DNA of 64,000 nt from Lutimonas saemankumensis (GTDB lineage Bacteria; Bacteroidota; Bacteroidia; Flavobacteriales; Flavobacteriaceae): NCBI RefSeq assembly GCF_020171465.1, contig NZ_JAIUZR010000001.1, positions 186,001 through 250,000 on the forward strand, read 5' to 3'. Below are positions 1-64,000 of this stretch, piece by piece (the first letter of the stretch is position 1; each line of letters opens with the position of its first letter). The position numbers were made by a program, and so were the translations under genes. The notes under the pieces are model-generated. The model saw nothing but the letters and a program-made list of their open reading frames with translations, was not told the DNA's origin and made no database searches.

Positions 1-1596
1 GAATTTGCCGACCTGATAGCTATGAACGCGCTTTACCGTCCCGGACCCATGGAATATATTCCATCTTTTATTGACAGGAAACATGGAAGGGAAGAGATCA
101 AGTATGATCTTCCGGATATGGAGGAGTATCTCAAAGAAACCTATGGCATTACGGTATACCAGGAGCAGGTGATGCTGCTGTCTCAAAAACTCGCTGATTT
201 TACCAAAGGCCAGGCTGATATGCTGCGTAAGGCGATGGGTAAAAAGATATTCGCTCTGCTTGAAAAACTGAAACCACTTTTTATTGACGGAGGTAAGAAG
301 AACAATCATCCCGAAGAGGTTTTGGAGAAAATATGGAAAGACTGGGAGGCTTTTGCTGCCTATGCTTTTAACAAATCTCACTCTACCTGCTATGCCTTCA
401 TTGCCTACCAAACTGCCTATTTAAAGGCACATTATCCTGCGGAGTACATGGCCTCGGTATTGAGTAACAACATGAACGACATCAAGCAGGTGTCTTTCTT
501 TATGGAGGAATGTAAGAGGGCAGGAATTGAGGTGCTTGGGCCTGATATCAATGAATCTTACTATAAATTTTCCGTGAACAGGCAAGGTGCGGTTCGGTTT
601 GGGATGGGAGCCATACGCGGAGTAGGAGAAGGGGCTGTTCGGGCCATTGTTGATGAAAGAAAGGAAAACGGAAATTTCCGATCAATTTTTGACGTGACAA
701 AGAGAGTCGATCTAAGAGCTGCAAACAAAAAAGCCTTTGACGGACTGGTGCTCGCGGGAGCATTTGATTCCTTTCAGACAGCGAACAGGTCACAGTATTT
801 TGCATTGGATGAGAAGGGTATCACATTTATAGAGAAGGCAATAAGGTATGGAAACAAGTATCAGGAAAGTAAGAATTCGGCTCAGGTGTCATTATTTGGA
901 GAAGCTTCTGAGGTTCAGTTTGAAGAGCCTGTAATTCCTCCATGTGAACCCTGGAACGTTATGGAGAAACTTTCCAAGGAGAAAGAAATGATCGGTATTT
1001 ATATCTCTGGGCACCCGTTGGATGACTTTAAAACAGAGATCCAGTATTTTTGCAATGCCGGGGTGGAAGCTTTGCAAAAGATCAATGAACTTGAGGGCAA
1101 AGAACTGTCTTTTGCCGGCATCATTACTGATGTACAGCACAGGGTGAGCAAGAATGGAAAACCCTGGGGGCTTTTCACTTTTGAAGACTACACCGATGCG
1201 CACGAATTTAGACTTTTCAACGAGGATTATTTGAAGTTCAGACATTTTCTGATACCCAATACATTTTTATACCTAAAGACAGTTATGCGAAGGGCCTGGC
1301 AAAACGGTGACGTACGGGTTCAGATCACTGCAATTCAACAGTTGCAGGATGTTCTGGCCAAAATGGCCAAGAAGATCACTTTAAATGTTCCCATTGAAAA
1401 TATTTCTGAATCAAATATTGAAAGGTTTGATGCCGTTTTTAAAAAGCATCAGGGAAGCCAGCATTTAAATTTTATGATCATTGATCAAAAGGAAAAGCTC
1501 AAGCTAAACATGCCCAGCAGAAGTTCAAAAATAAATATTACGAAGGAACTGATTGATGAGCTCAACGAAAATGAATGGAGTTTTAAATTAAACTAA
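1..1596 (+). CDS. dnaE: DNA polymerase III subunit alpha, C-terminal part
   Basis: The reading frame is open from the first base of the window, so this is the last 531 residues of the replicative polymerase; the PHP domain and most of the palm lie upstream. The beginning shows the conserved ALYRPGPM finger-region motif of bacterial C-family polymerases. It is followed by the helix-hairpin-helix region (GMGAIRGVGEGAV) and an OB-fold around fragment residues 365-430 (LSFAGIITDVQHR onward), which in this family contacts single-stranded template. The gene converges on the Rieske oxygenase gene and the two ends overlap by 4 bases. Identity is secure; only the start is missing. Confidence 0.97.
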   Translation, partial: EFADLIAMNALYRPGPMEYIPSFIDRKHGREEIKYDLPDMEEYLKETYGITVYQEQVMLLSQKLADFTKGQADMLRKAMGKKIFALLEKLKPLFIDGGKKNNHPEEVLEKIWKDWEAFAAYAFNKSHSTCYAFIAYQTAYLKAHYPAEYMASVLSNNMNDIKQVSFFMEECKRAGIEVLGPDINESYYKFSVNRQGAVRFGMGAIRGVGEGAVRAIVDERKENGNFRSIFDVTKRVDLRAANKKAFDGLVLAGAFDSFQTANRSQYFALDEKGITFIEKAIRYGNKYQESKNSAQVSLFGEASEVQFEEPVIPPCEPWNVMEKLSKEKEMIGIYISGHPLDDFKTEIQYFCNAGVEALQKINELEGKELSFAGIITDVQHRVSKNGKPWGLFTFEDYTDAHEFRLFNEDYLKFRHFLIPNTFLYLKTVMRRAWQNGDVRVQITAIQQLQDVLAKMAKKITLNVPIENISESNIERFDAVFKKHQGSQHLNFMIIDQKEKLKLNMPSRSSKINITKELIDELNENEWSFKLN

Positions 1597-2681
1597 AGAT
1601 TCATAAAATCTGCGAGTAACCTGTGAAAATGATGAACCCCTTTTTCCTTTGAGGGTGAAAATCTTCCGGCTTTGTAAAAAGAAGAAAGCATACCCTGTTG
1701 AACATTTTCAACAACGAATTCATCTTCTCTTTCAACTTTATCTAAATCCTGACCCGCACCTTTTTCCAATTTTTCAGGATCATAAACATAGCTGATAAAA
1801 GAAACTTTTGTTCTTTCCCGGGTTAATGGCTTTACAACATTAATAGAAAGCCCCCAGGGGTAAAAGTTGAACATCATATTAGGAAACACCCAATAGTAAT
1901 AAGCCGCTACATTTTTTCCGTAGTCGATATGATCTTTAGGCAGTTCAAAGACGTCACTGGCATCATCGGCATATCCAATTTGAAGATTACAATATTTATA
2001 AATCTCCGTTGAATAGCTTCCGTAGTCCAGAACCTGATTTAAACCTTCATGGACAAAAGGAACATGAAATCCTTCCAGGTAATTATCGCAATAGAGTGCC
2101 CAGTGCGCCTGAACCAGATAATCTCGTGAAAGTGAATTGTCTAATTTGAATTCATTGATCGGTAAAAAACCAATTCTTTCTTTCATTGTGTAAATCACTT
2201 CTTTGAAATCAAATGCGGGATTCAGTCCTGTAAATAACAGAGGTCCCCACTTAACCAATGGAAATTCCCGGAGATGATCACATTCTCTTGGGAAGTTTTC
2301 AGCATCTTTAAATTCCGGCATATATTCAAACCTGCCTTTCAGATCAAAACGACGCCCATGGTACATACAGGTGAGTTTTTTTTGTTTTCCGCTTCCTAAT
2401 ACAACCAGATTTGCTCTGTGGGTACATACATTTGTCATACAATGAAGCTGATCCTCTTCATCTCTTGTCAGAACAAGAGGCTCGGTCATGAACTTATCAA
2501 GGAATACAAACGGATGAACTGATTTAGCTATTCCAGCAAGTTTTTCATCACCGACAAACTGCCATGATTTTAAGAAGATCTTTTCTTTCATGTTTTCAAA
2601 GACTTTCTCCTCTTGATAAAAACTCGATGGAAGGGTGCTCGCTTTTTTAATATCCGGATCTACAAAGAAATGATTACTCAT
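1593..2681 (-). CDS. Rieske [2Fe-2S] aromatic-ring-hydroxylating-type oxygenase, alpha subunit
   Basis: A 362-residue protein with an N-terminal Rieske domain: Cys86-x-His88 and Cys105-x-x-His108 (CTH and CMYH) would bind the 2Fe-2S cluster. The C-terminal catalytic domain has the mononuclear iron site (NYLEGFHVPFVH, His206 and His211). The length fits single-component alpha subunits such as choline or carnitine monooxygenase-like and other quaternary-amine oxygenases, which need a separate reductase; none is adjacent. It is divergent from the DDAH-like gene with a 73-bp gap, so both may act on methylated nitrogen compounds; that is inference. The substrate cannot be read from the sequence. 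Confidence 0.85.
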   Translation of the reverse strand: MSNHFFVDPDIKKASTLPSSFYQEEKVFENMKEKIFLKSWQFVGDEKLAGIAKSVHPFVFLDKFMTEPLVLTRDEEDQLHCMTNVCTHRANLVVLGSGKQKKLTCMYHGRRFDLKGRFEYMPEFKDAENFPRECDHLREFPLVKWGPLLFTGLNPAFDFKEVIYTMKERIGFLPINEFKLDNSLSRDYLVQAHWALYCDNYLEGFHVPFVHEGLNQVLDYGSYSTEIYKYCNLQIGYADDASDVFELPKDHIDYGKNVAAYYYWVFPNMMFNFYPWGLSINVVKPLTRERTKVSFISYVYDPEKLEKGAGQDLDKVEREDEFVVENVQQGMLSSFYKAGRFSPSKEKGVHHFHRLLADFMNL

Positions 2682-2754
2682 TATGGCGCTACTTTAATTT
2701 ATTGTATCATTGTTCTAATGTAGTAATTAAAATAATAATTCAGCTTTTTGAGCA

Positions 2755-3636
2755 ATGAAAAAAACTTCACATACCGAATACCTTGATCTTGAATCTGTTC
2801 TTATTAAATCTGCTGATTTAGCGTTTCTGTCTCAGGAGAAAATAGATGAGGAATGGAAAGGTCTCAATTATCTCGAAAAGCCCGACTTTGAATCAGCAAA
2901 AAAGGAATACAGAAATTTTGAGAAAATCTTCATTGAGAAAGAAATCAAAGTTTTTCACTTAACTAAAAAAAACGAGTTAAGCTTGGATTCCATATACTGC
3001 AGGGACGCCTCAATAGCCACAGATTTTGGTATGATTTTATGCAGGATGGGAAAGGCCGAACGCCAGGGAGAGCCTATAGCGCAAAAAGATTATTTTTTGA
3101 AACAAGGAATCGATGTATTAGGTTCCATAGAAGCTCCCGGAACTCTTGAAGGTGGAGATGTTGCATGGCTGGACAGGAATACACTCGCAGTGGGTCATAC
3201 TTATAGAACCAACAAGTCGGGTATTGAGCAGTTAAAATCGATGCTTGAGCCTCATGGAGTGGAGATTATGGTTGTTGAATTACCCCATTATAAGGGGCCC
3301 AGTGACGTTTTTCATCTCATGTCAATTTTTAGCCCGGTTGCGGAAAAACTGGCCGTAGTCTATTCACCGCTGATGCCCATTTATTTTAGAAATGAATTGC
3401 TGGCAAGAGGATATGAGCTTGTTGAGGTTCCTGATGAGGAATTTGATTCCATGGGTTGTAATGTTCTGTCAATTGGGCCGAAACAGTGTATTGTGGTTGA
3501 AGGAAATCCGGTTACGGAACAAAGGCTTAGAAAAAGGGGATGTGAATTATATCTCTATAAAGGAGAGCATATAAGTGTCATGGGAGGAGGCGGTCCAACC
3601 TGTTTGACCCGACCCTTAAAAAGAACCCTTAAATAG
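2755..3636 (+). CDS. Dimethylarginine dimethylaminohydrolase / amidinotransferase-family hydrolase
   Basis: This 293-residue protein belongs to the guanidino-group-modifying (pentein) family. Visible family marks are an early SIYCRDAS segment, GTLEGGDV near residues 129-136 with the acidic substrate-binding residues, a DVFHLMS segment carrying the catalytic His, and the nucleophilic Cys283 in GGGGPTCLTRPL close to the C-terminus. DDAH enzymes convert NG-methylated arginine to citrulline plus methylamine; arginine deiminase-like activity is an alternative. The protein has no signal peptide and is probably cytosolic. It starts at ATG 2755, divergent from the Rieske oxygenase gene. Confidence 0.8.
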   Translation: MKKTSHTEYLDLESVLIKSADLAFLSQEKIDEEWKGLNYLEKPDFESAKKEYRNFEKIFIEKEIKVFHLTKKNELSLDSIYCRDASIATDFGMILCRMGKAERQGEPIAQKDYFLKQGIDVLGSIEAPGTLEGGDVAWLDRNTLAVGHTYRTNKSGIEQLKSMLEPHGVEIMVVELPHYKGPSDVFHLMSIFSPVAEKLAVVYSPLMPIYFRNELLARGYELVEVPDEEFDSMGCNVLSIGPKQCIVVEGNPVTEQRLRKRGCELYLYKGEHISVMGGGGPTCLTRPLKRTLK

Positions 3637-3688
3637 TGAAATTCTTCATACTATAAATTTGTATTTTTACCCCTGTTAAAATCTTATA

Positions 3689-5041
3689 ATGAACATACAT
3701 TTTATTTCAATTGGAGGCAGTGCCATGCATAACCTTGCCTTGGCACTTCATGATAAAGGAGATTTAATTTCTGGAAGTGACGACGCAATTTTTGAACCGT
3801 CTAAATCAAGATTGGAATCTAAGGGCCTGTTACCAGATGCCATGGGATGGTTCCCTGAAAAAATACATGAGGGACTGGATGCCATAATTTTGGGAATGCA
3901 CGCCAAGGCGGATAATCCTGAATTGATAAAAGCCCAGGAATTAGGGATTCCTATTTTTTCTTATCCGGAATACCTGTATGAGCACTCCAAGAACAAAACC
4001 AGGGTTGTCATTGGTGGTTCTCATGGAAAAACAACCATTACCTCAATGATTCTTCATGTTTTGAAGTATCACAATATCGAGGTGGATTATATGGTGGGTG
4101 CACAGCTTGAAGGATTTGACAGAATGGTTCATTTGACCAACGAGAATGAAGTTATTGTTCTGGAAGGGGATGAATACCTGTCATCTCCCATAGACCTTCG
4201 TCCAAAGTTTCATTTGTATAAGGCCAATATTGCATTGATAAGTGGAATTGCCTGGGACCATATCAACGTTTTTCCCACCTATGAAAACTACGTGGATCAG
4301 TTCCGTATTTTTACTGATACGATGGTTAAAGGAGGGATTATGGTTTACAACGAAGAGGATAGAGATGTTAAAAAGGTCGTTGAGGAATCCTCAAATCAAA
4401 TTAAACGATATCCCTATAAAACCCCGGATTACACCGTTGAGGGCGGGGCGACAATTCTTGAAACCGAAGAAGGAGAAATTCCTCTCGAGATCTTTGGAAA
4501 ACACAATTTACAGAACCTGGAAGGGGCACGAGGAATCTGTTTTCATCTTGGGGTGAGTGAAGAAGACTTTTATGAGGCTATTGCGGACTTTAAAGGAGCC
4601 AGCAAAAGGCTGGAAAAAATAGGGGAAAACCGTGAAACAGTAATTTTCAAGGATTTTGCCCATTCTCCGTCCAAGGTCGAGGCAACCACGAATGCTGTAA
4701 AAGAACAGTATCCCAACAGGACTGTATTGGCCTGTCTTGAATTACATACCTATAGCTCTTTGAATGAGGAGTTTTTGAAAGAGTACCGGGGAAGCCTTAA
4801 AAAGGCAGATCAGGCTGTTGTTTTCTACTCGCCGCATGCGGTTAAGATCAAAAGATTAAAAGAAGTTAGCGAGGAACAGATCTCAAAAGCGTTTCAAAGG
4901 GATGATCTGATCATTTATACGGAACCAAAGGCCTTTAAGGACTTTTTGTTTTCAAAAAACCTTGAGAATACAGCGCTTCTTTTAATGAGTAGCGGGAATT
5001 ACGGAGGATTGGAATTTGATGAGGTAAAAGACTTGCTTTAA
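3689..5041 (+). CDS. mpl: Mur ligase family protein, Mpl-type (UDP-MurNAc tripeptide ligase)
   Basis: A 450-residue ATP-dependent Mur ligase. The N-terminus has the UDP-binding fold typical of MurC/Mpl (FISIGGSAMHNLA, residues 4-16), followed by the central ATPase P-loop GGSHGKTTITSM near residue 110 and a C-terminal Rossmann domain. Mpl recycles peptidoglycan by attaching the L-Ala-D-Glu-meso-DAP tripeptide directly to UDP-N-acetylmuramate, bypassing MurC, D and E. The N-terminal spacing and the EFLKEYRGSLKKAD region resemble Mpl more than MurC, but both belong to one superfamily. It converges on era with a 1-bp gap. Confidence 0.82.
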   Translation: MNIHFISIGGSAMHNLALALHDKGDLISGSDDAIFEPSKSRLESKGLLPDAMGWFPEKIHEGLDAIILGMHAKADNPELIKAQELGIPIFSYPEYLYEHSKNKTRVVIGGSHGKTTITSMILHVLKYHNIEVDYMVGAQLEGFDRMVHLTNENEVIVLEGDEYLSSPIDLRPKFHLYKANIALISGIAWDHINVFPTYENYVDQFRIFTDTMVKGGIMVYNEEDRDVKKVVEESSNQIKRYPYKTPDYTVEGGATILETEEGEIPLEIFGKHNLQNLEGARGICFHLGVSEEDFYEAIADFKGASKRLEKIGENRETVIFKDFAHSPSKVEATTNAVKEQYPNRTVLACLELHTYSSLNEEFLKEYRGSLKKADQAVVFYSPHAVKIKRLKEVSEEQISKAFQRDDLIIYTEPKAFKDFLFSKNLENTALLLMSSGNYGGLEFDEVKDLL

Positions 5042-5042
5042 G

Positions 5043-5924
5043 TTATTCTTTATAGCCAAAGCGTTTTAACTGACTACTCCTGCTTCGCCAGTTTTTATTT
5101 ACTTTAACATAGAGATCAAGAAAAATTTTCTTTCCAAAGAATTTTTCCAGATCCTTACGGGCTTCCATTCCTACTTTTTTTAGGGCAGATCCTTTATGCC
5201 CAATGATTATACCTTTCTGAGTGTCTCGTTCAACCATGATCACAGATCTGATTTTAATAATCCTGGCTTCTTCTTTAAATTCTTCGGTTTCAATTTCAAC
5301 CGAATAGGGAATTTCTTTTTTAAAGTGCATCAGGATTTTTTCCCGAATCGTCTCATTTACAAAAAATCGTTCCGGTTTGTCTGTTAACTGGTCTTTTGGA
5401 TAAAACGGAGGAGATTCAGGGAGAAGTTCAACAATTCGATTCATGATCGTATCGATGTTGAATTTTTCAAGAGCGGAAAGAGGGTGTATCTCCGCAGTGG
5501 GCAACTTTTCTTTCCAGTACGCTACTTGTTCTTCCAAATCTTCCTGAGTCGATTGGTCTATCTTGTTCAATAGCAGTAAAACAGGAATTTTAAGACCTTG
5601 AATCTTTTGAAAAAAAGCTTCATTTTTGAGCCCTTTTTCACCTGTTTCAACCATATACAGAATAATGTCAGCATCTTCAAAAGCTGTTTTTACAAAGTCC
5701 ATCATGGACTCCTGCAGTTCATAGGCCGGATTGATGATACCAGGAGTATCAGAAAAGACTACCTGATAATGCTTATCATTAACGATTCCAAGAATCCTGT
5801 GCCTTGTAGTCTGGGCCTTTGAGGTTATGATCGAAAGCCTTTCCCCAACCAGGGCGTTCATCAAGGTTGATTTACCTACATTGGGGTTCCCTATGATATT
5901 TACAAATCCTGCTTTATGCTTCAT
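5043..5924 (-). CDS. era: GTPase Era
   Basis: Era is a GTPase that binds the 3' end of 16S rRNA and assists 30S subunit assembly. The G1 motif GNPNVGKS is at residues 12-19 from the chosen start, the switch region TSKAQTTRHRI follows, G3 is DTPG, G4 is NKID, and a C-terminal KH domain contains GSALKKVGMEAR. The open frame extends seven codons further to 5945, but the methionine at 5924 (MKHKAGFVNIIGN) gives the usual Era N-terminus. The gene is separated by 71 bp from the NhaC gene upstream on the same strand. Confidence 0.96.
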   Translation of the reverse strand: MKHKAGFVNIIGNPNVGKSTLMNALVGERLSIITSKAQTTRHRILGIVNDKHYQVVFSDTPGIINPAYELQESMMDFVKTAFEDADIILYMVETGEKGLKNEAFFQKIQGLKIPVLLLLNKIDQSTQEDLEEQVAYWKEKLPTAEIHPLSALEKFNIDTIMNRIVELLPESPPFYPKDQLTDKPERFFVNETIREKILMHFKKEIPYSVEIETEEFKEEARIIKIRSVIMVERDTQKGIIIGHKGSALKKVGMEARKDLEKFFGKKIFLDLYVKVNKNWRSRSSQLKRFGYKE

Positions 5925-5995
5925 GACGCTTGAATTGAACTGCAAAGTTAAGCTTTTAAGGCTCTAAAGACGATAAAATATATTTATACCTTAAG

Positions 5996-7477
5996 TTAAA
6001 TAAGTGAGAATCCAAGGATCAGATACAATACAGTGGTTATCAATCCACCGATTAACGCATAGGGCAATTGAGTTCTTACATGATCAATATGGTCTGAAGC
6101 GGAGGCCATAGAAGAAATTATACTTGTATCTGAGATTGGAGAACAATGATCGCCAAAAATTCCTCCACCCAGGGTAGCAGCAATAACAAGGGTCAACTCG
6201 GCACCATGAACGTTGGCCATAGGGATGGAAATTGCCAGCATGATGGCAAAGGTTCCCCAGGAGGTTCCTGTAGAGAAAGCGATAAATGAGCTGATAACAA
6301 AAACAAGAGCAGGCAGAAATTGAGGTGATAGCCATTCTTTGGACCAGTTGGCAACAAACTGGCCCGTTCCTAAAGCGTTACAGGCATCTCCAATTGCAAA
6401 AGCAAGGAGCATTAATAGGGCCAATGGCATCAGTTCGCTTATACCCTTTAAGGTTAGGTCAACCATCTCTTTTAATTTCATGATTCCCTGAGACCTGTAG
6501 AGTAACATAGCCACGATAATCGAAGTTATTACCGCATAAAGAACTGAAGACGAACCTGACCCGTTTCCAATTGCTTTCGTTACATGATCCCAGAAGCCAA
6601 TCGAACTTTCAACCTTGGACCATCCCGTATAAGCAAGATTCACAGGCATCATGATCACCATGGTCAGTAATGGAACAACCATGTTATACGATTTAGCCTT
6701 TATTCCTTTCTTGGGTTCGTAAGACGTGATAACATCAGAAATCATTGGTTTTGAACCTTCATCCATCAACATTCCTGTTTCTTTTGTTCTTTTTTCAGCC
6801 TTTCGCATGGGGCCGATGTCTCTTTTGGTAACGATCACGATAAACAATATAACCAGGGCCAGTATTGGATAAAAGTTAAAAGCAATTGAAGACAGCATCA
6901 CCCGGAAAGGGTTTTCGATATTCTGGGTCAATAACAGGCCCATGATAAATGCACCCCAGGCGTTAAAAGGAATGAGTATCGAGGTTGGCGAGGAACTTGA
7001 ATCTGCAATATATGCCAGCTTTTCCCTTGGAATTTTTAACTTGTCAAAAACGGGCCGGTATAAGGTCCCTACGGTAAGCGAACTGATACTGGTTTCAACA
7101 AATAAAACCACGCCGGTGATCATGGCTAGCAGTTGGATCATGATTCTGCTGTATCCGCTATGTTTATTCTCAAAATACTGGATTAATTTATTCAGTTGAT
7201 TTACAAAACCTTCAACACCCCTTGAATATTGGATAAATAATAAAAGGGCTCCCACCAAGGCACTAAATATGATGGTTCTTGTATTACCTTCTGATTTGAA
7301 TACATTTACCAGGCCTTCAATTGTGGCAAGGGTTCCTTTCAGAAAGTTCCAGTCATTGATGATCAGCCATGAAAACCAGATTCCAAAAACCAGAGCAATA
7401 TATACTTGTTTGGTTCGAAGGGCTAAAATAATGGCAATTACAGGAGGTAAAACAGACAAGAAACCGTAGTCATCCAT
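5996..7477 (-). CDS. nhaC: Na+/H+ antiporter, NhaC family
   Basis: A 493-residue integral membrane protein with about a dozen hydrophobic segments. The NhaC family signature is clear in the second half: FSTGTSWGTFAIMLAI, GGGIFGDHCSPISDTS and the following HIDHV segment. The first half has the matching ADSSSSPTSILIPFNAWGAF region. NhaC antiporters expel sodium in exchange for protons and suit marine or alkaline settings. A charged cytoplasmic loop (KAEKRTKETGMLMDEGSK) lies near the middle. It could be a solute/sodium antiporter of the same superfamily, but the ion-antiporter assignment is the simplest. Confidence 0.88.
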   Translation of the reverse strand: MDDYGFLSVLPPVIAIILALRTKQVYIALVFGIWFSWLIINDWNFLKGTLATIEGLVNVFKSEGNTRTIIFSALVGALLLFIQYSRGVEGFVNQLNKLIQYFENKHSGYSRIMIQLLAMITGVVLFVETSISSLTVGTLYRPVFDKLKIPREKLAYIADSSSSPTSILIPFNAWGAFIMGLLLTQNIENPFRVMLSSIAFNFYPILALVILFIVIVTKRDIGPMRKAEKRTKETGMLMDEGSKPMISDVITSYEPKKGIKAKSYNMVVPLLTMVIMMPVNLAYTGWSKVESSIGFWDHVTKAIGNGSGSSSVLYAVITSIIVAMLLYRSQGIMKLKEMVDLTLKGISELMPLALLMLLAFAIGDACNALGTGQFVANWSKEWLSPQFLPALVFVISSFIAFSTGTSWGTFAIMLAISIPMANVHGAELTLVIAATLGGGIFGDHCSPISDTSIISSMASASDHIDHVRTQLPYALIGGLITTVLYLILGFSLI

Positions 7478-7531
7478 AAGAAAAAATTAGATTACGGTAA
7501 ATATATGAATTCTCATATTAGATCGAGTCTT

Positions 7532-8815
7532 TTATTTTTTTAGAAATGGATTTACTGCCTTGAACAGATCCTCTTCAACCTGGTAAAATGAGGTCTCTTG
7601 ACCATATTCATATTTTAATTTGCTTCCGTTAGTTATAAAAACAATTCCGCTTCGGGTCTTGGAGTCAAAATACATGTCACTCAATAGTCCATAAGCGATG
7701 CCTGGATGCCCGGACATGTTTCTGTCTTCAAATATAATATCAGATTCAGGCTTATTGGTGATATGATGAATTCCTAAGCCGAAGGATAAATAGAAATGCC
7801 CCCAGGTATCTCCGTTTTCGCCATCGAATTCCCAATGATTACCGAGCATCGTATCTACTGACTCTTTCTTTAATATTTGCCTTCCATTTGATTCTCCTTC
7901 ATTAAGGAACATCTGAATTAATTCTGCCAGGTCAAGGGCGGAGGCCCTGAGGTTGCCCTGTGGTCCGTTCAAAAATCCGTTTGTACCTAGCTGATAACCG
8001 TCGTATAACCGCTTTGATGGTTTAAGCCCTTGATAGTCGTCAACCTGTGGCGACCAATTCCCATCCTCGAAACGATAAAGCACCGCCAAGTTATTAATAT
8101 TCTCCAAGTGAGCCGGATCAAAATCGGCTTTTATCCCCATCGGTTTAAAAATGTGTTCCCTGCAATACGCATCAAAACTCAGGTTACTTACCAATTCGAT
8201 AACAGAGGCTACAATGCCCCAGCTCGCGTTCGTATAACTAAAATATGTCCCCGGAGCATTCTTTGAATAGAGATCCTCCGTAAAATAGGCCCCGTCTTTG
8301 GCGAATAATGTTTCGATTGCTAACTGATCACTGATCATTTTTCGTGAAAAGTTATAATACCCCTTCCCATCCGCTATGCTACTCGTATGGTTTAGTATTT
8401 GATATAGTGTTATTGGTATTTCAGGAAAATATGGATTCCGCAATTGCCAGCCCAGATAATCACTAACATCCCTGTGCAAATCAACCAGTCCTCTGTCCAC
8501 CAGTTGCATCAAAGCAATGGCTGTTACTGTTTTGGAAATTGATGCCACGCGAAACATGGTATTTGAATTCACCTTGGTACCATGGTTCAGATTTGCCAAA
8601 CCAAAACTTTTATTCCATTGCAGTTTACCCTCGTCTATAAGAACCACTGACATACCCATTAATTCATTCTTCTTAAATACCGCTTCCAGGGATTCATTTA
8701 TATCCGGTTCCTTTTTTGCGGGCCTGAATACTGTCGGTGCAGAGCCCTCTTTACATGATAAAACAACAAAAAAGATGTTTACAAGAACTAAAGATACTTT
8801 TAAGCTACCCTTCAT
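7532..8815 (-). CDS. Serine hydrolase, class C beta-lactamase-related lipoprotein
   Basis: A 427-residue protein with a lipoprotein signal peptide (hydrophobic stretch to residue 20, then Cys21 in VLSCKEG), so it is probably anchored in an envelope membrane facing the periplasm or outside. The catalytic fold is that of class C beta-lactamases and DD-peptidases: the SxxK motif SISK is at residues 92-95 and the YxN motif is in SYTNASWG. Such proteins are usually peptidases or esterases rather than drug-resistance enzymes. It follows nothing in an obvious operon; NhaC lies 54 bp downstream on the same strand. Confidence 0.85.
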   Translation of the reverse strand: MKGSLKVSLVLVNIFFVVLSCKEGSAPTVFRPAKKEPDINESLEAVFKKNELMGMSVVLIDEGKLQWNKSFGLANLNHGTKVNSNTMFRVASISKTVTAIALMQLVDRGLVDLHRDVSDYLGWQLRNPYFPEIPITLYQILNHTSSIADGKGYYNFSRKMISDQLAIETLFAKDGAYFTEDLYSKNAPGTYFSYTNASWGIVASVIELVSNLSFDAYCREHIFKPMGIKADFDPAHLENINNLAVLYRFEDGNWSPQVDDYQGLKPSKRLYDGYQLGTNGFLNGPQGNLRASALDLAELIQMFLNEGESNGRQILKKESVDTMLGNHWEFDGENGDTWGHFYLSFGLGIHHITNKPESDIIFEDRNMSGHPGIAYGLLSDMYFDSKTRSGIVFITNGSKLKYEYGQETSFYQVEEDLFKAVNPFLKK

Positions 8816-9077
8816 GATTTGTTCATAATTAAGGTTGAATAATGATTCTAAATTTAATTCCCGGTTCTACAAAGTTTTTTTGAAACAGGATTGTAAATAT
8901 AAACAGAACTTAATGGAATTTGAAAGACTTGAATTTACGATGCCAAACCATAAGTTTGAACAGGCAGTTTAACGACCATCACCGGGGAAGCTTTGGAAAC
9001 AAAACCACTTGCCGGGCGCCAATACTATTTTTGTTTCTCAAAATTCTTAAATGCGGGCATTGCGAATTTTTTGCAAC

Positions 9078-9106
9078 AAAAAAACCTTCCAGTTTCCTGA
9101 AAGGTT
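9078..9106 (-). terminator. Rho-independent terminator beside a tRNA remnant
   Basis: Read on the minus strand, a 10-bp stem (AACCTTTCAG / CTGGAAGGTT, one G-T wobble) closes a GAAA tetraloop and is followed by seven T. It lies just after a copy of the tRNA 3' end (9113-9126), repeating the tRNA-then-terminator order found at 9255-9362. Confidence 0.85.
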
Positions 9107-9112
9107 TTCCTA

Positions 9113-9126
9113 GTAGCGGGAGCTGG
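9113..9126 (-). repeat. Remnant of initiator tRNA 3' end
   Basis: The minus strand reads TCCAGCTCCCGCTA, identical to the T-arm and acceptor 3' side plus discriminator of the intact tRNA at 9290-9362. Nothing before it (9127-9254) folds into the rest of a tRNA by eye. It could be a decayed duplicate tRNA or the scar of an element that used the tRNA end as an attachment site. Confidence 0.6.
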
Positions 9127-9254
9127 ATTGCCTCGCATGCCCGGCGGACCTAAATGGAGTGCTTTACAAAGAAAACCATCACGAATCGCTCCGCGCTTCC
9201 TGTGGTTTTTTATTTTCTGCACATTCGAGAAGCGAACTTCTCATGTTCCGAAAT

Positions 9255-9281
9255 AAAAAAACCAGCTGAACTTCAGCTGGT
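9255..9281 (-). terminator. Terminator of the initiator tRNA
   Basis: On the minus strand a 9-bp perfect stem (ACCAGCTGA / TCAGCTGGT, loop AGT) is followed by six T. It begins 8 bases after the end of the tRNA, so it ends that transcript. Confidence 0.9.
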
Positions 9282-9289
9282 CTTCTTTG

Positions 9290-9362
<73 letters not shown>

Positions 9363-9371
9363 ATGTGGGTG

Positions 9372-9404
9372 CAAATATACAACTTATTTATAGATATAAA
9401 CAAA
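9372..9404 (-). promoter_or_regulatory. Bacteroidota-type promoter of the initiator tRNA
   Basis: The minus strand reads TTTG (9404-9401), 21 bases, then TATATTTG (9379-9372), matching the phylum's -33/-7 consensus. The -7 box ends 9 bases before the tRNA 5' end at 9362, a suitable distance for transcription start with little or no leader. Confidence 0.85.
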
Positions 9405-9414
9405 GGAAAAAGCA

Positions 9415-9448
9415 TAAAAAAAGTCAGATATTTTTGATATCTGACTTT
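9415..9448 (-). terminator. Terminator of rho
   Basis: A 12-bp perfect stem AAAGTCAGATAT / ATATCTGACTTT with a 5-base loop is followed on the minus strand by a run of T. It lies 59 bases after the rho stop codon and separates rho from the tRNA promoter. Confidence 0.93.
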
Positions 9449-9506
9449 CAATTATTTATCTGAATAATTCAAAGATTCTCAATTTCGGGCCATATGAAAT
9501 CAGCAC

Positions 9507-11234
9507 CTAGCCGTTCATTGACATTAAGAATTCCTCGTTATTATTGGTAAATTTAATTTTGTCTTTTACGAATTCCATGGCCTCGATTGGGTTCATGTCA
9601 GCCAGGTACTTTCTGAGAACCCAGATTCTTTGTCTTACCTTCTCTTCATGAAGAAGATCATCTCTACGGGTACTGGACTTAACAAGATCTATGGCAGGGT
9701 AGATTCTTCTGTTTGAAATATTGCGATCCAATTGCAGTTCCATGTTACCGGTTCCTTTAAATTCCTCAAAGATAACTTCATCCATTTTAGATCCTGTTTC
9801 TGTCAGGGCAGTTGCAATAATTGACAGGGATCCCCCATTTTCAATATTACGAGCCGCACCAAAAAATCTTTTGGGCTTGTGAAGTGCATTAGCGTCGATA
9901 CCACCGGAAAGGATTTTTCCAGAAGCAGGTGCAACAGTATTGTATGCTCTTGCAAGTCTGGTTATAGAATCCAGGAGTATAACCACGTCATGTCCACACT
10001 CAACCAATCTTTTGGCCTTTTCCAAAACGATGTTCGCCACTCTTACATGTTTCTCGGCAGATTCATCAAAAGTTGAGGCAATAACCTCTCCTGTTACATT
10101 ACGTTGCATGTCTGTTACTTCCTCTGGACGTTCGTCTATCAAAAGAACAATCTGATATACTTCCGGGTGATTCGCAGAAATGGCATTGGCGATATCTTTC
10201 AATAATATGGTCTTACCAGTTTTGGGTTGTGCAACAAGCATTCCACGCTGTCCTTTTCCTATAGGTGAAAATAAATCTATGATGCGAGTTGATAGATTGC
10301 TTCCCTTTTCAGCTAAATTAAATTTTTCTTCAGGGAAAAGAGGAGTTAAGTGCTCAAACGATACTCTGTCCCTGACTATACTCGGATTTAAACCGTTAAT
10401 AAGACTGACGCGAATTAGTGGAAAATATTTTTCACCTTCTTTAGGAGGCCTGACTTTTCCCTTTACCGTATCTCCTGTTTTAAGTCCAAAAAGCTTAATC
10501 TGAGACTGAGACACATAAATGTCATCAGGAGATGAAAGGTAGTTGTAGTCTGAAGACCTCAAAAACCCGTATCCATCCGGCATGATTTCCAGCACACCTT
10601 CACTTTCAATGATTCCGTCAAATTCAAAATCAGGATCTCTGTATTTACCAGGCTTGTTACTCTCATTGCCACGTTGTTTATGGCCTTGATTACCACGATT
10701 ATCTTTTCTCTGATCCTTCTGTGGATTTTTCTGATCTTTCTGATCCTTTTGCTGTGGCTGATGTTGTTTTCGCTGATCCTTTTGCTGAGCGTGATGTTGT
10801 TTTCTCTGATCTTTCTGCTGAGTGCGGTCAGTGGTTACCGATTGTTGCTCAGGATTCTGTGCAGAACCATTTTCTTTTTTGATTTGAGGTGTAACTTCAG
10901 ATTTTGGATGCTTTGTCTGTTTCACATCTCTTTTATCCATGTCTTTTTTTGAGGGAACGTCATTTTTTGATACAGTATCCGCAGGAGCCTTTTCAGATGC
11001 CGCCTCCTTTTTTGAAATTCTTTTTCTCTTCGGTTTGTTTACCGGAGAAGTATTTTCCTTAATCGGTGCGGTCTTTTCCTTCATCTGCTTTGGATTTGCA
11101 GCCTGCATATCCAGTATCTGATAAACCAAATCAAGTTTTTTAAGCTGACGAAATTTTGGAACATCAATTTTCTGAGCAATTTCCTGCAACTCCAAAAGTT
11201 TCATCTCTTTGAGTTTGTCTATGTCAAACATCAT
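9507..11234 (-). CDS. rho: Transcription termination factor Rho with disordered insertion
   Basis: A 575-residue Rho, about 150 residues longer than the E. coli protein. Residues 1-45 form the SAP-like Rho N-domain and about 205-285 the cold-shock-like RNA-binding domain ([20 protein letters not shown]). The ATPase has the P-loop PKTGKT near 337-342 and the [10 protein letters not shown] segment. The extra length is a hydrophilic, probably disordered insertion at about 47-200, rich in K, Q, D and N, with near repeats of QQKDQRKQH at about 139-166. Such insertions are characteristic of Bacteroidota Rho, and in Bacteroides have been linked to condensate formation. Two adjacent ATG codons (11234, 11231) could start it. 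It is divergent from the DUF4293 gene. Confidence 0.97.
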
Positions 11235-11434
11235 AAATAGTAAATGTTAATTAATGATATAAATTCTCTGGAGAGAATCATCTGATTAAATGATTATTAT
11301 GTTTTGATAATATAATAGGGTATCGTAAAAGAAGAAAACTTACAATAAGTTTCGATTTGATGTGACAATATTACAAAATAAAATTAATATAGAAAGTGTA
11401 TTCTTAAAAAGATTAATGTAAATTTGCGCCTCAT

Positions 11435-11878
11435 TTGAAGTCTATGTTGCAAAGAATACAAACGGTTTACTTGCTTCTGGCGGTCCTTCTCTCGGGAGGT
11501 CTGGCTTTTTTTCTTCCTTTTTGGAATGAAAGTGTTGGTGTACCGGTTAAACTTGCTGACATGTTGAATGGCGAAGACAATTTATTGAGAATAGTTCCGT
11601 TCCTGTTTATGGTTTCGGGAATTTTATCATTAGTGACACTTTTTTTATTTAAGAACAGAACCAGACAAATCATTTACAATAGGTTAAATATTGTAATCAA
11701 CTTTTTATTGTTAGGAATTGTTGTTTACCATCTGCTAATGTTATCTGGAGAAGCAAATGTTTCTGAGAAGGGTATTGGTGCAATCATACCTTTAGTTGTA
11801 ATAGTTTTATTGGCTCTTGCCAACAAAGCCATTATTAAGGATGATAAACTTGTAAAATCTGTAGATCGTTTACGATAA
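11435..11878 (+). CDS. DUF4293 family membrane protein
   Basis: A 147-residue protein with four predicted membrane helices (about 9-28, 48-68, 77-101 and 112-130). The N-terminus MLQRIQTVYLLLAVLLSGG is typical of the DUF4293 family, which in Flavobacteria commonly sits next to rho, as here. The function is unknown. It is divergent from rho with a 200-bp gap and is followed 27 bp later by a strong terminator, so it is a single-gene unit. Confidence 0.85.
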   Translation: MKSMLQRIQTVYLLLAVLLSGGLAFFLPFWNESVGVPVKLADMLNGEDNLLRIVPFLFMVSGILSLVTLFLFKNRTRQIIYNRLNIVINFLLLGIVVYHLLMLSGEANVSEKGIGAIIPLVVIVLLALANKAIIKDDKLVKSVDRLR

Positions 11879-11905
11879 TACTAATAACTTAGTTATAGTG
11901 TGTAT

Positions 11906-11940
11906 AAGCTGTCTGTATGAATATTCAGACAGCTTTTTTT
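11906..11940 (+). terminator. Terminator of the DUF4293 gene
   Basis: A 10-bp perfect stem AAGCTGTCTG / CAGACAGCTT with a 10-base loop, followed by a T run. It insulates the hairpin array downstream from read-through, so the array needs its own promoter. Confidence 0.93.
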
Positions 11941-11959
11941 CATTTTATTTTTCTCTAAC

Positions 11960-12027
11960 GGTTTTCAGGTAATTTTCAAAATCCCAAGTTCCTCTATTGT
12001 GTGAAACGTTAACTGCCCATATATTTG
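11960..12027 (+). promoter_or_regulatory. Promoter P1 of the hairpin array, with upstream box
   Basis: TTG at 11997-11999, a 20-base spacer and TATATTTG at 12020-12027 match the Bacteroidota promoter consensus, so transcription should start near 12034. An upstream box GGTTTTCAGGTA (11960-11971) begins 37 bases before the TTG. The same box sits at the same distance in promoter P2 of the secreted-protein gene (13302). By my count 46 of 68 ungapped aligned positions agree between the two. This suggests a common activator or repressor; the nearby response regulator is a candidate. Confidence 0.8.
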
Positions 12028-12058
12028 TAGTGTAATTATTCAAGTAATAGTTGCTGTT

Positions 12059-12121
12059 ATGAAAAAACAGCCTTTGAAAAAAGGCATAAGGGGGGAAAGG
12101 AGAGAAGATCACTTTCGCTGA
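12059..12121 (+). CDS. Possible 20-residue leader peptide at the head of the array
   Basis: An ATG about 25 bases after the predicted start of the array transcript opens a 20-codon frame rich in Lys and Arg (MKKQPLKKGIR then GERREDHFR), ending at TGA 12121. It runs through hairpin A and the 5' arm of hairpin B of the first unit, so its translation would disturb the RNA fold. No homologue is recognised and such a short frame can occur by chance. Confidence 0.25.
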   Translation: MKKQPLKKGIRGERREDHFR

Positions 12122-12150
12122 AAAGAAAAAAGGACTTCTCTCCTTAATTT
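12070..12150 (+). ncRNA. Array unit 1 (divergent, shortest loop)
   Basis: Hairpin A is GCCTTT-GAAA-AAAGGC (12070-12085). The core stem pairs 12097-12107 with 12135-12145 around a 27-base loop. It lacks the GTGAAGC sequence that follows the 5' arm in the other units and ends in TTAATTT, not TACTATTTTT. It is the unit nearest to promoter P1. Confidence 0.55.
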
Positions 12151-12224
12151 AACTCCGGGAATAAATTGCTATGAATTCCAAAATTGACATTTTGAAAAAT
12201 TAATATTCTCGAACTGGGAAGGTA

Positions 12225-12354
12225 ATAAGAACATATTCTTATATATCAAATATTTTGCATTAGATGTAAATAAAAAAAAGGGGAGAAAGGAGAGAAGTGA
12301 AGCGCCATGATTCTTTCATTAAAAAAACAAATTGCTTCTCTCCTTACTATTTTT
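12225..12354 (+). ncRNA. Array unit 2
   Basis: Hairpin A is ATAAGAA-CATA-TTCTTAT (12225-12242), set further upstream than in other units. The core stem pairs 12287-12297 with 12335-12345 around 37 bases, followed by TACTATTTTT. The frame from GTG 12297 does not stop early, giving a chance 67-codon frame. The spacers before units 2 and 3 share an element AATTCCAAAATTGACAT, ending near 12190 and 12394. Confidence 0.6.
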
Positions 12355-12452
12355 CAAAAAGTGGGAAAATTGCTAAAAATTCCAAAATTGACATACTGAC
12401 ATCAAATTTCTCAGAGAAATGGATTATAAAGATCAAACTTTATAAAAAATTA

Positions 12453-12561
12453 CTCCTTATGACTAAGGAGAAGAAGACAGGGGAGAAAGGAGAGAAGTGA
12501 AGCAAATTGTTCTCTAATACTAAGACTAAAATAAAATAGCTTCTCTCCTTACTATTTTTTT
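12453..12561 (+). ncRNA. Array unit 3
   Basis: Hairpin A is CTCCTTA-TGAC-TAAGGAG (12453-12470). The core stem pairs 12487-12497 with 12540-12550 around 42 bases and ends in a T run. A six-codon frame GTG-AAG-CAA-ATT-GTT-CTC-TAA starts at 12497, directly behind AAGGAGAG. About 83 bases from ACAGGGGAG onward match unit 5 with a single C/T difference. Confidence 0.65.
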
Positions 12562-12627
12562 CTGTTCAATAAATGGACCATTTCAGCGAGGCAAGGATCG
12601 GATTTTAATCAGATCGATAAAAAAGTA

Positions 12628-12736
12628 CTCCTTATTTGCATAGGGAGAAGAAGAGAGGGGAGAAAGGAGAGAAGTGAAGCATATTGTTTTCTAACACTAA
12701 TAACAAATACAAATAGCTTCTCTCCTTACTATTTTT
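12628..12736 (+). ncRNA. Array unit 4
   Basis: Hairpin A is CTCCTTAT-TTGC-ATAGGGAG (12628-12647), seven Watson-Crick pairs and one wobble. The core stem pairs 12664-12674 with 12717-12727 around 42 bases, followed by TACTATTTTT. The short frame from GTG 12674 reads MKHIVF then TAA. Confidence 0.65.
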
Positions 12737-12798
12737 AACATAGAGATTTTCTCATCGATTCAAAAAAAGATTTAAAAGTGAAAAAGTTGTAAAATATA

Positions 12799-12911
12799 CT
12801 CCTGTAACAAGAATACCAGGAGAGTAAGACAGGGGAGAAAGGAGAGAAGTGAAGCAAATTGTTTTCTAATACTAAGACTAAAATAAAATAGCTTCTCTCC
12901 TTACTATTTTT
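12799..12911 (+). ncRNA. Array unit 5
   Basis: Hairpin A is CTCCTG / CAGGAG (12799-12804 with 12817-12822), a changed sequence that preserves pairing compared with units 3 and 4. The core stem pairs 12839-12849 with 12892-12902 around 42 bases, then TACTATTTTT. The short frame from GTG 12849 reads MKQIVF then TAA. Confidence 0.65.
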
Positions 12912-12952
12912 CAAAAAAAAATACTCAAATCTTGGGAACTTGAGTATTTCTT

Positions 12953-13055
12953 AAGAAGATAAAGAATATCTTCTTTTAAAAGGGGAAAAAGGAAAGGGAG
13001 TTAGGAGAGAAGTGAAACAAGCTTTCTAATAAACAAATAACCTCTCTCCTTACTA
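12953..13055 (+). ncRNA. Array unit 6 (divergent, shortened core stem)
   Basis: Two stems precede it: AAATACTCAA / TTGAGTATTT (12919-12949) and AAGAAGATA-AAGAA-TATCTTCTT (12953-12975). The core stem is reduced to AGGAGAGA / TCTCTCCT (13003-13010 with 13043-13050). The short frame GTG-AAA-CAA-GCT-TTC-TAA is at 13012-13029. The tail is TACTATAAAT, without a T run, so the end of the transcript is unclear. Confidence 0.55.
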
Positions 13056-13301
13056 TAAATATTTCAACTATTGAAATTAAATCCAATTCTAACGAATATG
13101 CAAGATAGAAAAAGAAAATTAAATTATCAAATAAAGTCTACAGAATAAGTAGGTGTTAAAATCATAAACAGTATAAAATCAACAACTTACATTATTAATT
13201 TAAAGCATTAAAATGGTATAAACTTCAGAAAAAAAACATAATAGTAAATTTTTTATATCTTTCGAAACACCAAATTAGTGGTTTCTGGGTATAAACCTCA
13301 T
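13056..13301 (+). other. AT-rich gap between array and promoter P2
   Basis: No open frame or RNA gene is supported here. The only structure seen is an imperfect palindrome GGTTT-N8-AAACC at 13280-13297, just upstream of the P2 box, which may be a regulator site. Confidence 0.5.
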
Positions 13302-13369
13302 GGTTTTCAGGTAGTACAAAAAATACCTGATTTCGCTATTGGTTTGTAACTCATTTGCCGATACATTTG
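13302..13369 (+). promoter_or_regulatory. Promoter P2 of the secreted-protein gene, with palindromic operator
   Basis: TTG at 13339-13341, a 20-base spacer and TACATTTG at 13362-13369 form a good Bacteroidota promoter, giving a leader of about 55 bases before ATG 13433. Upstream lies a perfect inverted repeat TCAGGTA-N10-TACCTGA (13307-13330), whose left half is inside the box GGTTTTCAGGTA shared with P1. In P1 only the left half-site is intact. Confidence 0.8.
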
Positions 13370-13432
13370 GTGTATTAGCTTGTTATAGCTGATAAAAACA
13401 TACATACAGAACAAATCTAAAAGTTTATTATT

Positions 13433-13840
13433 ATGAAAAATTTTACTATTGCAATTGCCGTATTGTTGGTTATGGCTTCTTTTACTACCAACTTAACTAA
13501 CTCATCTTCAGCGGTTTTGTCAGATTACGAAGGAACTTTATTGGAATCTGCGCCGATTATGGAGAACAATGATGGAGAAGTTTCAGTAACATTTACAGTT
13601 GATCAAAATGTTATGGTTTCATCTGCTTTAATTGGTGCTTCTAATGAAATCTTTTTAGTGGAAAATGGTGATTCGAACTCATCGAAAACCGTGACTCTTG
13701 ATCTTCAGCCAGTTGATGGCAAGGTAACCACAGCGTTTAACAACATTTATGAAGACAACTATGATGTTGCAGCTATGGACGCTTTGTTGAACAGAACTGA
13801 GCCTGAAAGAAGACCTAAAGGTGTCATTATCTGGGAGTAA
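13433..13840 (+). CDS. Small secreted protein of unknown function
   Basis: A 135-residue protein with a clear signal peptide (MKNFTIAIAVLLVMASFTTN, cleavage probably near residues 25-28). The mature part of about 108 residues is acidic and has beta-type alternating segments (GEVSVTFTVDQNVMVSSALI). It ends in a basic patch and a hydrophobic tail (ERRPKGVIIWE). It has no cysteine and no recognised domain. It lies 57 bp downstream of its predicted transcription start and 107 bp before the response regulator, with a terminator between. Its shared promoter box with the hairpin array suggests that both belong to one response. Function is unknown. Confidence 0.8.
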   Translation: MKNFTIAIAVLLVMASFTTNLTNSSSAVLSDYEGTLLESAPIMENNDGEVSVTFTVDQNVMVSSALIGASNEIFLVENGDSNSSKTVTLDLQPVDGKVTTAFNNIYEDNYDVAAMDALLNRTEPERRPKGVIIWE

Positions 13841-13896
13841 GACTCAAGATACAATATTTAGTGAATTTAAACGTTTGTTAAATAAACTAGGAGAAG

Positions 13897-13930
13897 ATCC
13901 GGAAAATTAGTTTTTTTCGGATTTTTTTTA
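13897..13930 (+). terminator. Terminator or attenuator between secreted protein and response regulator
   Basis: ATCCG / CGGAT (13897-13901 with 13918-13922) encloses A and T runs that can extend the stem, followed by eight T. It ends 18 bases before the response-regulator start and no promoter box is seen in between. The two-component genes may therefore depend on read-through. Confidence 0.75.
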
Positions 13931-13947
13931 GCCTGTGTTTTAAACAA

Positions 13948-14616
13948 ATGTATCATATGGATAAGATTATTACTGTACATATTGCCGATGATCATCAAAT
14001 TTTGATTGATGGTGTGAAAGCCGTTCTAGGACTTGAGCCAAATATTGAAGTCACAGGCTTCTCATTAAATGGCAAAGAGGTTGTTTCATGGTATGAAGAA
14101 AATAATTCTGACGTGCTTGTTTTGGATATTAATATGCCGGAACTAGACGGGATTGAAGTCCTTAAACATTTGAGGCAGAACAAAAACAAACCTGAAATCA
14201 TTGTTCTTTCCAGTTATGACGACGTAAAACTTGTAAAAGAAGTTTTACAGATGGGAGCAAAGGGCTTTGTGCCAAAAAAGTCGGCTGGTGAACACATTGT
14301 CAATGCGGTTAGAAAAGTTTCCGAAGGGAATCAGTATTTTACAGATGATATCAAGGAAAAAATGATGCAGACCTTGCTCACGGGCCAGGTCAAAAATGAG
14401 GGAAGCCAGGATGGGGTTCTGATAAGCTCATTAACTAAAAGAGAAGTACAGGTTTTAAAACTTGTGGCCCAACAGTACAGTACGCGAGAAATTGGCGATG
14501 AACTGCATATAAGTGAAAGTACTGTTGAAACACATAGAAAGAATCTAATGAAAAAGGTCAAGGTCAAAAATAGTGTTGGACTTGCTATATTTGCCTTAAA
14601 GAATGAGGTCATATAA
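13948..14616 (+). CDS. Response regulator, NarL/FixJ (LuxR-type HTH) family
   Basis: A 222-residue regulator. The receiver domain has the acidic pair ADDHQ, the phospho-acceptor Asp60 in VLVLDINMPELDG, a Ser in LSSYDD and the Lys in GFVPKK. The C-terminal DNA-binding domain is a GerE/LuxR helix-turn-helix (LTKREVQVLKLVAQ and then ISESTVETHRKNLMKK). The partner is the histidine kinase that follows. An alternative start is ATG 13957 (MDKIITVHIADDH), which looks equally good. Candidate targets are the boxes at promoters P1 and P2, which is inference. Confidence 0.93.
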   Translation: MYHMDKIITVHIADDHQILIDGVKAVLGLEPNIEVTGFSLNGKEVVSWYEENNSDVLVLDINMPELDGIEVLKHLRQNKNKPEIIVLSSYDDVKLVKEVLQMGAKGFVPKKSAGEHIVNAVRKVSEGNQYFTDDIKEKMMQTLLTGQVKNEGSQDGVLISSLTKREVQVLKLVAQQYSTREIGDELHISESTVETHRKNLMKKVKVKNSVGLAIFALKNEVI

Positions 14617-14644
14617 CTTTATTTTGAGTCTTTTAAGAGGCTTG

Positions 14645-16435
14645 ATGAAAAACTTTTTGCCAATTGCAATACTTTTGATTGGTGGTGAGCTCTATTCTCA
14701 AAATTCTTCAAAAGAGGAAATCTATATTCAGGAAAAACTTGCGCAAATTGACTCACTTATCAAAATAGGAGAGTTTGAAAAGGCGGATTACACCATTGAG
14801 AATACGCTAAATACCTTTTCCTTCGCAAAGAATTCAGAAAAACAACTCGCTTTTGAATTTAGGAAGGCCAAAAACTATTACCAGCAGGGGATAAGCGAAA
14901 AGGCCATGGAAATCTTGTTAAATGGTTTAGACCGATTAAAAGGAAGGACCTTTTCAAGTTTAAATATTGATTATTCGAATTTGCTGGCAAGGATCTTTGC
15001 TGATTCTCAGAATTTTGATAAGGCTATATATTACAACAAAATTTCCTTGCAGAAGGCAAACTTAATTAAAGATACTATTGGTATAACCAAAGCGCTAATC
15101 AGGCTCGGAAGTTTTTATTATGCAAAAAATGAGCAGGATAGTGCCAAACATTTCTTTAGAAAGGTGACCTACTTCCCAGTCACTCCGAAAACTGAAATAA
15201 GAATATCAAATGCTTACAATAATCTTGGTGTTATTGCCCAGAATAATGATAATTTGCCTTTGGCAAAACATTGGGCAAGAGAAGCACTTAAGTTGAAAAT
15301 GAAACAGAACAGTGTCGTTGATATTGCATCGGCCAATGTTAATCTTGGAAACCTTCATCATTTTGAAAAGGAATATGAAAAAGCGATCAATAGATATTTG
15401 GAAGCATTCAACAACATTGAACTGGATACAACGACTCGTGTACTGCATTTGAAACGAATTATTTATGAAAATCTTTCCGTGTCCTATGATTCTATTGATG
15501 ATTATCAAAATGCGTATAAATATTTACATAAATCCTATGAACTGAAGTTCAGGCTTACCAATGAACAATTAGCTGAAAATATTGCTGGTGTTGAGGCTAA
15601 GTACAATCTGGCTTTGGAAGAGAAGAGAACGGAAGAAGAAAAAGGTAGAGCTCTAAGAGCTCAGGTACTCTTTTACGGAATGGCCTTTTTGACCTTGATT
15701 CTTGTTGTTATTGCCTTTATTTTTTACAAGAATTATAAATTGAAACAGCAGACTAAGCTTGATCAGATCCACAGTAACCTACAGACCAGAATAATTAATG
15801 CAACGATTGATGCGAAAGAGAAAGAACGTAAATCTATTGCGGAAATTCTCCATGACAGCGTAAGTGCCTTATTGTCTTCAGCAAATCTGCACCTCCAGGC
15901 TTCAAAGTCACAGTTGAACTCACATGTTCCGATAGAGATTTCAAAAGCTCAGGAAATTGTAAATGAAGCTTCAATCAAGATAAGAGATCTTTCACATGAG
16001 CTGATTTCATCAGTATTGCTCAAATTCGGACTGGCTTTTGCAGTACATGACCTTTGCGAAAAATACTCCAATTCAGAAATTCAGTTTATTAGTGATGATA
16101 ATGGCATCAAAAGATATAATCAGGATTTTGAGATCAAAATATACAACATCATTGAAGAGTTGATCAATAATATTTTAAAGCATAGTAAAGCAAAGAATGC
16201 CACAATCAATCTTATCGAAAGAAATGGAGATAAATTGATAATACAGATTATTGATGACGGAAAAGGATTTGACGTCAAGAAAGCGGTCAAAAAGGATGGA
16301 CTTGGCTTAAATCATATTGAAGCAAGAATTAAGATAATGAAAGGAGTTTTCAATATAAATTCAAAAGAAGGAGAAGGAACCAGTATTTTTATTTCTGTTC
16401 CTATTTTCCAGACTGAACCGGTGGAAGCCGTTTAA
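14645..16435 (+). CDS. Sensor histidine kinase with periplasmic TPR repeats (HisKA_3 / NarX type)
   Basis: From ATG 14645 this is 596 residues with a signal peptide (MKNFLPIAILLIGGELYS). Residues about 30-310 are TPR-like helical repeats facing the periplasm, followed by a transmembrane helix near 332-352 (FYGMAFLTLILVVIAFIFYK). The dimerisation domain has the phospho-acceptor His403 in AEILHDSVSALL. The ATPase shows the N-box EELINNILKHSKA and the glycine boxes DDGKGFD and GLGLNHI. An in-frame ATG at 14603 overlaps the regulator gene by 14 bases but would place a long segment before the signal peptide. TPR kinases of this kind are common in Bacteroidota; their signals are mostly unknown. Confidence 0.92.
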   Translation: MKNFLPIAILLIGGELYSQNSSKEEIYIQEKLAQIDSLIKIGEFEKADYTIENTLNTFSFAKNSEKQLAFEFRKAKNYYQQGISEKAMEILLNGLDRLKGRTFSSLNIDYSNLLARIFADSQNFDKAIYYNKISLQKANLIKDTIGITKALIRLGSFYYAKNEQDSAKHFFRKVTYFPVTPKTEIRISNAYNNLGVIAQNNDNLPLAKHWAREALKLKMKQNSVVDIASANVNLGNLHHFEKEYEKAINRYLEAFNNIELDTTTRVLHLKRIIYENLSVSYDSIDDYQNAYKYLHKSYELKFRLTNEQLAENIAGVEAKYNLALEEKRTEEEKGRALRAQVLFYGMAFLTLILVVIAFIFYKNYKLKQQTKLDQIHSNLQTRIINATIDAKEKERKSIAEILHDSVSALLSSANLHLQASKSQLNSHVPIEISKAQEIVNEASIKIRDLSHELISSVLLKFGLAFAVHDLCEKYSNSEIQFISDDNGIKRYNQDFEIKIYNIIEELINNILKHSKAKNATINLIERNGDKLIIQIIDDGKGFDVKKAVKKDGLGLNHIEARIKIMKGVFNINSKEGEGTSIFISVPIFQTEPVEAV

Positions 16436-16930
16436 TTATCGCTTCATTTCTATTATCTCCAGATTTTTTATCTCACTTTTTTCAATTTCAAAGCGCAATA
16501 GGGTTCTCACTTTATGAAGCCCATGTTTACCCGCTGCTCCCGGGTTCAAATGAAGGAGCCTAAGTTTTTTATCATACTGTACCTTTAGAATATGCGAATG
16601 CCCGCTGATAAAAATTTTAGGGGGATTTTTATAAATAGTTTCTTTTATTCTCGGACTGTATCTATTAGGATATCCACCTATATGGGTTATCCATACGCTT
16701 AGGCCCTCTATTTTAAATCTGTTGTCGAGTGGAAAAGTTGCTCTGATTTCTTTATCGTCAATATTTCCGTAGACTGCTCTTACCGGACAGATTTCCTGAA
16801 TCTTATCTGTAACAGCCAGCTTTCCTATATCCCCTGCATGCCACACTTCATCAACTTCTTTACAATAATTCAAAATTTTTTCATCTATGTAACCATGTGT
16901 ATCGGAAAGAAGTAAGATTTTCTGGCCCAA
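16436..16930 (-). CDS. Metallophosphoesterase, YfcE/MJ0936-type
   Basis: A calcineurin-like phosphoesterase with the motifs LLLSDTHGYID, WHAGDIG, VYGNID and SGHSH, which coordinate two metal ions. Such proteins hydrolyse phosphodiesters in vitro; the physiological substrate is unknown. The open frame runs to 17026, but the upstream part overlaps truA on the other strand. A TTG codon at 16930 gives MGQKILLLSDTHGY and a protein of 164 residues, the usual family size. It ends directly against the histidine-kinase stop codon (convergent). Confidence 0.87.
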   Translation of the reverse strand: MGQKILLLSDTHGYIDEKILNYCKEVDEVWHAGDIGKLAVTDKIQEICPVRAVYGNIDDKEIRATFPLDNRFKIEGLSVWITHIGGYPNRYSPRIKETIYKNPPKIFISGHSHILKVQYDKKLRLLHLNPGAAGKHGLHKVRTLLRFEIEKSEIKNLEIIEMKR

Positions 16931-16981
16931 AAGCGTATTGATTTTATTAATTATCTTTGTCAGGCGTAAAATTAACAGTTT

Positions 16982-17737
16982 TTGAGATACTTTATTGAAC
17001 TTTCTTATCACGGCAAAAACTATCATGGGTGGCAGATTCAGCCTAATGAAATTTCGGTTCAGGAAGTTATTGAAAAAGCTCTGTCCACATTATTGGGATC
17101 CGAAATAACGGTGATGGGATGTGGTCGTACGGATACCGGTGTGCACGCGGAACAATTCTATCTGCATTTCGATTTTGACGGAATTTTAGATAAAGATAAG
17201 TTAAAATATAAGTTGAATTCTTTTTTGCCAAAGGATATTGCTATTTTTCAGATCTTAAAGGTAAATCCAGAAGCTCATGCCAGATTTGACGCTGTTTCAA
17301 GGAGTTACACCTACAGGATCAGTCTAAATAAAAATGTCTTTACATCAGAATTGTCCATGAATTTGAATTTTCCTGATCTGAATGTGGCAAAAATGAATAA
17401 GGCATCAATGATCTTAATGGATCATACTGATTTTAAGTGTTTTTCAAGGACTAAAACTGATGTTAAAACCTATGAATGCACCATCACTGAGGCATTTTGG
17501 GAACAAAAAGGGGATGATTTGAATTTTTATATTAGTGCAAATCGTTTTTTAAGAAATATGGTAAGAGCTATTGTAGGAACCTTACTCGAAATAGGAAAAG
17601 GTAAAATGACCTTAAAGGAATTTAAAGAGGTAATTGAATCAAGAGACAGGTCGAGGGCAGGTGCCTCTGCCAAAGCAAAGGGTTTGTTTTTGACAAGTGT
17701 TAAGTATCCTGAAAGTGTATTTTTACGTGAATTGTGA
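16982..17737 (+). CDS. truA: tRNA pseudouridine(38-40) synthase
   Basis: TruA converts uridines 38-40 of the anticodon stem to pseudouridine. The 251-residue protein starts at a TTG codon (RYFIELSYHGKNYHGWQ follows), has the catalytic Asp in CGRTDTGVHA (near residue 52), and carries the later FLRNMVRAIVG motif. The start codon is only 51 bp from the TTG proposed for the divergent phosphoesterase. A TATCTTTG box at 16952-16959 could be its -7 element. The stop codon overlaps or abuts the ABC-transporter start, so the two are co-transcribed. Confidence 0.95.
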   Translation: MRYFIELSYHGKNYHGWQIQPNEISVQEVIEKALSTLLGSEITVMGCGRTDTGVHAEQFYLHFDFDGILDKDKLKYKLNSFLPKDIAIFQILKVNPEAHARFDAVSRSYTYRISLNKNVFTSELSMNLNFPDLNVAKMNKASMILMDHTDFKCFSRTKTDVKTYECTITEAFWEQKGDDLNFYISANRFLRNMVRAIVGTLLEIGKGKMTLKEFKEVIESRDRSRAGASAKAKGLFLTSVKYPESVFLREL

Positions 17738-17742
17738 AGAAA

Positions 17743-19515
17743 ATGGAGGAAAATAAAAAAGTAATCGGAAAGGTATACGACGTGAAGCTTTTTACAAGGC
17801 TGATGGGCTATGCGAGAAGTTACAGGCTGCAGTTTGCGATCTCCGTAATGGCCGTACTTTCTGTGGCTTTATTTGCTGCCGTAAGACCGGTACTTTTGAA
17901 AACTATTATTGATGATTTCATTTTCTCAAAAAATGAAGAACAACTTGTTGTTTACATAGGTTTAATGGTACTTGTTCTTTGTTTTGAAGTCATATTCCAG
18001 TTTTTGTTTATTTACTTCGCCAATTGGTTGGGTCAGAGTATCATAAAGGATATGAGGGTGCAACTTTTTGAGCATCTTTTACGTTTCAAAATGAAGTATT
18101 TCAATACCTCAGCCGTTGGAAAATTAGTAACGCGAGTCGTATCAGATATTGAAACTATTGCAAGTGTATTCGGACAAGGACTTTTTATGATCATATCTGA
18201 CCTTCTCAAGATGCTCGTAGTAGCTTTGGTAATGCTTTACATGAACTGGAAGCTGGCCCTGATTGTATTTGCCATCTTACCGTTGCTGATTTTTGCGACA
18301 AAGATATTTCAAAAAGCTATGAAGTCAGCTTTTCAGGAAGTAAGGACTGAAGTCGCCAATTTGAATAGTTTTGTTCAGGAGCGGATCACAGGTATGCGGA
18401 TTATACAGTTATTTTCAAGGGAGAAGATAGAATATGAAAAATTTAGAAGTATTAATGAAAAGCATAAAAGAGCCTGGATCAGGACGGTTTGGTATAATTC
18501 GATTTTTTTCCCGGTCGCAGAGATCCTTCCCTCCATAGCCATTGGCCTGGTAGTTTGGTATGGAGGCTTGAACGCAGCTACCAACAGTTCTGTTACAGCT
18601 GGCGAGATCATCAGTTTTATTATGATGAATAACATGTTGTTCCGACCCTTGAGACAGATCGCCGATAAGTTCAATACCCTTCAAATGGGAATGGTGGCTG
18701 CAGAACGAGTATTTAAAATTGTTGATGCGGAGGAGACTGAACTGGACAAGGGAGAGATCATGGTTGAGAATTTTAAAGGAAAGGTAAGTTTTGATAATGT
18801 GCATTTTAGCTATGTTCCCGGTGAGGAAGTGATCAAGGGAATTTCATTTGATGTAAAACCCGGGGAAACGGTAGCCATCGTTGGAGCAACAGGGGCGGGT
18901 AAGTCGACGATTATTAACTTATTGAATCGTTTTTACGAAATCGATACGGGATCTATAAAGATTGATGACGTAAAACTTTCTGATTATAACCTGCATGCAC
19001 TCAGGGCCCAGATTGCGGTAGTATTACAGGACGTATTTTTATTTTCTGACAGTATCTTCAACAATATAACTTTGAGAGACGATTCTATAAGTCGTGAAGC
19101 AGTAGAAGCTTCTGCGAAAATTATTGGGATTCATGATTTTATTATGTCCCTTCCGGGAGGATATGATTATAATGTTAAGGAAAGAGGTGTTATGCTTTCT
19201 GTGGGCCAAAGGCAATTAATAGCGTTCCTAAGAGCCTCGGTTAGTAAACCGGGTATTTTGATTCTTGATGAGGCCACCTCTTCGATTGACGCTCATTCAG
19301 AGAAGCTTATTCAGGATGCTACTGAAAAAATCACCAAAAACAGAACTTCGATCATTATTGCACACAGGCTGGCAACGATCCAGAAGGCCGATAAGATCAT
19401 TGTTATGGATCAGGGAAAAATTGTTGAACAGGGAACTCATACTGAGCTTCTGGAAAAGAAAGGGTATTACAGTAATTTGTACAATATCCAGTTTGCGCAG
19501 AAAAAAGCAAGCTAA
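17743..19515 (+). CDS. ABC transporter, fused permease and ATPase (MsbA/LmrA type)
   Basis: A 590-residue half-transporter. Residues 1-310 hold a six-helix exporter membrane domain. The nucleotide-binding domain has Walker A GATGAGKST near 382, a Q-loop (VLQDVFLFSD), a signature motif SVGQRQLIAFLRA with V in place of the usual G, and Walker B ILILDEATSSID. Homodimers of this type export lipids or drugs across the inner membrane; the substrate is not deducible. A GTG at 17734 overlapping the truA stop is an alternative start. It converges on cdaA with a 5-bp gap. Confidence 0.92.
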   Translation: MEENKKVIGKVYDVKLFTRLMGYARSYRLQFAISVMAVLSVALFAAVRPVLLKTIIDDFIFSKNEEQLVVYIGLMVLVLCFEVIFQFLFIYFANWLGQSIIKDMRVQLFEHLLRFKMKYFNTSAVGKLVTRVVSDIETIASVFGQGLFMIISDLLKMLVVALVMLYMNWKLALIVFAILPLLIFATKIFQKAMKSAFQEVRTEVANLNSFVQERITGMRIIQLFSREKIEYEKFRSINEKHKRAWIRTVWYNSIFFPVAEILPSIAIGLVVWYGGLNAATNSSVTAGEIISFIMMNNMLFRPLRQIADKFNTLQMGMVAAERVFKIVDAEETELDKGEIMVENFKGKVSFDNVHFSYVPGEEVIKGISFDVKPGETVAIVGATGAGKSTIINLLNRFYEIDTGSIKIDDVKLSDYNLHALRAQIAVVLQDVFLFSDSIFNNITLRDDSISREAVEASAKIIGIHDFIMSLPGGYDYNVKERGVMLSVGQRQLIAFLRASVSKPGILILDEATSSIDAHSEKLIQDATEKITKNRTSIIIAHRLATIQKADKIIVMDQGKIVEQGTHTELLEKKGYYSNLYNIQFAQKKAS

Positions 19516-19520
19516 TCAGC

Positions 19521-20306
19521 TTAATAATTCAAATCGTCTTTGATCAGTTCGGTTAATTCGGAAAAATCTTCGTAGAGAATGAAAGCTCCATTATTGATGT
19601 AAGAAACCTGCCCTGATTCTTCAGAAACTATAAGGGCAAGAGCATCTGTTCTTGTTGTGATGCCAAGACCGGCCCTGTGCCTCAATCCAAAATGAGCAGG
19701 AATTTCAATGGTATTCTCAATTGGAAGGATCACCCTTGTTGCCGTTATAATGTTGTTTTCAACGACGATAGCTCCGTCATGAAGAGGGCTGTTTTTATAA
19801 AATATACTTTTCAAAATTGGCTTGTTCACTTTTATTTCCATTTCATCCCCTGTCATTTTTACAAATTCAAGGCTATTGTTCCTTTTCAGTACAATCAGGG
19901 CCCCGGTTTTGATTTTTCCCATTTCTTCACAGAATCTGACGATTTCATCAATGTGATTATTGGCGGCTATTTCTGTTCTAAAAAACTTAAAATTCTTTAG
20001 AATACCTTTTTTAGAAGCAATATTGGTAGATCCAACCATTAAAAGGAACTTCCTTATCTCCTGCTGAAATACAATAATAAGGGCAATAAAACCTCCGCCC
20101 AAAAACTTACCCAGAATATCGCTGAGAAGTTCCATTTCCAGAGCCTGAGTGAGTTTCCATATTAAATAAATTATGGCAATTCCGATAAATATGTTGATGG
20201 CTGCGGTGCCTCTGATTAATCGAAATATATAAAAAAGTAAAACGGCAACTAAAACGATGTCAAGAATGTCTAAGAAGCTGATGTTTAAAAAAGTAATTTG
20301 ATCCAA
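19521..20306 (-). CDS. cdaA: Diadenylate cyclase CdaA
   Basis: CdaA makes cyclic di-AMP from two ATP. Three N-terminal membrane helices (about 12-30, 36-52 and 70-90) precede a DisA_N catalytic domain with the DGA motif at residues 177-179 and RHR at 209-211. The 261-residue length is typical. It is the last gene of a minus-strand operon LOG protein-folP-lipoprotein-cdaA, 28 bp after the lipoprotein gene. The usual Gram-positive partner CdaR is not present; the lipoprotein upstream is unrelated by eye. Confidence 0.95.
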   Translation of the reverse strand: MDQITFLNISFLDILDIVLVAVLLFYIFRLIRGTAAINIFIGIAIIYLIWKLTQALEMELLSDILGKFLGGGFIALIIVFQQEIRKFLLMVGSTNIASKKGILKNFKFFRTEIAANNHIDEIVRFCEEMGKIKTGALIVLKRNNSLEFVKMTGDEMEIKVNKPILKSIFYKNSPLHDGAIVVENNIITATRVILPIENTIEIPAHFGLRHRAGLGITTRTDALALIVSEESGQVSYINNGAFILYEDFSELTELIKDDLNY

Positions 20307-20334
20307 TCTGAGCTAGTTTTTGTAAATGTATGAA

Positions 20335-21021
20335 TTATTTTACAGTAAGTAAATACTCTGTTGAAGACGTGATTATTTCATTTTCATTTAAGTATGCCTT
20401 AAGGCTTAAATAATCCTCATAGACAGTTTCTCCACTGTAATTCAGTATTAAGAAAGCATCACTGTTTTCCTCTTTCTCGACAGAGGGAGAGGGCTCTATT
20501 CGTTTCAGAATTGCTCCTATTGAATCCCTGGAAATGATCTGATTGTTAATTTTTACCAATTTTTCCTGAAGCTGAATGATGACAATTTCATTTTTTATCG
20601 ATGACAGCTCCCGAGGAAAGGAATCTTTATCAATTATATTAAAGTTGGTTTCGGTAAAGGAGAACAGCGAAATTTTCTTTCCCGAAAGGTTGGCATAACT
20701 GAAATAGCTTTCCATATTTCCTTTTTTATGCATGGAGGGTTTGTTTTTGTCTTCCTGCATTTTTATAAGTAAGGGCACTATATCTTTCATTGGGAGCCTT
20801 TTGTCAATATGAAAGATCCAATGTGTATTGATGATTTTATTATTCTTGTTAAGCCTGGGAACAACACCGTTTTCCGTACTGTCTCTGAAGATCCAGATAC
20901 TTGAGTGGTTTTGAATTTCGGAAAGCCCGGGACTACTGATCTGAGGTAATTGGATTTCTTGTTTTTTACAACCGGAGAGTGCTGTCAAGAGTATTAGAAT
21001 TAGAACATTTTTTTTATTCAT
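20335..21021 (-). CDS. Lipoprotein of unknown function in the folP-cdaA operon
   Basis: A 228-residue protein with a lipoprotein signal peptide (NVLILILLTALSGCKK, lipidated Cys18). The rest is mixed alpha/beta with charged segments and no domain I recognise. It overlaps the end of folP by 8 bases and precedes cdaA by 28 bp, so all three are co-transcribed. A role in envelope sensing upstream of the membrane-bound cyclase is possible but speculative. Confidence 0.75.
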   Translation of the reverse strand: MNKKNVLILILLTALSGCKKQEIQLPQISSPGLSEIQNHSSIWIFRDSTENGVVPRLNKNNKIINTHWIFHIDKRLPMKDIVPLLIKMQEDKNKPSMHKKGNMESYFSYANLSGKKISLFSFTETNFNIIDKDSFPRELSSIKNEIVIIQLQEKLVKINNQIISRDSIGAILKRIEPSPSVEKEENSDAFLILNYSGETVYEDYLSLKAYLNENEIITSSTEYLLTVK

Positions 21022-21856
21022 GGGGTATTTGGGAATCTTTCATTTTTTGAATTATTTCAACGGCCTCAACCGCTTCTTTGATGTCATGGACCCTTAAAAT
21101 ATGGGCTCCTTTCAAAAGCGCGATGGTATTTGCAACTGTGGTGGCATTTAAAGCTTTTTCCGGATCAATTTCAAGTAATCTATAAAGCATTGATTTTCGT
21201 GATATACCGGTCAGGATTGGTAGGTTTAGGGTTTTCAAAAAGTCAAGTTTACCTAAAAGCTCATAATTCTGCTGAAGGTTCTTGCTGAACCCAAATCCCG
21301 GATCAATGATCAGGTCATTAACTCCCATTTGGCGTAGTTCAAAAACTTTTTCAGAAAAATAAAAAATCATTTCCTTAACCAGGTTTTTATAAGTGCTATG
21401 CTGCTGCATGGTCTGGGGAGATCCTTTCATGTGCATCAGTACATAAGGTACCTGAAGCTGAGCAATCGTCGGAAACATTTCCATGTCTAGTCCGCCTCCT
21501 GATATATCATTGACCATGCATGCTCCGTTTATTACCGCTTCACGGGCGACATGACTGCGAAAGGTATCGACTGAGACTCTGATTTCAGGAAATTCTTTAA
21601 TGACAGCTTTTAGGGGCCCTATGAGCCTTTTTAATTCCTCTTCCCCTGATATGTTTTTGGCATTAGGTCTGGATGAGTAGGCTCCCAGGTCTATAAAATC
21701 GGCACCTTCCACACTCATTTTCTCAACCTGCTTCAGTATGGCCTTTTCGTTTCTGTATTTACCTCCGTCATAAAAGGAGTCAGGCGTAAGGTTCAGGATC
21801 CCCATGACCTTTGGCCGGCTTAGATCGATTAATTCACCTTTACAATTGATATACAT
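21014..21856 (-). CDS. folP: Dihydropteroate synthase
   Basis: FolP joins p-aminobenzoate to dihydropterin pyrophosphate in folate synthesis and is the sulfonamide target. The 280-residue protein has MGILNLTPDSFYDGG near the N-terminus, the DLGAYSSRPNA loop, VNDISGG, and the DPGFGFSKN and GISRKS motifs of the pterin pocket. The order of motifs and the length are standard. It lies 12 bp after the LOG gene in the same operon. Confidence 0.97.
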   Translation of the reverse strand: MYINCKGELIDLSRPKVMGILNLTPDSFYDGGKYRNEKAILKQVEKMSVEGADFIDLGAYSSRPNAKNISGEEELKRLIGPLKAVIKEFPEIRVSVDTFRSHVAREAVINGACMVNDISGGGLDMEMFPTIAQLQVPYVLMHMKGSPQTMQQHSTYKNLVKEMIFYFSEKVFELRQMGVNDLIIDPGFGFSKNLQQNYELLGKLDFLKTLNLPILTGISRKSMLYRLLEIDPEKALNATTVANTIALLKGAHILRVHDIKEAVEAVEIIQKMKDSQIPHE

Positions 21857-21868
21857 AGTAAAATAACT

Positions 21869-22453
21869 TTACCTGCTGGCTACCTTATTAATTACTTCGG
21901 CGACTTTTGGCGCCTGGTATGCCTGCATTTTCTTTATTAATTCTTCAACATTGTCGCTGATGATGATCATATCGCGATTTTCTTTTTTTAAGAAGCCTTC
22001 TTCCACCATGTGTTCTAACTGGAGCAAGGTATGTTTGAAAAAATTATTGGTATTCAATATTCCGATCGCCTTTCTTTCAATTCCGAGCTGGCCCAGGGTC
22101 AGAGCCTCAAAAATCTCATCCAGGGTACCAAAACCACCCGGCAAGGCAATATATCCATCCACTAATTTACTGATCCGTACTTTTCTTTTTGACATTTTTC
22201 GAGTGACGATCATCTGAGAAATTTTGGTGTGAGCTACTTCCTCATGTTTTAACAAACCGGGAATAACACCAATGACTTCGGCATTGTTCCTGATCATGGT
22301 GTCTGCAAGCACACCCATAATGCCAATTTTACCTCCTCCATAAACCAGGCCGATCCCTTCTTTAGAAAAACATTCACCCAATTCTACTGCGGCCTCCGCA
22401 TAATCTTTTTTAAAGCCTTTACTCGAGCCGCAAAAAACAGCAATTCTATTCAT
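21869..22453 (-). CDS. LOG family protein (TIGR00730), nucleoside 5'-monophosphate phosphoribohydrolase
   Basis: A 194-residue Rossmann-fold protein with the family signature PGGFGTLDEIFE at residues 105-116 and the YGGGKIGIMG loop at 38-47. Characterised members release the base from cytokinin riboside monophosphates or AMP. In non-plant-associated bacteria the role is probably nucleotide salvage or housekeeping. It is the first gene of the operon with folP, a lipoprotein gene and cdaA. Confidence 0.9.
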   Translation of the reverse strand: MNRIAVFCGSSKGFKKDYAEAAVELGECFSKEGIGLVYGGGKIGIMGVLADTMIRNNAEVIGVIPGLLKHEEVAHTKISQMIVTRKMSKRKVRISKLVDGYIALPGGFGTLDEIFEALTLGQLGIERKAIGILNTNNFFKHTLLQLEHMVEEGFLKKENRDMIIISDNVEELIKKMQAYQAPKVAEVINKVASR

Positions 22454-22570
22454 TTTACAGGGATTTTAAGGATATATATTTTGTAAAAATAAGGAAACCG
22501 AAGATATTATATCATTAGATTTTTATAAATTCGTTTCCATATTAATTTAATACTTCTGATTTCAAAATAC

Positions 22571-23107
22571 ATGCAGAATACGTCCAAGCAATATGATGAA
22601 GTGACGTCAAGATGTCGCTCACTTTTCATAAACAAAATGAGTGATTATGGAAGCGCCTGGAGAATACTGAGACTTCCATCGTTAACGGATCAGATTTTTA
22701 TAAAAGCACAACGCATACGTCAGTTACAGGAAAATAAAACCAGGAAAGTAGATGAAGGAGAAGCGCCCGAATTTATTGGCATCATCAATTATTCGATCAT
22801 GGCTCTGATTCAGTTGGAGGAGGGGGTTGCTGAGCAACCGGATATCGATGTGGATAAAGCAACTGAACTTTATGACAAACATATTGCTCAGACCAAGGCA
22901 TTGATGGAAAATAAGAATCACGACTACGGAGAGGCATGGAGAGACATGCGTATCAGTTCGCTTACTGATTTGATTCTTCAGAAGTTACTCAGAGTCAAGC
23001 AAATTGAAGATAACGAAGGTAAAACGATTGTATCCGAAGGAATCGATGCCAATTACCAGGATATGATCAATTATGCCATTTTTGCTTTGATACTCATGGA
23101 TGAATAA
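22571..23107 (+). CDS. DUF1599 protein with internal duplication
   Basis: A 178-residue protein made of two related halves. The pattern DYGSAWRILRLPSLTDQI with FIKAQRIRQLQ (about residues 24-55) returns as DYGEAWRDMRISSLTDLI with LQKLLRVKQIE (about 115-145). Each half ends in an INYxIxALI segment. DUF1599 has been linked to nucleotide-modification domains, but the function is not established. It is the first gene of an operon with BT_3928 and crcB, divergent from the LOG gene. Confidence 0.85.
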   Translation: MQNTSKQYDEVTSRCRSLFINKMSDYGSAWRILRLPSLTDQIFIKAQRIRQLQENKTRKVDEGEAPEFIGIINYSIMALIQLEEGVAEQPDIDVDKATELYDKHIAQTKALMENKNHDYGEAWRDMRISSLTDLILQKLLRVKQIEDNEGKTIVSEGIDANYQDMINYAIFALILMDE

Positions 23108-23119
23108 TTCGATGCCTTT

Positions 23120-24220
23120 ATGAATATACTTACCCAAATTATAAGACTTTTAGTTTCAGTTACCTTTATTTTCTCCGGATTCGTCAAATTGGTTGACCCC
23201 TTGGGTTCAGCCTATAAATTTGAAGAATATTTTGGAGCGGATGTGCTTAATCTCGAGTTTTTAAGCCCGTTTGCACTGGAGTTTTCCATCTTGCTGATTT
23301 TAGCCGAAATTATGCTTGGGGTAATGCTGTTGGTTGGGTTCAAGGCAAAGTTAACGGTTTGGAGTTTGTTCGGAATATCCTTGATATTTCTATTTTTAAC
23401 CTGGTATTCAGCTTATTACGACAAGGTGACGGACTGTGGTTGTTTTGGAGATGCTATAACACTCACGCCCTGGGAAACTTTTTACAAGAATATCATTCTT
23501 ATAGTTTTGGTGATCTATTTGCTGATCAGGGTGTATGATATTCAATCCCTTTTCTCTGATATTTTTGCAAAGCGGGCCAGTTTGATTTCTTTAGTGGTTT
23601 TTGTGGGAATCATCGCTTATGTATTAAGATATCTACCTATTATTGATTTCAGGGCCTACGCCGTTGGGAAGAACATTCCGGAAGGCATGATAATTCCTGA
23701 AGATGCCGAGAAACCTGTTTTTGAAGACACCTGGGTCTACAATGTGGACGGAGAGGACAGAGTCTTTACTACGGAAGAAAAACCTTGGAATATTGAAGGA
23801 GCAACATTTGTTGACCGAAAGACCAGGACATTAAAAGAGGGTTATGTTCCGCCAATACATGATTTCACCATGGAACGGGATGGTGAGGACCTTACGGAGC
23901 AACTCATGCAAAAGGAGAAGCTGATGCTTATAGTGGCTTATAACCTTAGGAAATCAAATGAAGATGGTTTAAAGAAAATCAAATCCCTGTCGGACAGAGC
24001 AATGGAAAAAGGATTTAGCGTATATTGTTTTTCCGCATCGACGCTGGATGAATATGAGGTAATAAAGAACAAATTTCAATTGGATTTTGACCTCTTGTTT
24101 TGCGATGAGACAACTTTGAAGACGATAGTAAGGTCAAATCCCGGAATTGTTACTCTGAATAAAGGTACCATTACAGGAAAATGGTCTTGGAGACAAGCAG
24201 AGCGTGTAACTTTAGATTAG
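23120..24220 (+). CDS. BT_3928 family protein, DoxX/MauE-like membrane domain
   Basis: A 366-residue protein. The first 180 residues hold four to five membrane helices of the DoxX/MauE type, beginning LLVSVTFIFSGFVKLVDPLG and containing the DCGCFGDAI motif before the third helix. The C-terminal part (about 235-366) has a thioredoxin-like alternating pattern but no CxxC. The family is conserved in Bacteroidota next to DUF1599 and folP, as here; its function is unknown. It follows DUF1599 by 12 bp. Confidence 0.85.
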   Translation: MNILTQIIRLLVSVTFIFSGFVKLVDPLGSAYKFEEYFGADVLNLEFLSPFALEFSILLILAEIMLGVMLLVGFKAKLTVWSLFGISLIFLFLTWYSAYYDKVTDCGCFGDAITLTPWETFYKNIILIVLVIYLLIRVYDIQSLFSDIFAKRASLISLVVFVGIIAYVLRYLPIIDFRAYAVGKNIPEGMIIPEDAEKPVFEDTWVYNVDGEDRVFTTEEKPWNIEGATFVDRKTRTLKEGYVPPIHDFTMERDGEDLTEQLMQKEKLMLIVAYNLRKSNEDGLKKIKSLSDRAMEKGFSVYCFSASTLDEYEVIKNKFQLDFDLLFCDETTLKTIVRSNPGIVTLNKGTITGKWSWRQAERVTLD

Positions 24221-24226
24221 ATTGTA

Positions 24227-24598
24227 ATGAAACAGGTATTGTTAGTGTTTATTGGTGGGGGACTGGGCAGTGTTGCACGTTATCTGATCAGTTTAAAGCT
24301 CAACAACTTTGAAAATGCCATACCCTATGGTACGCTTTTAGCCAATATACTGGGAAGCCTTTTGATTGGAATAATTTTTGGATACTCTGCAAAAAGCGGA
24401 TATTTAAACGAAAACCACTCACTTTTTCTGGCAACGGGTTTCTGCGGAGGGTTTACAACCTTCTCTACTTTTGCCTATGAAAATCATGTTTACATCAAAG
24501 GGGGAGATTATTTTGGTATGCTGCCCTATTTGATAGCCACTTTTATACTAGCCATATCAGCCGTATTTTTGGGGATGTACGCTTCTAAACTTCTTTAA
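24227..24598 (+). CDS. crcB: Fluoride channel Fluc/CrcB
   Basis: A 123-residue protein with four membrane helices. The family motifs GGGLGSVARYL (10-20), GTLLANILGS (37-46) and GGFTTFSTF (about 74-82) are present; dual-topology dimers export fluoride. It starts 6 bp after the BT_3928 gene, so no separate fluoride riboswitch is expected, and none is seen. Its last 4 bases overlap the end of the DUF1684 gene on the other strand. Confidence 0.95.
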   Translation: MKQVLLVFIGGGLGSVARYLISLKLNNFENAIPYGTLLANILGSLLIGIIFGYSAKSGYLNENHSLFLATGFCGGFTTFSTFAYENHVYIKGGDYFGMLPYLIATFILAISAVFLGMYASKLL

Positions 24599-25200
24599 TG
24601 ACCCTTAAAAGATTTTACTCCGGCCTGTACTTTAATATCGAGATGATTATTTTTTGGGGGAACAGGACATGAGTATTTGCTGTTGTATGCACAATAGGGA
24701 TTGTAAGCCTGATTAAAATCTATTTCAATAGTCTTTCCCTCGGGAAGATTGAGGTCTAAATACCGACCACCACCATAAGACCCGGCTCCGTTTGTAAGAT
24801 CTGTAAAGGGCAGAAACAGGTAATCTTCATATTCCGGAGTGAGCATTAATTTTTCATTTTGATAGATTTCAAGGCTATGCTGTTTTCCTTTTAGTTCAAA
24901 TTTTGCCGTTGCGTACAGGCGATATACAGGAAGCCTGTCTGTTGTTGTTTTCATTTTGAACGGTTTACTGTCTTTATGGAGAGTCAGTGAAGCAGTAACT
25001 ATATATGTGCTATCAATAGGATAGAATTCCAGAGATTCAAAATTGGCGAAATCCTCTTCGGTAAGAGGAGATTCTTCCTTGCTTGAAAATTCTTTGTTCA
25101 GTTTATGCTGGAATTTCTTTGCATTTTTAAATTTGTTTGTTTCCTGAGAAAAAGCCAGAGAGAATATGAAAAAGGAAATAAGAAATAAAATATTCTTCAT
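24595..25200 (-). CDS. DUF1684 domain-containing secreted protein
   Basis: From ATG 25200 this is 201 residues with a signal peptide (MKNILFLISFFIFSLAFSQ). The DUF1684 signature is the C-terminal INFNQAYNPYCAYN-like segment (here IDFNQAYNPYCAYNSKYSC) with a following CPVPP. The family is widespread and its role is unknown. The open frame extends to 25248, but the extra 16 residues lack signal-peptide character. Confidence 0.87.
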   Translation of the reverse strand: MKNILFLISFFIFSLAFSQETNKFKNAKKFQHKLNKEFSSKEESPLTEEDFANFESLEFYPIDSTYIVTASLTLHKDSKPFKMKTTTDRLPVYRLYATAKFELKGKQHSLEIYQNEKLMLTPEYEDYLFLPFTDLTNGAGSYGGGRYLDLNLPEGKTIEIDFNQAYNPYCAYNSKYSCPVPPKNNHLDIKVQAGVKSFKGH

Positions 25201-25320
25201 GGATGTATTTTTAAACCAAATATACCTATAAAAATCTGAAGATATCAAGTTCTTATTCCTTTATAGAGACATTCAATTAAAATAGATTTTGAGAGTGTTT
25301 AGAAAGCATATCTTTACAAA

Positions 25321-26511
25321 ATGTTTTATAAACTCATAAAACCCTATCAGGGATTATCCAGGGAAGTTTGGTTCCTGGCACTAACTACGCTTATTAACAG
25401 GACGGGTGCCATGGTGCTTCCTTTTTTGTCATTATACCTTGCCAATTTTCTTGATTTTACGGTTCCTCAGGTTGGATGGGTGATGTCCTTTTACGGATTT
25501 GGCTCAGTAGCAGGTGTATTTATAGGAGGGAAATTGTCAGATAAGATAGGGTATTATAAAGTCATGTACATGAGTCTTTTTAGCACCGGATTTGTGTTTT
25601 TCGGACTTCAGTATGTCTCAGAATTTTCTGTATTCTGTTTTGGAATTTTTTTATTGACACTTGTTGCGGATGCATTCAGGCCCGCGGTTTGGGTTGCGCT
25701 TGACGACTACAGCAAAGCGGAGAACAGAACGCGATCGGTTACATTAATAAGATTGGCAATAAATCTAGGCTTTTCCATGGGGCCTGCTCTTGGCGGACTT
25801 CTGATTACATATGTAAGTTACCAAAGCCTTTTTTGGGTAGATGCCTTGACCTGTATTATAGCTGCATTGATCATAGTTAAATATTTAAGGCAGAAAACCC
25901 AGATAAAAGAGGAAAAGAAAAAGGGTATCGAGCTTAAAAAATCGCCCTACAAGGATGGAAGGTATCTGATCTTTTGGTTCGCTATGTTTTTGATAGGCTT
26001 TACTTTTATGCAGTATTTTTCTACCATTCCTCTTTATTACAGTCAAAGGCTGGGTCTCAATGAGGATAAAATAGGACTGATGCTTGCCATGAACGGATTT
26101 CTGATCTTTTTGCTGGAAATGCCTTTGGTTAATTCACTGGAAAAAGGAAAACTTGATAATCTGAAAATAGTTATCGCAGGAACCTTTTTACTTATGTTAA
26201 GTTTTCTTGTTATATCGGCCGTTCCAATTCTCGGACTGGCCATTGCCGGGATCGTGTTAATGACCTTTGGAGAGATGCTGGGATTCCCGTTTTCAAATTC
26301 TTATGCCCTTGACAGATCAAAACTTGGGAATCAAGGAGCTTATATGGCCATGTACAGCATGTCATTTTCATTTGCACATATTCTGGGTCCCAATCTTGGG
26401 ATGCAATTTTCTTCAGCTTTTGGCTTTGAATCTACCTGGCTACTGATGGGTGCAATCTGTTTTATTGCCTGCCTGATTCTTCTCATTCTTCAAAGAAAAG
26501 AAGCCCTTTAA
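25321..26511 (+). CDS. Major facilitator superfamily transporter
   Basis: A 396-residue protein with twelve predicted membrane helices. The MFS loop 2-3 motif appears as GGKLSDKIGYYKVM (about 64-77), and the two halves are joined by a charged loop near 190-208 (QKTQIKEEKKKGIELKK). It most resembles drug or sugar exporters of the MdtH/MFS_1 group. The substrate is unknown. It is divergent from the DUF1684 gene. Confidence 0.88.
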   Translation: MFYKLIKPYQGLSREVWFLALTTLINRTGAMVLPFLSLYLANFLDFTVPQVGWVMSFYGFGSVAGVFIGGKLSDKIGYYKVMYMSLFSTGFVFFGLQYVSEFSVFCFGIFLLTLVADAFRPAVWVALDDYSKAENRTRSVTLIRLAINLGFSMGPALGGLLITYVSYQSLFWVDALTCIIAALIIVKYLRQKTQIKEEKKKGIELKKSPYKDGRYLIFWFAMFLIGFTFMQYFSTIPLYYSQRLGLNEDKIGLMLAMNGFLIFLLEMPLVNSLEKGKLDNLKIVIAGTFLLMLSFLVISAVPILGLAIAGIVLMTFGEMLGFPFSNSYALDRSKLGNQGAYMAMYSMSFSFAHILGPNLGMQFSSAFGFESTWLLMGAICFIACLILLILQRKEAL

Positions 26512-26542
26512 ATTTGACTTTGCCCCAGTTTCTGCAGGGCAA

Positions 26543-27256
26543 TTAGATTGAGGTTATCCTTGCCAGAAAATCGTAGTGAGGGCCCTGGACCAGCATTTCA
26601 CATTTCATGTTCTGAAGTGAAGCCTGATGCTGCAGATTATAAAAATCAATGTATAACCATGGATAAGCACCACTTCTGACACCCTTGTATTCAGATTCAA
26701 AAATAACCTCACCATAATAATTATCAAGTTCAGGAATTTCAGTAATTCCGTTTTCATCTTCGAACATATAGATGATATCTGATGAGTCAATAAGTATTTG
26801 CCCATTAGAAGACAATAAACTTCTTAAATGTTCTAAAAATCCCGGGACATTGTCCATAGAGCCGCATATACCCGCCCCATTCATCAAAGAAAGAATGGTA
26901 TCAAATTTTTCATTTTTTAAATCCCAAAAGTCCATGACCTCGGCCTGAGCCAGGCCCCTTTGCTTACAGGTAAAGATTGCGCCACTGGAGATGTCAATAG
27001 GTTTTACATGGAGACCTTTATTCTGAAGATAAAGTGAATGACTACCCGCACCACAGCCCAGATCTAAAACTTTTCCAAAAGACATTTTCAATGCCGTCTG
27101 TTCTATTTCAGGCATATCCTGATAGTTCCTGAAAAGATAAGAAACGGGTAGTTCGTCCCAGCCACCAACTGAGGAATAGGTTTTTATGATGGCTTCTTTA
27201 CCATCAAAATAATCTTTAATGGCCTGTCCAAATACGTCTTTTAAATTGGTTTTCAT
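26543..27256 (-). CDS. Class I SAM-dependent methyltransferase
   Basis: A 237-residue protein with motif I VLDLGCGAGSHSLYL at about 63-77, an acidic residue after the second strand (VKPIDISSGA) and motif IV in FDTILSLMNGAGI. Residues 1-60 and the C-terminus are family-specific. The substrate cannot be inferred; the lack of basic nucleic-acid-binding segments suggests a small molecule. It lies 45 bp upstream of the CocE-type hydrolase gene on the same strand. Confidence 0.88.
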   Translation of the reverse strand: MKTNLKDVFGQAIKDYFDGKEAIIKTYSSVGGWDELPVSYLFRNYQDMPEIEQTALKMSFGKVLDLGCGAGSHSLYLQNKGLHVKPIDISSGAIFTCKQRGLAQAEVMDFWDLKNEKFDTILSLMNGAGICGSMDNVPGFLEHLRSLLSSNGQILIDSSDIIYMFEDENGITEIPELDNYYGEVIFESEYKGVRSGAYPWLYIDFYNLQHQASLQNMKCEMLVQGPHYDFLARITSI

Positions 27257-27301
27257 CTGCTTTGAAAATCAAGGCTAATCTCCCAGTATTTATTTAGCCT
27301 A

Positions 27302-29239
27302 TTATTTGTTCTTCACCGTAAATTCAATATAAGAAGAAGTGAAAACACGATGTGTCTGCGTTTTAAAGTCACTTTCTTTTGCTTTAAAAATGTTAGGGAC
27401 AAAGGTCTGTGGGTTAAGGTCTATCAGCGGGAACCATGTGCTCTGTACCTGAACCTGCAATTTATGCCCTTTTTTAATCGTGTGATAAACGTCCTGAAGT
27501 TTAATGTTTACCTCGGTTTTCTTGTTGGGTGTAAACGGTTCAGGATATTCAAAACTATTTCTAAATTTCCCTCGCATTACCTCACTTCGGACCATTAAAT
27601 GATAATTGCTCATCTTGAGGTGGTCCTGAAGTTCATCGGGTGCCTCATCCATTTCAGAAGGATGGACATCGATAATTTTCACGATCCAGTCGGCATCGGT
27701 GCCCGTGGTAGCCACCTGGAGTTTGGCATGGATATCTCCGGCGAGGGTCAGGTCATTTTCCAAAATATCTGTTTCAAATACAAGTACATCGGGCCTTCTT
27801 GCTGCGAAACGCTGGTCGTCTGTCATGTATTTTCTTGGAGTAAAAACAGTTTTGATATCTTCGGAATAAGGAACCGGCCTTTTGATGTCGCTGACAAAGG
27901 AGATAAAATCTTCCTTTTCTTTGAATTTTGAAAGATGCTGATTGGTGTTCAAAAACCATTTTTGTCTGGAAATATTTTCCGGGGGCCAGGAATCATAAGT
28001 GCTCCATTTTCTTTTTCCCGTATCATAAACATAGGCTTCCGGAAGACCTGAATTCTGATCACCATTGTTCTTAAGAAAATGTTCAAAAAACCGTGATTCA
28101 ATTTCCTGCTGGAAAAAATAGGAAATGGAATCGCCAAAATAATAGTTTCCTACTGCGGTTCTTACTCTGTCCCTTGACCATCCTCCATGGTCCCAGGGAC
28201 CAAAAACCAAGGTATTATAATTATCAGGATTGTTTTTTTCAATGGTTTTATAAGTCTCTAAGGGGCCATAAAGATCTTCTGCGTCGAACCAACCTCCAAC
28301 AACCATTGTGGCCACTCCCGGGTTGATATTTTTCAAATGCTGAATAATTCCTTTTTTTTGCCAGACACTGTCATAATTGGGGTGATCGATAAGTTCCTGC
28401 CAGAAAAAATCATCGACAAGATCTTCTTTGCGCAAGCTGGGATTATCAATACTTTCATATTGAAAATATTTATTCAGATTGCTTAATGGCCCCGCATCCA
28501 GAAAGAACTGGTATTGGTCCTGAGTCTTTAGGTCAGGGGTTTTATACCAGGCCGTATCTACAGGTTTGTCTTTGGGTGTTCCAAAGACCGAAGTGGCTCT
28601 GAAATAGCTCAGTAAATAGGCTCCGTTGTGATGAAAATCATCAAAAAAGAAATCTCCTATACAGGCCTGGGGAGAAGCAGCCTTTAATGCAGGATGCGCA
28701 TCTATGGCCGAGTAGGTAGAATAGAATCCGGGATAAGATATTCCGTACGTACCAACATTTCCATTGTTATTTGCTACATTTTTAACCAGCCAGTCAATGC
28801 TATCATACGTATCCGAACTTTCATCAATATCCTGATCGGATTTTTTATTCGGGATGTAAGCTCTCATATTGTCATAGGTTCCTTCACTCATCCACCTTCC
28901 CCGGACATCCTGATAAACAAAAATATAACCCTCTTTCATGATAAATTTGTTTGGCCCCAGCCTGGAGGGAAATTCGCTTTCTCCGTAAGGCCGGCAACTG
29001 TATGGCGTTCTTTTGAGTAAAATGGGGTAGGACTGCGAAGTATCTTTAGGGCTGTAAATGGTTGTATGGAGCTTTACCCCGTCGCGCATAGCAATACTCA
29101 CTTCTCTTTTTGTGAAATTGTCCTTTATATAAGAGATGGCTGTTTCTTCAGCCGTTTTTTCAGATTTTTCTTTCGAACATGCGCTGAATATGAATAAGCA
29201 AATCAGTGCCACAAGCAGTTTTGAGATATATTTAGTCAT
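27302..29239 (-). CDS. CocE/NonD family hydrolase (X-Pro dipeptidyl peptidase S15 type), lipoprotein
   Basis: From ATG 29239 this is 645 residues with a lipoprotein signal (LVALICLFIFSACSKEK). The alpha/beta-hydrolase core has the nucleophile Ser in GTYGISYPGFYS, the acid in GGWFDAEDLYGP and the His in GPWDHGGW. A C-terminal jelly-roll domain (from about 500) is typical of the S15/CocE group. Members cleave alpha-amino-acid esters, N-acyl substrates or Xaa-Pro dipeptides; the choice here is open. It probably acts in the periplasm or on the cell surface. Confidence 0.88.
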   Translation of the reverse strand: MTKYISKLLVALICLFIFSACSKEKSEKTAEETAISYIKDNFTKREVSIAMRDGVKLHTTIYSPKDTSQSYPILLKRTPYSCRPYGESEFPSRLGPNKFIMKEGYIFVYQDVRGRWMSEGTYDNMRAYIPNKKSDQDIDESSDTYDSIDWLVKNVANNNGNVGTYGISYPGFYSTYSAIDAHPALKAASPQACIGDFFFDDFHHNGAYLLSYFRATSVFGTPKDKPVDTAWYKTPDLKTQDQYQFFLDAGPLSNLNKYFQYESIDNPSLRKEDLVDDFFWQELIDHPNYDSVWQKKGIIQHLKNINPGVATMVVGGWFDAEDLYGPLETYKTIEKNNPDNYNTLVFGPWDHGGWSRDRVRTAVGNYYFGDSISYFFQQEIESRFFEHFLKNNGDQNSGLPEAYVYDTGKRKWSTYDSWPPENISRQKWFLNTNQHLSKFKEKEDFISFVSDIKRPVPYSEDIKTVFTPRKYMTDDQRFAARRPDVLVFETDILENDLTLAGDIHAKLQVATTGTDADWIVKIIDVHPSEMDEAPDELQDHLKMSNYHLMVRSEVMRGKFRNSFEYPEPFTPNKKTEVNIKLQDVYHTIKKGHKLQVQVQSTWFPLIDLNPQTFVPNIFKAKESDFKTQTHRVFTSSYIEFTVKNK

Positions 29240-29332
29240 AGGATTAGTAATAATTCGGGTAAATCTACAAAAGATATCCAATTATCCTAACAAGGAATTC
29301 AATAAGCCCCATTTTACCAGTTGATCAGCTTT

Positions 29333-32300
29333 TTACATATTTCGGCGATACTGACCTCCAACCTCAAAAAGTGTCGAAGTAATCTGGCCCAAGCTACAAA
29401 CTTTGGTCGCTTCCATAAGCTGTTCAAAAATATTCTCGTTTTTTATGGCTGCTTCTCGAAGTTTCAACAATTCAGAACTGGATTTCTTCCTATTGGCCTT
29501 GTGTAAATTATTGATGACAGCAATCTGATGCTGTTTCTCGGCTTCGGTTGCCCGGATAACTTCCTGAGGTAATATTGTTGGTGAACCTTTGCTGTTCAAA
29601 AATGTGTTTACGCCTATGATATCTATCTGCCCGTTGTGTTTTAGCTCTTCATAATACAGGCTCTCTTCCTGGATCTTTGACCTTTGGTACATGGTTTCCA
29701 TGGCACCCAAAACCCCTCCACGCTCGGTAATCTTATCGAATTCAAGATAAACAGCTTCTTCAACAAGATCTGTCAATTCTTCAATGATGAATGAACCCTG
29801 TAAGGGATTTTCGTTTTTTGCAAGGCCTAATTCTTTGTTGATTATAAGCTGTATTGCCATGGCCCTTCTAACAGACTCCTCTGTTGGCGTAGTGATCGCT
29901 TCATCGTAGGCATTTGTATGAAGTGAATTACAATTGTCATATATGGCATAAAGTGCCTGCAAAGTTGTTCGTATATCGTTGAAATCGATTTCCTGAGCGT
30001 GCAGGGACCTGCCTGAGGTCTGAATGTGGTATTTCAGCATCTGGGCCCTTTCATTTGCCTTGTATTTCAATTTCATGGCCTTGGCCCATATTCTCCGCGC
30101 AACACGGCCTATAACCGCGTATTCAGGATCAATACCATTGGAAAAGAAAAAGGACAGGTTTGGTCCAAACTTATTGATGTCCATTCCTCTGCTCAGATAG
30201 TATTCCACATAAGTAAAACCATTGGAAAGGGTAAATGCCAGTTGTGATATGGGATTTGCCCCGGCTTCCGCTATATGATATCCCGAAATTGAAACGGAAT
30301 AGAAATTACGGATCTGGTGCCGGGTAAAATATTCCTGTACGTCACCCATCATTTTTAAGGCAAATTCAGTTGAAAAGATACAGGTGTTTTGCGCCTGATC
30401 CTCTTTTAGAATATCCGCCTGTACCGTTCCTCTTACCTTTGACAGGGTGTCCTTTTTAATCTGCTGATAGATATCACCCGGTAATATCTGGTCTCCGGTA
30501 ACTCCAAGCAGCATTAATCCCAGCCCGTCATTTCCCTGGGGTAGTTCACCCTGATAAGCAGGGCGTTTTACACCCTTTTTATTAAAGATATCGTTTATCT
30601 TTTTATCGATTTCCTTTTCAAGCTTATTCACCTTGATATATTTTTCACATTCCTGGTCAATAGCGGCATTCATAAAGAATCCAAGAAGCATTGGTGCAGG
30701 ACCGTTAATGGTCATGGAAACCGAAGTCATCGGATTGGTAAGTTCAAAGCCGGAGTATAATTTTTTAGCATCATCCAGGCAGCAAATTGAAACTCCTGCA
30801 TTTCCTATTTTTCCGTAAATATCAGGACGAAGATCAGGATCATTTCCATAAAGTGTAACTGAGTCGAACGCGGTTGAAAGCCTTTTAGCAGGAGAGTTTA
30901 AGCTGACATAATGAAATCTGCGGTTGGTTCTTTCGGGGCCACCCTCTCCGGCGAACATTCTTGTAGGGTCTTCACCCGTTCTTTTGAAGGGATATATTCC
31001 AGAGGTATAGGGAAATTCGCCCGGTACATTTTCCTGTAAGATCCATAGCAGCAGGTCTCCCCAGGCTCGGTATTTTGGCAGAGAAATCTTTGGGATCTGA
31101 AGATTTGAAAGTGTTGTTTCTTTCGTTTCGATCTCTATGACCTTGTCCCGAACTTTGAATTTATAGATAGCATTATCATAGGCCTGTTTTTTGCCTTCAA
31201 AGTTTATGAGCTCCTCCCAATTTTCATGAGACAGTTTTTTTCTGAGTTTTTCAAACCTTTTGATTAAATCTTTACTAAGGGAATCTTTCTCCTGAATTAT
31301 ATCCTTGTCTTTCGTATGGAATTCCAGGCCTGACTCTGTGAGCTCCAGTTTCTTTCCTGAGAGATGTTCTATGGTTAAATAAATACCGTATAGTTGCTGA
31401 GCAACATCAGATTGTTCCTTGCACCATTGGTCATATTGCGAATTTGTATCCGAAATTTCAGAAAGGTAGCGTACCCTTTTGGGAGGTATGATAAAAATTT
31501 TCTCACTTATTTCTCCTGAAAACTCCAGGTTTGAAGAGAATTGTTTAGCCGAAAAATCATTGAGTTTTTCAACAATGTATCGGTATAAGTTGTTGGTGCC
31601 GGGGTCATTGAACTGAGAGGCAATTGTTCCAAAAACAGGCATCGAATCAACCGGTTCCTCCCATAATTGTTGATTTCTTTGGAATTGTTTCTTTACATCC
31701 CGCAAGGCATCAAGGCCTCCTTTTTTATCGAATTTATTAAGAGAGATCACATCTGCGAAATCCAGCATATCTATTTTTTCGAGTTGGGTTGCCGCCCCGT
31801 ATTCAGGAGTCATAACATAAAGAGACAGATCCGAATGATCTAGAATTTCTGTATCAGATTGCCCAATTCCTGAAGTTTCCAGCAGGATCAGGTCAAAGGA
31901 AGAGGCTTTTAATATTTTTACGGCCTCGTTCACATGCTTTGACAAAGCCAGATTTGATTGTCGTGTGGCGAGCGACCTCATATACACCCTTTCGTTATTG
32001 ATCGAATTCATACGAATTCTATCCCCCAAAAGGGCTCCGCCTGTTTTTCTTTTTGAAGGATCTACTGAAATGATTCCTATGTTTTTGTCAGGGAAATCGT
32101 GCAAAAATCGTCTCACGAGTTCATCGACAAGTGAAGATTTTCCGGCACCTCCTGTGCCTGTTATTCCAAGGACAGGGGCAGGAGTTTCATCTGTATCGAT
32201 TTTGCTGAAAATCTTGTTAAACTTTTCCGGATGGTTTTCTGCCATTGTAATTAGTCGGGCAATCACCGGTTTTGTGTTATTTTTCAGCTGTTGACTTAAT

Positions 32301-32767
32301 TCGGTTGTTGCCATCTCAATTTCCGACGGGTCAAAGTCACAGGATTTGACCATATCGTTTATCATTCCCTGTAAACCCATTTCCCTTCCATCATCGGGAG
32401 AATAAATCCTCGTGATTCCGTAATCCATCAAATCTTTGATCTCTTTCGGGAGGATCACACCTCCACCTCCTCCAAAGATTTTGATATGTCCCCCGCCTTT
32501 TTCACGAAGAAGGTCGAACATGTATTTAAAATATTCGTTATGGCCTCCCTGGTATGAGGTCATGGCAATGGCATTCGCATCTTCCTGAATGGCTGTATCA
32601 ACTACATCTTCTACACTGCGGTCATGGCCCAGATGAATCACTTCTACTCCTGTGGACTGGATGATTCGCCTCATGATATTAATAGCAGCATCATGCCCGT
32701 CAAACAGGGAGGCAGCGGTAACAATTCTAATTTTATTTTTTGGTTTATATGGAGCGACGATTTTCAT
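29333..32767 (-). CDS. icmF: Fused isobutyryl-CoA mutase IcmF
   Basis: A 1144-residue three-part enzyme. Residues 1-140 bind adenosylcobalamin (axial His25 in LFDGHDAAI). About 195-420 is a MeaB-like G-protein chaperone (P-loop GTGGAGKS at 204-211). About 560-1144 is the mutase barrel with [17 protein letters not shown]. The RMFAGEG segment, with Phe where methylmalonyl-CoA mutases carry Tyr, and the domain order mark IcmF, which interconverts isobutyryl- and n-butyryl-CoA, with pivalyl-CoA reported as another substrate. No reactivase or second subunit is needed. It is preceded on its strand by trkH, 110 bp away. Confidence 0.93.
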
Positions 32768-32877
32768 ATATGGGTTAAGTTTCTCGGTGCAAGGTACTCA
32801 TTTCTGAAAAATATTTCTTTCCAATAAGTATCTCGTTTTGTGGTATTGTCAAAAATAAATGATATATCAGGAAAAAT

Positions 32878-34389
32878 TTAATTACTTCTCCAAAAATAAG
32901 GCGTAAAAATTATTAAAACTGTAAACAATTCGAGCCTTCCAAATAACATGAGCATAGAAGACCACCATTTTCCAAATGGAGGCAGGCTTGAATAGTTATT
33001 TACAGGACTCAGGTCGCCAAAAGCGGGACCTACATTACCCAATGAAGATGCTGCGGCACCAATAGACGTCATAAAATCTATTCCCATAAAGCTAAAAACC
33101 AGGGAGCCGATGGCAAATATGATAAGATACAGGATAAAAAAGGCCATGATATTGAAAACAATACCTCTGGTTACCGGTTTCTGATTGTATCGTACGGGAA
33201 CAATGGCATTAGGATGCAGGCTCCTTTTAAATTCAAGAAATCCATTTTTTACCATGATGATGTGCCTGACAATTTTAACTCCTCCTGAGGTAGAGCCGGC
33301 TGAGGCTCCCAGGAACATCATCACAAAGAACATCACAGTTAAAAAAGGGCTCCATATTGAAAAGTCTGCAGAGACAAAGCCTGTTGTTGTTATCACAGCG
33401 AGTACCTGAAAGAGTCCGTGCCGAAAAGAACTCTCCAGTTCTCCATATAATTTGGGATGTGCAATCTTTTGAATTTCATTTGGTTCTATGGAAACATTTG
33501 CGTAGAAGAAAATTACCAGGGTTGCCACAATGGTTATACCGATAATGGCCCCAAAATAGAATTTAAATTCTTCATCTTCAACATACTTCCGAAACTTTCC
33601 CTTTACAGCGAGGTAGGTAAGTATAAAATTAGTGCCCGCCACGAACATGAAAAACATGATAATGTACTGTATAAGAGGCTGGTCGTTCCAATAAGCAATG
33701 CTCGCATTTTTTGTTGAAAACCCTCCGGTAGAAAGGGTACTCATAGCGTGATTAATGGCATCAAAATAACCCATTCCAGCTAATTTGAGCAAAATGGTTT
33801 CCGTAAGTGTCAACCCGAAATAAAGAAACCAGAGACGTTTGGCCGTATCCGCAATTCTAGGGTGTAACTTGTCTGCAGACGGGCCTGGAGATTCAGCGGC
33901 GAACATCTGCATTCCTCCAATTCCCAATAACGGTAAAATTGCAATGGCAAGAACAATTATTCCCATGCCACCGATCCAGTGCGTCGTACTACGCCAGAAC
34001 AAAATGCTCTCCGGCATTACTTCTATATTGTTCAAAATGGATGCCCCCGTAGTGGTATAACCCGACATTGTTTCAAAAAATGCATTGGTAAAAGAAGGTA
34101 TCGCTCCGGATAAAACGTAAGGCAAGGTTCCGGAAAGAGACATTGTCAGCCACCCCAGCGTCACCACCAGATAACCTTCTCGTTTCTTGATGTTCTTCTC
34201 GAACCCTTTTGTAATAAATCGCAATAAGAGCCCCGTAAGAATCGTAATTCCACCGGCCAAAAGAATGCCTTCAAGCGCACCATCATCAAAGTACCAGCTT
34301 ACCAGGCCCGATATCAGCATGAAACCTCCGTTAAACAAGAGGAGGATCCCCATCAGTTGTAATATGATCTTAAAATTGAATTTCTTCAT
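32878..34389 (-). CDS. trkH: Trk/Ktr potassium uptake channel subunit
   Basis: A 503-residue membrane protein of the TrkH/KtrB superfamily with four pore repeats. The selectivity-filter segments are visible as TTTGASIL, LSTGGFST, TTTGFVS and LGNVGPAFG. TrkH moves potassium through the inner membrane and is gated by TrkA, whose gene is 7 bp upstream on the same strand. The length is closer to TrkH than to KtrB. Confidence 0.95.
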   Translation of the reverse strand: MKKFNFKIILQLMGILLLFNGGFMLISGLVSWYFDDGALEGILLAGGITILTGLLLRFITKGFEKNIKKREGYLVVTLGWLTMSLSGTLPYVLSGAIPSFTNAFFETMSGYTTTGASILNNIEVMPESILFWRSTTHWIGGMGIIVLAIAILPLLGIGGMQMFAAESPGPSADKLHPRIADTAKRLWFLYFGLTLTETILLKLAGMGYFDAINHAMSTLSTGGFSTKNASIAYWNDQPLIQYIIMFFMFVAGTNFILTYLAVKGKFRKYVEDEEFKFYFGAIIGITIVATLVIFFYANVSIEPNEIQKIAHPKLYGELESSFRHGLFQVLAVITTTGFVSADFSIWSPFLTVMFFVMMFLGASAGSTSGGVKIVRHIIMVKNGFLEFKRSLHPNAIVPVRYNQKPVTRGIVFNIMAFFILYLIIFAIGSLVFSFMGIDFMTSIGAAASSLGNVGPAFGDLSPVNNYSSLPPFGKWWSSMLMLFGRLELFTVLIIFTPYFWRSN

Positions 34390-34396
34390 GCATCGA

Positions 34397-35746
34397 TCAG
34401 TTAAAAAACCGCTCTACTTTGGAAATCGTATTCGGGACACAGCATACTACAACTTTATCCCCTTCCTGAATTTTGAAATCTCCCAAAGCAATAAGTCCTG
34501 TATCATTTCTTATAACACCTCCGATAATGGCATTTCGAGGGAACTTAAGGTCCTTAATGGGTTTTTTAGTTATTTTGGATTTTTTATGAGCCTGAAATTC
34601 AAGAATTTCGGCATTAACATCGTTTAAAATGGTCATTTCAACAACGTCTCCTTTTCTGATATATCTGAAAATGCTATTGGCTGCCAGAAGTTTTTTATTG
34701 ATCAGGGTATCGATACCAATATTTTTACTCAGACTGAAGTAGTCTACATTCTGAACCAAGGCAATGGTCCGATCAACACCTTTTGACTGAGCCACAAGAC
34801 AAGACATAATATTTGTTTCTGACCTTCCGGTTACAGCTACAACAGCATCCATATCAGAGACGTTTTCTTCCTCCAGAAGGTCAACATCTCTGCCATCCCC
34901 ATAGATTACCAGCGCATTGGGAAGTTCTTCAGCAAGCTCAATGGCCCGCTTTTTTTTGTATTCTATAAGCTTGATGTTCAGATTGTTTCCGCAAAGGTCA
35001 CGTGCTGTTTTTTGTCCAATCTTACTTCCCCCAAGTATCAAAACGTTCTTAATGGGTTTGTTTTTTACAGCAGACAGGCCGTTCAATTCCTCAACGCCTT
35101 CGGGCAGCGTAATAAAATATACCTGATCACCAACTTTAAAAATAGTATCACCCCTTGGAATAATTGTTTCCGAAGAATTCTTTCTTTTGATGATCACGGG
35201 CATAAAATTTATACCTGCATAGATTCCCGCCGATTCCATTACAGTCTTGCCAACAAAAGGGGCCGAATTTGAAAGAATCATGGCAACCATGGTCAATTTC
35301 CCTCCTTCAAATTCATGTGTTTCGTTAAACGTGGCATTTTCCAACAGCAATTTAATTTCATTCGTGGCGAGCTCCTCTGTGGATATGAGCTCATCAATAC
35401 CCAATTCGGAAAAATTAATTTTCTCTTTGTTATCAGTGAACTCTGAGTTGCTAATTCGAGCTATTGTCTTTTTGGCTCCAAGCTTTTTCGAGATGACACA
35501 GGCTGTAATATTGGTTGTTTCTGAAGAGGTAACGGCAATAAACAAATCTGTCTGATCAATATTTGCATTCTTTAATGCCTTTATTGACGTGGCATCTTTC
35601 TGAAGTGTTTTGATATCTAATTTAGAATCTGCATACAGCAACCTGTCTTTATCACTATCGATTAGAATAATATCGTGTGATTCGTAAGAAAGAAGTTTTG
35701 ACAGGTGAAATCCAACTTCTCCAGCTCCGGCAATAATTATTTTCAT
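34397..35746 (-). CDS. trkA: Trk potassium uptake regulatory subunit TrkA
   Basis: A 449-residue cytosolic regulator with two RCK modules in tandem: nucleotide-binding GAGEVGFHLSKLL at 6-18 and GGSKIGQKTARDL near 235, each followed by a RCK_C domain. NAD(H) and ATP/ADP binding control the TrkH channel. The gene precedes trkH in one operon. RCK_C domains are known c-di-AMP receptors in some bacteria, which is relevant because cdaA occurs in this window; direct evidence is lacking. Confidence 0.95.
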   Translation of the reverse strand: MKIIIAGAGEVGFHLSKLLSYESHDIILIDSDKDRLLYADSKLDIKTLQKDATSIKALKNANIDQTDLFIAVTSSETTNITACVISKKLGAKKTIARISNSEFTDNKEKINFSELGIDELISTEELATNEIKLLLENATFNETHEFEGGKLTMVAMILSNSAPFVGKTVMESAGIYAGINFMPVIIKRKNSSETIIPRGDTIFKVGDQVYFITLPEGVEELNGLSAVKNKPIKNVLILGGSKIGQKTARDLCGNNLNIKLIEYKKKRAIELAEELPNALVIYGDGRDVDLLEEENVSDMDAVVAVTGRSETNIMSCLVAQSKGVDRTIALVQNVDYFSLSKNIGIDTLINKKLLAANSIFRYIRKGDVVEMTILNDVNAEILEFQAHKKSKITKKPIKDLKFPRNAIIGGVIRNDTGLIALGDFKIQEGDKVVVCCVPNTISKVERFFN

Positions 35747-35874
35747 CTATAACAAATTGATTGCATATTCAATAAACCTGTTGAAGTACAAAATATTGAA
35801 TATACAAATGTATTCAAATCTTTTACAAATTTGGGTTGATCAAAGCACAAAAACAGCATAAAGAAATAAAAAAT

Positions 35875-36552
35875 ATGATCATCAAAGATTGGAAAAAAGA
35901 AGACAGGCCAAGGGAAAAATTATTTTCAAAAGGAAGATTAGCTTTGTCAGATTCTGAACTACTCGCTATTTTGATCGGCTCGGGTAATGAAAAAGAATCA
36001 GCCGTGGAAATAGGAAAAATGATACTTTCAGGCTCAGAGAACAACTTAGAGGCATTAGCCAAAACAAGCCTGCAGAACCTGCAAAAGTATAAGGGTATTG
36101 GAAAAGTTAAGGCATCAGTGATCGTTGCTGCCTTTGAACTGGGAAAGCGAAGTATGCAATCAAAACCGGATTCAGCGCAAAAACTGAACAGTTCAAATTT
36201 GGTATTCGAAATTATGCATCCTTTGATCGGGGATCTTGAACATGAAGAATTCTGGATCCTCTTACTGAATAATTCCAACACCCTCATCCATAAATGGCTG
36301 TTGAGCAAGGGTGGGATAACGGCAACCCTTGTAGATGTAAGGCTTATTTATAAAAAAGCACTGGAGTTTGGTGCGACGAGTATCATATTGTGCCATAATC
36401 ATCCGTCAGGAAATTTACGCCCGAGTACTGCGGATAGAAACCTGACCAGAAAGGTGCGGAACGGAGGAGGAATACTGGATATACAAATACTCGATCATAT
36501 TATTATCACTAGAAATGGATTCTTCAGTTTTGCAGATGAAGGTGAATTTTAA
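35875..36552 (+). CDS. radC: RadC family JAB-domain protein
   Basis: From ATG 35875 this is 225 residues: a helix-hairpin-helix part (LSDSELLAILIGSG, then YKGIGKVKASVIVAA) and a C-terminal MPN/JAB domain with the metal motif LCHNHPSGN and a downstream Asp. Despite its name the family's role in DNA repair is not demonstrated. The open frame extends to a TTG at 35836, but the ATG gives the usual MIIKDWKKEDRPREKL start. It is divergent from trkA. Confidence 0.93.
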   Translation: MIIKDWKKEDRPREKLFSKGRLALSDSELLAILIGSGNEKESAVEIGKMILSGSENNLEALAKTSLQNLQKYKGIGKVKASVIVAAFELGKRSMQSKPDSAQKLNSSNLVFEIMHPLIGDLEHEEFWILLLNNSNTLIHKWLLSKGGITATLVDVRLIYKKALEFGATSIILCHNHPSGNLRPSTADRNLTRKVRNGGGILDIQILDHIIITRNGFFSFADEGEF

Positions 36553-36624
36553 CTATCGATTAGGACCAGGTTGAAAACCCTATTCTTTTATGGAAAGAGA
36601 TTTTATAATAAGCATTATAAAGTT

Positions 36625-36632
36625 TACATTTG
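36625..36632 (+). promoter_or_regulatory. Possible -7 box of the glycan cluster
   Basis: TACATTTG lies 20 bases before the ATG at 36653 and matches TAnnTTTG. No good TTG is found 19-21 bases upstream, so the call rests on the -7 box and its position. Confidence 0.45.
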
Positions 36633-36652
36633 ACTGGTAAAACAAACATAAT

Positions 36653-37975
36653 ATGCTTTTAGTCTATACCCACAAGGTTACACCAAGATTAACATATATA
36701 TTCAGGCATATTTTTGTCAGGATTCTGCATATTGAAGTTGGTTTTACAACAAAAATAGAGGAATTCATCGGGCATGAAGGCCCAAAGTTCTCATATACCA
36801 AACAACCTTTAGGAAACGAGTTGTTTGTCAAATCCAACGAATTGTTGTTTACTCAGGGAATTGATTACGTTGAGGTTAATATGGTGAACTGGGATGATGA
36901 CCCTTGTTTTTTTCAAACCAATTTTGGAAGCATTGTACCCTGTGATATTTTTGCAGCGAGTTTTTATTTGATCAGCCGTTATGAGGAATATCTGCCACAT
37001 GTAAAGGACCTGTATGAACGTTTTCCTGCCGCTGAAAGCCTTGCTTATCAAAACAAGTTTTTGGATCGCCCGGTCATTGATGTTTGGGCTTTTAAATTTC
37101 GTAGTATACTGATTTCTTTTTTCCCTGGTTACAAGGATGATTTAACAAGCAGTAAGAGAAAATTCAATTATATATCTACAATTGACATAGACAATGCTTA
37201 TCAGTTCAAGCATAAAGGTTTTACGAGAAATGTTGGGGGAATTTTAAAGGATCTCTTTCAATTTAACCTTGCAAATGTATGGATGCGCTTTCTCGTTGTA
37301 TTCGGGATACGACGTGACCCTTATGATATGTACAAATGGCTTCTGGCCATAAAGAAAAAATACAAGATCAGAACGATATTTTTCTTTCTTTTAGGGGAAT
37401 ACAGTACATATGATAAAAATATATCCGCTGGAAATTCGAATTATAAGTTGCTGATCAAAAGTATTGCAGATTATGCGGAAGTGGGAATCCACCCTTCGTA
37501 TTTCAGTATGAAAAATGATTCGAAGATAAAGAAGGAAAAGCAAATACTGGAGAGCATCGTCAATTTCCCCATTAAAAGGTCAAGACAACATTATCTGAGG
37601 ATTGAAATACCGGAGACGTATCAGCATTTGGTTGATCTTGAAATCACAGAAGAGTATTCGATGGGTTATGCCTCTCATTATGGTTTCAGGGCAAGCACCT
37701 GTACTCCTTTTTATTTTTACGATCTGGATTTTGAAATTCAAACCCCTCTGAAAGTGTTTCCATTTGCGGCCATGGATGCTACGTTAAAGGATTACCTGAA
37801 TTTTACCCCAAAAAGATCATTCAATACATTTATGAAGCTGGCCAAAGAAGTGAGGAAAGTAGAAGGAACCTTCATTACCATATTCCACAATGAATCTGTG
37901 AGTGGTTCCGGGCGCTGGAGGGGTTGGGGACGAGTTTATGAAGGCCTGTTAGCAGAACTGAATAAAGTGCTTTGA
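36653..37975 (+). CDS. Polysaccharide deacetylase family protein
   Basis: A 440-residue protein of a group common in Flavobacteria. The N-terminal 150 residues are a family-specific domain. The NodB-like deacetylase region begins with YISTIDIDNAYQFKHKG (about 177-193), supplying the catalytic and metal Asp residues. A later VGIHPSYFS holds the His of the metal site. It has no signal peptide. It probably acts on a glycan intermediate made by the following genes (FemAB-like protein, glycosyltransferase and flippase on the same strand, closely packed). Confidence 0.78.
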   Translation: MLLVYTHKVTPRLTYIFRHIFVRILHIEVGFTTKIEEFIGHEGPKFSYTKQPLGNELFVKSNELLFTQGIDYVEVNMVNWDDDPCFFQTNFGSIVPCDIFAASFYLISRYEEYLPHVKDLYERFPAAESLAYQNKFLDRPVIDVWAFKFRSILISFFPGYKDDLTSSKRKFNYISTIDIDNAYQFKHKGFTRNVGGILKDLFQFNLANVWMRFLVVFGIRRDPYDMYKWLLAIKKKYKIRTIFFFLLGEYSTYDKNISAGNSNYKLLIKSIADYAEVGIHPSYFSMKNDSKIKKEKQILESIVNFPIKRSRQHYLRIEIPETYQHLVDLEITEEYSMGYASHYGFRASTCTPFYFYDLDFEIQTPLKVFPFAAMDATLKDYLNFTPKRSFNTFMKLAKEVRKVEGTFITIFHNESVSGSGRWRGWGRVYEGLLAELNKVL

Positions 37976-38024
37976 TGCTCAAGTCAAATTTACGGGACCC
38001 GGTTCTTAAGATTCTATTTCAAAC

Positions 38025-38897
38025 ATGATCAATTATATTTTCCATAATCAGATAGACAGAGCCAGATACGACGCTTGTATTGAAAATTCCATATCGTGCA
38101 GAACATATGCGTACAGCTGGTACCTTGATGCCGTTTGTGAGACATGGGATGTTTTTATGACAGGTAATTATGAGGTGGTTATGCCTGTTCCAAAAAGGAA
38201 GAAATACGGACTGTCCTATGTTTTTACTCCTTCATGGGTACAGCAATTGGGAATTTTTTCATCCAGGGATATCTCTACTGAGGAATCCAGATTATTTAAA
38301 GAAACATTGGCTTCAAAATTTCATTGGATTGATTATCATTTTAACTCCGGTAATTTGATTTCCGACGGACAGATAACAGTCAAAAAGAATTATGTTTTGC
38401 CATTGAATGGAGAGTTTAGGGATCTTTTAAGGAACTATAATAAAAACAGAAAAAGAGCTTCTTCCGTGAGCTTGGATCATTTGGTTCTTGACAAAGAAGG
38501 AAGCCTTGAGGTTTTTATTAAGAATTACCACGCGATAGAAAAACCTTATAAAATAGAGGAAGATTCGATGAAGAAATTAATGACATTGGCACAAAGAAAT
38601 CCTCAACATGTTCATATTTGGAACGTATTTGATGACAATGGTTTTAGAGGGGGATTAATTTGGGCTAAAGACAGTAAAAGGATTACTTATTTGCTGCCTG
38701 TTGCAAATGAGAAAGCAAAGAATGAGAATATTCCTACGTTTGTTATCAATGAGTTAATAAAAGATCATCTTAATCAAGGACTGGTGTTGGATTTTGAAGG
38801 TTCTATGATCAGCGGTGTTGCAAATTTCTACAAAAGTTTTGGCGCTGATGAAGAAAACTACTATTACTTTAAAAAGAGATTTTTCAATCATGCCTGA
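38025..38897 (+). CDS. FemAB/GNAT-like acyltransferase, hypothetical
   Basis: A 290-residue cytosolic protein. The core around residues 160-285 has the pattern of the double-GNAT FemAB/MprF superfamily (GFRGGLIWAKDSKRITYLLPV, then a C-terminal LDFEGSMISGVANFYKSFG motif). In glycan clusters such proteins transfer aminoacyl or acyl groups to sugars or lipid-linked intermediates. The assignment is by fold pattern only. The last 8 bases overlap the start of the glycosyltransferase gene. Confidence 0.65.
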   Translation: MINYIFHNQIDRARYDACIENSISCRTYAYSWYLDAVCETWDVFMTGNYEVVMPVPKRKKYGLSYVFTPSWVQQLGIFSSRDISTEESRLFKETLASKFHWIDYHFNSGNLISDGQITVKKNYVLPLNGEFRDLLRNYNKNRKRASSVSLDHLVLDKEGSLEVFIKNYHAIEKPYKIEEDSMKKLMTLAQRNPQHVHIWNVFDDNGFRGGLIWAKDSKRITYLLPVANEKAKNENIPTFVINELIKDHLNQGLVLDFEGSMISGVANFYKSFGADEENYYYFKKRFFNHA

Positions 38898-40083
38898 TCC
38901 TGTAAAAATTTGCTTTTTGGCAGACAGACATCATTTGTTTGATGACCGGATCTATTGGAAGATGGCCGTACCGCTGGTTTTAAAAGGATTTGAAGTCTAT
39001 TATTTTCTTATCGGAAATAAAAACAGCTCAGGTATCACAAAAGAGGGGGTAAACTATAAAATTTGGAAAGCAAAAACTTTTTCGAGAAATCAATGGATCA
39101 ATTTTCTGATAAAAAGACTTAATCCAAATAACAACTATAGAAAATTATTCGAGGAGGCTTCGGCATTAAAGGCAGATATTTATCATTTTCATGACCTCTG
39201 GATCAACAGGATAGGAGTCAAGTTGAAAAACTTGGGACATCGTCCCGTTGTTTTTTACGACGCTCGAGAACCCTATGCAGAAGATTATATGTCTTATGGA
39301 AAGAAAGTAATGGCGCTACCAACTCGAATTTTTGCTTACTGGGTGGATCGTTGGGAGAAGAAACAGGCCATGAACTATGACCTGGTTATTGCTAATGAAT
39401 CTTTGGTACAGCAAAACTTTGCCCGCATTATTGGGAAAGAAAGGTCTGTTGTTCTTTTTAACTATAGTGATCGATATTTGAATATGAATCATGATAAGGA
39501 CCAGGTTAAGGAATATGACTTGATCTATTCAGGAACTATAACCAGGTTAAGAGGCGCCATGAATACATTGAAGGCGGTAAAGATAATTCAGAATGAAATA
39601 CCAAACCTTAAATGTCTTTTTATAGGTACATATTATCCGGATTCCTTGAAGGATGAAATGAATTCTTTTTTGAAACAAAATTGCCTCGAGAAAAATGTTG
39701 TACTTCACGAGGCAGTCCCTTATCAGGAAATAGGATACTATTATAGCCGGAGCAAAATTGGATTGTTGATACTGGAACGCGTTAAGACTTATGAGATTAG
39801 CATGCCCATAAAGCTATTCGATTATATGACTTTTGGTTTACCGATCATTGGGAGTAATTTTGGCCATATAAACTCCTATATTACAGAGGACAATTGTGGA
39901 ATTACAGTTGACCCCTCAGATCCGGTGGAAGTTGCAGGTGCCATAATTCGATTATTAAAAGATGAAAAGCTTTATTCAATGTTGAGTAAGAACGCCAGAA
40001 AAGCTGCTGACAGCAAGTACAACTGGGAAAATGAGTTTCAGAAATTATTAGGATATTATCAAAAAGCCCTTAATGAACGATAA
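38890..40083 (+). CDS. Glycosyltransferase family 4 protein
   Basis: From ATG 38890 (overlapping the previous stop) this is 397 residues. The GT-B fold is supported by the N-terminal CFLADRHHLFDDRIYWKMA, the GTITRLRGAMNTLKA segment that begins the donor domain, and the C-terminal MPIKLFDYMTFGLPIIGSN segment with the family's donor-binding Glu position occupied differently. It probably adds a sugar to a lipid-linked oligosaccharide. The open frame reaches 38815, but that part overlaps the previous gene. Confidence 0.87.
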   Translation: MPDPVKICFLADRHHLFDDRIYWKMAVPLVLKGFEVYYFLIGNKNSSGITKEGVNYKIWKAKTFSRNQWINFLIKRLNPNNNYRKLFEEASALKADIYHFHDLWINRIGVKLKNLGHRPVVFYDAREPYAEDYMSYGKKVMALPTRIFAYWVDRWEKKQAMNYDLVIANESLVQQNFARIIGKERSVVLFNYSDRYLNMNHDKDQVKEYDLIYSGTITRLRGAMNTLKAVKIIQNEIPNLKCLFIGTYYPDSLKDEMNSFLKQNCLEKNVVLHEAVPYQEIGYYYSRSKIGLLILERVKTYEISMPIKLFDYMTFGLPIIGSNFGHINSYITEDNCGITVDPSDPVEVAGAIIRLLKDEKLYSMLSKNARKAADSKYNWENEFQKLLGYYQKALNER

Positions 40084-41527
40084 CTCAAAATATAGTGATT
40101 CCGGATTTCGAAAGGATTTTCTTTGGTATGCGATCGGTTCGATATTTCCCTTAATGGCGGGTTTTTTGAAGACACCTATATTCACTCGACATTTTAACAG
40201 TGAATCATTCGGCCAGCTTGGTCTTGTAGGGATTACCTTCAGTTTTCTCGGAATCTTGTTGTTTTCATGGATAAGTTCATGCCTTTGGAGGTTTTATGGA
40301 AAATACAACTCTTCAGGCAGGCTAAATCTGCTCTATTCTAATTTGTCCTTTCTATTTGCCTCTTCCTGTGTTTTCTTGGCGGTATTGAGCGGGTTGTGGT
40401 ATTACTCCGCCAGATCAGAAATGATCAAGGACCTGATTTTTTATTCATTTTTCTTTTTGATATTTAACCAACTTTTTATGGCATATATGGTGATTGTCAG
40501 ATTGAGGGGAAGGGCTCCTTTTTACAATATGATCATCGGTATAAGGACCACTGCAGGATTCTTGATTTCCTTGTTGTTTGTTTTTTTTCTTGACCATCCG
40601 ATCACGGCTCTGGTCAGTAGCCTGGCATTGGTGGATTTCGTTTGTCTTCTCTATTTGTTTGTACATAATCCTGCCAAAGTTAAGTTCGGAATACCTAAAG
40701 TGAATAGAAGCATTTTAACAGAACTGTTGAATTATGGGTTTATGGGGCTGATATTAAATTTGGCTTTATTAAGCATTTCATATACCGATCGATACGTAAT
40801 AGCCCTTTTTTACAGTATGGAGGAGGTTGGGGTCTATGATCAGGTTGCCAAGATATCCCAATTATCAGTAATGTCACTGATTACAATTTACTTTAACACC
40901 ATTAACCCAACTTTATTGAAAAAACTGGATGAAGATTTTAAGTCATCCGTGAAAATGATAGAATCTTATGTCCTGGGATTGGTACTGATCGGATTGCCTG
41001 TAGTTTTTTATCTTTCTTTATTTGCCAGGGAAGTTGCAAGCCTGCTGCTTGGAGAAGCATTCAGAAAAGCTTATGTGCTCATGCCATATTTGTTTTTTGC
41101 AGCCTATTTATACGGAATTGCCAACTTTTTTGAGCTGAGACTGAAGTTTTCCAACAAAATAAGAAAACTGGTGTTCATCGGCTTGATCACAGCTTTGCTA
41201 AATCTCATTTTGAACCTTTATTTTATAAGGGAATTCGGGTATTACTGGGCTGCTTATACTACTTTAATCACTTATGTTTTGATGCTGATTGTTATGATTG
41301 TAAATGATCGTGAAGTATTGAGAATATTATGGATTAAAAAGAAACTGATATTACAGATCATAGGGTTATTCCTGATTCAATTTATTGCCTATGGAATAAT
41401 TATTGATAAATTTTTTCTATCTGTTGGAGTTTCAATTGTTTTAGGAATTATATTTGCGACGATGTATCTGATAATTTTCAGGAAATCTATTTTGGCCCTG
41501 AACATCCCGTTTTCCAAGCAGTTATGA
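40073..41527 (+). CDS. Oligosaccharide flippase (Wzx/MurJ-like, MOP superfamily)
   Basis: A 484-residue membrane protein with 12-14 predicted helices. The N-terminal FLKTPIFTRHFNSESFGQLG is the polysaccharide-transport signature. It flips lipid-linked glycans across the inner membrane for surface polysaccharide or O-antigen assembly. It overlaps the glycosyltransferase gene by 11 bases and the following nucleotidase gene by 4, so the cluster is tightly co-transcribed. No Wzy-type polymerase is in the window. Confidence 0.9.
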   Translation: MNDNSKYSDSGFRKDFLWYAIGSIFPLMAGFLKTPIFTRHFNSESFGQLGLVGITFSFLGILLFSWISSCLWRFYGKYNSSGRLNLLYSNLSFLFASSCVFLAVLSGLWYYSARSEMIKDLIFYSFFFLIFNQLFMAYMVIVRLRGRAPFYNMIIGIRTTAGFLISLLFVFFLDHPITALVSSLALVDFVCLLYLFVHNPAKVKFGIPKVNRSILTELLNYGFMGLILNLALLSISYTDRYVIALFYSMEEVGVYDQVAKISQLSVMSLITIYFNTINPTLLKKLDEDFKSSVKMIESYVLGLVLIGLPVVFYLSLFAREVASLLLGEAFRKAYVLMPYLFFAAYLYGIANFFELRLKFSNKIRKLVFIGLITALLNLILNLYFIREFGYYWAAYTTLITYVLMLIVMIVNDREVLRILWIKKKLILQIIGLFLIQFIAYGIIIDKFFLSVGVSIVLGIIFATMYLIIFRKSILALNIPFSKQL

Positions 41528-42204
41528 ATGTAGGACATATTTTTTTCGATCTTGATCACACCCTATGGGATTTTGAAACAAATTCAAATCGAACTTTTGA
41601 ATATATCTTTCGAAGAAATGGAATTGACCTGGATCTAGCTGACTTTCACAATGTATATCGCCCCATAAACTTAAAATACTGGAAGCTTTTCAGAGAGAAT
41701 AGAGTAACAAAGGCTGATTTACGATACAACAGGTTAAGGGAAGCATTTGACGGAGTAGGGGTTAAAATTGATGATGAAATGATCCATTTATTATCGGAAG
41801 AATATATCACCTATCTTGCTGACCACAATGATCTATTTGATAACGCTATAGATGTATTGGACTACCTTAAAGAAAAATACGCCATCCATATTATAACAAA
41901 TGGTTTTGAAGAGGTGCAGCGAAGAAAACTCAAGAATTCGAATCTTCTGCCTTTTTTTGATCAAATCGTGACTTCTGAAAAGGCTGGTGTGAAAAAACCA
42001 CATCCGGAAATATTCAAATTTGCTTTGCAGGCCGCTGGTGCTGAACCGGACAGAAGCGTTATGATCGGTGACAATTTTGAAGCGGATATACTTGGAGCAA
42101 AGAATGTTGGAATGCAAACGATTTTTTGCAAATTTAACGGGGAGATTGCAACTGAGAATGTCCCGACAGTTGAAAATCTGATCGAATTAAAGCAATTGCT
42201 GTAA
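41524..42204 (+). CDS. YjjG-type HAD noncanonical pyrimidine nucleotidase
   Basis: A 226-residue HAD hydrolase. Motif I is FFDLDHTLWDF at 8-18 (nucleophile Asp10), motif II contains ITNGFEEVQ, and motif IV is MIGDNFEADILGA. YjjG-family enzymes remove phosphate from pyrimidine nucleotides, including damaged ones, and clean the nucleotide pool. Its overlap with the flippase gene seems to be a matter of transcription rather than of function. Confidence 0.9.
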   Translation: MNVGHIFFDLDHTLWDFETNSNRTFEYIFRRNGIDLDLADFHNVYRPINLKYWKLFRENRVTKADLRYNRLREAFDGVGVKIDDEMIHLLSEEYITYLADHNDLFDNAIDVLDYLKEKYAIHIITNGFEEVQRRKLKNSNLLPFFDQIVTSEKAGVKKPHPEIFKFALQAAGAEPDRSVMIGDNFEADILGAKNVGMQTIFCKFNGEIATENVPTVENLIELKQLL

Positions 42205-42279
42205 GAGGCTCAATAGCTGATTTATCAAAATAAATGTATATTTAGCAATTGTTATAAAGAAATTGCTTCGTATCCCCTC

Positions 42280-43713
42280 ATGGTCAAAAATCATCTGTTA
42301 TATCTGACTCTTGTATTTCTGTGCGCAAAATTGAATTGCCAGAATATGCAGGTTTTGTATGATTTTGATCAATTACCACAGACCCTTATGCTTAACCCGG
42401 GAGGAGTTATTGATTATGACAAACATATTGGGGTGCCTTTACTTTCCAATGTTTATGTAATGGCTGGCTCTTCGAGCAGAGATGTTAATTATAATAATCT
42501 TGCGGCTGATGCTGACAGCGATGGTGATGTCTTAAGAAATTTGCATGATTTAGGTTTAGGCAGTAATGAAATATTTGTTTTTAATCAGCAGATCGAATTA
42601 TTCAATATAGGGTTAAGGTTAAAAAACCCGAAATATTATCTAAGTTTTGGTATGTATCAGCAGACAGATGGTTTTTCAGGTTATCCCGAAGATCTGGCCG
42701 ATCTCTTTTTTAATGGAAATGATCAGGACGAAAATGGAGTCCCTGAATTTTATGATCCGTTTATGGCAGATGATGTTAATTCAGTTTTTGAGCTGGTAGG
42801 GGTGTTTCATGTTGGAATCAATAAAAAGGTCAGTGAGCAACTCACCATAGGTGGAAGGTTTAAGTTATTATCGGGATCTCTCGGGCTTCAATCTGGAAAC
42901 AACAGCGGAACTTATTTTCTGGATCTTGATCCGCTGTCAAACAGGCCTTATCAACACACCTATGAGGATTTAAATGTTCGATTGAACACAGCCGGTTTTT
43001 TGGACCCCTTTGATTTAAGTAATGATTTGGGCCAACCTTCTGAAATATTTGCAGGCCTCTTTTTTGTCAATGGGAGTATAGGAGCCTCAATTGATCTGGG
43101 TTTTACGTATAAAGTGGATGATGAGCTTAGTTTCTCAGGAAGTATTTTGGATATTGGTATGATCTCCTTCCAGCATAAACTGACAACGATAGATTTTGAA
43201 GATGCGATTGTAGCTTCTGAAGATTATTATGATCCTTCCGGGAATGAACTGGATTACTGGAGAACATTATATCTTACTGACCAGCTGCCATTGATTACTG
43301 AGGAAAACGGGTTTTCTTATTTCAGGTCTCCAAAGGTCAACGGATCCATGAAGTATACCAAATACCGAAAGACCAAGGCCAAGAATTATGCCTTCAGAAA
43401 TGTATCCTGCGAAGAGGATTATACGGGCGATATTCTTCAAAGCGCATATGGGGTTCAAGTCTACACGGCGTTCAGACCGAAAACCCCGGTTTGGGCCCTT
43501 ACCGGTTTTTATTCCAGAGAATTTACGCGCCACCTATCTGGAAAGGCAACTTACACGGTAGATAAATTTTCATTTTACAATATAGGTATGGGACTTTCCG
43601 CTCATATTAAAAGCTTTAATATTTATGCTACTGCGGATAATTTAGTAGCTTTGACCTCGATCAGAAACAGCAATTACCAATCTGTCCAGTTTGGTATGAA
43701 TTTTATTTTCTAA
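42280..43713 (+). CDS. DUF5723 family outer-membrane-type protein
   Basis: A 477-residue protein with a signal peptide ending near ALNCQN-like residues 18-21 (KLNCQNMQVLYDF). The body is rich in beta-strand patterns ending in aromatic residues, with repeated GGRFK, GFTYKVDDELSFSG and a C-terminal FGMNFIF, as in outer-membrane beta-barrels related to PorV/FadL. DUF5723 is common in Bacteroidota and its function is unknown. It is followed 8 bp later by another secreted protein, so the two form a pair. Confidence 0.8.
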   Translation: MVKNHLLYLTLVFLCAKLNCQNMQVLYDFDQLPQTLMLNPGGVIDYDKHIGVPLLSNVYVMAGSSSRDVNYNNLAADADSDGDVLRNLHDLGLGSNEIFVFNQQIELFNIGLRLKNPKYYLSFGMYQQTDGFSGYPEDLADLFFNGNDQDENGVPEFYDPFMADDVNSVFELVGVFHVGINKKVSEQLTIGGRFKLLSGSLGLQSGNNSGTYFLDLDPLSNRPYQHTYEDLNVRLNTAGFLDPFDLSNDLGQPSEIFAGLFFVNGSIGASIDLGFTYKVDDELSFSGSILDIGMISFQHKLTTIDFEDAIVASEDYYDPSGNELDYWRTLYLTDQLPLITEENGFSYFRSPKVNGSMKYTKYRKTKAKNYAFRNVSCEEDYTGDILQSAYGVQVYTAFRPKTPVWALTGFYSREFTRHLSGKATYTVDKFSFYNIGMGLSAHIKSFNIYATADNLVALTSIRNSNYQSVQFGMNFIF

Positions 43714-43721
43714 GAGCCACC

Positions 43722-44747
43722 ATGAATCCATTTCGAAAAATCTTAAGTTTAGGCCTCATTATTCTTTTTATACAGGTGAGTTTTGCTCAAAATGAACTAG
43801 ATCCCTATAAGTATATCATTATTCCGAAGAAGTATGAATTTCTAAATAAGGAGAATCAATTTCGGGTAAATTCCTATATGAAGCACCTATTCGAAAAAGA
43901 AGGCTATAACACCATATACCAGGGAGAAAATTATCCGGATGATTTATTGGAAAACCCCTGTCTGGGGGTAAAAGCCATGGTGAGTGATCAATCCAGTGCT
44001 TTTACTACAAAAGTCTTTATTTTTCTGGAAAACTGTCAGGATGAGGTGGTTTTTAAAACAGCTCAGGGTAAGAGTAAGGTGAAAGATATGAACAAGACCT
44101 ATGTGGATGCATTGAATAAATGTTTTGTAGAGATACAGTCTCTTGATTATACGTATAATTCCTCGCTTGCCATGAATTCCGGCAGGACGGAAGAATCAAA
44201 GATTGATTCGAACCAAGAATCGGTTGTCACAGCTGAAAAAGAAACAGTACTTGCCAAAGAAACCCCTGAGAAAGATTTAAAGAATGAGTCTTCTGGCCCC
44301 GCCGTCAAAGAGTCCGAAACTGCTTCGGCTAAGCCTGTTGCAGAACCGGTTGCAGTGCCTATTGTTGCCATAGCTACTACTGATGACCCAGTGGAAAAGG
44401 AAGAAGCAGTGGCGGTAGAGGTAAATGAGGTGCCGGAAAAAGAAGAGCAGGCCGCTTCACCCATGGCCCGTGCATTCAAAAATGAAAGCATTTCATTTCT
44501 TTTGGTGGATCAGGGAGCTCAATTACAGGCTTTTGTAACCCAGAGCCAAAATAGCAATTATAGACCCGGAGAACTTATAGGTACGTTTAAGAGGACCTCA
44601 CTTCCTAATGTTTTCAGAGTTTCCTGGAAAGAACCTCAGGAAGGAAGAGAAGAAACCACTGCCTACTTTGATGATGCCGGGAATCTGAATATTGATGTTT
44701 TAAAGGATGGTCAGATACAAGTAATTCAATTTAAGGAAGAAAAGTAG
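43722..44747 (+). CDS. Secreted protein with acidic low-complexity linker, unknown function
   Basis: A 341-residue protein with a signal peptide (ILSLGLIILFIQVSFAQ). Residues 24-140 form a folded domain (DPYKYIIIPKKYEFLNKENQ), then comes a Glu/Val/Ala-rich linker at about 150-245, and the C-terminal 90 residues have beta character (LIGTFKRTSLPNVFRVSW). I recognise no domain. Its coupling to the DUF5723 gene suggests a shared envelope role. It converges on rarA with a 10-bp gap. Confidence 0.7.
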   Translation: MNPFRKILSLGLIILFIQVSFAQNELDPYKYIIIPKKYEFLNKENQFRVNSYMKHLFEKEGYNTIYQGENYPDDLLENPCLGVKAMVSDQSSAFTTKVFIFLENCQDEVVFKTAQGKSKVKDMNKTYVDALNKCFVEIQSLDYTYNSSLAMNSGRTEESKIDSNQESVVTAEKETVLAKETPEKDLKNESSGPAVKESETASAKPVAEPVAVPIVAIATTDDPVEKEEAVAVEVNEVPEKEEQAASPMARAFKNESISFLLVDQGAQLQAFVTQSQNSNYRPGELIGTFKRTSLPNVFRVSWKEPQEGREETTAYFDDAGNLNIDVLKDGQIQVIQFKEEK

Positions 44748-44757
44748 CGATTTTAAG

Positions 44758-46035
44758 TCAGTAATCATATTTTGATTTCCACCTTTTTTTAAGAACTTCC
44801 TTGAACTGGTTTTCTCTCGGGTTATTCCCCGGATCATAAAATTTAGAATTTTTAATTTCATCAGGTAGAAACTCCTGATCAACAAAATTCTCTGAATAGT
44901 CATGAGAATATTTATAGTCCTTACCGTAATCCAGATCTTTCATTAGTTTCGTTGGAGCGTTACGCAAGTGCAGCGGAACGGAGAGGTCACCTGTAGATTT
45001 AACCATTTGCTGAGCCTTGTTAATGGCCATATAAGAGGAATTGCTTTTAGGCGAATTAGCCAGGTAAACGGCACATTGGCTCAATATGATCCGACTCTCA
45101 GGATTACCAATGACAGATACCGCCTGAAACGTATTATTGGCAAGAATAAGGGCGGTAGGGTTTGCATTTCCAATATCTTCCGATGCCAGGATCAACATTC
45201 TTCTGGCAATAAACTTTACATCTTCGCCACCCTCAATCATCCTGGCAAGCCAGTATACTGCACCATTGGGGTCACTGCCTCTTATCGATTTGATGAATGC
45301 CGAAATTATATCGTAATGCTGTTCTCCGGTTTTATCATAACGAACCATATTACTCTGAACCTTGCTCAAAACCAGGTCATTTGTGATAATACACGTGCCT
45401 TCTGAGACAGTATTTACAACAAGTTCAAAAATATTCAGGAGTTTTCTTGCGTCTCCACCGGAAAGTTGAATCAGAGCTTCCGTTTCTCGTAATTCGATTT
45501 TCTTTTTTGAAAGCAGGATGTCGTTTTTAAGCGCCCTGTTTAATAATGTGATCAGATCCTTTTTATCAAATGAATTGAGAATATAGATCTGACAACGAGA
45601 CAACAAGGCAGGAATCACCTCAAAACTAGGGTTCTCTGTTGTCGCCCCTATCAAGGTCACCCATCCTTTTTCAACCGCACCAAGAAGGGAATCCTGCTGT
45701 GATTTGCTGAACCTGTGAATTTCGTCGATGAATAAAATAGGATTTTTTTGGGTAAACAATCCACCGCTGCTTTTTGCTTTTTCAATAATATCCCTTACGT
45801 CTTTCACACCTGAGTTTATGGCACTGAGGGCATAAAAGGGCCTTTCTGATTCCTTGGCAATTATATTGGCAAGTGTGGTTTTCCCCGTGCCTGGGGGGCC
45901 CCAAAGGATCAAAGAGGGGATCAGCCCGTTTTCAATATGAATCGTGAGGGCACCATCCTTTCCAACCAGATGTTGCTGGCTTATGTAGTCTCCAAGCGAC
46001 TTTGGCCTTATTCTCTCTGCAAGAGGTTCGTTCAT
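44758..46035 (-). CDS. rarA: Replication-associated recombination protein A (MgsA/RarA AAA ATPase)
   Basis: From ATG 46035 this is 425 residues. Walker A GPPGTGKT is at 46-53, Walker B is [13 protein letters not shown], and sensor 1 is [11 protein letters not shown]; the tetramerisation domain follows ([23 protein letters not shown]). RarA remodels ends at stalled replication forks. The open frame continues to 46092, but [14 protein letters not shown] is the normal N-terminus. It is divergent from the rhomboid gene. Confidence 0.95.
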
Positions 46036-46154
46036 GACGTAAAAGTACGCTAAAATGAAATAGTCTGAAAATGGATTGCAGGGATGGATCAATAATTTTT
46101 TATCAAGAGTAATTTTCTTGAAAATTGTATTTTAGCTCAAAATTGAAGCCTAAA

Positions 46155-46841
46155 ATGAGTCAGCCCAGTCAGTTTAAATTTGCACCTTGGATTCTGGCTG
46201 TGCCGTTATATTTGGTCTTGTTGTTATGGCTGGTTTACTGGTTTGAAGTGAAGTTTGGTTTTAACTTCAATAAATTCGGCATTTTTCCACGAACCTTTTC
46301 GGGATTAAAAGGAGTACTTTTTTCTCCATTTATTCATGGAGATATTAAGCATTTATACCACAATTCTGCTCCTCTTTTCGTTCTGCTGTTTAGCTTGCTG
46401 TATTTCTATAAAGATATAGCCTGGAAAGTTTTTATTTATGGAACCTTATTAACGGGCCTGCTTACCTGGATCATTGCCCGTAAGTCATATCATATTGGGG
46501 CGAGTGGTATTATTTACCTTTTGTTCAGTTTTATTTTCTTTAGTGGTGTGATACGAAAAAATTACCGATTGATCGCCGTTTCACTCATGGTGATCTTTTT
46601 ATATGGAAGTATGGTATGGTATTTACTTCCTGTCAAAGAAAGTGTTTCCTGGGAAGGGCATTTGTCAGGGTTTCTGGTTGGGCTTTCTTTTGCCATATTT
46701 TATAAAAATTACGGGCCCCAACGCTTTCAATATGACTGGGAAAAAGAAAATTATGAACCGGATGAATTCGATAATTTGTTCGAAGAGCGGGAAGAGTTGC
46801 TGAAAAAATCAACCGGAGAGGCCAAAAAAGATGGTTTTTAG
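46155..46841 (+). CDS. Rhomboid family intramembrane serine protease
   Basis: From ATG 46155 this is 228 residues with six membrane helices. The catalytic Ser117 lies in HIGASGIIY and the His169 in WEGHLSGFLVG, with LYHNSAP supplying the loop residues before helix 2. It cleaves membrane proteins; substrates are unknown. A TTG at 46125 in frame is an alternative start. The end overlaps the end of rlmB by 4 bases (convergent). Confidence 0.92.
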   Translation: MSQPSQFKFAPWILAVPLYLVLLLWLVYWFEVKFGFNFNKFGIFPRTFSGLKGVLFSPFIHGDIKHLYHNSAPLFVLLFSLLYFYKDIAWKVFIYGTLLTGLLTWIIARKSYHIGASGIIYLLFSFIFFSGVIRKNYRLIAVSLMVIFLYGSMVWYLLPVKESVSWEGHLSGFLVGLSFAIFYKNYGPQRFQYDWEKENYEPDEFDNLFEEREELLKKSTGEAKKDGF

Positions 46842-47578
46842 CTTCTTTGACGAACTATTTCATATAATGCCGCACCACAAGCCACAGACACATTTAAAGA
46901 GTCAATAGAGCCTAATAACGGAAGCTTTGCTTTGTGATCCGAATTTTTTAAAACGGAATTGCTGATCCCTTTGTGTTCTGAGCCCAAAACCAGAGCAGTT
47001 GGCTTATTAAAATCCACATCGTAGATCTTATTGTCGGTTTTTTCTGTAACTGAAACTACCTGGATTCCATGTGCTTTTAACAGATAAACCGCATCAAGTA
47101 CATGATTTACTTTACAAATATTGAGGTTATAGGCGGCCCCGGCCGAAGTTTTTATGGCATCTGCGTTAATTGGGGCCGAACCATGGGTTGGAATAATTAC
47201 TGCGCTGACACCGGTACATTCTGCTGTACGTAAAATTGCTCCTGTATTGCGAACATCACTAATTTGATCCAGCAGAAGAAAAAGAGGTACCGATCCTTCG
47301 GTTAAGGAGTTTTCTAATAAATCTTCAAGTTGCTTAAATTTAATGGATGATACCTTGGCTACGGCTCCCTGATGGTTTTGAAACTTAGACAGTTTGTTTA
47401 GTTTTTCAATAGGAACATAACTGTAAGATATGCTGTTTTCCTTGATTTTATGCTGTAATGCTTTGGCCAGAGACCCCTGATTTTCTTTTTGCAGATAAAC
47501 TTTTTCAATTTCCTGTCCGGAATCAATAGCTTCTAAAATGGCTCTTAAACCGAAAATTTTTGTTTGTTCATTATCCAT
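46838..47578 (-). CDS. rlmB: 23S rRNA (guanosine-2'-O)-methyltransferase RlmB
   Basis: A 246-residue SpoU/TrmH-type methyltransferase. It has an N-terminal RNA-binding domain (IFGLRAILEAI) and the SPOUT knot motifs: motif 1 DQISDVRNTGAILRTAE, motif 2 ALVLGSEHKGI and motif 3 GSIDSLNVSVACGAALYE. RlmB methylates G2251 of 23S rRNA in E. coli. A TrmH-type tRNA specificity cannot be excluded but the length fits RlmB. It lies downstream of the susCD terminator. Confidence 0.92.
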   Translation of the reverse strand: MDNEQTKIFGLRAILEAIDSGQEIEKVYLQKENQGSLAKALQHKIKENSISYSYVPIEKLNKLSKFQNHQGAVAKVSSIKFKQLEDLLENSLTEGSVPLFLLLDQISDVRNTGAILRTAECTGVSAVIIPTHGSAPINADAIKTSAGAAYNLNICKVNHVLDAVYLLKAHGIQVVSVTEKTDNKIYDVDFNKPTALVLGSEHKGISNSVLKNSDHKAKLPLLGSIDSLNVSVACGAALYEIVRQRS

Positions 47579-47612
47579 GGCGCGAAGTTAAGACAATTTA
47601 GTTTAGTTAAGT

Positions 47613-47645
47613 ATAAAAAAAACCATCGCGCCAAAGGCGCGATGG
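47613..47645 (-). terminator. Terminator of the susCD unit
   Basis: An 11-bp perfect GC-rich stem ACCATCGCGCC / GGCGCGATGGT with a three-base loop is followed by at least seven T on the minus strand, 44 bases after the SusD-like stop codon. It separates susCD from rlmB. Confidence 0.95.
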
Positions 47646-47688
47646 TATAACATATAAAAAGTGTCTAATCTAAATTATATATTAATTT

Positions 47689-49140
47689 TTAGTTTCCTTG
47701 ACCATTGATATCCCAGAACACTCTGTTGGATTTCAAGTCACCACCCATTGCATTTTTTGCAGCTTCATAGTTGGTTCCATTAACCTGAGGTTCGTCATTT
47801 GGATATATATATCTTCTAGGTACTGATTCCTGAGAAACAGCAGCGATATTCATCTCTGGGTAATCAAGAAGTCTCCAAGAAGACCAAGCTTCAAATCCTC
47901 TACCAAACAGAGCAATCCATTTCTGCTGACCGATGCTCTCATTCCAAGCTGCAGAGTTATAAGCAACTGTTGGCTGAGCTATGTACCCGGCAATACCTGC
48001 ATCATCAACTTCAGGAACCCAGTAGTTCATAGAAGCTTTAATACCTTCATTGTAGTACATTTCAGCAGCAGCCGTACCTCCACCGATAAGACCTTTTTCA
48101 GCGGCTTCAGCCATCAAGAAGTTAATTTCATCATAACTCATAATGATACCTTCAGTGTCTGGTGTATGCCAAGGCTCTCCAATGTGTGTGTACTCAGAGA
48201 AAGTATTACTTGCTCCATAGATTCCACCTTTGTAAGGAATACCTACGTTATCATCCATGAATACAGCAGATCTAGGATCGTTTAATGTGTTCATGATGTC
48301 AGCAAAAGTGTTGGCAATTACATAATCATTTCTACCTGACTGCACCAATGCTTCCCAGTTTGGATTCGTGTTTGGAGGAGAAGTCTCAAATGGAAATGCA
48401 GCATTATCAGCATTAGATTCTAAAACTCCCGCATCAACAGCAGCTGTTGCAGCAGCAGTTGCAGTTGTTGGATCTGCATCCGCAATACGAACGGCCATTT
48501 TCAACTTCAATGAGTTTCCAAATTTTCTCCATGAAGCAACATCACCACCATAGATTAGGTCTTCACCACCAAATGATGGGTCGGTTTCGTTCAAATTAAC
48601 TAATGCCTGATCAATGGTGTTCATAACACTTGCATAGATATCACCATCATCATCGTACTTAGGAACCAAATTTTCATTTCCTAAAAGAGCTTCAGAATAA
48701 GGTACATTACCATAAGTATCAACAACAATGTGCCATACATATGATTGGAACAGATCCAAAATGGCAATTTTGTTTTTAGCAGTTGCTGGATTTGCTTCCT
48801 TTTCAGCAATAATTTTCTTCGCTTCAACAATGTCAATCATAACACCAGCATACATTGAGAACCACCAGTTACCACCGATATCTCTTTGAACCATGTCATA
48901 ATTAGTTTCGTCATTATACGTAGTCGTCGTCCAGTGCTGAGCCATTTGTTTAAAAATGTTCGAGTTTACACTGGGAATAACCATTTGTCTGTAGAATGCC
49001 CTTTGAGCATTCGTCAACAAGAAGGCCGCAGGCACTTCGCTAGGATTCTTTTCGTCAATATTCCAACCTTCGAAATCCGTACACGAAATTGTTGTGCCTA
49101 ACATTAAGGCGATTAATAATATTTTTTTCATTTGTTTCAT
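47689..49140 (-). CDS. SusD/RagB family outer-membrane nutrient-binding lipoprotein
   Basis: A 483-residue lipoprotein (signal ILLIALMLGTTISCTDFE, lipidated Cys20). The N-terminal EKNPSEVPAAFLLTNAQ and the central TPR-like helices match the SusD-like group. It sits as a lid on the SusC transporter, captures substrate at the cell surface and follows susC by 3 bp. There are no sugar-hydrolase genes nearby, so a peptide or other oligomer substrate is as likely as a glycan. An ATG at 49131 is an alternative start. Confidence 0.93.
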   Translation of the reverse strand: MKQMKKILLIALMLGTTISCTDFEGWNIDEKNPSEVPAAFLLTNAQRAFYRQMVIPSVNSNIFKQMAQHWTTTTYNDETNYDMVQRDIGGNWWFSMYAGVMIDIVEAKKIIAEKEANPATAKNKIAILDLFQSYVWHIVVDTYGNVPYSEALLGNENLVPKYDDDGDIYASVMNTIDQALVNLNETDPSFGGEDLIYGGDVASWRKFGNSLKLKMAVRIADADPTTATAAATAAVDAGVLESNADNAAFPFETSPPNTNPNWEALVQSGRNDYVIANTFADIMNTLNDPRSAVFMDDNVGIPYKGGIYGASNTFSEYTHIGEPWHTPDTEGIIMSYDEINFLMAEAAEKGLIGGGTAAAEMYYNEGIKASMNYWVPEVDDAGIAGYIAQPTVAYNSAAWNESIGQQKWIALFGRGFEAWSSWRLLDYPEMNIAAVSQESVPRRYIYPNDEPQVNGTNYEAAKNAMGGDLKSNRVFWDINGQGN

Positions 49141-49143
49141 GTT

Positions 49144-52100
49144 TTAAAATTGTAACTTAACGCTAAATCCGTAATCTTTCGTAGTTGGATAAGCACCTGA
49201 TTGATAACCTTGAATGTTACCAGCACTTAAACCAGCTTCAGGATCACTATATGGGTCTTCTTTGTCAATAATCCAAAGGTTTCTACCGATTAATGTGAAA
49301 GTCAATCCTTTAACAAATCCTTTTGAGAAATATTTTGTTGGAAGACTGTATCCTAATGATAATTCACGAAGCTTGATAAAACCGGCATCGTAAACATGCA
49401 ATGCATTTGGAGCTCTTGCATATCCAAGTGCGTTAGCATAGTAGTCCATTCTTGTAAAGGTAGTATTTGGATTTCCATCAGGGTCAACACCTTCAAGAAG
49501 AATACCACCTCCAGCAGATACAGGATCACGTTTTGGGTTACCCAAGCTGTTCAAACCAGCTGTGTAATCGTAGATACCAGTTGCAGAACCGTACCATCTG
49601 TCAAGAGAGAAATAGCTTCCTCCTTTTTGCATGTCAATTAAGAAACTTAAGCTAAGGTCTTTCCATGTGAATCTGTTATTGATACCACCTCTCCACTCTG
49701 GTTGGAAAGTACCTAATGCTTGATTTCTGTCAGGAGTTCTTAAGTATCTACCTGTAGTAGGATCAATTGTTCTTTGTCCGTCTGTATAGATGAAGTCAGA
49801 TCCTTTGATCGTACCGTAAGGCTCTCCAATAGCAGCGTTGATCGTAACACCACCTTGTAGCGATGCCAATTGCAGGTTCTCAAGACCTTGAGGTAATGAA
49901 AGAACTTCACTTTCGTTTTTACCCCAGTTTACATCAATTCTCCACTCGAAGTTCTCTGTTCTTACAGGAGAACCGTAAAGTGAAAGTTCGATACCTTTAT
50001 TCTGAACCTCACCGGCATTCAACCATTGTCTTGCATAACCAGTTGCAGTACTAATAGAAACAGGAGTAATCAAGTCTTCAGAAGTCTTGTCATAAATAGA
50101 AATATCAAAACCTAATCTGTTTTTGAACATAGACATTTCAAGTCCAATTTCAGTTTCATTCGTAATCTCATTTTTCAAATCCTGGTTCTGGTTAGAAGCA
50201 GGCAATGAAGCAGTACCCTGACCTCCAATAGGTGTTCCAAGACCATAGGTATTGTAAACCGTTAATGGAGCAGCAAAGTTACCTGTTTTTGCATAACCAG
50301 CTCTAATTTTACCTAAGTCTATTACGTTCGAATCAAAAAGACTTGAGAACAAGAAACTACCAGAGAATCCGTAGTAATCGTATTCATCGTTATCTCTTGG
50401 CAACGTAGAGGCCTTATCTCTTCTGTACGAAGCATCAACGAATAAAATATTATTATAACCTACAGAGGCATTCGCATAATAACCATCAACACCTAAACTA
50501 TACTCATTTTCTGTTGGTGCATTGATAGGGTTCTTAGAGTTAGAAAGCGCATAAAGTCTTGGAACGTTCAATCCTCCGTTTGTAGAAGCAAAGATTGAAG
50601 AGAAGTCTCTACGAAGTATGTTCGTACCGACGACACCTCGTAAACTCCATTTGTCCCAGTTCTTATTGAAGTTCAACATCAAGTCATAGTTGTTCTCCAT
50701 ATAACTGTTGTTATATCTGTTGTAGTTTGGAATGTTAACCGATCCTACAGCAGTTCTTTCTTGCTGGAAGTTAGTATAGTGGTCTATAGTAACTCTACCC
50801 ATAACACTTAACCAGTCATTGATCTCATAGTTCAATGAAATATTTCCAAAAATACGATTTCTTTCATCGTTCTGGTAGTTTTCATAACGCACCCAGTATG
50901 GGTTATCAAAATATTGAGGAGCTAAAGATGTAGGATAAGCAGGGTTCCAAGTAATGTTATCACGAGTTAAGAAATAAGCTTCTTTTTGCTCTTGAATGTC
51001 CACGTTTGTTTGCCACCACTGTCTGAAAGACTGGTTAACGTTATTTGCATCATAACCTGTTCCAAATCTACCTTTACCAGTAGTTCTGTTGTAAGCTACC
51101 TGAGTACTGGCAGTGAACTTTTCAGTAAATTTCCAAGAACCAGAAAAATCAAAGTTATGTCTTTGGATTTCTGAGTTAGGTAAGATACCCTGAACATTTG
51201 TATTGGTATATCCTAATTTGAATTGACCTTGATCATTGGCACCGTCTAAAACAACTGTGTTGAACAAAGTAGTACCTGTTTCATAAAAAGTATCTGGCTG
51301 ATTCTCTCCTGCCAACCAAGGAGTAGCTTCACCATAGTTAGCATAACCTATTTCATCCAATTGAGGGAACCAAGATTGCCACTGAACAACATCTAAGTTT
51401 TCATCATATGCAGCACCAAACGAAGCATCCTCACTCGATACCGTTGCCAGTTCAGTTTGTCCGTCTCCGTTGAAATCAACGTCGAAGAAATACCCTGTTG
51501 AACCGTAATAAGGACCATAACCCGCACCATATTCTCTCTGATACTTCACAAATGTATCTTTGTTCATTTTGTTGAAAGTGATCGTAGAGTTGATGGTTAC
51601 ACCTATCGCCTGGTCTTCTCTTTGTCTACCTTTTTTCGTAGTAATTACAATTACACCATTCGCAGCTCGAGAACCATAAAGAGCAGTCGCAGCACCACCT
51701 TTAAGAACGTTCACAGTTTCGATATCATCCGGGTTGATATCCTGAGCAGCATTACCGTAGTCATAACCACCTCGACCGGTTCTTTGATTTGATGAGTTGT
51801 AAGTTGAGTTACTTACTGGAACACCATCTACAACGAACAATGCCTGGTTATTACCAAACAACGAAGCATAACCACGAATAACAACGTTGGTAGAACCACC
51901 CATTGTACCACTTGCTTTAACGTCGATACCGGCAACTTTACCAGATAAAGAGTTAACGAAGTTAGTCTCTTTAACAGTGTTCACCTGTTCGCCATCTACT
52001 TCCTGAGTAGCATAACCTAGTGATTTCTTTTCTCTTGTAATACCTAAAGCTGTTACAACAACCTCATCCAAGGTATTATCTTCAGAGACCATAGTTACGT

Positions 52101-52371
52101 TGATCGTGCTTTCCGCACCAACTGTTCTTGTAACAGTTGTCATCCCAACGAAACTAAACTGAATGACATCACCACTATTCGCATCAAGAGAATAGTTTCC
52201 GTCAAAATCAGTTTCAGTACCGGTATTGGTACCTTGAATCAAAACACTAACACCTGGCAACGGTCCGGATTCATCCGACACAGTACCCGTGATAGTTCTT
52301 TCTTGTGCAAATGAAATCTGCACTACAAACGCTAGTAAAAGCGTCAAAATTCCACTTAACTTTGTTTTCAT
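49144..52371 (-). CDS. SusC/RagA family TonB-linked outer-membrane transporter
   Basis: A 1075-residue protein: signal peptide, carboxypeptidase-regulatory-like domain (GTVSDESGPLPGVSVLIQGT, about 28-47), TonB box region DEVVVTALGI, plug domain (GVPVSNSTYN, KGGAATALYGSRAANGVI) and a 22-strand barrel ending in FSVKLQF. It imports large ligands caught by SusD, using energy from TonB. It begins the two-gene unit and no sigma/anti-sigma pair is adjacent. Confidence 0.96.
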   Translation of the reverse strand: MKTKLSGILTLLLAFVVQISFAQERTITGTVSDESGPLPGVSVLIQGTNTGTETDFDGNYSLDANSGDVIQFSFVGMTTVTRTVGAESTINVTMVSEDNTLDEVVVTALGITREKKSLGYATQEVDGEQVNTVKETNFVNSLSGKVAGIDVKASGTMGGSTNVVIRGYASLFGNNQALFVVDGVPVSNSTYNSSNQRTGRGGYDYGNAAQDINPDDIETVNVLKGGAATALYGSRAANGVIVITTKKGRQREDQAIGVTINSTITFNKMNKDTFVKYQREYGAGYGPYYGSTGYFFDVDFNGDGQTELATVSSEDASFGAAYDENLDVVQWQSWFPQLDEIGYANYGEATPWLAGENQPDTFYETGTTLFNTVVLDGANDQGQFKLGYTNTNVQGILPNSEIQRHNFDFSGSWKFTEKFTASTQVAYNRTTGKGRFGTGYDANNVNQSFRQWWQTNVDIQEQKEAYFLTRDNITWNPAYPTSLAPQYFDNPYWVRYENYQNDERNRIFGNISLNYEINDWLSVMGRVTIDHYTNFQQERTAVGSVNIPNYNRYNNSYMENNYDLMLNFNKNWDKWSLRGVVGTNILRRDFSSIFASTNGGLNVPRLYALSNSKNPINAPTENEYSLGVDGYYANASVGYNNILFVDASYRRDKASTLPRDNDEYDYYGFSGSFLFSSLFDSNVIDLGKIRAGYAKTGNFAAPLTVYNTYGLGTPIGGQGTASLPASNQNQDLKNEITNETEIGLEMSMFKNRLGFDISIYDKTSEDLITPVSISTATGYARQWLNAGEVQNKGIELSLYGSPVRTENFEWRIDVNWGKNESEVLSLPQGLENLQLASLQGGVTINAAIGEPYGTIKGSDFIYTDGQRTIDPTTGRYLRTPDRNQALGTFQPEWRGGINNRFTWKDLSLSFLIDMQKGGSYFSLDRWYGSATGIYDYTAGLNSLGNPKRDPVSAGGGILLEGVDPDGNPNTTFTRMDYYANALGYARAPNALHVYDAGFIKLRELSLGYSLPTKYFSKGFVKGLTFTLIGRNLWIIDKEDPYSDPEAGLSAGNIQGYQSGAYPTTKDYGFSVKLQF

Positions 52372-52528
52372 TATATAAATTATTTGAATTAATTTGAGCC
52401 AAAAATCTTAATAAAAAGTTAATATACCAAGTTTTTAACATAAAAATTTAAAAAAAAGGTTAATGCTTTGTTAATAAGAAAGGCATTTCTATCTATATGA
52501 TGTAAAAATAAATATTGGTTGCGTTACC

Positions 52529-54223
52529 CTAGAATTTAGTGACAATTTTTAGATGAATCTTGGAGTTGTCAAAGCGAATTGGTTCGTTGTCAAATTTGCC
52601 CAGAGCATAGCTCAGATTCAATAGTCCGGCCTTGGTTTGAAACGCGTATCCCAGACCCAGACTAATTATTCTGGAACTTTTATCAGTGAATTTGTTCTCT
52701 GTATAGGAAAAATCGGTAATCGTATAGAAATAACTGCCGGGGTTAGGCTTATATCTGTACTCAAGGTTGAATACAGTATAGGAAGAAGCAAATATACTTT
52801 CTTCATTAACACCTCTTAAGTTATATACCCCGCCTATTCGAAAAAGTTCATTCTCAAAATAATCTTCTGAATTAAGCAATCCACTTACATTTCTTAGAAA
52901 AACATAATTTTTGCGGTCTATTGAATACAGGTAATAAGCCTCAAGTCCGAATTTGCTTTGGCTTGTATTGCGGCTCTCGTTTTCTCTTGATCCCAGAAGG
53001 GCCGAGAGCCTTACATAAAAATGAACAGGAAAAAGTTCATCTGATGTCAGAAGATTATAGTCATAGGAAAGCCCGAAGAATAAATTAGAATAGGAATCGA
53101 CACCTGAAGCATTGCCGTTTGACAAATCACTGGAGTTTACTGACTCGATCCGCCCCTCTATGCTTCCTTTGTTCCTGGTAGAATAGGCCAGGCTTAATTC
53201 TGTCTTTACATTACTGAAGGTAGAGTCCTGCCTGTAAATTTCAAAGTTGATTTTTGGTGTAAGCGGAAGTTTGAACAGGAAAGGTAAATTAGCTTCCAGA
53301 AAAAATCGCTGCCTTTCGTTCCCATTACTTTTCCAATACAAGGCAATGTTCTCCCCGGCATTGAAAATGTTGTTTACAGAAAGATCAAGGTAACCGTTAA
53401 AAAATATTCCGTCACCATCCTCTTTAGATGCGAAACCAATGATACCATCAAATTGGTTTGACTTCTTTTTTTTTAAATAAAGGTATACGATCGTGGAGTC
53501 GTTCGAAAATAAAACTTCCGGTGGTTTTACTTCCTGAACGAATGAAATGTTGTTCACTGTCCGGGAGGCATTGTTGATCTTGTCTTGATTGAAAATTTCA
53601 CCTACTCTTAAACCAAGAACATATTTAATGTAGTTTTCGGGAAAATTTTCATATCCCTTAACAATGACCTTGTCGATCCTTCTTGATTGATCCAGGTCTG
53701 ATTTAAGAACTGCATAAGCTTCACCGTCTTTTATTTCAATATCCTCCAGACGCAATTCAACAAATGAGTTTCCCCGAGCTTCAAAAATACCGACCAAAGA
53801 ATTCATCAGATCAGGTATTTCTTTTACGTGTATTCTGATCAGGGAATCATTATACTGTTTCGCCAAAAGCTTTAAGTCTTTTTTGAATTGAATAGACTTT
53901 GAAAGGCCTGAATGGTCAATATTGACCATTTCTACTTTTGTTCCGGGAGAAATGTAAGCAGTGATTAAAGAGTCTTTAGGAATGATGCTGTCCGTAAAAG
54001 GGCTAAGGTATCCTTCAAGGGCCAATCTCTTTTTATAGTCCATTAGGAATTGTAAGACAGAATCCTGATCTATTGGTTTGAGTAATTCGTCCTTGGGTCC
54101 ATTGAGGTCTGCTGTTTCTGTCTGATTAATTATGATTTGTAAACTTTTCTGCTGAGAAGAAACATGGTTTACTGCAATGAAAAAAAACAGTATATATATA
54201 TATGGTGTAACTTTTCTAAACAA
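52529..54223 (-). CDS. BamA/TamA-like outer-membrane protein with POTRA domains
   Basis: A 564-residue protein with a signal peptide (YIYILFFFIAVNHVSSQ). Two or more POTRA-like segments fill about residues 80-240 (YENFPENYIKYVLGLRVGE is the typical last POTRA). A C-terminal barrel of about 300 residues contains the surface-antigen motif LFRIGGVYNLRGVNEES, the equivalent of the VRGF/Y loop. It assembles or exports outer-membrane proteins or lipids in related families. It is shorter than BamA and closer to TamA-type proteins. The gene is divergent from the str operon and 157 bp upstream of susC. Confidence 0.82.
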   Translation of the reverse strand: MFRKVTPYIYILFFFIAVNHVSSQQKSLQIIINQTETADLNGPKDELLKPIDQDSVLQFLMDYKKRLALEGYLSPFTDSIIPKDSLITAYISPGTKVEMVNIDHSGLSKSIQFKKDLKLLAKQYNDSLIRIHVKEIPDLMNSLVGIFEARGNSFVELRLEDIEIKDGEAYAVLKSDLDQSRRIDKVIVKGYENFPENYIKYVLGLRVGEIFNQDKINNASRTVNNISFVQEVKPPEVLFSNDSTIVYLYLKKKKSNQFDGIIGFASKEDGDGIFFNGYLDLSVNNIFNAGENIALYWKSNGNERQRFFLEANLPFLFKLPLTPKINFEIYRQDSTFSNVKTELSLAYSTRNKGSIEGRIESVNSSDLSNGNASGVDSYSNLFFGLSYDYNLLTSDELFPVHFYVRLSALLGSRENESRNTSQSKFGLEAYYLYSIDRKNYVFLRNVSGLLNSEDYFENELFRIGGVYNLRGVNEESIFASSYTVFNLEYRYKPNPGSYFYTITDFSYTENKFTDKSSRIISLGLGYAFQTKAGLLNLSYALGKFDNEPIRFDNSKIHLKIVTKF

Positions 54224-54437
54224 GAGGTGTTGAATTGAAGGGTAAATATCAATTATTTTTTAGGATTATCAAAGGTGAAAGATGCTAATCATGAGCAAAA
54301 TAACAAGCCGGATTGGCTGCTTCCGAGACAAGCTCAAAGTCAAATCCTGAAGGAGGGATGATTTCATTTTGAGAACTCTTTATTACTCGAGGATTTTGAA
54401 CTGATTTTATAAACCTAAAAAAATCAATAATTTATAG

Positions 54438-54468
54438 TTTGAATAACGATAAAAAAGTACTACATTTG
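54438..54468 (+). promoter_or_regulatory. Promoter of the str/S10 ribosomal operon
   Basis: TTTG (54438-54441), 19 bases and TACATTTG (54461-54468) match the Bacteroidota consensus. Transcription would start near 54475, leaving a leader of about 45 bases before rpsL. Confidence 0.85.
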
Positions 54469-54519
54469 CAAACTCTTAAAAAACAGAGAGAACTAAAATT
54501 AAAATTTTATAAAAATAGA

Positions 54520-54894
54520 ATGCCAACTATTCAACAATTAGTACGAAAAGGAAGGACCAAAACAACCAAGAAGAATAAATCGGCTGCTTTGAATTCTTGT
54601 CCTCAACGTCGTGGAGTATGTACGCGTGTTTACACTACAACGCCAAAGAAGCCTAATTCAGCAATGAGAAAAGTTGCTAGGGTAAGGTTGACCAATGGTA
54701 ATGAAGTGAATGCTTACATCCCAGGTGAAGGACATAATTTACAAGAACACTCGATAGTATTGGTTAGAGGTGGAAGAGTAAAGGATTTACCTGGTGTAAA
54801 ATATCACATTGTTCGTGGTGCTTTGGACACAGCAGGAGTAGAGGGACGAACTCAGCGTCGTTCTAAATACGGAACCAAACGTCCAAAGAAATAA
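54520..54894 (+). CDS. rpsL: 30S ribosomal protein S12
   Basis: A 124-residue protein starting [18 protein letters not shown], with [18 protein letters not shown] carrying the decoding-centre Lys that streptomycin resistance changes (wild type here), and [16 protein letters not shown] near the end. The frame is open from 54439, but the extra 27 residues lie in the leader and partly before the predicted transcription start. First gene of the operon. Confidence 0.98.
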
Positions 54895-54918
54895 TAAAAT
54901 CTTTTAATGTAAGGAACA

Positions 54919-55395
54919 ATGAGAAAAAGAATTTCAAAGAAAAGAATCCTATTACCAGATCCAAAGTTTAATGATCAGTTGGTTACAAGGTTTGTAAACA
55001 ACCTGATGTTGGATGGTAAGAAGTCTGTTGCATTCAAAGTATTTTATGATGCACTGGATATTGTTGAGAGCAAAAAGCAGGATGAAGAAAAGACTGCTTT
55101 AGAATTGTGGAAAGAAGCATTGTCAAATGTAATGCCACACGTTGAAGTTAGAAGTAGAAGAGTTGGTGGAGCCACTTTTCAGATACCTATGCCTATTAGA
55201 GCTGACAGAAAGATATCCATGGCAATTAAATGGATGATCCTTTTTGCGAGAAAAAGAAATGAGAAGAGTATGTCTCAAAGGCTTGCCGGTGAGATACTTG
55301 CTGCTGTAAAAGAAGAAGGAGCTGCGGTTAAGAAGAGGGTTGATGTTCATAAAATGGCAGATGCGAATAAAGCATTCTCACATTTCAGATTTTAA
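54919..55395 (+). CDS. rpsG: 30S ribosomal protein S7
   Basis: A 158-residue protein that organises the head of the small subunit. [20 protein letters not shown] is at the N-terminus, [16 protein letters not shown] in the centre and [15 protein letters not shown] at the end. It follows rpsL by 24 bp and precedes fusA by 11 bp. Confidence 0.98.
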
Positions 55396-55406
55396 TAATT
55401 TTTAGC

Positions 55407-57530
55407 ATGGCAAGAGATTTAAAATTAACGAGAAATATTGGTATTGCGGCGCATATTGATGCTGGAAAGACCACAACTACCGAGAGAATACTATATTACA
55501 CAGGTGTGTCTCACAAGATTGGTGAGGTTCACGACGGAGCTGCAACTATGGACTGGATGGAGCAGGAGCAGGAAAGAGGTATTACAATTACTTCGGCTGC
55601 AACAACCTGTACCTGGCAGTTTCCAACTGAGAACGGAATTCCTACTGCAGATGCCAAAGGTTATCACTTTAATATTATTGACACTCCTGGACACGTTGAC
55701 TTTACCGTTGAGGTGAACCGTTCATTAAGGGTTCTTGATGGATTGGTATTTTTGTTCAGTGCCGTTGATGGTGTTGAGCCACAGTCTGAAACTAACTGGA
55801 GACTTGCAGATAACTATAAAGTGCCTAGAATCGGTTTTGTAAACAAAATGGACCGTCAGGGTTCAGATTTCCTTAGAGTTTGTACTCAGGTAAAAGAAAT
55901 GCTTGGTTCCAATGCAGTACCGATTGTTCTTCCAATCGGGGAAGAGGCAGATTTTAAAGGAATCGTTGACTTGGTAAAAAACAGAGCGATCATTTGGAAA
56001 GATGAGTCTTTCGGATCGACTTTTGACATTATCGATATTCCTGAAGAATTAAAAGAAGAAGCGGCTCAATACAGAGCCTTGTTGATCGAGGAGGTAGCGT
56101 CTTATGATGAAAACCTGCTTGAGAAATTCATGGAAGATGAGGATTCGATCACTGAAGAGGAAGTTCATAATGCACTTAGAGCTGCGGTAATGGACATGGC
56201 GATCATCCCAATGATCTGTGGATCTGCTTTCAAAAATAAAGGTGTACAGTTTTTATTGGATGGAGTTTGCAGGTACTTGCCTTCACCAGTAGATAAAGAT
56301 GCCATTGTAGGAACAAACCCATCAACCGGAGAGGAAATTTCAAGAAAGCCTTCTGTGAAGGAACCGTTTTCTGGTTTAGCGTTTAAGATCGCTACAGATC
56401 CTTTCGTAGGGCGTTTGGCATTCTTTAGAACGTATTCAGGAAGACTGGATGCCGGTTCATACATACTGAATAACCGTTCTGGTAAAAAAGAAAGAATTTC
56501 TCGAATCTATCAAATGCATTCGAACAAACAGAATTCTGTTGATTTCATTGAAGCCGGAGATATTGGTGCAGCAGTTGGATTTAAAGATATTAAAACCGGA
56601 GACACGATGTCTGACCTTAATGCACCCATTATTCTTGAGAGTATGGAGTTCCCTGATCCTGTTATCGGGGTTGCTGTTGAGCCAAAGACGAAGGCTGATG
56701 TTGATAAACTTGGAATTGGCCTTGCCAAACTGGCTGAAGAGGATCCAACGTTCCAGGTTAGAACGGATGAAGCTTCAGGCCAAACTATTATCTCTGGTAT
56801 GGGCGAACTTCACCTTGAGATTTTGATCGATCGTTTAAAGCGAGAATTCAAAGTTGAGGTGAATGAAGGTGAGCCACAGGTAGAGTACAAAGAAGCCATT
56901 ACTCAAAGTGCTCAGCACAGAGAGGTATACAAGAAGCAGTCTGGTGGTCGTGGTAAGTTTGCCGATATCATTTTTGACATGGGGCCTGCGGATGAAGATT
57001 TTGATGGTGATGGATTACAGTTTATCAATGAGATCAAAGGAGGAAATATTCCTAAAGAATATATCCCTTCTGTTGAGAAAGGATTTGAGATGGCGATGAA
57101 AAATGGTCCATTGGCAGGTTATGAAATGGATACGATGAAAATCGTTCTAAAGGATGGATCTTTCCACCCTGTGGATTCTGATGCGCTTTCATTCGAATTA
57201 GCGGCGAAAATGGGATACAAAGAAGCAGCTAAAGCAGCTGGGGCAGTAATCCTTGAGCCTATCATGAAGCTGGAGGTTGTTACTCCGGAGGAAAACATGG
57301 GAGATATAGTTGGTGACTTGAACAGAAGAAGAGGTCAGGTTAATGCTATGGACGACAGAGCTGGAGCAAAAGTTGTTAAGGCGCATGTTCCTTTGTCTGA
57401 GATGTTTGGTTATGTAACTACTTTAAGAACCTTGTCATCTGGTAGAGCGACTTCTACCATGGAATTCTCTCATTATGAGAAAACTCCGTCAAGTGTTTCT
57501 GAAGAAGTGATCAAAAAAGCACAAGGTTAA
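55407..57530 (+). CDS. fusA: Elongation factor G
   Basis: A 707-residue translocation GTPase. G1 is [14 protein letters not shown], the switch region includes [14 protein letters not shown]3 is DTPGHVDFT and G4 is NKMDR. Domain IV carries GGRGKFADI. It sits between rpsG and rpsJ in the str arrangement, but no tuf gene follows, as is usual in this phylum. The sequence is full length without gaps. Confidence 0.98.
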
Positions 57531-57548
57531 TCTACTAATAAAAGAAAA

Positions 57549-57854
57549 ATGAGTCAGAAAATTAGAATTAAATTAAAGTCTTACGATCATAACTTAGTAG
57601 ATAAATCTGCTGAAAAGATTGTAAAAACAGTGAAGAATACCGGTGCTGTTGTAAATGGGCCAATTCCATTACCAACGCATAAGAAAATTTTTACGGTATT
57701 ACGTTCGCCACACGTTAACAAAAAGTCAAGGGAGCAGTTTCAATTGAGTGCGTTCAAAAGAATTTTAGACATCTACAGTTCTTCATCGAAAACAATTGAT
57801 GCTTTAATGAAGCTTGAGTTACCAAGTGGGGTTGAAGTAGAGATTAAAGTTTAA
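57549..57854 (+). CDS. rpsJ: 30S ribosomal protein S10
   Basis: A 101-residue protein starting [18 protein letters not shown], with the loop [20 protein letters not shown] that also contacts NusG in other bacteria. It follows fusA by 18 bp. A 151-bp gap with possible attenuator structure separates it from rplC. Confidence 0.98.
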
Positions 57855-58005
57855 TCCAGGGGATTGAACTGATCAAAGGCTGAAAAGGAAATTTCAGTTA
57901 CTTGTCCTGAGCGATTGACGAGGGAAAAACGGAAAAATATATTCAGGGTTGAAGATATTTTGACCCTGTTTTTTTAAATAGAGAACAATAATTAAATAAT
58001 AGAAA
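57855..58005 (+). promoter_or_regulatory. Leader between rpsJ and rplC with competing stems and attenuator-like hairpin
   Basis: This gap contains a stem CTGAAA / TTTCAG (57880-57897) that competes with an alternative AACTGA / TCAGTT pairing (57867-57872 with 57894-57899). It ends in a terminator-like hairpin (57944-57968). The arrangement suggests regulated read-through into rplC-rplD and the rest of the S10 operon, as by an autogenous ribosomal protein. No clear promoter box for rplC is visible after the hairpin. Confidence 0.5.
57944..57975 (+). terminator. Terminator-like hairpin before rplC
   Basis: CAGGGT pairs with ACCCTG (57944-57949 with 57963-57968), extended inwards by wobble and A-T pairs, and is followed by seven T. 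It lies 31 bases before the rplC start. Confidence 0.75.
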
Positions 58006-58620
58006 ATGTCTGGGTTAATAGGAAAAAAAATAGGAATGACCAGTATTTATGATGAGAATGGAAAGAATATTCCATGTACCGTTATTCAAGCTGGTCCTTG
58101 TGTGGTTACCCAAGTCAGAACCAAAGAGGTTGACGGGTACGAAGCCTTGCAACTTGGTTTCGATGACAAAGCAGAAAAGCAGTCTAACAAGGCGCTTAAC
58201 GGGCACTTTAAAAAAGCCGGTTCATCTGCTAAAAGACGTGTCGTTGAATTCCAGGGATTTGAGCAAGATTTTAAATTAGGTGATGAAATTTCAGTAGATC
58301 ACTTTGAAGAAGGGGAATTCGTAGATGTATCAGGTACGTCTAAAGGAAAAGGTTTTCAGGGAGTTGTAAAACGTCATGGTTTTGCGGGATCTGAAAGAAC
58401 TCACGGACAGCAAAGTATGAACAGGGCTCCTGGTTCTGTTGGTGCGGCGTCTTATCCGGCTCGTATTTTTAAAGGCATGAGAATGGCCGGTAGAATGGGT
58501 GGAGAAAAAGTGAAGGTTCAAAACCTTAGAGTTTTAAAAGTGGTAAAGGACAAAAATCTTTTAGTAGTAAAAGGTGCTGTTCCTGGTCATAAAAATTCAT
58601 ATGTAATTATTCAGAAATAA
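58006..58620 (+). CDS. rplC: 50S ribosomal protein L3
   Basis: A 204-residue protein. The N-terminus [17 protein letters not shown] and the long loop [19 protein letters not shown], which reaches towards the peptidyl-transferase centre, are standard. It is the first gene after the attenuator-like leader, and its stop overlaps the rplD start by one base. Confidence 0.98.
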
Positions 58621-59249
58621 TGAAAGTAGCTGTAATAGATATCAACGGGAAAAAAACCGGAAGAAGTGTTGAGCTTTCGAAAGCTGTTTTTGGTATTGAA
58701 CCAAATGACCACGCTATTTATCTGGATGTGAAACAACATTTGGCTAACAAACGTCAAGGTACTCACAAAGCTAAAGAAAGAGCTGAAATCGTGGGTAGTA
58801 CACGTAAGATCAAAAAACAAAAAGGTACAGGTACTGCAAGGGCAGGAAGTATAAAGTCTCCTATTTTCAGAGGCGGAGGTAGAGCTTTTGGTCCAAGACC
58901 GAGAAATTACTCTTTCAAATTGAACAAGGGTCTTAAGAAACTGGCTCGTCAGTCAGCGCTTTCGATCAAGGCAAAAGAGGAGAATATTCTAGTCATAGAG
59001 AAGTTTGATTTTGACACTCCAAAGACTAAAAACTTTACTAATATTTTGAAAGCCTTGGAGTTGGAAAACAAAAAATCTTTGTTTGTGTTGGATGGGTCAA
59101 ATAATAATGTATATTTGTCATCACGAAATTTGAAGAGAGCTAATGTCATAAACGGCTCAGAATTAAACACTTACAAAGTTCTTAATGCGAACAAAGTTGT
59201 TATTTCTGAATCGTGTTTGGAGGAAATTGAATCTAATTTTAGCAAATAA
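58620..59249 (+). CDS. rplD: 50S ribosomal protein L4
   Basis: A 209-residue protein with the loop GSTRKIKKQKGTGTARAGS that lines the exit tunnel. In E. coli L4 also regulates the S10 operon by attenuation, which makes it a candidate regulator of the leader before rplC. The ATG shares its first base with the rplC stop. Confidence 0.98.
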   Translation: MKVAVIDINGKKTGRSVELSKAVFGIEPNDHAIYLDVKQHLANKRQGTHKAKERAEIVGSTRKIKKQKGTGTARAGSIKSPIFRGGGRAFGPRPRNYSFKLNKGLKKLARQSALSIKAKEENILVIEKFDFDTPKTKNFTNILKALELENKKSLFVLDGSNNNVYLSSRNLKRANVINGSELNTYKVLNANKVVISESCLEEIESNFSK

Positions 59250-59254
59250 GGGTC

Positions 59255-59545
59255 ATGAGTATATTGATAAAACCTATTATTACGGAAAAAGCAACGGACC
59301 AGAGTGAGTTGAGTAACTGCTTTAGTTTTGTTGTGAAAAAAGAAGCTAATAAGATAGAAGTTAAAGAAGCTGTAGAATCCGCTTATGGCGTGACTGTTAA
59401 GGGCGTTAGAACTATGAACTATCCGGTAAAGCGTACCACCAAGTATACCAAGAAAGGACTGGTTGCGAGTGTTAAAGGCGCTTACAAGAAAGCCGTTGTT
59501 CAGTTGGCTGAAGGAGAGAACATTGATTTTTATAGCAATATCTAA
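59255..59545 (+). CDS. rplW: 50S ribosomal protein L23
   Basis: A 96-residue protein at the tunnel exit (MSILIKPIITEKATDQSE; then EVKEAVESAYGVTVKGVRTM). It serves as a docking site for trigger factor and SRP in bacteria. It is 5 bp after rplD and 9 bp before rplB. Confidence 0.97.
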   Translation: MSILIKPIITEKATDQSELSNCFSFVVKKEANKIEVKEAVESAYGVTVKGVRTMNYPVKRTTKYTKKGLVASVKGAYKKAVVQLAEGENIDFYSNI

Positions 59546-59554
59546 GAAAATAAG

Positions 59555-60379
59555 ATGGCATTAAGAAAATTAAAACCGATTACTCCAGGACAACGATTTA
59601 AAGTTGTTACGGATTTTGATGTTGTAACGACTGATAAACCCGAAAAAAGTCTTTTGGCTCCGATCAAAAGAACAGGAGGAAGAAACAGTGAAGGAAAAAT
59701 GACTATGCGCTTTTTAGGTGGTGGTCATAAAAGAAGATACCGTGTTATTGATTTCAAAAGAAATAAAGATGGTGTTCCTGCTACTGTAAAGACAATAGAA
59801 TACGATCCAAACAGGTCAGCATACATTGCTTTGCTGAACTATGCAGACGGAGAAAAGAGATATATCATCGCCCAAAATGGATTAAAAGTGGGTCAGGAAG
59901 TAATTTCTGGCGAAAAGGTGGCTCCGGAAATTGGAAACACAATGCTTTTGAGCAATATTCCATTGGGTACGGTGATTTCTTGTATTGAATTGCGTCCTGG
60001 ACAGGGAGCTGTTATTGCAAGAAGCGCAGGTACTTTTGCTCAGTTAATGGCGAGAGAAGGAAAATACGCGACAATCAAATTGCCTTCAGGTGAGATCAGA
60101 ATGATCTTACTTACGTGTAAGGCAACCATTGGTGTTGTTTCAAATTCAGATCATCAGTTGACTGTATCAGGTAAAGCTGGTAGAAGCAGATGGTTAGGAA
60201 GACGTCCAAGAACACGTCCTGTTGCAATGAACCCTGTTGACCATCCGATGGGTGGTGGTGAAGGTAGAGCTTCAGGTGGACACCCAAGATCTAAGAACGG
60301 TATTCCTGCAAAAGGTTATAAGACCCGTTCCAAGACTAAAGCGAGCAATAAGCAAATCGTTGAACGTAGAAAAAAATAA
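59555..60379 (+). CDS. rplB: 50S ribosomal protein L2
   Basis: A 274-residue protein needed for subunit joining and peptidyl transfer. The conserved [19 protein letters not shown] is near residue 57 and the C-terminal [16 protein letters not shown] carries the essential His. Length and motifs are standard. Confidence 0.98.
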
Positions 60380-60392
60380 TTAGTTAGAAAGT

Positions 60393-60671
60393 ATGGCACG
60401 TTCGTTAAAAAAAGGACCTTATGTTTTTCACGCTTTAGAAAAGAAAGTGCAGAAGAATATAGACTCAGGAAAGAAATCAGTAATCAAAACCTGGTCAAGA
60501 GCATCTATGATAACTCCTGATTTTGTGGGACAGACAATCGGTGTTCACAATGGCCGTCAGTTTGTACCGGTTTATATTACTGAAAATATGGTAGGTCATA
60601 AATTAGGTGAATTTTCTCCAACACGTTCATTCCGTGGGCATGCAGGAGCGAAAAATAAAGGTAAAAAATAG
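60393..60671 (+). CDS. rpsS: 30S ribosomal protein S19
   Basis: A 92-residue protein of the small-subunit head ([19 protein letters not shown], then [18 protein letters not shown]). It follows rplB by 13 bp and precedes rplV by 6 bp. Confidence 0.98.
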
Positions 60672-60677
60672 TAGGTT

Positions 60678-61082
60678 ATGGGAGTTCGAAAAAAATTAAG
60701 AGCAAATCAACTGAAAGAAGCACGTAAGAACACATACGTTGCTAAACTTAATGGTTGTCCTACATCTCCAAGAAAGATGCGTTTAGTAGCTGATTTGATC
60801 AGAGGTGTTGAAGTTGAAAAAGCACTTCAGATCTTGAAATTCAATCCGAAAGAGGCTTCAGTAAATCTTGAAAAGTTAATGTTGTCGGCAATTGCTAACT
60901 GGCAGGCTAAAAACGAAGATGAAAGCATTGAAGATGCAGGACTTTTTGTTAAAGAAATTTATGTTGACAGCGCGACTATGTTGAAAAGACTGCGTACTGC
61001 ACCTCAGGGTAGAGCGCATAGGATCAGAAAACGTTCAAACCACGTAACAATGGTTTTGGGAACTAATAATTTAAGCAATTAA
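60678..61082 (+). CDS. rplV: 50S ribosomal protein L22
   Basis: A 134-residue protein. [20 protein letters not shown] at the start and the tunnel hairpin [20 protein letters not shown], site of macrolide-resistance changes in other species, are intact. Confidence 0.98.
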
Positions 61083-61089
61083 TTTAAGC

Positions 61090-61803
61090 ATGGGACAAAA
61101 GACAAATCCAATAGGAAATCGATTAGGAATCATCAGAGGATGGGAATCTAACTGGTACGGTGGAAATGACTACGGAGATAAAATTGCTGAGGACAGCAAG
61201 ATCCGTAAATATATCCATGCTAGATTATATAAAGCAAGTGTTTCACGTGTGATTATAGAGCGTACACTTAAACTTGTAACCGTTACTATCACTACTGCCA
61301 GACCAGGTATCATTATCGGAAAAGGCGGCCAGGAGGTAGACAAGTTGAAAGAAGAGCTTAAGAAAATCACAGGTAAGGAAGTGCAGATTAATATCTTCGA
61401 GATCAAACGTCCGGAACTTGACGCAAAATTAGTAGCAGCAAGTATTGCTCGTCAGATTGAGAACAGAATCTCATACAGGAGAGCAATCAAAATGGCTATC
61501 GCTGCAACGATGCGTATGAACGCAGAAGGTATTAAAGTACAGATTTCAGGTCGTTTGAACGGTGCTGAAATGGCTAGATCTGAGTCTTATAAAGAAGGAA
61601 GAATTCCTCTTTCTACTTTTAGAGCAGATATAGATTATGCCTTGGAAGAAGCGAGTACCACTTATGGTAAAATAGGTGTGAAAGTTTGGATTATGAAAGG
61701 TGAGGTTTATGGTAAGAGAGAATTATCTCCGTTAGTTGGTCTTTCTAAGAAAGGTAAACAAGGTGGCGGTAAAGGTCCAGGAAGGAATAAATCTCGTAGA
61801 TAA
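61090..61803 (+). CDS. rpsC: 30S ribosomal protein S3
   Basis: A 237-residue protein with a KH domain ([20 protein letters not shown]) and a C-terminal domain at the mRNA entry site ([19 protein letters not shown]). It ends in a Gly/Lys/Arg-rich tail. It follows rplV by 7 bp. Confidence 0.98.
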
Positions 61804-61822
61804 ATTTTTTAAGACGTAGAAA

Positions 61823-62251
61823 ATGTTACAACCAAAAAGAGTAAAATATCGTAAGGTACAGAAAGCCAAGGGGAACATGAAGGGTAACTCCCAGAGAGGC
61901 CACCAGCTTTCAAATGGTATGTTCGGTATTAAGTCATTAGACCAGGATTTAATTACCTCACGTCAGATCGAGGCGGCAAGGGTTGCTGCAACGAGATACA
62001 TGAAAAGACAAGGTAGTTTATGGATTAAAATTTTTCCGGACAAGCCTATTACTAAAAAGCCTTTAGAGGTTCGTATGGGTAAAGGTAAAGGAGCCCCAGA
62101 ATATTTTGTGGCAGTTGTAAAACCCGGAAGAATTATGTTTGAAGTTGGAGGAGTACCCATTGAAGTAGCCAGAGAAGCATTGCGTCTTGCTGCTCAGAAG
62201 TTACCCGTAAGAACAAAATTTGTGGTTGCAAGAGATTTTGACAACGCTTAA
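61823..62251 (+). CDS. rplP: 50S ribosomal protein L16
   Basis: A 142-residue protein near the A site. [18 protein letters not shown] and the central [20 protein letters not shown] motif, with an Arg hydroxylation site known in E. coli, are present. A 59-bp gap to rpmC contains nothing notable. Confidence 0.98.
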
Positions 62252-62310
62252 TTTTTAAGATATGTGAGCCGATTAATGGTGAGCATAGCATTAAATTTAA
62301 CAAAGAAAAC

Positions 62311-62502
62311 ATGAAACAATCAGAAATTAAAGAATTATCAGTAGAAGAGCTACAGGAAAAGTTAGCTATTTTCAAAAAGAACTATACTGATCTGAAACTT
62401 GCGCATGCTATTTCTCCATTGGAATCTCCGTTACAATTAAGAAACTTGAGGAGAACGGTTGCAAGAATCGCCACAGAATTAACTAATAGAGAATTACAAT
62501 AA
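62311..62502 (+). CDS. rpmC: 50S ribosomal protein L29
   Basis: A 63-residue, two-helix protein (MKQSEIKELSVEELQEKL and then LRRTVARIATEL). It is located at the tunnel exit and lies between rplP and rpsQ as in most bacteria. Confidence 0.97.
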   Translation: MKQSEIKELSVEELQEKLAIFKKNYTDLKLAHAISPLESPLQLRNLRRTVARIATELTNRELQ

Positions 62503-62521
62503 TTGTAATTGATTTGAAGAG

Positions 62522-62779
62522 ATGGAAAAAAGAAATCTTAGAAAAGAAAGAATAGGAGTAGTTTCAAGTAATAAAATGGAGAAATCCATTGTAGTATCTG
62601 AAGTGAAACGAGTAAAGCATCCAATGTATGGTAAGTTCGTATTGAACACCAAAAAGTATGTGGCACATGATGAGAACAACGATTGTAATGAAGGTGATAC
62701 AGTGAGAATCATGGAAACGCGTCCTTTGAGCAAGTCAAAACGTTGGAGATTAGTAGAAATCTTAGAAAGAGCTAAATAA
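62522..62779 (+). CDS. rpsQ: 30S ribosomal protein S17
   Basis: An 85-residue OB-fold protein with [19 protein letters not shown] at the start and [18 protein letters not shown] at the end. It precedes rplN by 2 bp. Confidence 0.97.
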
Positions 62780-62781
62780 TT

Positions 62782-63153
62782 ATGTTACAGCAAGAATCAA
62801 GATTAACGGTAGCGGACAATACAGGAGCAAAAGAGGCTTTGGTGATCCGTGTGCTTGGCGGAACGAAAAAACGTTACGCTTCAGTAGGAGATAAAATTGT
62901 GGTTTCAGTGAAGCAGGCTACTCCAAATGGAACAGCCAAAAAAGGCCAGGTTTCGAAGGCAGTTGTGATCAGAACCAAAAAGGAAGTTAGACGTAAGGAT
63001 GGATCTTATATCCGTTTTGATGATAATGCATGTGTGTTATTAGATTCAACTTCTGGTGAAATGAGAGGAACTCGTGTATTTGGTCCTGTAGCAAGAGAGC
63101 TTCGTGAAAAGCAATTCATGAAAATTGTATCATTGGCACCTGAAGTGCTTTAA
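62782..63153 (+). CDS. rplN: 50S ribosomal protein L14
   Basis: A 123-residue protein ([20 protein letters not shown]; then [20 protein letters not shown]). It forms a bridge to 16S rRNA. Full length and standard. Confidence 0.98.
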
Positions 63154-63164
63154 TTTGTAGAAAG

Positions 63165-63473
63165 ATGACAAAGCTAAAAATTAAAACAGGAGATACCGTA
63201 AGGGTAATGGCCGGTGACCATAAAGGTGAAGAAGGTAAAGTGATCAAAGTTCTTAGAGATAAGAACAGAGCGATCGTTGAAGGTGTGAATATGATTTCAA
63301 AACACACGAAACCGAGTGCTGAGAATCCACAAGGAGGTATTGTAAAAAAGGAGGCTTCTTTACACCTTTCAAACTTAATGTTGGTTGAAAACGGCGAAAC
63401 GACCAGAGTTGGTTTCCGAATGGAAGGTGATAAAAAAGTTAGGTTTTCAAAAAAATCTAAAGAAGTATTATAG
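63165..63473 (+). CDS. rplX: 50S ribosomal protein L24
   Basis: A 102-residue protein with a KOW motif ([19 protein letters not shown]). It starts assembly of the large subunit. It is 11 bp after rplN and 2 bp before rplE. Confidence 0.97.
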
Positions 63474-63475
63474 TT

Positions 63476-64000
63476 ATGGAAAATATGCCAAGACTTAAAA
63501 AAGATTACAACGACAGAATTATTTCTGCTTTAACCGAAGAATTTGGTTACAAAAATGTAATGCAGGTTCCAAAATTGGAGAAGATAGTAATTAGCAAGGG
63601 CGTTGGTGCTGCAATCGCAGATAAAAAGTTGATCGAATATGCTGTTGATGAGTTAACTCAGATCACTGGACAGAAAGCTGTTTCGACAATTTCAAAGAAG
63701 GATATCGCAACATTTAAATTGCGTAAGGGTATGCCAATTGGTGCAAAAGTAACTTTACGTAAGAACAAGATGTACGAATTTTTAGACAGACTAGTTACTG
63801 CCTCTTTACCTCGGGTAAGAGATTTTAAAGGCGTAAAGGCTAACGGTTTTGACGGAAGAGGAAATTATAATTTGGGTATTACGGAACAAATTATCTTTCC
63901 TGAGATCAATATTGATAAAGTTAACAAGATTAGTGGTATGGACATCACCTTTGTTACTTCAGCCAATACGGATAAAGAAGCAAAATCACTTTTACACGAA
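63476..64000 (+). CDS. rplE: 50S ribosomal protein L5, 3' end beyond the window
   Basis: The first 175 codons of L5 from ATG 63476. Visible motifs are [32 protein letters not shown] and [18 protein letters not shown]. Only the last few residues are missing at the edge of the window. L5 binds 5S rRNA and contacts the P-site tRNA. An in-frame ATG at 63485 is an alternative start. Confidence 0.97.

Follow-up and report, generated by a model that had tools for sequence, protein, structure and literature searches.

We describe here a tandem array of six hairpin units on the plus strand of Lutimonas saemankumensis DNA (positions 12059-13060 of a 64,000-nucleotide stretch, hereafter the window), which is well supported as a new RNA family of some Flavobacteriaceae—structured, and placed on a shared promoter block. 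The array is probably a structured, non-coding RNA gene with its own promoter, as the initial annotation of this DNA had proposed; this is supported by the conservation of stem and promoter, G.U wobbles on the plus strand, compensation in stem A, and the absence of a conserved reading frame. What sequence comparison shows is the RNA family with its strand and structure, the conservation of the promoter, and the shared block. As for function, we consider it about an even chance that this is a two-component-controlled repeat RNA gene within a small regulon, which would titrate a partner through a purine block.

The units lie 190, 200, 177, 175, and 163 bp apart, in agreement with the 163-200 bp first reported. 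A typical unit runs from a variable hairpin A through a purine tract ending in GGGGAGAAAGG to the core stem and its loop, and then to ACTAT plus A/T. The core stem pairs AAGGAGAGAAG with CTTCTCTCCTT around loops of 27, 37, 42, 42, 42, and 28 nt in units 1 to 6; the conserved core with its 27-42 base loops is as claimed, with unit 6 deviating by its start, TAGGAGAG, and by one A.C mismatch in the stem. This last-unit form also ends most arrays of the genus at the chromosomal place we call type I (described below). Two features had been drawn too broadly: stem A, thought to occur in every unit, can be recognised clearly in four (1, 3, 4, and 5), whereas unit 2 has a weak form and unit 6 one of different sequence; and the T-rich tails, present in the window in units 2-5, are so often lost in relatives that they are not a conserved terminator. 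When single units were folded and compared with shuffles, units 1-5 gave z-scores of -3.42, -2.16, -3.26, -3.06, and -2.70, and unit 6 was unremarkable (z -0.81; 41 of 200 shuffles equally good). Right behind unit 6 lies a short hairpin, ATTTCAACTATTGAAAT (window 13060-13085), without a T-run and kept in most type I arrays of the genus. In some species the middle units are near-identical and the first and last units distinct (L055:9936-11059, L108:4759-5325), as expected from local duplication or gene conversion. The coordinates of the features are collected in Table 1.

Table 1. Features of the array and its surroundings (window positions unless a locus is named).
Feature	Position	Strand	Details
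Intrinsic terminator of DUF4293 gene	11907..11940	+	separates the DUF4293 gene from the array
Upstream site and promoter of array	11960..12027	+	GGTTTT..GGTA..AAAATCCC, CTATTG (-33), TATATTTG (-7)
Unit 1	12085-12154, with stem A from 12070	+	first-unit form GGGGGGAAAGG; stem A 12070-12085; core arms 12097-12107, 12135-12145
Unit 2	12275-12354	+	core arms 12287-12297, 12335-12345; stem A weak
Unit 3	12475-12559, with stem A from 12453	+	stem A 12453-12470; core arms 12487-12497, 12540-12550
Unit 4	12652-12736, with stem A from 12628	+	stem A 12628-12647; core arms 12664-12674, 12717-12727
Unit 5	12827-12911, with stem A from 12799	+	stem A 12799-12822; core arms 12839-12849, 12892-12902
Unit 6	12990-13060	+	last-unit form AAAGGGAGTTAGGAGAGAAG; core arms 13002-13012, 13041-13051
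Secreted-protein-gene promoter	13302..13369	+	shares the 68-bp architecture of the array promoter
Small secreted protein, 135 aa	13433..13840	+	signal-peptide-like start; no Pfam/NCBIfam family
NarL/LuxR-type response regulator, candidate activator	13948..14616	+	Response_reg + GerE
TPR sensor histidine kinase	14603..16435	+	HisKA_3, HATPase_c
Twin tandem RNA-like genes	L221:1940-2620	-	own terminators, covarying hairpin, identical 14-nt complementary block
Twin tandem RNA-like genes	L222:1400-2080		as above

A chance pattern is excluded, because matches at E 2e-5 or better in a BLAST search of the own genome with two units are confined to the array (the next best elsewhere has E 0.27) and because the same arrays recur in relatives. 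The same confinement dismisses dispersed REP-like DNA repeats, and a mobile element was set aside after phages and plasmids gave no match to window 12260-13060. BLAST found a match in 14 of the 22 genomes of the window genus; a covariance model built from 57 units (R1) placed units on the matching contigs of 12 and none, at E 1, on those of G013 and G017. These 12 include all six genus genomes with completeness of at least 90% and contamination of at most 5%, and the ten without units are only 61-84% complete, so their absence says little. Among 397 family genomes, scanned with strict filters that may miss weak relatives, R1 matched strongly (best E 2.1e-9 or lower) in six, which belong to three genera. 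Weak matches also arose in G245 (E 6e-4) and G394 (E 0.008) but were rejected on inspection; since the E-values are per genome, a scan of 397 genomes should yield about four matches at E 0.01 by chance. The initial annotation had suggested such a covariance search, and arrays were indeed found beside the same two-component genes, within one clade.

A pattern scan of genome contigs returned 41: 23 from Bacteroidota, 16 from archaea, one from Ignavibacteriae, and one from Microbacterium. The Bacteroidota include Aureibaculum luteum (5 matches), A. flavum (4), and A. marinum (2). The archaeal matches (15 Bathyarchaeota, one other) are single and reach at most 31 bits with R1; the 23-base purine pattern of the Bathyarchaeota contigs (L106, L111, L114, L116, L117, L118, L122, L124, L131, L132, L133, L136, L138, L141, and L145) is probably a coding chance. 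Arrays hold 2-7 units across relatives, a count that rests on 107 units at 32 loci, some loci coming from one genome. Partial units at contig ends (L059 14085, L134 1-72, L113 3211) and L134 311-389 (E 7e-6) stand outside the 107.

The strand and fold of the RNA can be read from the substitutions in the core stem. In the 99 of 107 units whose arms were parsed by pattern, 56 wobble cells are G.U and 8 are A.C; an alignment of 57 type I units (A2) has 18 G.U and 7 A.C, many of the core-stem changes being common by descent. Alignment A5, with two misaligned rows, was left out of the pair counts. A G.U on the plus strand would read A.C on the opposite strand, and hence these comparisons indicate that the plus strand is the RNA. 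The core stem is otherwise nearly invariant, with double-sided change in 2 of its 11 pairs, and such scarce covariation points to sequence recognition as well.

Hairpin A, in contrast to the core stem, does covary in these comparisons, and the claim that its pairing is kept under sequence change stands. At the unit-1 position it is present in 11 of 13 type I loci (L057 and L058 lack it), with both arms changing together—GCCTTT/AAAGGC, ACCTTT/AAAGGT, ATCCTT/AAGGAT, ATTCTTG/CAAGAAT—where the arms were chosen with patterns derived from folds. The arms likewise change together, by eye, in the second units of four type II loci (L115, L129, L137, L123). Over 107 upstream segments the mean z is -1.12, with 54 below -1 and 24 below -2; these scores come from related units, and we give no p-value.

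Our searches turned up no named element of this form, in line with what had been supposed. A tRNA elsewhere in the window is the only feature there that reaches the gathering score of a family in Rfam release 15, and a permissive scan of 11850-13450 gave at best Yfr10, on the minus strand (12906-12974), whose 36.5 bits fall short of the cut-off of 43. Flavo-1 (RF01705), the comparison first proposed, and 6S-flavo (RF01685) are structured RNAs that PMC2864571 assigns to Bacteroidetes; the array is likewise a structured RNA of Bacteroidota, but neither family reached gathering score, whether in the window or at ten related loci. A limited literature search, with most subscription journals outside its scope, found no published description of a tandem hairpin RNA family of this kind.

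There are two main chromosomal places for the arrays. Type I (15 loci; the window genus, the genus of G166, and contig L135) has the order rho(-), DUF4293(+), array(+), small secreted protein(+), response regulator, and kinase, although contig ends cut some of the loci, so that 13 of 15 show the left side and 12 of 15 the secreted protein. In the window, the rho gene contains short tandem repeats where a Q/K-rich linker is encoded (10703-10822). Type II (Aureibaculum and others) has mnmE on the left, then a DUF4870 gene in 10 of 15 loci, the array, and a convergent miaE in 12 of 15; these neighbour families were named by Pfam for L102 only. As type II arrays end against a convergent gene, the array is independent of the gene after it. 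The array of L112 has a different neighbour gene and may occupy a third place. Aureibaculum retains the secreted protein, regulator, and kinase at its type I place together with one degenerate unit, and so the array has probably moved or been copied. Of 299 family genomes, 5 encode the secreted protein (alignment A4), and the RNA is present in every one of them; since protein and RNA stem from a single clade, this co-occurrence reflects shared history and not independent gain. The response regulator is nearest to the MctR, NarL, and GacA-type NCBIfam models, under the cut-off of each model shown.

The region upstream of the array is conserved as a block, GGTTTTCGGGTA..AAAATCCC..CTATTG..TATATTTG, and transcription in the window would be expected to start near 12034. 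Both the promoter ahead of the array and the terminator insulating it from the preceding gene had been predicted; both are present and conserved over 13 type I loci, the sides of the terminator stem co-varying and its T-run kept. From GG to TTTG the block measures 68 bp in 23 of 26 type I candidates—13 of 13 array promoters and 10 of 13 secreted-protein-gene promoters—with a filter that fixes the start relative to CTATTG and leaves the CTATTG-TTTG distance free up to 36 nt. Among these candidates L049 fails the filter by its first base, and L054 and L059 are one base longer. A sequence profile of the block (R2) finds a third, more diverged site in four genomes (G001:C8:628353, G021:C1:1984574, G166:C234:6789, and G000:C3:1037632; E 8e-9 to 3e-7), preceding a distant operon that encodes small proteins with signal-peptide-like starts, the final one carrying DUF2911. 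Aureibaculum array promoters match R2 more weakly (E 1.1e-7, 8.6e-5); matches at G000:C4:781422 (E 3.9e-4) and G021:C1:2281048 (E 7.7e-5) have no ORF in common and were not counted. In the G000:C3 operon (L179:5161-7407, minus strand), which has an array-type promoter block, several secreted-like proteins have VTTFPNGEEAITI in common; this operon is conserved in G021 and G001, and partly in G166.

The 68-bp block and its reuse before the secreted-protein gene and the operon appear to be new here. Judging from position, the array promoter most likely belongs to a small regulon of the adjacent NarL/LuxR-type regulator, along with the secreted-protein genes, and the regulator itself would bind the sites in the block.

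How might such a gene act? Among the three roles first put forward—sponge, sibling RNAs, and ribosome decoy—we favour the sponge, which the array may well be. The gene would consist of a single promoter followed by 2-7 tandem, non-coding hairpin units, so that when the two-component system fires several copies of the purine block would be produced at once; these would bind and titrate a partner, either a pyrimidine-rich RNA, which would enter at GGGGAGA and open the stem, or an RNA-binding protein. Here we infer transcription, control by the regulator, titration, and the partner. The purine block, GGGGAGAAAGGAG, and the stem are the most conserved part of the unit, above the loop. The 5' half of the block lies outside the core stem and its 3' half forms the stem; GGGGAGA, on the outside, pairs with the T-rich tail in some single-unit folds. 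The block is intact in 79 of 107 units, namely 40 of 68 type I and 39 of 39 type II, where the pattern by which most type II contigs were retrieved includes the block, although this does not apply to every unit.

A more specific form of the sponge, which we hold tentatively and judge rather improbable, is strand displacement—GGGGAGA would be the toehold, the partner RNA would be specific to each lineage, and titration would be under two-component control without CsrA. A pyrimidine-rich partner would enter at GGGGAGA and then open the core stem. Candidate partners would be twin structured RNAs with UCUCCUUUCUCCCC in Aureibaculum and a terminator loop with CUCCUUUCUCCCC in another genus, with a different one in the window genus. 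These come from a search of six genomes for the complement, CTCCTTTCTCC, in which the reversed 11-mer control gave 0-2 copies per genome. In Aureibaculum (G333, G139) the complement lies in arrays, in the degenerate unit, and also, in each of the two genomes, in two tandem intergenic RNA-like genes that carry TCTCCTTTCTCCCC, identical in 4 of 4 copies within diverged sequence. Two of these genes, when folded, gave z-scores of -3.25 and -3.42 and matched no Rfam family. The gene beside the twin RNAs had no match at E 1e-20 in six other genomes and so gave no lead to a partner in the window genus. G166 has a coding copy (L223) and another in a terminator-like hairpin (L224:1490-1535) with a 12-bp stem and a 19-nt loop; the loop carries CCTCCTTTCTCCCC, the exact complement of the purine block, and the hairpin sits after a 216-aa ORF without a Pfam family. 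Exact complements of 13-14 nt thus occur in hairpin RNA elements of three genomes, from two genera outside the window genus, against 0.003-0.006 copies of a 13- or 14-mer expected per genome by base composition. The complement was noticed post hoc and the strand of the twin genes was deduced from a terminal hairpin and T-run, so the match supports the partner hypothesis and does not prove it.

Several observations count against the sponge. In three genomes of the window's own genus, exact 11-mer complements outside the arrays always fall within an open frame (6 of 6 places). Half of the purine block is buried in a strong stem, and its exact form is missing from 28 of 68 type I units, the first and last forms among them. 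Additionally, the core stem scarcely covaries, and the L224 hairpin is of ordinary stability (z -1.66; 12 of 200 shuffles equally good).

A close parallel is found in CsrB/CsrC and RsmY/RsmZ, sponge RNAs under the control of GacA/UvrY whose GGA motifs are exposed in hairpin loops. Like these, the array is a repeat-rich structured RNA with many GGA motifs; it has a conserved upstream block, through which the adjacent NarL/GacA-type regulator would probably control it. However, the GGA motifs of the array are found in its purine tract and on the 5' side of the core stem rather than in hairpin loops, and its units are clean tandem repeats built on an 11-bp stem that hardly varies. A sponge for CsrA itself was rejected: CsrA (PF02599) was found in 0 of 6 genomes, with a control search positive in 3 of 14 named genomes, including E. 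coli.

Other comparisons are with multicopy small RNAs. As described in PMC11697453, FopS of Bacteroides has 14 paralogs of about 65-70 nt—intergenic, antisense, or 3'-UTR-derived—with their own promoters; like FopS with RbpB, the array is a multicopy RNA of Bacteroidota that could have an RNA-binding-protein partner. By that description FopS is a set of separate genes, in contrast to the one array behind one promoter block found here. Tandem siblings such as PrrF1/PrrF2, OmrA/OmrB, and AbcR1/AbcR2, discussed together with CsrB in PMC4211561, are adjacent and related as our units are, and PrrF1-PrrF2 can be read through into a single RNA (PMC4211561). Those pairs, as presented there, have two copies; the arrays have 2-7, with no conserved terminator per unit.

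The sibling reading itself is possible, if unlikely: the A/U-rich loop (GUGAAGCAAAUUGUUUUCUAA..) would base-pair with mRNAs, and the copies would provide dose, in the manner of FopS or Qrr. The loop is long and open, its 5' part (GTGAAGC/GTGAAAC) is fairly conserved, and multicopy small RNAs of this kind are known in Bacteroides (PMC11697453); it is the purine block and stem, however, and not the loop, that are most conserved. Furthermore, in 30 unit-target tests with six nearby mRNA starts no loop pairing with co-regulated genes stood out; the lowest shuffle counts, 1-4 per 100, came from units 3 and 5, which have almost the same loop, against the DUF4293 and kinase starts.

A ribosome decoy is possible but weak, and we find it improbable. 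In this proposal AGAAAGGAG, complementary to CUCCUUUCU in the 3' tail of 16S rRNA, could hold 30S subunits lacking bS21. The complement to the 16S end is 9 nt in the same-genus genome G021, used because the 16S of the own genome was not found; and PMC9976891, which treats bS21-dependent control of rpsU in Flavobacteriales, describes this tail as freed where bS21 is lacking. The own rpsU, however, uses another register, AAAGGAGGTG, the invariant GGGG and the 3' arm are left unexplained, and half of the site is buried in the stem. By itself the 9-mer is only mildly enriched in the window, with 4 copies against 0.94 expected and one in 100 shuffles reaching 4.

It is very improbable that the array is a DNA element, with protein-binding or recombination repeats and no RNA role. 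Tandem inverted repeats of polypurine DNA would fit, as would near-identical middle units arising by local duplication; such an element sits poorly with a constant upstream promoter, the G.U/A.C asymmetry, a covarying hairpin A, and the absence of scattered copies from the own genome. A cis-acting leader of the secreted-protein gene is more doubtful still—that gene lies about 350-375 bp downstream in type I loci, but a conserved promoter of its own precedes it, and 12 of 15 type II loci have miaE, on the opposite strand, as the gene that follows the array. Scarcely credible is a series of micro-ORFs (GGAG, then GTG-AAG-CAA-..-TAA): they are legible by eye in window units 3-5, but the frame of unit 2 has no stop and runs on (67 aa), GTG is missing in G010.2 and G012.2-3, and the G002 units stop, by eye, at the third codon. 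Coding peptides were rejected, with start, frame, and stop all unconserved, as was a series of intrinsic terminators (stem, then ACTAT/CTAT plus A/T), many units lacking a T-run.

One transcriptome paper calls the Flavobacteriaceae understudied (PMC9723704). The array is present in cultured, named Aureibaculum species, making direct testing possible; the range of 2-7 copies among relatives is a natural dosage experiment, and the candidate partner RNAs make a base-pairing sponge falsifiable by single mutations. With a repeat RNA sharing the promoter block of an apparent two-component regulon, the system would amount to a Gac/Csr-like circuit built from other parts.
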